This document shows positions 1 through 32,645 of a stretch of 32,645 bases of DNA, one piece after another. Source of the DNA: Archaeoglobaceae archaeon. GTDB taxonomy: Archaea > Halobacteriota > Archaeoglobi > Archaeoglobales > Archaeoglobaceae. Where the stretch lies: the NCBI GenBank assembly GCA_015523335.1, contig WAKM01000011.1, forward strand, positions 1 through 32,645, written 5' to 3'. The first letter of the stretch is position 1; each line of letters begins with the position of its first letter. The position numbers were made by a program, and so were the translations under genes. The notes under the pieces are model-generated. The model ran no database searches. It saw only the letters and a list, made by a program, of their open reading frames with translations, and was not told where the DNA came from.

Positions 1-760
1 ATCCGACTATCGCAAGGATCTCACCCTCCTTAACTTCAAAGGAGAGATCTTCAAATAACGGTTCATCGTAGCCGAAGGTAATGGACTTAACCCTAACTAC
101 GGTTTTATTCGATTTGGGATTTCGCTTACAATCTAAAGCTAAATCGAAGTCTGGGAAGTCCGTAATCCTTCCGTCGTCCATCCAAATTTTTTCATCAAAA
201 TACTCTGCAAATTCGAGTCTGTGCTCTGACAGAACGATCAGTTTGTCCAGCTTGAGCAGAATTTTTAGGATATTCTTCGCAATTTTCGGATGAAGGTTGC
301 CGAAGGGTTCATCCAAAGCTATGCAACCGCAATCGCTTGCCAAGGCTGAGGCAATTGTAACCAACTGCTTTTGCCCGTCCGATAGCTCGGAAGTTCTCCT
401 GTTCAGCAGATTCTCGATTCCGCATATTTTTGCAACCCTCCTAATCCCTCCATCGACCTCATTCCAGCCGTAGCCTTTATGCAAGAGATGCAAAGAGATT
501 TCATCGTAAACTCTGCTCGCAATTATCTGCTCGTCCGCATTCTGACCGACGAAATATACATCCGAATCGATGACGACTTCGCCTTCAAGCCTTCCGCCGT
601 ATAAATTAGGAATGAGTCCGTTGAAAGTCCTCAGCAATGTTGATTTCCCGCTCCCGGTAAAACCGCCCAAAAACGTATTTTCCTCTATTCTGAGTGTTAC
701 ACCTTTTAATCCTACGATTCCATTCGGATACACATATCTGACATTCTTAAGGCAGATCAT
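1..760 (-). CDS. ECF transporter ATP-binding protein, two-domain type (partial, 3' end outside window)
   Basis: This is the energising ATPase of an energy-coupling-factor importer, probably for biotin because it directly follows and overlaps bioY. Translating the minus strand from the ATG at 758-760 gives a full ABC domain with Walker A GFTGSGKST (about residues 34-42), a signature LSDGQKQ (a variant of LSGGQ), Walker B ending ALDEP and the EHRLE H-loop typical of ECF ATPases. A second ABC domain then begins (VRVKSITFGYDEP...) and the window ends just before its Walker A, so the protein is a tandem fusion of the two ATPases that many organisms encode separately. The start overlaps the end of bioY by 14 nt and is preceded by an AGGGGT stretch that can serve as ribosome binding site. 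The EcfT membrane subunit is not visible and may lie beyond position 1. Confidence 0.88.
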   Translation of the reverse strand, partial: MICLKNVRYVYPNGIVGLKGVTLRIEENTFLGGFTGSGKSTLLRTFNGLIPNLYGGRLEGEVVIDSDVYFVGQNADEQIIASRVYDEISLHLLHKGYGWNEVDGGIRRVAKICGIENLLNRRTSELSDGQKQLVTIASALASDCGCIALDEPFGNLHPKIAKNILKILLKLDKLIVLSEHRLEFAEYFDEKIWMDDGRITDFPDFDLALDCKRNPKSNKTVVRVKSITFGYDEPLFEDLSFEVKEGEILAIVG

Positions 761-1364
761 AACCCCTCTGCTTTAACAGCTCGTGGAGGTATCTAAATAC
801 CACTATGGCAATGACGTGATCCATGAAGACATCCTGCGGGATGAATATAACGACTGACACGAAGAAAACTGTCCAAAAAGGACTTAGATGTATTCCGAAG
901 TGGTTTGCCACGTTTTCGCACCAGTTCATCAATCCCGAACATCCGCTTGCGAAGTGGTAGAAAACCAAGAAACCGACAATGTAAAGAGGAATCACAGCAA
1001 TTACGCTTCCGATCCACAGTGCAATCAGCTCTTTAAGGTTACCAATCCTGTAAATCTTCTCCCTTATGAGTCCGATTATGAAGGCTGAAACGGGAAACAT
1101 CCAGAGGTATCCGGCTGTGTAGCCGAACAGAACTCCAATACCCCCTTTAAACCCCGCTCCGGCTGGAATGCCAACGGCGATCATGCCCAAGTATATAAGC
1201 TGAGCAAACGCTCCGAATTTGCCGAGCAGAAGTCCGGAAAGAACTATCGCAAAGTTTTGCATCGTATACGGAACGGGGCCAATCTTGAACTGAATCTGAG
1301 CCGAAATTGCCGTTAGAACAGCCATAGCGCACGCAAGCGAAAAACGTATATATTTGTTAACCAT
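747..1364 (-). CDS. bioY: BioY, biotin-binding S component of ECF transporter
   Basis: BioY is the membrane S component that captures biotin and delivers it to the ECF ATPase/T-subunit module. The 205-aa product has about six hydrophobic segments and the family signature near the N terminus: a QIQFKIGPVPYTMQNFAI stretch followed by LSGLLLGKFGAFAQLIYLGMIAVG and an FGYTAGYLW motif. Length and order fit the family. It lies 13 nt behind a DUF1284 gene and overlaps the downstream ATPase gene, so the three are probably one minus-strand operon. The gene for biotin carboxylase, which needs biotin on its partner subunit, is about 2.6 kb away. Family assignment is firm; biotin specificity rests on family knowledge. 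Confidence 0.92.
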   Translation of the reverse strand: MVNKYIRFSLACAMAVLTAISAQIQFKIGPVPYTMQNFAIVLSGLLLGKFGAFAQLIYLGMIAVGIPAGAGFKGGIGVLFGYTAGYLWMFPVSAFIIGLIREKIYRIGNLKELIALWIGSVIAVIPLYIVGFLVFYHFASGCSGLMNWCENVANHFGIHLSPFWTVFFVSVVIFIPQDVFMDHVIAIVVFRYLHELLKQRGYDLP

Positions 1365-1377
1365 GCAAGCAGTGAAG

Positions 1378-1761
1378 TTAACATTTGAATTTAAGCATTT
1401 CGTTTTTGCAGACTTTCCACCAGCTACAGCTTTTGCAAGCCTTTTTAATCCAGATCGGGAGAACTTTTGGCAGTTTTCGTCTTACCTCATCCCAACGGAT
1501 CCTCGAGCCGACTCTAACTGAAAATAAAGATAGAGCGAGTTCGTCGAGACCTCTTATCCTTTCGTTCGAAGTCCTCGGATTCGAGCATCTGCCGTTGGTG
1601 TTGTAGGGGCAAGCTCGGCATACGTCGTCCAAGCAGTCAACAATTGTGATCTTATCCTTTTCTCTAAGAACTTTTAACGTATTTCTGACGAATCCGCGAC
1701 TGTAACCCTTTCCAACGAAAAACTGAAGGCAGATCAGATGGTGTCCCCTCAGCCTCGGCAT
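1378..1761 (-). CDS. DUF1284 family protein (cysteine-rich, putative iron-sulfur protein)
   Basis: The product opens with PRLRGHHLICLQFFVGKGYS, which is the hallmark start of DUF1284 proteins; these are small and cysteine-rich, and their function is not established. Later cysteines occur as CLDDVCRACPY, RCSN, KACKSC and WKVC, an arrangement suited to metal or Fe-S binding. The open frame continues upstream to 1920, but the extra residues would overlap the divergent gene at 1835 and do not look like family sequence. I chose the ATG at 1759-1761, which puts RLRGHH at the N terminus as in relatives and leaves an AT-rich promoter box at 1797-1808 upstream. It precedes bioY by 13 nt, probably in the same transcript. 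Confidence 0.8.
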   Translation of the reverse strand: MPRLRGHHLICLQFFVGKGYSRGFVRNTLKVLREKDKITIVDCLDDVCRACPYNTNGRCSNPRTSNERIRGLDELALSLFSVRVGSRIRWDEVRRKLPKVLPIWIKKACKSCSWWKVCKNEMLKFKC

Positions 1762-1796
1762 CGTTGCAATTTGGGGAATTTTCGATAAATCCATTT

Positions 1797-1810
1797 CGTA
1801 AAATTTAACA
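1797..1810. promoter_or_regulatory. Shared AT-rich promoter box between divergent genes
   Basis: The sequence GTAAAATTTAAC is TATA-like on both strands. It lies about 30 nt before the plus-strand ATG at 1835 and about 42 nt before the minus-strand ATG at 1761, so it could serve either gene or both. This is inferred from position and composition only. Confidence 0.4.
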
Positions 1811-1834
1811 AAGCCTCCCAGCAGAGCGAATCTC

Positions 1835-2725
1835 ATGGACGTCCTCGTTTTGTTTACATCGCACAGAGTTGAGATGTTGCCACATTTTGAGGAAGAAGCC
1901 AAGAAAAGGGACGTCATCATTATCGAAGAGCCTAAAGACGATCAATTTCGGAAAATGCTCAGCGGGGAGATTACGATAGATAACTACGTAAGAACGCTCG
2001 ATACTTCATTTCCCATCTATTCAAAGTATCAGTGCGAAATTTTAAGAAAACTGCACGGTCTGGGTAAAAGGATCTATCAGGTCGAGCCGTATCTCGAGAT
2101 TATCGAAGTCATTCACAGGGCTATAGAGAGGGGTGAGTTCGAGAAGCTTCCGAAGGAGGGTCGGATCGCCGAAGTCATAGATGCGGAGAGGAATGCGAAC
2201 TTGGCTTGGCTCGATTATCAGGAAGCGTTCCTTCGCAAAGATTTCGATGCGCTTGTGGATGCTACGGTTAGGTTTACGAAAGCCGATGCCGAGAGGTTCA
2301 AGGTTAGAGATAAGATGAGGGCCGAAGAGATTGCGAAGGTTTTGGAAACTGAAAGCGGTGGCGTCCTTGTTGAGGCCGGTCAGATTCACCTTCTTCTGCC
2401 TCGCTATCTTGAGGAGTTGGGATTCGAAGTTTCCACGCTCAACTTACCGGAAATGGTTGCGAAGAAGCTCGGAATAAAGCTGTATCCGAATCCGGGAAAC
2501 GAGCTCACGAAGATGTTTATGCTCGGCGAAAACATCGATGAAGAAACTGCAAAAATTATGGCGGCGAGAGGAATCATCTACATCTCGCTCATTCCGAAGG
2601 ATGAGATGCTTCCAACCGAAGACAATCCGTATCCTCATCTCGTTGAAGAAAACAAGATCGCGAAGGCGGTAAGCAAGCTCAGCTACGAAGGATGCAGAAG
2701 GTTGTTCTATAAAATTTGGTCTTGA
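1835..2725 (+). CDS. Conserved hypothetical protein, function unassigned
   Basis: I do not recognise this 296-aa protein with confidence. It has no signal peptide or membrane segment and is rich in charged residues. Residues about 20-90 describe a motif-poor N domain; the middle (about 95-170) is a long charged helical region (ERNANLAWLDYQEAF, RFTKADAERFKVRDKMRAEE), and around residue 175 comes GGVLVEAGQIHLLLPRYLEE, which faintly recalls the EAG/GxxH motif of TraB/ChaN-type domains. That resemblance is not enough for a call. The C-terminal third includes PNPGNELTKMF and a short region predicted to alternate beta and helix. It is followed 38 nt later by fae-hps on the same strand, so a link with C1 or pentose metabolism is possible but unproven. 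Confidence 0.75.
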   Translation: MDVLVLFTSHRVEMLPHFEEEAKKRDVIIIEEPKDDQFRKMLSGEITIDNYVRTLDTSFPIYSKYQCEILRKLHGLGKRIYQVEPYLEIIEVIHRAIERGEFEKLPKEGRIAEVIDAERNANLAWLDYQEAFLRKDFDALVDATVRFTKADAERFKVRDKMRAEEIAKVLETESGGVLVEAGQIHLLLPRYLEELGFEVSTLNLPEMVAKKLGIKLYPNPGNELTKMFMLGENIDEETAKIMAARGIIYISLIPKDEMLPTEDNPYPHLVEENKIAKAVSKLSYEGCRRLFYKIWS

Positions 2726-2763
2726 TCGATATTTTTTTATGGTTCTCGAATTTCAAAGAGGAC

Positions 2764-3951
2764 ATGAAGTTTCTCATCGGCGAAGCCCTCATAGGGCAAG
2801 GATACGAGGTTGCGCACGTAGATCTGATGATAGGGACGAAAGACAGCCCAGTGGGGCAAGCTTTTGCGAACGCTTTATCTCAGCTTTCAGCCGGACACAC
2901 GCCGCTTTTAGCCGTTCTCAGACCCAACCTCATCACGAAACCTCCAGCAATAATCGTTCCCAAGGTTACGGTTAAGGACATGCATCAGGCTGAGTTGATT
3001 TTCGGACCGGCACAGGCTGCGGTGGCTAAAGCAATAGCTGATGCGGTTGAGGAAGGCATAATTCCGAAGGATGAAGCAGAAGATTTGGTTGTAATCGTCA
3101 GCGTATTCATTCATCCGAAGGCGAAGGATAAGAACAAGATATACTACTACAACTACGGTGCCACAAAGCTCGCTTTGAAGAGGGCTATGAGGGGATTTCC
3201 GGACGTCGACAAGGTTCTCTGGGAGAAAGACAGAGCTTACCATCCGCTCGTCGGTAGAAAGCTTACGAAACTCTGGGATCCTCCCTACCTTCAGATAGCC
3301 TTCGATCTCATGAGCTTAAATGAAGTTATCAACGTGATGAAGCAGATTCCGGAGAGCGATCACATCATATACGAAGTAGGAACTCCCCTTGCGAAGAGGT
3401 ATGGTGCTGAGGTTATTCTGAAGCTCAGAGAGGTTAAGCCGGATGCATTCTACGTGCTCGACTTAAAAACGCTTGATGTCGGAAAGTTGGAGGCAAGGAT
3501 GGCGGCGGATGCAACCGCCAACGCCATAGTCATCTCCGGTTTAGCCCCGATAAAGACGATAATAGAAGGAATTAAGGAGGCTGACAAAACCGGCATCTAT
3601 GCTGTAGTTGACATGCTGGGCGTTGAGGATCCGATAAAGAGGCTTGAAAAGATAAAGGAATCGGGACACATGCCGAATGTAGTTGAGTTGCATAGGGCAA
3701 TCGATGTTGAAGGCGAAGCTCCACCACCGTGGCATCTTGCTAAGGATGTGAAGGAAAAGTTCAACGTTTTGGTTGCAGTAGCTGGAGGAATTAGACCAGA
3801 AAACGTTCCGGAAGTTATGGCCGCCGGAGCGGACATACTAATCGTGGGAAGAGCGATTACGAGAGCGAGGGATGTTGAAGGAGCAGTCAGAAAGTTTCTT
3901 CGTTATATGAAGCCCGATACAGACCAATTCAGAATTATGACAGACTTCTAA
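2764..3951 (+). CDS. fae-hps: Bifunctional formaldehyde-activating enzyme / 3-hexulose-6-phosphate synthase (Fae-Hps)
   Basis: The N-terminal half (about residues 1-160) is Fae, which joins formaldehyde to tetrahydromethanopterin; it begins KFLIGEALIGQGYEVAHVDL, with His18 matching the conserved catalytic histidine region, and contains the KVTVKDMHQAELIFGPAQ segment. The C-terminal half (about 170-395) is an orotidine-decarboxylase-like barrel: hexulose-6-phosphate synthase, with YEVGTPLAKRYG, FYVLDLKTLD and VAVAGGIRPENVP followed by VGRAIT. In archaea the fusion runs the ribulose-monophosphate pathway in reverse to make pentoses while trapping the released formaldehyde. I chose the ATG at 2764 because Fae homologues start there and AAAGAGG sits just upstream; the open frame could extend to 2716. 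It converges on the biotin carboxylase gene. Confidence 0.95.
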   Translation: MKFLIGEALIGQGYEVAHVDLMIGTKDSPVGQAFANALSQLSAGHTPLLAVLRPNLITKPPAIIVPKVTVKDMHQAELIFGPAQAAVAKAIADAVEEGIIPKDEAEDLVVIVSVFIHPKAKDKNKIYYYNYGATKLALKRAMRGFPDVDKVLWEKDRAYHPLVGRKLTKLWDPPYLQIAFDLMSLNEVINVMKQIPESDHIIYEVGTPLAKRYGAEVILKLREVKPDAFYVLDLKTLDVGKLEARMAADATANAIVISGLAPIKTIIEGIKEADKTGIYAVVDMLGVEDPIKRLEKIKESGHMPNVVELHRAIDVEGEAPPPWHLAKDVKEKFNVLVAVAGGIRPENVPEVMAAGADILIVGRAITRARDVEGAVRKFLRYMKPDTDQFRIMTDF

Positions 3952-4001
3952 TTTTATTTTGTTTTGATAATTATTAAATTATATTAAATTAATAAAAATT
4001 C
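3952..4001. terminator. AT-rich bidirectional termination region
   Basis: The 50 nt between two converging stop codons is almost entirely A and T and carries T-runs readable from both sides. Archaeal intrinsic termination relies on such T-rich tracts, so this probably ends both fae-hps and the biotin carboxylase transcript. No strong stem-loop is seen. Confidence 0.5.
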
Positions 4002-5522
4002 TCATTTCATATTTTCGAGCCTTGCGTGAAGCTTCCAACCGCTGACCTTGGGTTCTTCCATCTTTGCGTAAGCTATCGCTGAGGCTATTGCGACTACTTC
4101 CTCTTCAATGGGTCTAGCCGTTGCGAACATCTCGTCGAGTCTCTTCTTAATCGGATGTAGCTCGACCATGAACTTCTTAACTTCTTCTCTGATGTTGTGC
4201 TCCTCGATGAACTTAGTGTGGGTATCGCCTCTAACGAAAGCCTCGTGATGCAGAACGGCCATGTGGAACGGAATGTTCGTCTCGACACCCTCTATCACGT
4301 ATTCGTATAACGCCCTTCTCATCCTCATAATCGCCTCCATCCTGTTTTCTCCCCAAGCTATCAGCTTTGCTATCATCGGATCGTATTCCTTCGGAATCCT
4401 GTATCCCATGTGCACACCGCTGTCGATTCTTATTCCAATTCCGCCAGGGCTTCTGTAGTGTATTATCCTTCCCGTTCTCGGAAGAAAGTCGATCGGATCT
4501 TCAGCGTTAATTCTGCACTCGATCGCATGTCCCCTCATTATGATGTCCTCCTGATCATGCTGAAGTTCTTCGCCGTAAGCAATCCTGATCTGATACTTGA
4601 CAATATCTACACCGGTGACCATTTCCGTAATCGTGTGCTCAACCTGCAGACGTGTGTTCATCTCAAGGAAGTAGAAGTTGCCTTCGTAATAAAGGAACTC
4701 CATCGTTCCGGCGTTCGTGTATCCTATGTGCTTCGCACCCTTAACGACCAATCTGCCCATTCTTTCACGTGTTTCATCGTCCACAGCCGGAGATGGGCAT
4801 TCTTCTATCAGCTTCTGATGTCTTCGCTGAATTGAGCATTCCCTTTCGCCCATGTGAATAACGTTGCCGTGCTCATCCGCTAAAACCTGAAATTCTATGT
4901 GTCTGGGCTTCGGAAGGAACTTCTCGATGTAGACGGTATCATCGCCAAAGTACTTTTCACCCAACTTCTTCGAACGGTTGAATGCATCCTCAATCTCATT
5001 CTCGTTCCAGACGACCGTTATGCCGATTCCACCACCACCGCCAGAAGCCTTGATTGCTACGGGATAACCGATCTTCTCAGCCCACTTGATCGCATCATCC
5101 ACATCCTTCAAAGCCGGAGATCCCGGAACGACTGGCAAGCCAGCTTCCTCCATCATCTTCCTCGCGTTCACCTTGGAACCCATGGCCTCTATTACCTTCG
5201 GCTTCGGACCTATGAAGACTATCCCTTCCTCCTCACACCTCTTCGCGAATTCTGCATTTTCCGCAAGAAAGCCGTAGCCGGGATGTATAGCTTCGGCACC
5301 GCTCTTCTTGGCTATCTCGATAATTTTGTCCATGTTCAGATAGCTCTTTCTAGCCTCTGCCTCGCCGACGTAATAGCTCTCATCAGCGTAAAGACGATGC
5401 AAAGCCTTTCTATCTGCGGAACTGTAGATTGCAACACTCTTGATACCCATCTCCCTGCAGGCACGCATCACCCTTATGGCTATTTCTCCCCTATTCGCAA
5501 CGAGAATCTTTTTGAACATCAT
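4002..5522 (-). CDS. pycA: Acetyl-CoA/pyruvate carboxylase biotin carboxylase subunit (pyruvate carboxylase subunit A)
   Basis: This subunit uses ATP and bicarbonate to carboxylate the biotin of a partner protein; in archaea of this type the usual partner is PycB, giving oxaloacetate from pyruvate. The 506-aa product is full length. It starts [17 protein letters not shown], has [16 protein letters not shown], the glycine-rich ATP loop [10 protein letters not shown] (about residue 165), [30 protein letters not shown], and the active-site stretch [18 protein letters not shown]. No biotin carboxyl carrier domain is present, so the subunit is stand-alone. PycB is not in the window. A TATA-like ATTATAAAT at about 5539-5548 lies 20-25 nt before the start, consistent with a leaderless message; the second ATG (5519) may be the true start. 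The nearby bioY transporter supports biotin dependence. Confidence 0.94.
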
Positions 5523-5719
5523 AGCAATGGGCGGGGAAATTTATAATAATTTTTTGCTTCAGATTTTGGAAATTGATGTTAATGTAATATCATGCTAATA
5601 ATAGTATTTATATTTCGTTCTTGGGGTTATGTCTGATTTTATCATTTTATTTTATATATTGGTTAAATGTATCACTAAATTCGAAAAGATAAAATATTAA
5701 CAATGATGTATGGGAAATT
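5523..5719. other. AT-rich divergent intergenic region at edge of acquired island
   Basis: This spacer separates the divergent biotin carboxylase and DUF262 genes. It is visibly more AT-rich than surrounding DNA and has several TATA-like stretches (about 5609-5616, 5648-5660 and 5687-5698). The last, GATAAAATATTA, lies about 25 nt before the DUF262 ATG at 5720 and is the likeliest promoter. I found no gene, tRNA or clear terminal repeat. Confidence 0.5.
5539..5550 (-). promoter_or_regulatory. TATA box of biotin carboxylase gene
   Basis: Read on the minus strand, ATTATTATAAAT lies roughly 20-27 nt before the two adjacent ATG codons at 5517-5522. That is the spacing expected for an archaeal promoter driving a leaderless transcript. 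Confidence 0.5.
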
Positions 5720-7474
5720 ATGACACACATAGATATAGATCCCAGGATTAAATCAATTGGTGAGCTTATTGAAGATTTAAGATCAGGTAAATACTATTTA
5801 CCTTCTTTTCAAAGACGCTGGGAGTGGAATGCTGATAAGATAAAAGACTTCATTGATTCAATACTGAGAAGGTATCCAATTGGGGTCATAATTTTATGGG
5901 AGCCAAGTAGAGATGATGTAGATCCTTTCTCAAAGCCTTTAGTAGGAGATGAAACCGAAAATACGCAAGAAAGATACTACATACTTGATGGTCAGCAAAG
6001 ATTAACTGCTTTGCTTTTAATGTTTAACAATTGGAGAATCAAAAGGCAATCCGAAGAAATAGTAGAGACTCCTATCTCTTATAATCCGGCAAATGGTAAA
6101 CTTTACAAGGGTCGTAGAGGAGTGGATTTATCTACAATTCTAAGGGCATTCAATTTATTTGATCCTGAGGCACAGGACGAGATTAGAAAAGATTACCCCT
6201 CTTATATTGATAAGTTAAGAATGTTGGCTCAAAAAATAACAACATATCGAATTCCTATTTATATAATTTTAACTTCTGATGAGGATGAAAATATTTCAAA
6301 AGATATGGCAGAAGCTTTTATACGAGTGAATAAGTATGGTGTAAGAATTAGAAATATAGAATTGATGCTGTCGTATTTAGGTGGTGGGGTTGGTGGTGAA
6401 TTTGTTTCAAGAATTAGATACATACATAATAAGCTTGAGAATGAGGTTGGATTGGAATTAGAGCCACTTCTAAGGTTTTTATTCTCTAATTTTGGTTTAA
6501 AACAAACACAGATATCAAAAGTCGAACATTTCAAGAAGAGTGTGAATACAATCAAAGAAAAAATGAGTGAAGCTCCTGAAATTTTCAGAAAGTCAGAAGA
6601 AGCTTTAAACGTTTTAGTTAAGTTCTTAAAAAGCTTGGGAATTACTGATCTAGGAATATTACCTTCTCAGATTGCTCTATTGCCAATATTGAAATTTTTT
6701 TACATTGGTGGAATTAGTGATCTGAACAATTTAAATAATAGTGAAATTAAAAACATTGAGAGTTGGTTTGTGCTTGCAAGCTTCAATGGTTACTACAGCA
6801 GCTCCCCAGACACAAAATTAGAAAAAGATTTGGAGACGATATTGAACTCTTCTAGTTTTCCTTTTAAGGAGCTAAAGAAAAATATGGAAAGCAAAAGAGC
6901 AAAAACTACAATAAGCTATGATGACTTAAAAAAGGGACTAAATACAAATGTGCTAAAAAAGTCTGGACGAAATTACCTTTTTCTGTTATATCTACTTTTG
7001 GTCAAAAACAATGCTGACGACTGGACTGGAAGACCGATAAAAGAGTGCAACATGAGGGATCTAGATAAACATCACATTTTCCCAAAAGATTATCTTAGAG
7101 AGAACAAGAACTTTGAAACTGATGAGGATGAGGAAAAAGAAGTTAATTGCATAGGTAACATAACATTCATAAATAGACTCATTAACATCGAAATTGGAGA
7201 TACTCCTCCAATAGAATATTTACCAAAGTATTTCAATGAACTTGAGAAGCATTTTATACCAGACAATGAATATCTCTGGACTATAGACAACTACGAATCA
7301 TTTCTAGAGAAGCGATTGGAGCTAATATATTATGCTGGAAAGAAATATTTCAAGGAAATATTTTCTTACTTAAATATTCAACTATTCAACTTTTGTAATC
7401 CTTTTTCGGTCCAAATCACTTCGTTTGGCGTCAAAATAACATCTGCCTTAACGTCGTGCTCGTCCATCAAATAG
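5720..7474 (+). CDS. DUF262 / HNH-type (DUF1524-like) protein, GmrSD-related putative defence nuclease
   Basis: The N-terminal part is a DUF262 (ParB/GmrS-like) domain with LPSFQRRWEWNADKI (about residues 27-41) and the nucleotide-linked motif YYILDGQQRLTAL (about 87-98). The C-terminal part is a DUF1524-like HNH nuclease domain with DLDKHHIFPKDYL (about 446-458) and, downstream, CIGNITFINRLINIEIG (about 476-492). The same two-domain layout occurs in type IV modification-dependent restriction enzymes (GmrSD), BrxU and SspE. No partner methylase or other defence gene is adjacent, so it would act alone. Base composition is markedly AT-rich and codon use differs from neighbours, which suggests transfer. 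The last 33 or so residues are translated from DNA antisense to the neighbouring cyclo-ligase gene, so the natural C terminus was probably lost or altered. Confidence 0.85.
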   Translation: MTHIDIDPRIKSIGELIEDLRSGKYYLPSFQRRWEWNADKIKDFIDSILRRYPIGVIILWEPSRDDVDPFSKPLVGDETENTQERYYILDGQQRLTALLLMFNNWRIKRQSEEIVETPISYNPANGKLYKGRRGVDLSTILRAFNLFDPEAQDEIRKDYPSYIDKLRMLAQKITTYRIPIYIILTSDEDENISKDMAEAFIRVNKYGVRIRNIELMLSYLGGGVGGEFVSRIRYIHNKLENEVGLELEPLLRFLFSNFGLKQTQISKVEHFKKSVNTIKEKMSEAPEIFRKSEEALNVLVKFLKSLGITDLGILPSQIALLPILKFFYIGGISDLNNLNNSEIKNIESWFVLASFNGYYSSSPDTKLEKDLETILNSSSFPFKELKKNMESKRAKTTISYDDLKKGLNTNVLKKSGRNYLFLLYLLLVKNNADDWTGRPIKECNMRDLDKHHIFPKDYLRENKNFETDEDEEKEVNCIGNITFINRLINIEIGDTPPIEYLPKYFNELEKHFIPDNEYLWTIDNYESFLEKRLELIYYAGKKYFKEIFSYLNIQLFNFCNPFSVQITSFGVKITSALTSCSSIK

Positions 7475-7995
7475 CTCAAATCATCGAAGATCTGAATAGG
7501 ATGGGCTACAACGACATACAAACAATCATCCGAAAGCAAACCATTCTTTTTCAAAAGCCAATACTCCTTATCCCCAAAACCGCTGCCCTTTCCGATTCTG
7601 TTTCCTTTCCTATCAACAGCAACGCAACCCTGAAGGAATATATCAACCTCCCCATCTAATTCCTCAAGCTTTACTTCCTTGCCGTATCTCATCATTTCCT
7701 TTATCGTTCCAGCCCTTCCCCTTTCTATAATAAGAAATCCGGTCATCTTCGGCTTTACAGCAAGCAGGATCTTTCCATCTTCGAGCACTATTTCTCTCGC
7801 TCTCTTTAGCGGAGAATCTGGAGCGGAAAATATGACTTTGGCCTTTTTATAGGCTTCAAGTTCTCTCAATTTCTCGCAAGCCTTCTCAGCGCCTACGAAG
7901 TTCGGGATCCTGCCGAAAGGCGGAGGGAACTTTGCAAACCTCTCAATTTTCTTCCAAACGAATTCCCTAACTTCCTGCTTGTTTCTGAATTTCAT
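7378..7995 (-). CDS. 5-formyltetrahydrofolate cyclo-ligase family protein
   Basis: Members of this family convert 5-formyl-tetrahydrofolate to the methenyl form with ATP. The product contains FGRIPNFVGAEKACEKL (about residues 27-43), VDIFLQGCVAVDRKGNRIGKGSGFGDKEY (a match to the family's GxGxGxYD-like region) and VVVAHPIQ..D near the end. At 205 aa it is slightly longer than bacterial enzymes. Archaeoglobales use tetrahydromethanopterin rather than folate, so the substrate may be a methanopterin derivative or something else; this is inference. It is the last gene of the minus-strand cluster, 81 nt after the MBL-fold gene, and overlaps the DUF262 gene tail to tail by 97 nt. Confidence 0.82.
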   Translation of the reverse strand: MKFRNKQEVREFVWKKIERFAKFPPPFGRIPNFVGAEKACEKLRELEAYKKAKVIFSAPDSPLKRAREIVLEDGKILLAVKPKMTGFLIIERGRAGTIKEMMRYGKEVKLEELDGEVDIFLQGCVAVDRKGNRIGKGSGFGDKEYWLLKKNGLLSDDCLYVVVAHPIQIFDDLSYLMDEHDVKADVILTPNEVIWTEKGLQKLNS

Positions 7996-8076
7996 GATTA
8001 CTTTTTAAATCTTCTTTTGATGAAATTTGCTACGGGTAGGCTGAAGAACGCCAGAATTCCGAATAAGTTATACACC

Positions 8077-8865
8077 TTAAACTTCGATGACGCTACCGCT
8101 TCCAACCATCTTAAACCTATCTCCGAGCATTTCCATAAGCAAAAACTCCGCCTTCAATCCTGTGCAGTGGCAGGGTGCTATGAACTCGAAGTCGAGCTTG
8201 CTTATGATCTCTCTTATCTTTTCCGGGCTGTAAGCAATCAAATGCGTTCCGCCGACGATGAATTTTACCTCATCACCCGTCACTTCCTCAGCCCATCTTA
8301 CGGTATTTCTCAAACCGGAATGACAGCAACCGAGTATCAGCAGAACACCTTTATCCGTCTTTACAGCCAAACTCTGATCGTCCAATATCTTATCCTCTTC
8401 AAGTTTCCCATCCCTTATTATGTAAGAATCCTTAAGCAGAGCTGTCTCGAACTGCCTCGGAATTTCACCCAAAGCCCAAACGTTCTTCGATACTTCAATC
8501 GGCTCTCTATGCTCGATAATTTCCGCTTTATCTTCAATTCTTTCCCTTCTGAACGGAATTCCGATGTATTCACCCCTATAGATTCTCGGAAGGAATGCAT
8601 CGGGATGTGCATACAGCTTGACATCTCTCCTCAGAAAAGGTAAAAGTCCGCCGGTGTGATCGTAATGTCCGTGGCTAAGAACAATCTTTTTCGGAATCGG
8701 CTTACTCAGCAGTAGCAGGTTTTCGAATGCTATCCCGGTTTGCCCGGCATCGAAAAGTATGGGCTCAGAGCATTCAATCAAAGCCGAAAATCCCCATTCA
8801 GCCTTCAAGCCTTGAGGTCTCAGAGCTATAACCTTGTTATCGGATAATACGGTCACTTTAACCAT
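8077..8865 (-). CDS. MBL-fold metallohydrolase, methanopterin-linked (COG1237) family
   Basis: The 262-aa product has the metallo-beta-lactamase metal site SHGHYDHTGGL (about residues 63-73), a second motif GCCHSGLRN (about 176-184) and a late PCHCTG. This arrangement, with N-terminal VLSDNK and FDAGQTG, matches the COG1237 family, whose members are commonly annotated as 7,8-dihydropterin-6-methyl-4-(beta-D-ribofuranosyl)aminobenzene-5'-phosphate synthase, a step towards methanopterin. The specific reaction cannot be proved from sequence. The next gene downstream is a cyclo-ligase-like C1 enzyme, so a shared pterin or C1 theme is plausible. It begins 6 nt after the gamma-glutamylcyclotransferase-like gene. 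Confidence 0.85.
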   Translation of the reverse strand: MVKVTVLSDNKVIALRPQGLKAEWGFSALIECSEPILFDAGQTGIAFENLLLLSKPIPKKIVLSHGHYDHTGGLLPFLRRDVKLYAHPDAFLPRIYRGEYIGIPFRRERIEDKAEIIEHREPIEVSKNVWALGEIPRQFETALLKDSYIIRDGKLEEDKILDDQSLAVKTDKGVLLILGCCHSGLRNTVRWAEEVTGDEVKFIVGGTHLIAYSPEKIREIISKLDFEFIAPCHCTGLKAEFLLMEMLGDRFKMVGSGSVIEV

Positions 8866-8871
8866 GAGCTT

Positions 8872-9306
8872 CTATAATTCCTGCGTCCTTAATAAGCTTT
8901 CGAGCCATTTTATGTATTCCTCAGGCAAACGATGAAATTTTGCCCCTCTTACCATCTTCTCTATGCAAGATCTGTCAGGCTTTAATCTATCGTCAACGAA
9001 CTCAGGTTTGGCTATGTAAACCCACGCATCGCACTCGTTCCCATTAACTATAACCCTAATCAACCTCCTTTCATATTTGGGGCTTATCCTGTCGAGCTTT
9101 TGCAGATCCTTCTCATCTATCTCGTATATAACTCCCCAAACACCCCTTTCGCCGGGCTTTATGTTCGGATTCCCCTTACCCATTCCTTCCTTGTTAAATA
9201 CAACTTCGTATCCCGGCAAAAATGCGACCTTAGCTTTTGGTAACCTCTTGAATATCCTCCCAGCTTTTTCGGGATCCATCAATGTTCCGTAAACGAAGAG
9301 CCACAC
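8872..9306 (-). CDS. Gamma-glutamylcyclotransferase-like (AIG2/GGCT fold) protein
   Basis: The 144-aa product begins WLFVYGTLMDPEKA, the diagnostic YGTL loop of the AIG2/GGCT fold, followed by a PGYEVVFNKEG stretch and a GVWGVIYEIDEKDLQKLDRISPKYER segment whose glutamate could be the catalytic acid. Family members cyclise gamma-glutamyl compounds to 5-oxoproline or act on gamma-glutamylamines, but many archaeal members have no known substrate. The start is a GTG at 9304-9306, which places the YGTL motif at the N terminus as in relatives. The gene lies 19 nt behind the broken DUF72 gene and 6 nt before the MBL gene. Confidence 0.85.
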   Translation of the reverse strand: MWLFVYGTLMDPEKAGRIFKRLPKAKVAFLPGYEVVFNKEGMGKGNPNIKPGERGVWGVIYEIDEKDLQKLDRISPKYERRLIRVIVNGNECDAWVYIAKPEFVDDRLKPDRSCIEKMVRGAKFHRLPEEYIKWLESLLRTQEL

Positions 9307-9325
9307 ACCTAAGGAGTTTCAGTGG

Positions 9326-10032
9326 TCATATATTCGGTTCGGTTTGTAGGATACTCCGAAAAGTTCTCGCATCCTCAAACATGTAGACGTTGTTGAACAT
9401 AACGTAAACCTTCCTATCCAAACTTTTTACGTAAGATGCAAGCCATCTGAGTTCTTCTTCGCTATACTTATGCTTATACATCCGAGTATGCCCGTGAAGA
9501 CGGAAATAATAGATTTTGCCGTAAACGGGCTTTGAAACGAAGGGATCCACGGCATGAACCAAATCCAATTCCTCGCAAACAGCTTTTACGCTCTCATCCT
9601 TCCAACCTCTGGCTCGAAGGCGAAGATGAAGTCCCTCTCTACGGATGAGAAGAAATCCTTCATGTTTCGAATGTTTTCTTCTGTATCCTTAAACGACTTT
9701 GGAGTCTGAAATACGATAACCTTAGCCTTCAGTATTTTTGCGATTTCCTTGGTGATCTTCCAAGCTTCAAAAACTTCTTTGCAAGGTTTGAAAAATCCGG
9801 CATTTTTCGGCTTGTAACCCAACCTCTTGTATGTAGGTGAGTTTGGAGGGTGCGTTATAACCTGAAAAGCCTTCGCAGTAAATTCAAAATCTTCTGGAGC
9901 TTCCTTCCTCCATTTCTTAACCGTCGAAGGCTTCGGAGGCTTGTAGAAGGTTTGCTGAACCTCAACAACTGAAAAATTTTTGTAGTATTCCTCCTTTTTA
10001 ACCGGAAAACCACAACATCCGACCTTTATCAT
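9326..10032 (-). pseudogene. DUF72 (COG1801) gene broken by a one-base deletion
   Basis: The 5' part (10032 to about 9611) encodes KVGCCGFPVKKEEYYKNF, then VVEVQQTFYKPPKPSTVKKW and SSVERDFIFAFEP, the N-terminal two thirds of a DUF72 TIM-barrel protein. There the frame runs into EVGRMRA and a stop. The next frame, read from the same point, continues RGWKDESVKAVCEELDLVHAVDPF and runs to a stop at 9326 with FRLHGHTRMYKHKYS, the expected C-terminal part. A single missing base between 9610 and 9611 (TTC GAG CC- AGA GGT TGG) explains the break; restoring it gives about 235 aa, normal for the family. This is either a recent mutation or a sequencing error. DUF72 function is unknown. Start chosen at the ATG before IKVGCCG, 10 nt after the glycerate kinase stop. 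Confidence 0.85.
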
Positions 10033-10042
10033 AGTTCGCCGA

Positions 10043-11386
10043 TTACAAGACCACGGCCACAACTAAAGAGTTCACGTTTGTTTTGGTTGCTCCGGTAAAA
10101 ACTAAACCCTTAGCCACTTTCAAAGCCTCGTATGCGTTGTGATTGTTCAGGTATTCATCTACATCGATTCCGTTAGCCTCCAAAACAGCCAAAGTGTGGC
10201 TGTCAACGATTCCTCCTGCTGCATCCGTTGGACCATCCGTGCCGTCGGTGTCGATCGAGATTATACAGCATCCTCTAAGTTTGGCGATCTTTTTAGCAGA
10301 ACTCAAAGCCAACTCTTGATTTGGTCCACCCTTTCCAGCTTTGCCGGCTATGGTTACGGTAGTTTCACCTCCGAATATCAAAACTGCTGGCCTCTTAAAA
10401 GGTCTATCGTTTTTCCATACCTCCTGAACTATTGAAGCTATTACCGTTCCAACGTGTTTGGCTTCTCCTTCAAGCGCTGAAGTTACGATGTGTGCTGGAT
10501 AACCCAACTCTTTGGCTTTCTCGCGTGCAAACTCGCAAACCTTCTTCGAGCTACAGATCAGGAAGTTGTGGACGTTTTTAAGATCTTCTTTAAGTGTCTC
10601 CTCTCTCATTCCTTTCATTCCAAGCTCTATATGCTTTTTAACAGATTCTGGAACTTTATCCCAAATCGAATGGTTCCTGAGAACTTTATAAGCATCTTCG
10701 AATGTCGTCGGATCTTTAACCGTAATTCCGGAAGCTATGACCTCCAAGTTGTCCCCAACAACGTCGGAGATTATGAGTGATATAACCTCCCCTTTAACAT
10801 CTTTAACGAATTTGCCACCTTTAACCTTCGATATGTGCTTTCTGACTGTATTTATCTCGTGAATCTTAGCCCCACTTTTCAGCAGTAGCTCGTTCGTTTT
10901 GATTTTGTCTTGGAGCGATATTCCGTCTTCGGGCATCACGAACAATGCGGAACCTCCGCCGGAAACGAGAACGATCAGAATATCGTTTTTACCAACCTTC
11001 TTGACTATTTCTATCGCCTTTTCAGCTCCCCTGACGGAGTTCTCATCGGGAATTGGATGTCCAGCTTCTACGACATCTATTCTGCTTAACGGTATTGCGT
11101 AGCCGTATTTCGTTATAGCGATACCTTCCTTAATCTTACTACCCAAAAGCTCTTCTATAGCCTTTGCCATCGGGCATGAAGCCTTACCAATCGCAACAAC
11201 GTAGATATCTCCTACAATTTCGAAGCTTCTTCCCTCCACAACGATTCTGCTACCTTCAACTCTAACGCTCTCCTTAACGATTCTATACGGATCTGCCTTT
11301 GAAATGACGTGCTCGACTATTTGCAAGGCTGTATCTTTGGCTTCAACATCGCCGAAGCTCAAAATTTCATCCTTATTTTTGATCAT
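10043..11386 (-). CDS. gck: Glycerate 2-kinase (MOFRL family)
   Basis: The enzyme phosphorylates D-glycerate with ATP to 2-phosphoglycerate, feeding glycolysis. The 447-aa product has the family's N-terminal Rossmann-like half (VVAIGKASCPMAKAIEE, EAGHPIPDENSVRGAEKA, LVSGGGSALFVMPE) and the MOFRL C-terminal domain with FGGETTVTIAGKAGKGGPNQELALS and IDTDGTDGPTDAAGG. Length is normal. It starts 1 nt after the GH38 stop with a strong GGAGG ribosome-binding sequence that lies in the last GH38 codons, so the two genes are translationally tied. Glycerate is exactly the product a mannosylglycerate hydrolase would release, which makes this gene a natural recycling partner for the upstream cluster. Confidence 0.93.
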   Translation of the reverse strand: MIKNKDEILSFGDVEAKDTALQIVEHVISKADPYRIVKESVRVEGSRIVVEGRSFEIVGDIYVVAIGKASCPMAKAIEELLGSKIKEGIAITKYGYAIPLSRIDVVEAGHPIPDENSVRGAEKAIEIVKKVGKNDILIVLVSGGGSALFVMPEDGISLQDKIKTNELLLKSGAKIHEINTVRKHISKVKGGKFVKDVKGEVISLIISDVVGDNLEVIASGITVKDPTTFEDAYKVLRNHSIWDKVPESVKKHIELGMKGMREETLKEDLKNVHNFLICSSKKVCEFAREKAKELGYPAHIVTSALEGEAKHVGTVIASIVQEVWKNDRPFKRPAVLIFGGETTVTIAGKAGKGGPNQELALSSAKKIAKLRGCCIISIDTDGTDGPTDAAGGIVDSHTLAVLEANGIDVDEYLNNHNAYEALKVAKGLVFTGATKTNVNSLVVAVVL

Positions 11387-11387
11387 C

Positions 11388-13982
11388 TTACTCCTCCTTA
11401 AGCTTAATTCTAAGAGTAACGATTTCGAACGGATTTATTTCGAATCTAACCTTATTGCCATCAATTTCTACTTCCTTGTCGAATTCTTCAACGTATTCCT
11501 CGAGTAGATTTACGACCTTAGCGAATTCAACATCTCTGAAGAACTCTATCTCAGCCTTCGCCCTTTCCCCCGTTGCCTCGTAAACCCTTACGATGATATC
11601 ATCACCCTCTTCAGATCTCTTCAAAGCGGTTAGGATGACATTATCCGGCTTAACCCTCAGGAACGATCTGGAAGGTCTGAACTTTCTGTCAGGTGGGATC
11701 TGCAAAGCGATCAGATCGTAGTTGAATTCGTAACCCATCTTATACGATTTCGCATCCTTCCAAGTTCCTTCGTGCGGATAAACCGAGTATTTGAACTCGT
11801 ATCGTTTGTTGAGCTCCATAGCATCGTAAACCGGAATTACCGGCCCCTCTTTGCCGTGAGATAGCAGATCCACAGATCTCAGCAGTGTGATGTATATTGA
11901 GCCATCTCTAACTTCGTTTTCTGGAGTTCCTCTGTTCATAACGGTTACACCATACTTATCGTTGCTGTAATCTATCCATCTCAGCGAAGGATAGACACCG
12001 GAAGGTTTCTCAACCCAACCCTCCGGATTAAAGTAATACATGTTCGTCTTTCTGTTTATAGCTCCGAACTGCATGTCGCACGTGTATTCCTCCTCCTTTA
12101 TGTTCGTCTTGAACCTCACTCTTATCCTCGTCCTCGGATGTTTGTTCTCAACTACGGTTACGAAATCTATTCGCGGCAAGTCTCTGTATACTATTATCTT
12201 CTTGATGAACGACACGTAGTTGTGTTTCCAAATAACTGGTTTCCATTTCTCGGTGAGTCTGTATGGCCAGATTAGGGAGTAGTATCTGGTTTCGACCGTT
12301 ATTATAACCCTCAGCGGCGTATCCTCGACGGTTAGATTATCGACCTTAAACCTACCGAATCTAATTCCTTCGCCACCTTCAGCCTTAACGGGCGTTTCTA
12401 TGTCCTCGTAGTGATGGTAGAGATCTCCGGCTTCGCTGTCAACGACCATCTCGTTTCCTTCGTAAAGAATGACGTCATCGCCCTTACTTACCATGATTAT
12501 TCCGTTCTCTGGATTGAAGTTAACTCGGAAGAACTTGTTGTTGATTACCGTGGAACCCCTAATTAGGTGTCTGTCCGTCTTCTCTTCTGGCTCTCTTTCG
12601 ATAAGCTTGTAAACCTTATAGCCTAACGCAGGAACTTCTGCAACGAAACCGATTCTCGCATAACCTATCGAGCCATCGTAGTATCTGCTTATCTTGATTA
12701 TATCCACCCTCCTCTCTTCATCCCCGCACTTCACACCCTTTATGTCGTAAATGTAACCCCTGTCAAAGCTTAGATCTACCTCAACCCAATTTTCCACATC
12801 CCAAGAGAGCGGATTGAAAACTACTATGTCCCCAGCCATCGACTCGTTCGAATCCACATCGAGTATGCACCTGAGTATGTCTTCCATCAGATGCGGAATC
12901 TTCATTTTTAGGAAGCTTATGTTGTATCTAACTTCGGTGTAACCTTCATCCGCACCCGTTCCCGGCAGTATGTCGTGGAAAGCGTTGAACAGTATCTTCT
13001 TCCAGCAGTTGTCGAGTTCTTCCGTATGATACTGACCAGACAGAAGACTGCAAACGGTATCGAACCTCTCAAGGGTTAGCAGATCGCATTCGAGCCTTCT
13101 CAAATTGAGCTTGATCCAGATTCTGCTCGATGCCGTATCCGGAAATACCGGCGAAAATCTTCCGCAATACATCTCCCCCTTCCTAACCGGCAACCTATCA
13201 GCGAATTTCTCAACCTCCCTGAAGAATTCCAAGGGAGTGGAGATCTTCATTATCGAACTTTCGTGAGTTTCGTTCCATCTCTTCACAGCCTCTACGATCT
13301 CCTCCTGCGGAGGCGTAGAGCCGCTACCGGAAGGCATCAGAATGTGATTTGAAAACGCGCACTCCTTAAGGAAACTGTAACTGTCCTCCCACTTGTCTAT
13401 GTAAAGACCAGCTCTGTATCCTAACGGAAAAACGTGAGCTATGATCCTCGTTCCGTCCAAACCTTCCCAGACGAATTCCGAAGGTTTTATTTCTGGGCAC
13501 CCCCTCCTAAATGCTACATATTTGTAGCCGCTCTTTCTGTAAATTTGAGGCAGTTGGGCGTTCAAGCCAAAGCTGTCAGCCTGCCACATAACTTCCACAT
13601 CTTTTCCGAATTTCTGCCTGACGTATCTCTTCCCAAATAAGATCTCCCTGACGAGGGTCTCCTCTTGGGGCAACATAGTATCCGCCATTAAATACTCCCC
13701 ATCCGCAATCTCGATCCTACCTTCTCGCACGAAGTTGCGAATCTTTTCAAAAAGCTCTGGATATCTGCTTTCGATCTCTTCGAGCAGAAAAGCTTGCTCG
13801 ATCAGAAACTTGTATTCATCGAACTCCTCAAGTATCTCAATAACTTTTTTTAGAATAAAGTCTATATTTATATAGAAATAATCTTCTTTCGTAAATACCC
13901 AAACTGCGTCGTAGTGCGTGTGCGGAACGACGTAAATAACGTCTTTTTCCTTCTTAATCTCTTCCGAGCCGTTCTCGGACAT
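11388..13982 (-). CDS. Glycoside hydrolase family 38 alpha-mannosidase, putative mannosylglycerate hydrolase
   Basis: The 864-aa product has a GH38 catalytic domain at residues about 15-345: the metal-binding HTHYDAVW (His23 and Asp25 correspond to zinc ligands), WQADSFGLNAQLPQI with Asp136 as likely nucleophile, and FHDILPGTGADEGY with His336 as a further ligand. The rest is the beta-rich C-terminal region usual for the family. No signal peptide is seen, so it acts in the cytosol. GH38 includes alpha-mannosidases and the bacterial MngB that cleaves phosphorylated mannosylglycerate. Its place 4 nt after the mannosyl-3-phosphoglycerate phosphatase gene and 1 nt before glycerate kinase strongly suggests that it splits mannosylglycerate to mannose and glycerate. 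The family call is seen in sequence; the substrate is inference. Confidence 0.9.
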   Translation of the reverse strand: MSENGSEEIKKEKDVIYVVPHTHYDAVWVFTKEDYFYINIDFILKKVIEILEEFDEYKFLIEQAFLLEEIESRYPELFEKIRNFVREGRIEIADGEYLMADTMLPQEETLVREILFGKRYVRQKFGKDVEVMWQADSFGLNAQLPQIYRKSGYKYVAFRRGCPEIKPSEFVWEGLDGTRIIAHVFPLGYRAGLYIDKWEDSYSFLKECAFSNHILMPSGSGSTPPQEEIVEAVKRWNETHESSIMKISTPLEFFREVEKFADRLPVRKGEMYCGRFSPVFPDTASSRIWIKLNLRRLECDLLTLERFDTVCSLLSGQYHTEELDNCWKKILFNAFHDILPGTGADEGYTEVRYNISFLKMKIPHLMEDILRCILDVDSNESMAGDIVVFNPLSWDVENWVEVDLSFDRGYIYDIKGVKCGDEERRVDIIKISRYYDGSIGYARIGFVAEVPALGYKVYKLIEREPEEKTDRHLIRGSTVINNKFFRVNFNPENGIIMVSKGDDVILYEGNEMVVDSEAGDLYHHYEDIETPVKAEGGEGIRFGRFKVDNLTVEDTPLRVIITVETRYYSLIWPYRLTEKWKPVIWKHNYVSFIKKIIVYRDLPRIDFVTVVENKHPRTRIRVRFKTNIKEEEYTCDMQFGAINRKTNMYYFNPEGWVEKPSGVYPSLRWIDYSNDKYGVTVMNRGTPENEVRDGSIYITLLRSVDLLSHGKEGPVIPVYDAMELNKRYEFKYSVYPHEGTWKDAKSYKMGYEFNYDLIALQIPPDRKFRPSRSFLRVKPDNVILTALKRSEEGDDIIVRVYEATGERAKAEIEFFRDVEFAKVVNLLEEYVEEFDKEVEIDGNKVRFEINPFEIVTLRIKLKEE

Positions 13983-13986
13983 GGTA

Positions 13987-14760
13987 TCACCCTAAAACGA
14001 ACTTCTCAACGACTTCAACCCATCCCACCGTTGCTATACCCTCCGCTTTATAAAGATTTTTAATATTTATGTTCGCCCAACAATCGGGGTTCTTCACAAG
14101 GGCCGGAATGTCCACCGCTCTGAGCATAGGCTCGTCGGTGTATGAGTTTCCGATTCCTACGGTTACGACATCTCCGTAAAGTTCCCTGTAAAGATCGGTC
14201 AGAATTCTGACCGCTTTCCCCTTATCCGCATTCTTTCCGTATACGTGAATAAACCTACCGCCCACCACGACGTTAAAATCCTTCTCAAGTTCTTTTAGAG
14301 CTCCCTCTTCCGCAAAAACTATCGTTTCGCTGAATTCCCTGATCTTTGCGAGTTTTGCGAGCTCCAAACTCAAGCCGGTAACCTTGGCTACCTCCTCTAC
14401 GCTCATGAAGTAGTAGCTCTTTATTTCATACTTCTTCCTCAGTTCTTCGATCTTGTTCACTATTTTCTCGTATTCAACTCCCAAAACTATGACCTCGTAG
14501 CCATCCCTCGACTCTCCGCACCTCCTCGCAAAGTAACCTTTCGGAACGTATATCGCTGAGCCGTCCTCAACGATAAACGGATCGTTTATTCCCATCTCAG
14601 CTCTAAAAACTTCCTGTTCGGCTTTCGTTTTTGCCGAACAGAAAACTATAGGAACTCCGAGACTTTTGAGCTTGTCTATCGTTGGTTTTGCGTAATCGAA
14701 GGAGTAGTTTTCGTCTAAAAGAGTCCCGTCTAAGTCCGTAAATACGACGAATTTACTCAT
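13987..14760 (-). CDS. mpgP: Mannosyl-3-phosphoglycerate phosphatase
   Basis: The HAD-family enzyme removes phosphate from mannosyl-3-phosphoglycerate to give mannosylglycerate, a compatible solute of thermophiles. The 257-aa product has the nucleophile motif FTDLDGTLLDENY (Asp9 and Asp11), VFCSAKTKAEQEVF, the family segment FIVEDGSAIYVPKGYF, HVYGKNADKGKAVRIL and the acidic motif GIGNSYTDEPML, all as expected for the MpgP subfamily. The start is the ATG at 14758-14760; a GTG one codon upstream is also possible. It follows mpgS by 17 nt and precedes GH38 by 4 nt; the stop codon sits inside a GGGTGAT that can act as ribosome binding site for GH38. Confidence 0.94.
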   Translation of the reverse strand: MSKFVVFTDLDGTLLDENYSFDYAKPTIDKLKSLGVPIVFCSAKTKAEQEVFRAEMGINDPFIVEDGSAIYVPKGYFARRCGESRDGYEVIVLGVEYEKIVNKIEELRKKYEIKSYYFMSVEEVAKVTGLSLELAKLAKIREFSETIVFAEEGALKELEKDFNVVVGGRFIHVYGKNADKGKAVRILTDLYRELYGDVVTVGIGNSYTDEPMLRAVDIPALVKNPDCWANINIKNLYKAEGIATVGWVEVVEKFVLG

Positions 14761-14777
14761 CACTATTATTAAGATGA

Positions 14778-15947
14778 TTATCCATACATTATAAACGTTT
14801 CGGAGTATTCGTCTAAGAGTTTATTGAACTCCTTTATATCAATCGAATTTATAGGTGGCATAATTTCGTTCTTTTTTATTTCCGTTTTTCTTTTTATCAC
14901 TCCGTTCCTCTTCAACTCCTCTACGATGTCGTTTCTGAGCTTTTCATTCGAAAGCTTGCTGTGGTATATGGTTGCCAGAGACTGGAGAAGCATCTCCTTT
15001 ATGTGCTCGTCGCCCTTTTCCTCATGTATATGCGGGTTGAGCGTTTCGATTTGGTAGACTTCGATCCCGGAAGTTACGGCTTCCTTAAACTTTGTTTCGC
15101 CTTTCCAGAACTCCTCAAGGAGATACACCAGCTGGTAAGGCTCGATTGAGTAGCCGGTGGAAAACGCCATAATTTCGGCCAGCTTCATCGTCATCGCGTG
15201 CTCGCCGGCGTTTCCGGTTTTGATTATGTTCGTTTCGAATCCTGTTTGAACGGCTAAAAGCATGTTGAGGTATCTGTTCGTAATTTCGGAAACCCTTCCC
15301 CATTTTCTGAAGTAGAGCCTATCTTCGATTACCTTCGGCTTGTATCTCCAGTGAAGCCTAACCATAGAGTATGGAGTGTTGGAAATGCTTAGCCCGGCGC
15401 AGTAGAGTCTGACGTATTCGTTTACGGAACAGGGAATGTAATTATCGGCATCGACAAAACCGACGTAATCGCTACCGATCCTCTTGGCAAGAAGCAAACC
15501 GATGATCATTCCCTCAGCCTTACCGTTCCTAACGAAACCGGTCTCATCCAAAATGTACTCATAGCCGACTTCCTTAAAAGCAACACCCAGACCGGGATCC
15601 TTTTGATGAATTAAAACGATGGGATGCTTAGTAACTCTATAAAAATCGGAAATTAGGTCTCTCTCCATTTTAAATATATCCTTCTCTCCCCTCTGGCTGT
15701 TCGAAACCACGACTATGTTGCATCCCAACGGAATGGACCTAAGAACTCCGTCGAGCAGATGCATCTTCTCATCCTTTATCGGAACGACTATCGTCATTCT
15801 GTTGAGAATCTCCTCCATCTCCTCTTTCGAAAATCCTCGGAGTAATTCCGAATGAACTTCCTCGGATTCGAATTTCAGGACTCTCTGAACTTCGTGGATT
15901 TTGATGCACCCAAATATCTCCGTATGCTTGGGCAACTCTATGAGCAT
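14778..15947 (-). CDS. mpgS: Mannosyl-3-phosphoglycerate synthase (GT55)
   Basis: The glycosyltransferase moves mannose from GDP-mannose to 3-phosphoglycerate, the committed step of mannosylglycerate synthesis. The 389-aa product has the family motifs TIVVPIKDEKMHLLDGVL (about residues 52-69), IVVVSNS, HQKDPGLGVAFKEVGY, VRNGKAEGMIIGLL and the metal-binding FVDADNYIP (Asp166 and Asp168). Further on, FRKWGRVSEITNRYLN and QTGFETNIIKTGNAGEHAM match MpgS. Length is normal and the phosphatase is a separate gene. It is first in the cluster, with a TATA box at 15970-15977 about 26 nt before the ATG, so transcripts are probably leaderless. Neighbours complete the solute pathway. Confidence 0.95.
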   Translation of the reverse strand: MLIELPKHTEIFGCIKIHEVQRVLKFESEEVHSELLRGFSKEEMEEILNRMTIVVPIKDEKMHLLDGVLRSIPLGCNIVVVSNSQRGEKDIFKMERDLISDFYRVTKHPIVLIHQKDPGLGVAFKEVGYEYILDETGFVRNGKAEGMIIGLLLAKRIGSDYVGFVDADNYIPCSVNEYVRLYCAGLSISNTPYSMVRLHWRYKPKVIEDRLYFRKWGRVSEITNRYLNMLLAVQTGFETNIIKTGNAGEHAMTMKLAEIMAFSTGYSIEPYQLVYLLEEFWKGETKFKEAVTSGIEVYQIETLNPHIHEEKGDEHIKEMLLQSLATIYHSKLSNEKLRNDIVEELKRNGVIKRKTEIKKNEIMPPINSIDIKEFNKLLDEYSETFIMYG

Positions 15948-15969
15948 TAATTAAGTTTTAAAGGGAGGA

Positions 15970-15977
15970 TATATAAA
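15970..15977 (-). promoter_or_regulatory. TATA box of the mannosylglycerate operon
   Basis: On the minus strand TTTATATA is centred about 26 nt before the mpgS ATG, ideal spacing for a leaderless archaeal transcript. It is the only convincing promoter seen ahead of the eight-gene cluster. The divergent argS promoter is only about 25 nt away, so the two could influence each other. Confidence 0.65.
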
Positions 15978-15997
15978 GGTTAGGACATACTTCCGAG

Positions 15998-16010
15998 GAT
16001 AATAATTTAA
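15998..16010 (+). promoter_or_regulatory. TATA-like box of argS
   Basis: GATAATAATTTAA lies about 27 nt before the argS ATG at 16033, fitting a leaderless transcript. A purine-rich stretch (CGAGGA) just upstream could be the TFB element. Spacing is the only support. Confidence 0.45.
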
Positions 16011-16032
16011 GTCTCGCTTTCAATCTGCAAAT

Positions 16033-17685
16033 ATGTTTCTGAAGTTTAAGAGGGAAGTTTTAAAGATGCTCAACGTTGACGAGAGATACGTTAAAGAAAG
16101 CGATCACGCTGACTTGGCTTGCACCGTAGCTTTTAAACTTGCGAAGGAACAGAAGAGAAGTCCGCAGGAGATTGCCGAAGAGATAGTTGCGGAGCTTGAG
16201 CCGAGAGACTACGTCGGAAGCATCGAAGTCGTGAACGGATACATAAACTTCTTCGTAAGCGAGGAATTTTTGGAGGACACGATTAACTTGATCCTCGACG
16301 AGGATTACGACTACGGATCTCCGAAGATAAAAGGAGAGGTTTTGATCGAGCATACATCGGCTAATCCCGATGGCCCCCTGCACATAGGACACATCAGGAA
16401 TTCGATAATAGGAGATACGCTTATGAGAATAATGAAAAAAGCAGGCTTGAACGTTAGAACTCAGTATTACGTCAACGATATGGGTAGGCAGATAGCGATT
16501 ACCGCTTTGGGCTACATGAGGTTCGGAATAGACGAATCGAAGAAGCCCGATCACGCAATAGTTGAAGCTTACATAAAGATGAACAGGGAGCTTGAGGAGA
16601 ATCCAGAGCTTGAAAAGGAAGTCGAGGATCTGATGATAAGGTATGAGAGGGGAGATGATGAGGCTGTCAGGCTTTTTAAGGAAGTCGTTGAGCTCGCGCT
16701 TAAGGGGATTAAGGAGACACTGCAAAAGCTAAACGTTCAGCACGACGAGTTCGTTTGGGAATCCGAATTCGTCAGGAACGGTTATGTCGACAGGATTTTG
16801 AAGATGCTCGATGAGAAGGGATTGCTTAAGAAGGACGGAGCTTGGATAATCGATTTGAGCGATTTGGGTTACGAGAAGGAGGTCGTGGTAAGAAGGGAAA
16901 ACGGCACGACTCTTTACGTTACTAGGGATCTTGCCTACCATCTCTGGAAAAACGAAAATTTCGAGCGCTTTATAAATGTGCTGGGAGCGGATCACAAGCT
17001 CGTAGGAAGGCAACTGCAGGATATACTAAGATTGCTCGGATTGAAACCGCCCGAAATAGTTTTCTTCGAGTTCGTCTCTCTGCCGGAAGGATCGATGAGC
17101 ACGAGGAAGGGGAAGTTCATATCAGCTGATGAGCTTATAGAGAAGGTTTACGGGGAAGCTAAAAAGATAGTTGGGGGAAAGGAAGAGCTGAATGAGGAAG
17201 AAAAGAGACACATAGCAAGAGCCGTTGCGATCGGAGCTCTGAGATTCGACTTCGTAAAAATAGCACCGGAGAAGCCGATGGTCTTCGACTGGCAGAAAGC
17301 TTTGGATTTCGAAAGACAAACAGCAAGCTACATCCAATACTCACATGCGAGATGTTGTTCGATTCTAAGGAAAGCTGTTGAAAGCGGTATGCCCGATCTG
17401 GATTTCAGAGGAGACTTGTGTACTCCATTAGAGAGAAAACTCGTAGTTCTGCTGTCGAAGTTCTCTTACATGGTGCTTAGAGTCGTGAACGAACTCAAGC
17501 CGAACGTATTTGCCGATTACATACTCAAAGTTGCTAACACATTCAACGACTTCTACAGGGATCATCCGGTGCTTAAAGCTGAGAGCGAGTTGAGGATGCA
17601 CAGATTGGCTATCGTGGATGCTACGAGAATAGTCCTAAGGAATGGACTCGAATTGCTGGGCATCGAACCACTCGAAAGGATGTAG
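16033..17685 (+). CDS. argS: Arginyl-tRNA synthetase
   Basis: This class I enzyme charges tRNA-Arg. The 550-aa product has the N-terminal Add1-type domain, the HIGH motif in NPDGPLHIGHIRNS (HIGH at about residues 117-120), YYVNDMGRQI, the ArgRS-specific GADHKLVGRQLQDIL, a KMSKS equivalent MSTRKGKF and an all-helical DALR anticodon-binding domain ending in RNGLELLGIEPLERM. Length is normal. It is divergent from mpgS. The hydrogenase maturation protease gene begins one base after its stop, so they are probably cotranscribed though unrelated in function. Confidence 0.96.
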   Translation: MFLKFKREVLKMLNVDERYVKESDHADLACTVAFKLAKEQKRSPQEIAEEIVAELEPRDYVGSIEVVNGYINFFVSEEFLEDTINLILDEDYDYGSPKIKGEVLIEHTSANPDGPLHIGHIRNSIIGDTLMRIMKKAGLNVRTQYYVNDMGRQIAITALGYMRFGIDESKKPDHAIVEAYIKMNRELEENPELEKEVEDLMIRYERGDDEAVRLFKEVVELALKGIKETLQKLNVQHDEFVWESEFVRNGYVDRILKMLDEKGLLKKDGAWIIDLSDLGYEKEVVVRRENGTTLYVTRDLAYHLWKNENFERFINVLGADHKLVGRQLQDILRLLGLKPPEIVFFEFVSLPEGSMSTRKGKFISADELIEKVYGEAKKIVGGKEELNEEEKRHIARAVAIGALRFDFVKIAPEKPMVFDWQKALDFERQTASYIQYSHARCCSILRKAVESGMPDLDFRGDLCTPLERKLVVLLSKFSYMVLRVVNELKPNVFADYILKVANTFNDFYRDHPVLKAESELRMHRLAIVDATRIVLRNGLELLGIEPLERM

Positions 17686-17686
17686 C

Positions 17687-18124
17687 ATGAAGGTTGCCGT
17701 AATCGGAATAGGAAACTTATTGATGGGAGACGAGGGAGTGGGTATAGCCGTAATCAACGAACTGAAGAAGATGAACGTAGAAGCAGACGTCTACGACTGC
17801 GGAACGATGGGAGTTGACATACTGAACACCATGCTTGGATACGACAAGGTGATAGTGGTCGATGCCGTAAAGGGCTTCGGAAAGCCGGGCGATGTGGTAA
17901 AGATTGACCCCAAAGAATTACGTAAGAGCAGGAGAGTAGTTTCGATGCATGATGTGGACTTCGCTTTTTTGATCAAGGTCGTCGGAGAATTTATCGACCT
18001 TCCGGAGATTGTTATAGTCGGTGTCGAGGTCGAAAAGGTCGGAGAAGGTATTGGATTGTCCGAAAGCGTAAGGAAAGCTATTCCGAAGGCTTTAGAGTTT
18101 ATAATAGATGAGCTGAAGATTTAG
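17687..18124 (+). CDS. Hydrogenase maturation protease (HycI/HyaD family)
   Basis: The endopeptidase trims the C terminus of the [NiFe]-hydrogenase large subunit after nickel insertion. The 145-aa product opens VAVIGIGNLLMGDEGVGI, with Glu16 as one metal-sensing residue, followed by YDCGTMGVDILNTML, VIVVDAVKGFGKPGDV with its conserved Asp, and SMHDVDFAF with the third ligand His. I chose the ATG at 17687, one base after the argS stop; the open frame could extend back to 17642 but would overlap argS and add non-family residues. AAAGGA inside the end of argS may serve as ribosome binding site. No hydrogenase subunit genes are in the window, so the target lies elsewhere. Confidence 0.92.
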   Translation: MKVAVIGIGNLLMGDEGVGIAVINELKKMNVEADVYDCGTMGVDILNTMLGYDKVIVVDAVKGFGKPGDVVKIDPKELRKSRRVVSMHDVDFAFLIKVVGEFIDLPEIVIVGVEVEKVGEGIGLSESVRKAIPKALEFIIDELKI

Positions 18125-18169
18125 AACAAAATATTTATATTTGCATTGTTAACGTTTTGTGGGATTAAA

Positions 18170-18976
18170 ATGAGAAGGTTTGTCGTTGTGATGGTATTGC
18201 TCGGAGTTCTGATGTGTTTGTGTGTTCAGAGTATTAATCCAGAGGTAATAAAGCAGAAGGTTATTGAATCATCAAAAAATATAAAAACATATAAATTTAA
18301 AATGAGAGTTCGATCCGAAGTGGTATTCGGAAACGAATCGGAGGGTTTGAAGTCGACGATGGTGTCAAATGCAACGGGAGCGGTCAATCTCGTAAACAAG
18401 AGGATGTATGTGGATGTCCATACCGTTATAAACAGACTCGGGCAGACTTATGAGATGAAATCCGAAACATACGTGATCAACGATACAGCCTACGTAAGAT
18501 CTGTAAGACCCAACGGATCGTCCGTCTGGTTCAAGACGAAGGTGCGTAACGATTTTTGGATTCGCAACAATCAGATCGACCGGCAAATTGTATTTCTGAA
18601 CTTTTCGAAAGTTGAAAAACTATCCGAGGAAAGTGTAAACGGAACGGAATGCTACGTTCTCGAATTAAAGCCCGATCTCGATAAGTTTGTGGAATACATG
18701 GCGAACTCATCCAAAAGCGTTCCGCAAAACATGAGCATGCTTAAGAACACGATCAAAGAAGTGGAGATCAAGGAATGGATCGCCAAAGATACGTTCTACC
18801 CAATTAAAGCTGAAATTTTGACAGTAATGGAAATGCCCATGAAAATTTCGATCGGATCACTCAAGGGAAATGTCAGCATTGAAGAAACTATGAAGATGAC
18901 AGTAGAGTTTTACGATCACAACAAGCCGGTTTTGATAAAACTGCCGGAAGAAGCTAAGAATGCAACCGAATTATAA
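18170..18976 (+). CDS. Secreted or lipid-anchored LolA-like protein
   Basis: The 268-aa product has an N-terminal hydrophobic segment (RRFVVVMVLLGVLMCLCVQ) that is a signal peptide or anchor; the cysteines there suggest a weak lipobox. The rest is beta-rich, with alternating strands such as KFKMRVRSEVVF, RMYVDVHTVINRLGQTYEMKSETYVINDTAYVR and ECYVLELKPD, which resembles the LolA/LppX-type half-barrel fold seen in many archaeal lipoproteins. Ten N-X-S/T sequons support exposure outside the cell and archaeal N-glycosylation. Function is unknown. A TATA-like ATATTTATATT lies at about 18130-18140. The 3' end overlaps the radical SAM gene by 6 nt. I chose the ATG before RRF; the open frame extends to 18146. 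Confidence 0.72.
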   Translation: MRRFVVVMVLLGVLMCLCVQSINPEVIKQKVIESSKNIKTYKFKMRVRSEVVFGNESEGLKSTMVSNATGAVNLVNKRMYVDVHTVINRLGQTYEMKSETYVINDTAYVRSVRPNGSSVWFKTKVRNDFWIRNNQIDRQIVFLNFSKVEKLSEESVNGTECYVLELKPDLDKFVEYMANSSKSVPQNMSMLKNTIKEVEIKEWIAKDTFYPIKAEILTVMEMPMKISIGSLKGNVSIEETMKMTVEFYDHNKPVLIKLPEEAKNATEL

Positions 18977-19972
18977 TATTATATTTTGCTTATATCCGCA
19001 CTCCGGGCATCTGTTTCCGTCTAAATCCATTCGGACGATGTAAAATCCATCTCTATCTATCAGAAGATGCCCGCAGTTCGGACAGTATGTGTCTTCATAT
19101 TTATGCCCCCAGACGTTTCCTATGTAAACGTATTCGAGTCCGACATCCTTTGCAACCTCTATAGCCTTTTCGAGCGTTGAAACGGGAGTGGGCGGTTTGT
19201 CGAGCATCTGATAATCGGGATGAAACCTTGAGAAGTGAACAGGTATCCTCTTGCTCAAGCCGTAAACCCATTCCGCGAACTCCCTTATTTCATCCATTGA
19301 ATCGTTTTCGCCCGGAATAACCAAATATGTCAGCTCCAGAAATATCCCCTTTTTGTGCATGTATTCAACGCTTTTCAGCACGTTTTCAAGTTTAGCCTTG
19401 CATATTCGCTTGTAGAAGTCTTCGTTAAAAGCCTTAACATCGACGTTTGCGGCATCCAATATTCCTTCAAACTGATCTATCGCTTCAAAACTCATATATC
19501 CGTTCGTAACGTATACCACGTAATATCCTTCCCTCTTAACGAGTTTGCTCGAATCCAATGCGAATTCATGCCAGATCGAAGGCTCGTTGTAAGTCCAAGC
19601 AATCCCATCAGCTCTATTTTCCTTCGTAAGCTCCAAAATTTCTTTGGGAGTGTATTCTCTAACGTAAGGGTAGCTCAGATCCGCGAAGGCTATCGTGTAG
19701 TTCTGACAGTGCTTACATCTGAAGTTACAGCTTATACCGCCGAAGGACAAAACAGCGCTACCCGGCTTGAAGTTGTGTAAGGGCTTTTTCTCGATCGGAT
19801 CTAAAGCGACAGATGAGACCAAACCATAATTGTAAACCTTGAGAACTCCATCCTCGTTCTTCCTAACTCTGCATATCCCCCATTTACCCGGCTTGAGCTT
19901 ACATCTGTGCATGCAGGTTTTACAGATAACAGTGCTGTTTTCTCTTTCGTATAGATAAGATTCGACGATCAT
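18971..19972 (-). CDS. amrS: AmmeMemoRadiSam-system radical SAM enzyme (AmrS-like, PFL-activase family)
   Basis: The 333-aa protein has an N-terminal cysteine group (CKTCMHRC, then GICRVR), then SFGGISCNFRCKHCQNY with the radical SAM cysteines at about 82, 86 and 89, YNEPSIWHEF and NVDVKAFNEDFYK. The C terminus carries a zinc-ribbon-like pair YCPNCGH and RCPECGY. This order matches the AmrS subgroup formerly annotated as pyruvate formate-lyase activating enzyme homologues. Its usual companions, AMMECR1- and MEMO-type genes, are not in the window, and no glycyl-radical enzyme is either. A TATA-like CTTAAATCG about 27 nt upstream suggests a leaderless transcript. The substrate is unknown. Confidence 0.9.
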   Translation of the reverse strand: MIVESYLYERENSTVICKTCMHRCKLKPGKWGICRVRKNEDGVLKVYNYGLVSSVALDPIEKKPLHNFKPGSAVLSFGGISCNFRCKHCQNYTIAFADLSYPYVREYTPKEILELTKENRADGIAWTYNEPSIWHEFALDSSKLVKREGYYVVYVTNGYMSFEAIDQFEGILDAANVDVKAFNEDFYKRICKAKLENVLKSVEYMHKKGIFLELTYLVIPGENDSMDEIREFAEWVYGLSKRIPVHFSRFHPDYQMLDKPPTPVSTLEKAIEVAKDVGLEYVYIGNVWGHKYEDTYCPNCGHLLIDRDGFYIVRMDLDGNRCPECGYKQNIIL

Positions 19973-20042
19973 ATTATAGCGTTGATTTCAATCGATTTAA
20001 GTATTCCGTAAAGTTCAAAAAATGGTCGTTTAACAAAATTCG

Positions 20043-21772
<1,730 letters not shown>

Positions 21773-21796
21773 TTCCATCTAAACTGAGTCGATCTC

Positions 21797-22516
21797 GTGA
21801 AAGCGTTGGCGGGCGCTTTGGGCTTCTTCTCAACACTCCCGATTGGAAGGGATGAAGAAAGCTTCGAAGCTCTCAGAAGGAACCTATGGATTTTGCCGAT
21901 CGTCGGAATTATCTTGGGTCTAATCATCGCCATTCCAACCCTCGCCTTGGCAACCCTTGCTAAGAACATTACGTTCGTTGCCGTTTTAGTCTATTTGGCT
22001 GTTGAAGGTATAAATCACATCGACGGGCTTGCGGATTTCGGAGATGCGCTCTTCGCTCCTAAAGATAGGAAGCTGAAGGCCCTTAAGGATCTGAAAACGG
22101 GCGTTGGAGGAACGGTTGCCGTCTGCATTTACGTCTTCGCATTAATGCAAAGTTTTACGAGCTTAGGCTCGGATAAAATCGCCATAGCAATCGTGGATTC
22201 CCAGATGATGTCCAAATTCGGAATGCTTCTGCTTTTAACTACAACGAAACCGATTTGGCAAGGTATGGCTTCTTATATAATGGAATTTGCCAGAAAAAAG
22301 GACTTAGTGATAGGTTTAGTAATTGCGGTAGCTTTCACGTTGGTTTGCATGAAAGCGTATCCGAAGATCGTTTGGATCAATGTTCTCAGTATCATTCTCT
22401 GCGTTCTTTACAGATCATACGTAATGAAATCTTTAGGTGGTGTGAACGGGGATATAATAGGCGCTCTAAACTGCATAGTTTTTGCTTTCGGTTTGATCTT
22501 GTTTAGTTTAGTTTAA
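21797..22516 (+). CDS. cobS: Adenosylcobinamide-GDP ribazoletransferase (cobalamin synthase)
   Basis: CobS joins adenosylcobinamide-GDP with alpha-ribazole at the membrane, the last steps of cobalamin assembly. The 239-aa product begins KALAGALGFFSTLPIGRDE, has several membrane segments and the family motifs EGINHIDGLADFGDALFAPKDRKLKALKD and KTGVGGTVAVCIYV. It uses a GTG start at 21797, 24 nt after the ogt stop. No other cobalamin genes are nearby. It converges on the S27e gene with a 6-nt gap. Confidence 0.93.
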   Translation: MKALAGALGFFSTLPIGRDEESFEALRRNLWILPIVGIILGLIIAIPTLALATLAKNITFVAVLVYLAVEGINHIDGLADFGDALFAPKDRKLKALKDLKTGVGGTVAVCIYVFALMQSFTSLGSDKIAIAIVDSQMMSKFGMLLLLTTTKPIWQGMASYIMEFARKKDLVIGLVIAVAFTLVCMKAYPKIVWINVLSIILCVLYRSYVMKSLGGVNGDIIGALNCIVFAFGLILFSLV

Positions 22517-22522
22517 AAAATG

Positions 22523-22693
22523 TTAGCCGAAAACCTCGAGAATTTCCGCCTTAATTATGCCCTTTCCTCCCGTCGGTTCGGCTAAGGTTCTCCCGCAGAC
22601 CAAACATTTCACCACGGTCGAGGGGTGGTCGAAGATAACCTGAACGTTCTCGCAATCCGGACACTTCACCTTAAGGAACTTGCTCGTGGGCAT
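22523..22693 (-). CDS. rps27e: Ribosomal protein S27e
   Basis: The 56-aa zinc-binding protein of the small ribosomal subunit has [16 protein letters not shown] and [18 protein letters not shown], the two CxxC pairs that hold zinc. I chose the ATG at 22691-22693 because GGAGGAGA lies immediately upstream as a strong ribosome binding site and relatives begin just before the FLKVKCPDC stretch; the frame could extend to 22729. It is 25 nt behind L44e in the priS operon. Confidence 0.95.
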
Positions 22694-22718
22694 TCTCTCC
22701 TCCAACCCGACCACCCCC

Positions 22719-23000
22719 TTACTTTTCAACTAACTCAAACCTCTTCACTCTCCAAGTCGGTCTGCAGTGGGCTTTCTTACATTCCGTGCACCTAAACCTG
22801 ATGTTAACCCTTTTCGTCGGCTTGTCTCCTCCAGGGACTTTGCTGAACTTACCCAAGTTGCCTACCTTACCTCTCCTCTTCTTTTGCCTGTTGATCCACT
22901 TGAGAGCGCTCTGTTTACCCCTGCCTACCTTCTCAACTTCATGAATCGTGTGCCTTCCGCAGAACGGACAAAACGTCCTAACCTTCTTCGGATACTTCAT
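22719..23000 (-). CDS. rpl44e: Ribosomal protein L44e
   Basis: The 93-aa large-subunit protein begins [25 protein letters not shown], has the basic [25 protein letters not shown] centre and ends with [26 protein letters not shown]. Two CxxC pairs form the zinc site. Its start overlaps the end of gins51 by 4 nt, so translation is probably coupled. The L44e-S27e pair is a standard archaeal arrangement. Confidence 0.96.
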
Positions 23001-23545
23001 CCTTTCACCTCTATCTCTTCTGCAACTCCATCTTTTATTAAAGCTTTAGCGTTAAGATCAGGTAGCACAACTACATCCTCTCTACGCAATTTATATGTTT
23101 TTCCGTCGATACCGACAAATTCGGGAATATCCTTTTTTATTCTAACGACTACATATTCTGTTTCCCTTACCTCCTCTTCCCTCCTAACGTGTTCGAGTAT
23201 CAGCTTTTTGAACTCCTCCAAAATCTCTACGAGCTTCTTAAACAAACTCTTCTCCGCAGACGTCATGCTATCGAGCTCCTCGTCCGTTTCGGTTTCGCAG
23301 ACCTTAGCCCAAGCGATCTTAATTATCCTGCTGGTTCTGGCTTCAAAAATTCTCCTTTGAATTTTCTTTAAAGTTCTGATTTCATCCTCAAGTCTTACAG
23401 CCTCAACCTCACTACCCGCACTCTTCTTTCTTTCTTCGAGCTCCGCAATCCTTTCTTTGATCTTTTCGTATAAATCCTCGTCGATCTTTTGAAGCTTTCC
23501 GCTCTTTGACTTTTCAAGGATCGTCAAAAGTTCGTCAATGTCCAT
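22997..23545 (-). CDS. GINS complex subunit (Gins51 type)
   Basis: GINS links the MCM helicase with RecJ/GAN in the archaeal replication fork. The 182-aa protein has a helical A domain (about residues 1-125, rich in charged heptads) followed by a small beta B domain at the C terminus, with IPEFVGIDGKTYKLRREDVVVLPDLNAKALI. B-domain-last order marks the Gins51 (Sld5/Psf1-like) subunit. Its start lies 11 nt inside the end of priS, and it precedes L44e. The family call comes from domain order and the primase-gins gene context. Confidence 0.88.
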   Translation of the reverse strand: MDIDELLTILEKSKSGKLQKIDEDLYEKIKERIAELEERKKSAGSEVEAVRLEDEIRTLKKIQRRIFEARTSRIIKIAWAKVCETETDEELDSMTSAEKSLFKKLVEILEEFKKLILEHVRREEEVRETEYVVVRIKKDIPEFVGIDGKTYKLRREDVVVLPDLNAKALIKDGVAEEIEVKG

Positions 23546-24581
23546 ACAGCGCTACACCCCTGCAGATCAAGAACACCGCCAAATATTCGGGAATTTTATC
23601 CTTTCCGGGTTGCAGTTTGAATTTCTCTTCCATCATTCTTAACCTTATCCTTTTTAAAATTCTAACCTTAACCTTATCATCACCGAAAACCACCGCATCT
23701 CTAAGTGGATCGAACTCATCAAGCTTGTCGAGGGGAACTATCGTAACCTTCAACCCCGTTTTACCGTGTAACGAATTCGGAAGCCTTATGAGCCTCTTTA
23801 TGTCCGCAGTTACCGGCGGATCGACGTAGACAGCAAGTCTCGATGAGCACAGGTTGAAAGCCCTTTCAAATACCTCCCTCGGTATCGACGACAGATCTCC
23901 TTCGGCTATGTTCTTTAAATTTATCTTCAGAATTGATATCAACCTCTGCCTTTTGCTATCGTCGTAGTTTTCCAAGAGCTTTTCGATTCTATTGTCCTTA
24001 ATAGCATTTGCTATGTATTTCGCTATGCACTTTGCAATCCTTCTCATCTGCCTGCTTTCCGAATTTTTCAGGTTGTTCAGCGTTAGGTAATCCACGATCT
24101 CTCTCCTCTCAGCCGATCCCAGATCTCTAAACCTCTCATCGTAGACGTGAATGTGGTATCCCCTATGCCCCGAAAACACCACCTCGATGTCGTCCTCGCT
24201 AACTCCGAAATCATCCGTCAAGATCTTGATAAGTTTAAAAACCTCAAGCTTTGCCGCCTTCAGCGATTTTCTCGGCAGATGGTCGGCATCGATATCGAAG
24301 ATCAAGTCGGCACCTTTCCACCCCTTCCTTTCCATTTCCGCAGATGGATCCTCGTAATATGCTGATGAGTAGTAGGCATGAGCAGGAACGTTGGATATGA
24401 CGTATGCCTTGAGCTCTAAATCCGAAGAGAAGGCAATATGTCTGTGCATCACGAAATCCGGAAAGTGCTCGAGGGGGACGAAAGCCCACTCCCTTCTCTC
24501 AAACTCTTTGGGAATGTAGAGATCCGCATCGATATAGTATTCCCTAAACTTCTTTAATAAGAATGCCTTAGTTAGCTCCAC
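23535..24581 (-). CDS. priS: DNA primase small (catalytic) subunit
   Basis: PriS makes RNA/DNA primers with the large subunit PriL. The 348-aa product has the catalytic aspartates in LIFDIDADH (Asp96 and Asp98), the conserved VFSGHRGYHIHVYD motif, and RLPNSLHGKTGLKV with the nucleotide-binding histidine region. Length matches archaeal PriS. The start is a GTG at 24579-24581; a TATA box at 24602-24610 lies about 25 nt upstream, so the message is probably leaderless with a GTG start. It heads the replication/translation operon priS-gins51-L44e-S27e. Confidence 0.96.
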   Translation of the reverse strand: MELTKAFLLKKFREYYIDADLYIPKEFERREWAFVPLEHFPDFVMHRHIAFSSDLELKAYVISNVPAHAYYSSAYYEDPSAEMERKGWKGADLIFDIDADHLPRKSLKAAKLEVFKLIKILTDDFGVSEDDIEVVFSGHRGYHIHVYDERFRDLGSAERREIVDYLTLNNLKNSESRQMRRIAKCIAKYIANAIKDNRIEKLLENYDDSKRQRLISILKINLKNIAEGDLSSIPREVFERAFNLCSSRLAVYVDPPVTADIKRLIRLPNSLHGKTGLKVTIVPLDKLDEFDPLRDAVVFGDDKVKVRILKRIRLRMMEEKFKLQPGKDKIPEYLAVFLICRGVALYGH

Positions 24582-24601
24582 ATACTACGGATTTCGCGAA
24601 G

Positions 24602-24610
24602 GTTTATAAT
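24602..24610 (-). promoter_or_regulatory. TATA box of the priS operon
   Basis: ATTATAAAC on the minus strand is centred about 25 nt before the priS GTG. The box contains the TAA stop codon of the upstream RAM-domain gene, so it is embedded in coding sequence. Confidence 0.6.
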
Positions 24611-24837
24611 ATTGCGCCGGTGAGGGTTTTTGTTTCGACAACACCGTCTATAGTTCTTATCTTCTTCAAAACGACCTCGCTTAAGTGCTCGAAATCTCTA
24701 ACTACGATCTTTGCGATTAGATCGTATTCTCCGAAAAGGGGATAGAGCTCTTCGACTTCCTCAAGCTCAGCAAGCCTGTCGTAGACATACTTTTCCTTAG
24801 TGGGTAGCACCTTTATCAAAACGAAACCTAAAGCCAT
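24604..24837 (-). CDS. Stand-alone Lrp/AsnC-type ligand-binding (RAM) domain protein
   Basis: The 77-aa protein has no DNA-binding domain; it is only the alpha-beta RAM domain that senses amino acids in Lrp/AsnC regulators. Visible pattern: ALGFVLIKVLPTKEKYVYDRLAEL, EELYPLFGEYDLIAKIVVRDFEHLSEVV and IDGVVETKTLTGAIL, the classic VxxxxxxxGxYDLI core. Such proteins may modulate full-length regulators by forming mixed oligomers. I chose the ATG at 24835-24837, where relatives start; a T-rich TATA-like stretch lies about 22 nt upstream. The stop overlaps the priS promoter. Confidence 0.88.
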   Translation of the reverse strand: MALGFVLIKVLPTKEKYVYDRLAELEEVEELYPLFGEYDLIAKIVVRDFEHLSEVVLKKIRTIDGVVETKTLTGAIL

Positions 24838-24928
24838 AATACAATTCGTCAACGAAAAATAAAAAATTTGTCCTCCCGTTGCTAATAATAAGCTTTTCCC
24901 GTTTCAAGAATTTGTTTTCATGATGTTT

Positions 24929-25210
24929 TTAAAGAGTGACAAGGTAGGCTCTGTAGGTTTTACCTCCATATTCAACACAATGTCCGCTCAGGTATCTCAT
25001 TTTGTTAAATTCTTCGACTGTGATCTTTAACGTAACTTCACCCCTCTTTTCTGCAATTTCAAGCGCTTTTTTGAGTGTTGGTAAATCTTTCAGCATGTCA
25101 TCCGTGATATGCTCAGCGTTAGAGCAGTTTGCAACTTCCACGTGCACGTAGTAATGCTTATACGCGTAGTATCCCATAACTGCAAAAAGTCCGGCGACTA
25201 CGATTATCAA
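24929..25210 (-). CDS. Small single-pass membrane protein of unknown function
   Basis: The 93-aa product has one N-terminal hydrophobic segment (LIIVVAGLFAVMGYYAYKHYY) and a small soluble tail with two cysteines (VANCSN and SGHCVEYGG) that could pair outside the cell. I know no family for it. The only usable start in frame appears to be TTG at 25208-25210, with a TATATAA box centred about 21 nt upstream at 25228-25234; the start is therefore uncertain. Spacing of 76 nt or more on each side suggests its own transcript. Confidence 0.55.
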   Translation of the reverse strand: MIIVVAGLFAVMGYYAYKHYYVHVEVANCSNAEHITDDMLKDLPTLKKALEIAEKRGEVTLKITVEEFNKMRYLSGHCVEYGGKTYRAYLVTL

Positions 25211-25267
25211 AATTACTAACGTTTTTCTTATATACCCCCACCCGTGTAGTTTAAAAAAAAGATGGGG

Positions 25268-25723
25268 TCAATCTTCTCTTTTAAGTTCAACGACCTTCAA
25301 GCTGAACCCCTTCTTACATTCAGCCGGAGCATCTCCTATTATTTTTTCAACTATAACCGAATCTCCTTCCTTAAGCTCAACCGGATTGCAGAGGTTATAC
25401 ATCTCGCAGTCGAGTATGTTGCATTTTTTGCCTTCGAACCTTATCTTCGCCCCCTCTACAGCCATCTTCGAGTCTATTAGGGCAACTATGGGCAGTTCCA
25501 CCACTTCGACAGCCACAACGCCTTCGTCATGCAACGGGCATTCGTGGACGGCTCCATCTCTAAGTCCGACTATCTTATACTTAGCCCCCTCTCTAAGCCT
25601 TAAGCAGATGGTTTTAAGCCTACAATTTTCGCACTCCTGTTTTCCACCCAAAAATATGAATTCGACGCCGATCTTAGCCCAATCCTTTCCGCATAACGTG
25701 ATGATCTTGTTAACTTCCTCCAT
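25268..25723 (-). CDS. UPF0179 family protein
   Basis: The roughly 151-aa cysteine-rich protein has KITLCGKDWAKIG-like opening, then KQECENCRLKTICLRLREGAKYKIV, HECPLHDEGVVAVEVVE, CNILDCEMYNLCNPVELKEGD and CKKGFSLKVVEL. This cysteine pattern marks UPF0179, an archaeal family of unknown function that may bind metal or an Fe-S cluster. Among three nearby starts I chose the ATG at 25721-25723 because GAGGTG lies six bases upstream. No link with neighbours is evident. Confidence 0.8.
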   Translation of the reverse strand: MEEVNKIITLCGKDWAKIGVEFIFLGGKQECENCRLKTICLRLREGAKYKIVGLRDGAVHECPLHDEGVVAVEVVELPIVALIDSKMAVEGAKIRFEGKKCNILDCEMYNLCNPVELKEGDSVIVEKIIGDAPAECKKGFSLKVVELKRED

Positions 25724-25732
25724 GAGCATCAC

Positions 25733-26109
25733 CTCTCGCCAATTTTCGCAACGTTATAAAACCGTTTGCCCTTACGGGCACTTGAGTATTTTGGCAGATA
25801 TTAAAAACGAATACAAAACATTAGCGATTCAATTCGGTTCACCGGATTCCAAAACGGTTATCAATACTCCACACTTCAAGCAGTTTATGAGCATTAAAAA
25901 AGCGTGTGGTTTGCTGTTAATAGCCACCGGCATCGGTTTTTTTCTTAATTTGAATATTAGCGCTCTTCAACGCGATATGTATCAACGAGCTTCAAAAGTT
26001 GCAGACCTTAGGCTATCTAATGGGAATCGTAGGATTGTCCCTACTAATCATCGTTCTCATAGCGTTTTGATCCTTTTACCAACGTGTTTCGCGAATACAC
26101 TGCACAAGC
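25733..26109. other. Gap of about 380 nt with promoter, inverted repeat and gene remnant
   Basis: No intact gene is seen. It holds a TATA-like GTTATAAAA at 25753-25761, a perfect five-base inverted repeat with a four-base loop (TGCCC-TTAC-GGGCA) at 25767-25780, and remains of a small membrane-protein gene described separately. Confidence 0.5.
25782..26070 (+). pseudogene. Possible frameshifted gene for a small two-helix membrane protein
   Basis: From a TTG at 25782, about 25 nt after a TATA-like box, the frame reads SILADIKNEYKTLAIQFGSP, later FMSIKKACGLLLIATGIGFF, a soluble start followed by a membrane-like helix. In the next frame, downstream of a TGA at about 25950, NELQKLQTLGYLMGIVGLSL continues into LIIVLIAF and a stop at 26070, a typical charged helix plus second membrane segment. 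One base gained or two lost near 25950-26000 would join them into a protein of about 95 aa. Neither half alone looks complete. This is based on hydrophobicity and codon appearance only; no homologue is recognised. Confidence 0.35.
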
Positions 26110-26577
26110 TCAAACGGAATTGCGTAAATATTTCTCGACGCTAACGACTTTAAAGCCGTTCTGCATCAGTAAAGCCGAGGTAACGCCGAATCCTTCTTTC
26201 CTTTTACCGCTGAAGCTCCCGTCGTATATAAGACCGCATCCGCAAGACGGACTGAAGTTCCTCATTATAGCGACATCGGCTTTAACCAACCTTGCTATCT
26301 TCACGACTTCTTTTGCACCCCTCACAAATTTTTCGGTCAAATCCTCTCCATCCTTCGTCAAAACCCTTGCCTTCCCATTTAAAACGTCGAAGCCGTCTCC
26401 GCCAACGATCTCACAGGTTTTTCGTGGCGTTGGCAGTCCCGAAAGCTGTTCCGGGCAGATTGGAATCGGAACTACTTTTCCGGCTTTAACGACTTCGATC
26501 AATTCTTTGTCGGCTACATTGCCCCCATCGTATCTGCAGTTTATACCGAGTAGACATGCGCTTACGATCGCGATCAT
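26110..26577 (-). CDS. DUF523 / TudS-like protein (putative [4Fe-4S] desulfurase)
   Basis: The 155-aa protein has the family cysteines in IVSACLLGINCRYDGGN (Cys8 and Cys14), PICPEQLSGLPTPRKTCEI (Cys41 and Cys55) and NFSPSCGCGLIYDG (Cys112 and Cys114). DUF523 proteins have been described as TudS enzymes that remove sulfur from thiouracil using a [4Fe-4S] cluster; whether the archaeal protein has the same substrate is unknown. Length matches single-domain members. It is divergent from the CLC gene with a 45-nt gap. Confidence 0.88.
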   Translation of the reverse strand: MIAIVSACLLGINCRYDGGNVADKELIEVVKAGKVVPIPICPEQLSGLPTPRKTCEIVGGDGFDVLNGKARVLTKDGEDLTEKFVRGAKEVVKIARLVKADVAIMRNFSPSCGCGLIYDGSFSGKRKEGFGVTSALLMQNGFKVVSVEKYLRNSV

Positions 26578-26622
26578 AAAAAAAGAAAGACTTTTTTAAT
26601 TCAAAGGCTTAATCGAGTTGGG

Positions 26623-28404
26623 ATGCTCCAAACGAGACCCCCTCTGAGATTCGGATTCCTGATATTTCTATCCGTTATAGTTGGGGTAGTAACTGGTATC
26701 GCTTCGTTCGCCCTTTACTACTTGACCCAACTCTTCACCAAGCTGTTTCTCTTCGGTTTAGACAGCTTCAAGATGCCCCGCCCCGGCGGGGAGGTAGAAG
26801 TTGTTCACTTGGACGTTCACTGGGGCATCCTGCCCCTCTTCGTAATTCCCGCTTTGGGCGGTTTGATTGTGGGTTTGGTGGCATACACCTTAGCACCGGA
26901 AACGGCTGGTGGTGGAACGGGGCACGTAATAGACGCGTTCCATAGATTCAGGGGTTTCGTGAGGGCGAGAGTTCCGGTGATAAAGACGATCATATCGGCA
27001 ATAACGATAGGTAGCGGTGGAAGTGCGGGAAGAGAGGGACCGATCACGCAGATAGGAGGCGGAATAGGCTCAACGATAGCCAATTTGTTCAAGCTTTCGG
27101 ATAAAGACAGAAGGATCCTTTTGGTAAGCGGAATGGCTGGAGGAATAGGTAGCGTTTTTTTGGCTCCGATGGGTGGAGCTTTCTTCGGTATAGAGGTTCT
27201 CTATAAGAGAGACTACGAGATCGAAGCCCTCATTCCCGCTATCACGTCCTCCATAGTTGCATATACTGTGTTGGAGACCCTGCTATCGAATATAGCCGGA
27301 GTTCCTTTCGGTCAGATCAGGATCTTTAAGATGCATCCCCTTAGAATCAGTTCGCCGATAGAATTCCTGACGTATGCCGCACTCGGAGCCATAGCAGGCG
27401 GAGTCGGGTTGATCTATATATTCAGCTATCACTACACGAAAAAGCTGTTCAAGAAACTCAGAATTCCAGATCACGTCAAGCCGGCGATAGGCGGTTTGAT
27501 TGTCGGAATAATGGGTGTTTACATTCACCAAATATTGGGAACGGGATACGGATTCACGCAGATGGTTTTATCCAACTGTGCTAAGTTTACGATAACATTT
27601 CTACTCTTCCTAACATTCGCAAAGATTTTTGCAACTGCTTTAACCGTTGGAAGCGGCGGTAGTGGTGGTCTGTTTGCCCCATCGCTTGTAATAGGTAGCT
27701 TTTTAGGTGGAGCGGTCGGTTTGTTCTTCAACAGTTTGATGCCCAACATAGTTACCCAGCCGGAAGCTTACGCTTTAGTGGGGATGGCCGCCTTCCTCGC
27801 CGGAGTTTCTAAAACGCCCCTAACGGCAATAATACTCGTCCTCGAAATAACTGGTAGCTACACCCTTCTACCGGCAACAATGGTCGCTTCAATCGTAGCA
27901 TACATAGTCACCGGAGAATACACCCTCTACACGAAGCAGGTTCCAACGAGAGTTGAGAGTCCCGCACACAGAAGCGAGATGCTGATAGATCTACTCGGAG
28001 AGGTTAAGGTTAAAGACGCCATGGTTCCAGCCGAAAAGATCGTGACCGTTTCGCCCGATGATACCGTGCTTGACGTCCTAAAGCTAATTGAGAAAATGGG
28101 ATATATAGGATATCCGGTCATCGAAAACGGAAAGCTCGTGGGGATAGTAACATTTGAGGATATCGAGAAGATACCGGTAGAGGACAGAGCCAAAACGAAG
28201 GTTAGAGATGTGATGACTACCGAACTGATCGTGGCATATCCAGACGAAGACCTGAGATCAGCCTTGGCTAAGATGGTAAATCACAACATCGGGAGACTAT
28301 TGGTTGTTTCAAGAGATGATAAAACGAAGCTGTTGGGCATAATTACTAAGGGAGACATAATAAGAGCCTACGCGAGGGTTAGAGCTAAGCTGATATATAC
28401 ATAG
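26623..28404 (+). CDS. CLC-type chloride channel/transporter with CBS domains
   Basis: The 593-aa protein has a CLC membrane core (about residues 1-440) with IGSGGSAGREGPITQIG (gating glutamate Glu139), GVYIHQILGTGYG and VGSGGSGGLFAPSLVIGS, followed by two CBS domains (VKDAMVPAEKIVTVSPDD... and VRDVMTTELIVAYPDED...), which usually bind adenine nucleotides. At the place of the internal proton glutamate of CLC antiporters it has FGIEVLYKRDYE, where the second residue after the conserved Glu191 is Val192 rather than Glu, as in CLC channels. It may thus conduct chloride passively. It converges on argG with an 18-nt AT-rich gap. Confidence 0.92.
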   Translation: MLQTRPPLRFGFLIFLSVIVGVVTGIASFALYYLTQLFTKLFLFGLDSFKMPRPGGEVEVVHLDVHWGILPLFVIPALGGLIVGLVAYTLAPETAGGGTGHVIDAFHRFRGFVRARVPVIKTIISAITIGSGGSAGREGPITQIGGGIGSTIANLFKLSDKDRRILLVSGMAGGIGSVFLAPMGGAFFGIEVLYKRDYEIEALIPAITSSIVAYTVLETLLSNIAGVPFGQIRIFKMHPLRISSPIEFLTYAALGAIAGGVGLIYIFSYHYTKKLFKKLRIPDHVKPAIGGLIVGIMGVYIHQILGTGYGFTQMVLSNCAKFTITFLLFLTFAKIFATALTVGSGGSGGLFAPSLVIGSFLGGAVGLFFNSLMPNIVTQPEAYALVGMAAFLAGVSKTPLTAIILVLEITGSYTLLPATMVASIVAYIVTGEYTLYTKQVPTRVESPAHRSEMLIDLLGEVKVKDAMVPAEKIVTVSPDDTVLDVLKLIEKMGYIGYPVIENGKLVGIVTFEDIEKIPVEDRAKTKVRDVMTTELIVAYPDEDLRSALAKMVNHNIGRLLVVSRDDKTKLLGIITKGDIIRAYARVRAKLIYT

Positions 28405-28422
28405 TTTTATAAAAATTTTTGA
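28405..28422. terminator. AT-rich bidirectional termination site
   Basis: The 18 nt between the converging CLC and argG stops (TTTTATAAAAATTTTTGA) has T-runs on both strands and a short TTTTATAAAA inverted repeat. It probably serves as terminator for both transcripts. Confidence 0.45.
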
Positions 28423-29601
28423 TTATTTCGACATAACATCTTTGTAAATTCTACCCTGCAAACCGTGGAACTTCGAGAAACCTTCGGCAAACCTCTGATC
28501 GATTGCCGTCGTGTCGAAGGAAGTAAGCTCGGGCTTGTAGAGCGAATATGGAGAAAACCTCGCTACCGGCATAACGGAACCCTTGAAAAGCTTTACCATA
28601 ACCCATCCCGTAACCCTCTCCTGAGTCTTGTCTATGAACGCGTTCAAAGCTTCGAAAAGCGGATCGTTCGTTAAGCCGTAGTATACAAGCTCGGCCCACT
28701 CCTCTTCAACGAACCTCTTGAACTTCAGCTCTCTCCTGCTCAAAACCAACTTTTCAAGATCCCTGTGGGCTGTAATAAGAATGGTTGCGGCGGGATGCTC
28801 GTAGCACTCTCTGGATTTTAAACCCAGCACTCTATCTTCTATCATATCCGTTCTACCTATTCCATGTTTTCCTCCGATGGCATTCAATCTTTTTATAAGC
28901 TCTAGCCCGTCCATCTCTTCATCGTTAATCGCGACTGGAATTCCCCTCTCGAATTCTATCTTAACTACCTCCGGCTCATCCGGAGCTTTGAAAGGATCGC
29001 TCGTCCATTCCCAGATGTCTTCTGGCGGGATAAAAGTTGGATCCTCCAGCTTTCCCCCCTCTATGCTTCTGCTCCATAGATTTTCGTCTATACTGTATGG
29101 ATTCTCCTTTGTCGCCGGAACATCTATTCCGTGTTGCTTGGCGTATTCTATCTCCCATTCCCTCGTTAAGTTCATTTCTCTCATCGGAGCTACGACCTTG
29201 AAACCGTATTGGTAGAAGATATTTTCGAATCTCAGCTGATCGTTGCCTTTTCCCGTGCACCCGTGGGCTATTGCATCCGCTTTCTCCTTCTTCGCAACTT
29301 CAACGACCTTTTCGGCTATCAACGGACGAGCTAAAGCCGTTCCGAGCACGTATCCTTCGTATTCACCGTTTGCTTTTATTAGCTTGAAAAGTAGTTCGAC
29401 ATACTCTTTTCTGGCATCGATCGTGTAATGCTTGTCCGCATACTTCTTTCCCCTTTCCTCAGCCTTCTTGATTTCATCCTCTGGCTGACCTATGTCAACC
29501 GTAACTGTGATAACCTCGTCGAAACCGTATTTTTCCTTAAGCAGAGGAATACAGACGGTCGTATCCAAACCGCCGGAATACGACAAAACGACTTTGCTCA
29601 T
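28423..29601 (-). CDS. argG: Argininosuccinate synthase
   Basis: The enzyme condenses citrulline and aspartate with ATP in arginine synthesis. The 392-aa product opens [19 protein letters not shown], the PP-loop (about residues 7-15), then [52 protein letters not shown] and [31 protein letters not shown], all diagnostic. Length is normal. A TATA-like GCTTAAACG lies about 23 nt before the ATG. No other arginine gene is near. Confidence 0.96.
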
Positions 29602-29674
29602 AGCGCACGAATAAACGTTTAAGCTTTTTTAGATTTTCGAAACAGATATATTTGAAATCACCCCATCCAAGCTT

Positions 29675-31663
29675 ATGAAGAAAATAGTTTTGTTGATTTT
29701 ACTTTTTGTTCTACTGCAAGGAACGGCATCGGCAAATGAGTATATCGTTTTATACAAACACAAACCGTGCATGCAGGACAAGATGGCTATAAGGCGTTGC
29801 GGTGGCAGGATAAAGAAGGAATTTCACGTAATAAACGCCATGGTCGTTGATCTGCCGAAGGAAGCTGTTAAGAATGTTAAGAGGCTTAAGGGTGTCTTAG
29901 CCGTGGAACCGAATGTGAAGGTTCACGCTTACGGATTCCCAAACTATACGGACGTAATTCCTTGGAACGTTCGGGATATCAAGGCTAACTTGGTCTGGAA
30001 CTACACGATGGGCGTTGGAGTGAACGTCTGTGTTATAGACACCGGCATAGACTACACCCATCCGGACTTGGCTCCTCTGTATAAGGGCGGATACGATTTC
30101 GTGAACAACGATACCGATCCGCTCGACGATAACGGACACGGAACGCACTGTGCGGGAATAATAGCGGCAACTCTTAACAACTACGGACTCGTCGGCGTAG
30201 CTCCGAAGGTGAATCTGTACGCGGTTAAGGTTCTCGATTCCACCGGTTCAGGTTCGCTTTCGGACTGTATATCCGGAATTGAGTGGGCGATTCAGCACCA
30301 CATGGATGTTATATCGATGAGCTGGGGATCGTCATACAACTCGACATCTCTCAAATTGGCATGCGATGCCGCGTATAAAGCTGGAATAGTTTTGGTTGCG
30401 GCTGCCGGAAATGAGGGGGACGGAAATATAAATACGACGGAGTATTCCTACCCGGCAGCATACGATTCGGTTATAGCCGTCGGAGCTGTTGACAGTTCGA
30501 ACAACTTGGCGAACTTCAGCAACACCGGTGATTTCGTCGAGCTCGTTGCTCCGGGAGTAAATGTAAACTCGACTCTTCCGACTTACGGTTCCCCGCTCGG
30601 CACGAACTACGGAATTTTAAGCGGAACCTCAATGGCCTGCCCGCACGTAAGCGGAGTAGCGGCTTTGCTGAAGGCGTTCGGCTTGAACAATACTGAAATC
30701 AGAGCGATCCTCGATCAGACAGCGGACGATTTGGGCTTGCCAGGTAAGGATCCGGGATACGGATACGGTTTGGTTAATGCGACGAGGGCTGTGGAATACG
30801 CTTTAAGTCTAATCAACACCGTAACTATAAAGCCGATAAGTCCTCTGAACGGAGCTTATCTGAACTATTCGACGGTGACTATTTCTGCAGAAGTTTTGAA
30901 CGCCGACGAAGCGAGAATGATGTTAAACGGTGCGTTAGTTAACGCAACGTTCAACGGAACAATCATATCTTATACAGCCAACCTGTCGGACGGAAATTAC
31001 ACGGTTACGGTGGAAGCTTGGAACGAAGCCGGAAATGCGAGCGTAAACTGGAGCTTCGTCGTTGATACTGTCCCTCCAGCCAAGGTTACCGGTTTGAAGG
31101 CTGTAACGGTTTCGCCTTTTGAAATAGATCTGAGATGGAACGCCGTCAGCGATGCGGTGAAGTATAAGGTGTATAGAAGCACGAACGGAACGTTCGTTGC
31201 GATCGCAACTGTGAACACAACCGCATATGCCGACACGAACTTACAGCCGAACACGACATACAGCTACTACGTTACCGCAATCGATAGGGCCGGAAACGAG
31301 GGTGGGCCTTCGGATGTAGTAACGAATACGACGTTCGAGCTTCAGAACGTTATGAGGGTGCAGTCGATAGACATAACCATTTACGGCTGGGGAAGATGGT
31401 GGCGCTATGCGGTTGCAATGGTTAAAGTAGTCGATTCTTCAGGAAACCCGATCGATTCGGCCGAAGTCTACGGACATTGGGAGGGAATAGTAAGCGGAAA
31501 TGCAACTGCTTATACGAATGCAAACGGAATTGCGACTTTCTATTCACCTTGGGTTAGAGCCTATCCGGGAGCAGAATTCACGTTCGTAGTGGATAACGTT
31601 GTAAAGAATGGCTGGACATACGATGCGAATTCATCAGTTACGAGAGCTACCGTCTACTACTGA
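29675..31663 (+). CDS. Secreted subtilisin-like serine protease (S8) with Ig/FN3-type C-terminal domains
   Basis: The 662-aa protein has a signal peptide (residues 1-20, cleavage after TASA), an I9-like propeptide (about 21-90), and a catalytic domain with Asp122 in VCVIDTGIDYTHPDL, His155 in NGHGTHCAGI, the oxyanion Asn246 in AAAGNEG and Ser319 in SGTSMACPHVSGVAALL. After about residue 385 come an Ig-like domain, an FN3 domain (PAKVTGLKAVTVSPFEIDLRWN) and a C-terminal beta domain with a tryptophan- and arginine-rich GWGRWWRY. Many N-X-S/T sequons fit a glycosylated extracellular protease. It probably digests external protein for uptake or processes surface proteins. Its 3' end overlaps the NOG1 gene by 17 nt. 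Confidence 0.93.
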   Translation: MKKIVLLILLFVLLQGTASANEYIVLYKHKPCMQDKMAIRRCGGRIKKEFHVINAMVVDLPKEAVKNVKRLKGVLAVEPNVKVHAYGFPNYTDVIPWNVRDIKANLVWNYTMGVGVNVCVIDTGIDYTHPDLAPLYKGGYDFVNNDTDPLDDNGHGTHCAGIIAATLNNYGLVGVAPKVNLYAVKVLDSTGSGSLSDCISGIEWAIQHHMDVISMSWGSSYNSTSLKLACDAAYKAGIVLVAAAGNEGDGNINTTEYSYPAAYDSVIAVGAVDSSNNLANFSNTGDFVELVAPGVNVNSTLPTYGSPLGTNYGILSGTSMACPHVSGVAALLKAFGLNNTEIRAILDQTADDLGLPGKDPGYGYGLVNATRAVEYALSLINTVTIKPISPLNGAYLNYSTVTISAEVLNADEARMMLNGALVNATFNGTIISYTANLSDGNYTVTVEAWNEAGNASVNWSFVVDTVPPAKVTGLKAVTVSPFEIDLRWNAVSDAVKYKVYRSTNGTFVAIATVNTTAYADTNLQPNTTYSYYVTAIDRAGNEGGPSDVVTNTTFELQNVMRVQSIDITIYGWGRWWRYAVAMVKVVDSSGNPIDSAEVYGHWEGIVSGNATAYTNANGIATFYSPWVRAYPGAEFTFVVDNVVKNGWTYDANSSVTRATVYY

Positions 31664-32582
31664 TCCCCATCTTCTCCTTTACTATTTTTAAAATTTCGTC
31701 TATCCCTTCCCCAGTTACGCTCGAGAAAGCCGGAAGATCCCTTTTATCGTGCATGTCCGCTTTGCTGTAAGCGGCTATAACCGGGACTTCGAAGTTTTCC
31801 TTAACTTCTTCGAGCAAAGACAACTGGTTTTCAATCGGATAACCGCAAGTTTCCGTTGGATCGATTATGAACAGTATGCAGTTTGAGAGATGCTTTAAGC
31901 ATAGTATCGCCCTCTTCTCTATCTCATTCCTCTTATGGATCGGCCTGTCGAGCAAACCGGGTGTGTCGATGACCTGAATTCTAATCCCATCTATCTCGGT
32001 GTATCCAACGTAGATCTTCTTCGTTGTGAACGGATAGCTCGCTATTTCGGGCTTAACGCTCGAGATCCTCGATACGAAACTCGACTTCCCCACGTTCGGA
32101 TAACCTGCAACCACAAGCGTAGGGTCATCCGTTAGCGAAGGGATCTCTCTCAGAATCTTCTTCGCTTCGTTCAAAAACCTTAGTTCCGGATCTATCTGCT
32201 CAATTATTGATGCTATTCTACCGTATGCCGATTTGAGCACTTGCTCGGGATTTTTACCTGTCTTAACATCTCTTATACTCTTCGTGATTATCTTCTGCGT
32301 CATCGAGTTAGCCCAGTCCAAAGCCGCCAAGGCTTTCTTAATTTTCCTCAAACCCACTGCAACATCTATCATCTCCTTGTAAAACTCCGGGAGGTTATCG
32401 TAACTTGGATGAGATTTGATGATCTTATTAAAGTAATCCCTCAAAACGTTCGAAACGGTTGAAAGCTTATTAATAGTTTTTTCCTTTTTAGTCCTACCGG
32501 CAACTTTGGATGCCCTTCCAAAAGCTTTATCGAGCAACTCTTCGGCTGTCAACACCGTAGGTAACTTTTTAGCTTCGAACAT
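31647..32582 (-). CDS. NOG1-family GTP-binding protein (ribosome assembly)
   Basis: NOG1 GTPases act in large-ribosomal-subunit assembly. The 311-aa protein has a helical N-terminal domain (about 1-150), then G1 GYPNVGKSSF (160-169), the switch region SYPFTTKKIYVGYTE, G3 IDTPGLLDRP (205-214) and G5-like SSVTGEGIDE. The G4 motif reads SKAD (273-276) where NKxD is usual, which may weaken guanine specificity. Length and domain order fit archaeal NOG1. An AAATTTAAAA box at 32601-32610 lies about 24 nt before the ATG, so the message is probably leaderless. Confidence 0.92.
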   Translation of the reverse strand: MFEAKKLPTVLTAEELLDKAFGRASKVAGRTKKEKTINKLSTVSNVLRDYFNKIIKSHPSYDNLPEFYKEMIDVAVGLRKIKKALAALDWANSMTQKIITKSIRDVKTGKNPEQVLKSAYGRIASIIEQIDPELRFLNEAKKILREIPSLTDDPTLVVAGYPNVGKSSFVSRISSVKPEIASYPFTTKKIYVGYTEIDGIRIQVIDTPGLLDRPIHKRNEIEKRAILCLKHLSNCILFIIDPTETCGYPIENQLSLLEEVKENFEVPVIAAYSKADMHDKRDLPAFSSVTGEGIDEILKIVKEKMGISSRR

Positions 32583-32600
32583 TGTAACCGATTTGCACCG

Positions 32601-32610
32601 AAATTTAAAA
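32601..32610 (-). promoter_or_regulatory. TATA-like box of NOG1 gene
   Basis: TTTTAAATTT on the minus strand is centred about 24 nt before the ATG at 32582, the expected spacing for an archaeal leaderless promoter. More AT-rich DNA follows to the window end; no gene is seen there. Confidence 0.5.
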
Positions 32611-32645
32611 AGTCTTTTCGAACGATTAATAATTATATTTAAAGC

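Follow-up and report, generated by a model that had tools for sequence, protein, structure and literature searches.

Mannosyl-3-phosphoglycerate synthase (MpgS) and mannosyl-3-phosphoglycerate phosphatase (MpgP) convert GDP-mannose and 3-phosphoglycerate to the protective solute mannosylglycerate (MG), steps that are known for the Pyrococcus and Thermus homologues. The locus described here raises the question of whether an archaeon could encode the synthesis of MG, its hydrolysis, and the recycling of the released glycerate in one operon.

Gene row and promoter

The window, the stretch of 32,645 nt that was analyzed, comes from the MAG of a heat-loving member of the Archaeoglobaceae (G000; 1.40 Mb, 99% complete) that belongs to genus g1 together with L045–L047 and L051. 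Its ORF listing contains a minus-strand row that runs head to tail from 15947 to 10043 and consists of mpgS, mpgP, a GH38 glycosidase gene and the gene for a MOFRL-type glycerate kinase (GK) (Table 1). The original prediction had given these four genes in this order with gaps of 17, 4 and 1 nt, and the ORFs confirm it: mpgS and mpgP are separated by 14 nt, or by 17 nt if the second mpgP start (ATG, 14760) is used, and the following gaps are 4 nt (mpgP-GH38) and 1 nt (GH38-GK). The single TATA box that had been placed ahead of the row, TTTATATAT, is also present, and its spacing to mpgS is the same in L045, L046, L047 and L051, the four sister genomes within g1. Judged by the usual archaeal TATA-to-start distance, its position suggests that a transcript starting near the box would be leaderless or nearly so. 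An SD-like AAGGAGGAG lies upstream of GK within the end of GH38, and argS, from 16033, runs in the opposite direction to the mpgS row. We infer from this layout that the four genes share one transcript. Genes for DUF72, GGACT and metallo-hydrolase proteins may extend the row; the DUF72 ORF overlaps GK by 20 nt. This DUF72 gene 3' of the kinase (window 9326-10062) consists of two ORFs here and of one ORF in L045 and L051; the split in the window is a frameshift or an assembly error.

Table 1. Positions of the promoter element and the four genes of the row in the window.
Feature	Position	Strand	Details
TATA box TTTATATAT	15969..15977	-	21 nt upstream of mpgS ATG
mpgS, mannosyl-3-phosphoglycerate synthase (GT55)	14778..15947	-	389 aa; TIGR02460
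mpgP, mannosyl-3-phosphoglycerate phosphatase (HAD-IIB)	13987..14763	-	258 aa; TIGR01486
GH38 glycosidase, predicted cytosolic MG hydrolase	11388..13982	-	864 aa; PF01074, PF09261, PF07748, PF17677
GK, class II (MOFRL) glycerate kinase, predicted glycerate 2-kinase	10043..11386	-	447 aa; PF13660 + PF05161

Synthesis genes

The mpgS product matched its family model over the full length at 549.4 bits (cut-off 351.2) and aligned end to end with P. horikoshii MPGS (2zu7, E 2.3e-147), with the DADNY motif present. The mpgP product scored 228.7 bits against the MPGP family model (cut-off 164.75), which makes it a member, and 240.6 bits against the equivalog TIGR02461, narrowly below the cut-off of 244.35. 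It matched MpgP from P. horikoshii (1wzc/2zos, E 7e-46) and Thermus (3ztw, E 3e-38). Judged by sequence, mpgS, GH38 and the MOFRL kinase can be assigned to their families firmly, and the assignment of mpgP is good. The manC gene of G000 lies on another contig (G000:C8:3228-4589) and not, as in the thermococcal operon, directly after mpgP.

Two variations on the synthesis genes were observed elsewhere. G009 has a second mpgS (L106, G009:C1:1159000-1178000) with 65% identity to the window mpgS and with manC nearby; neither mpgP nor GH38 was found beside this copy. Some ANME-1 MpgP proteins have an additional C-terminal methyltransferase domain, as at L056:11218-12573.

Recurrence of mpgS-mpgP-GH38 across genomes

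The four-gene order mpgS-mpgP-GH38-GK was found in all five genomes of genus g1. Genus g12 (G015, G025 and G032) has mpgS-mpgP-GH38 without the terminal GK, and in genus g6 (G009 and G029) the trio is followed by manC, with GH38 between mpgP and manC. Among ANME-1 (Methanophagales, family f7), 14 genomes from genera g20, g55, g57, g68 and g114 have mpgP and GH38 fused, overlapping or separated by fewer than 100 nt. Over these 14 genomes (5 genera) and 10 Archaeoglobaceae genomes (3 genera) the mpgP-GH38 gaps range from −32 to 70 nt, with one fusion. By gene order, we regard mpgS-mpgP-GH38 as a conserved core in at least five ANME-1 genera and three Archaeoglobaceae genera, and GK as a local addition. 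Chance appears a very unlikely explanation, since other genera and another family carry the trio as well, at 55-66% identity. The original prediction had proposed to compare the gene order across Archaeoglobales and Thermococcales and took its absence from every relative as the case that would count against it. That case did not arise, as the trio recurs widely in Archaeoglobaceae and ANME-1; the four-gene order, however, is restricted to g1, and the trio was not present in the Thermococcales loci seen. No metabolic link was seen for hemL and hemC, neighbors of the g12 operon, or for the neighbors of unlinked ANME-1 GH38 genes (chemotaxis genes, TrpA, topoisomerase).

The GH38 clade was present in 12 of the 13 Archaeoglobaceae genomes with mpgS and in none of the 23 without it (36 genomes). 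Across 394 genomes of the phylum, 57 had both mpgS and the GH38 clade, 6 had mpgS alone, 1 had the GH38 clade alone and 330 had neither, with clade membership taken as at least 44% identity or close fragments. Fisher values (1e-8, 8e-6 and 1e-60) are descriptive only and overstated, because related genomes share ancestry and are not independent. Adjacency across the Archaeoglobaceae/ANME-1 split, at 55-57% identity, is stronger evidence than co-occurrence. MG genomes without GH38 include G030, G259 and G038.

The glycerate kinase and its link to GH38

GK is a class II (MOFRL) member, with 274.5 bits for PF13660 and 122.6 bits for PF05161, and matched PH0495 (1x3l, E 4.8e-166) and T. maritima glycerate kinase (2b8n, E 2.3e-105). 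It scored below two glycerate 2-kinase equivalogs, NF041176 (311 vs 550 bits) and NF040791 (227 vs 670 bits), models that, to judge by their names, derive from other archaeal lineages. GK is probably a 2-kinase and not a 3-kinase, mainly because GK-enolase-GH38 clusters fit a route from glycerate through 2-phosphoglycerate to PEP. This order was found in the ANME-1 genomes G219 (L184) and G188 (L185), with gaps of 58 and ~21 nt.

It could be argued that GK stands outside the MG cycle, salvaging glycerate of other origin, and joined the operon in this genus only. Its presence in the operon only in g1 agrees with that, as do the frequent occurrence of GK in haloarchaea without MG and its absence from G009 (one contig, complete), which has mpgS-mpgP-GH38. 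We nevertheless consider such a role unlikely, since GK adjoins GH38 in three separate arrangements and is nearly confined to MG genera within Archaeoglobaceae. GK adjoins GH38 away from mpgS in G010, G227 and G277, and in genus g7 (G010, G227) the module is split, with mpgS-mpgP at one site and GK followed by GH38 at another. Of the 36 Archaeoglobaceae genomes, GK was found in 9/13 with mpgS and 0/23 without; a wider sample added two more Archaeoglobaceae that have GK and no detected mpgS, G246 and G303 (68% complete). Class I glycerate kinase (PF02595) was rejected as a stand-in for GK, being present in 0 of 16 genomes. ROK kinases were uninformative as candidate mannose kinases: most Archaeoglobaceae have them regardless of MG, and no ROK-type sugar kinase scored above the cut-off in G000.

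GH38 as a predicted MG hydrolase

All four Pfam domains of the window GH38 scored over their cut-offs, placing it in the GH38 family, and the catalytic residues H23, D25, D136 and H336 (HxD, Asp nucleophile, His) are invariant. Its AlphaFold model (pLDDT 84, pTM 0.89) has the bacterial GH38 structures 5kbp and 2wyh as nearest solved folds, aligned at full length with TM 0.82-0.84. No signal peptide was evident at the N-terminus, and the enzyme is predicted to be cytosolic with an intact Zn/nucleophile site. Against the MngB equivalog model NF007331/PRK09819 it reached 316.6 bits, far from the cut-off of 1138, and its Pfam matches comprised GH38 and weak GH57 only, with no GH63 domain among them. 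Its specificity for MG is suggested by gene context. Active-site residues specific to the MG clade were listed from the alignment; we know of no MG-bound GH38 structure from which to read them. In a tree that was built quickly and has long outgroup branches, the MG-linked archaeal members formed one group apart from all other sampled GH38s, with the Archaeoglobaceae on one side of a branch (98).

Because the structural relatives of GH38 are alpha-mannosidases (S. pyogenes 2wyh, Ams1, E. faecalis 5kbp) and archaea without mpgS also carry other GH38s (L197-L200), we considered a general alpha-mannosidase that trims glycans or attacks outside mannosides and sits in the MG operon by accident. This is improbable given that mpgS is present in 57 of the 58 genomes that have the clade, that one member is fused to MpgP, that the protein has no signal peptide, and that no transporter or other glycosidase lies beside GH38 in the window. 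Moreover, G021 keeps a distinct, distant GH38 besides its MG-linked one.

The fusion occurs in the ANME-1 MAG G185 (L130:6121-9576), where a single frame of 1151 aa contains complete MpgP (residues 2-269) and GH38 (residues 272-1151) sequences. It joins the phosphatase that makes MG to the glycosidase whose predicted substrate is MG. At the junction the stop and the ~40-nt spacer kept by relatives are missing; this pattern, seen in a single MAG, resembles a deletion more than an error in one base. A role for GH38 in synthesis or editing, on mannosyl-3-phosphoglycerate or by mannose transfer to a derived solute, would suit its place in the synthetic operon directly 3' of mpgP, once fused, as well as the capacity of retaining glycosidases for transglycosylation, but it is very improbable because clusters of GH38 with GK, or with GK and enolase, at sites away from mpgS indicate glycerate release and because MG is made without GH38 in Thermococcales (L055, L057-L059).

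Three bacterial loci also place GH38 near MG synthesis. Those in L075 and L079 are of a different kind, nearer MngB (532 and 497 bits against NF007331), and lie within or adjoining mpgS-mpgP, which suggests that MG synthesis has acquired a GH38 partner on more than one occasion; in L091 GH38 is convergent with mpgS-mpgP. The bacterial neighbors c32 and c29 were rejected as hidden MG hydrolases and are a Na/H exchanger and a DNA ligase.

Proposed turnover of MG

We think it quite probable, from gene content and order, that the row is an MG turnover operon combining synthesis, hydrolysis by GH38 and recycling of glycerate via GK. This pathway of making, hydrolyzing and recycling, put forward in the original prediction, finds good support in gene order, co-occurrence, the MpgP-GH38 fusion and the GH38-kinase(-enolase) clusters, with the activities predicted. 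MpgS and MpgP would form MG from GDP-mannose and 3-phosphoglycerate, and cytosolic GH38 would split it into mannose and D-glycerate. The MOFRL kinase, judged by its family and by the kinase-enolase-GH38 clusters, would then yield 2-phosphoglycerate, which could pass through enolase to PEP or through a mutase back to 3-phosphoglycerate. With both arms in one cell, MG could be drawn down after salt or heat stress or spent as a carbon reserve. Our guess is that a futile cycle is prevented because either enzyme activity is regulated or little flux passes through the hydrolase. The original prediction took cotranscription to imply post-translational control or a turnover role; a low, steady turnover, or an effect of solute or salt on the enzymes, would fit just as well as post-translational control. 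Precedents for controlled draw-down are the abrupt fall of MG in Rhodothermus at entry to stationary phase (PMC1224877) and the removal of glucosylglycerate by mycobacterial GgH on recovery from nitrogen starvation (PMC6608630).

Genes for MscS-type mechanosensitive channels were observed near ANME-1 GH38 (L143:3017-3874, L166:12284-13099 and L173:9900-10757), a placement that would be compatible with a role in osmotic downshift.

Possible amidation of MG

Full-length AsnB-type (glutamine amidotransferase/asparagine-synthase) genes adjoin mpgS in G009 (L106:6865-8538) and G259 (L116:9355-11037), the only two of the searched Archaeoglobaceae in which this close full-length form was found. Such genes also lie near mpgS in Nitrososphaerales (L064, 7322-9004; L074, L083 and L086) and beside or near GH38 in ANME-1 (L134:16676-18265, L166:783-2360 and L166:10140-11720). 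In ANME-1, a carbon-nitrogen hydrolase gene directly 3' of GH38 was seen at L134:11041-11787, L166:6671-7420, L139:4727-5473 and L171:369-1133, and several genomes have the AsnB-type gene, the carbon-nitrogen hydrolase and MscS together beside or near GH38. The AsnB-type proteins may be mannosylglyceramide synthetases and the carbon-nitrogen hydrolase a mannosylglyceramide amidase. Amidation and deamidation between MG and mannosylglyceramide is a natural guess by analogy with the amidotransferase of the osmolyte NAGGN (TIGR03104). Tentatively, a dedicated and so far undescribed module for MG turnover, based on a new subfamily of GH38, might be common to Archaeoglobaceae and ANME-1; some lineages would add AsnB and the carbon-nitrogen hydrolase to interconvert charged MG and neutral mannosylglyceramide. 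If so, cells would adjust both the charge and the amount of solute through synthesis and hydrolysis on the one hand and amidation and deamidation on the other.

Comparison with known systems

No description of an archaeal MG hydrolase or of a make-and-break operon was found in the open literature searched; within its incomplete coverage the disposal of MG by archaea seems undescribed, and named candidate enzymes are now given. They also raise the testable question of how one operon could direct synthesis and hydrolysis of one solute without wasting GDP-mannose. The MG synthesis genes of ANME-1 have been considered a possible salt-tolerance trait (Meyerdierks 2010, cited in PMC4335971), and the citing passage makes no mention of a GH38 partner, a fusion, or a kinase/enolase link. 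Solute handling in ANME-1 may bear on salt tolerance.

The Thermococcales MG operon mpgS-mpgP-manC (e.g. Pyrococcus horikoshii) begins with the two synthetic enzymes in the order seen here, with 55-57% identity for MpgS. In the thermococcal loci manC follows mpgP and neither GH38 nor GK is present, whereas in G000 the row continues with these two genes. E. coli MngB is a GH38 enzyme (EC 3.2.1.170) that cleaves 6-phospho-MG imported by the PTS transporter MngA. It has in common with the window enzyme the GH38 family and a glycerate-releasing reaction, predicted here; unlike MngB, the window enzyme falls short of the MngB model, is not accompanied by a PTS transporter, and would act on unphosphorylated MG made by the cell itself. 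Within cells that synthesize the solute, MgH of Thermus and GgH of mycobacteria cleave MG or glucosylglycerate in unphosphorylated form, and we know of no such GH63 enzyme in an operon with mpgS. Both have the (alpha/alpha)6 barrel of GH63, whereas the window enzyme has the different fold and family of GH38. The best reading is that the archaeal enzymes belong to an intracellular MG turnover module and form a putative MG-hydrolyzing GH38 subfamily that is not orthologous to MngB and is unlike the GH63 MG hydrolases.
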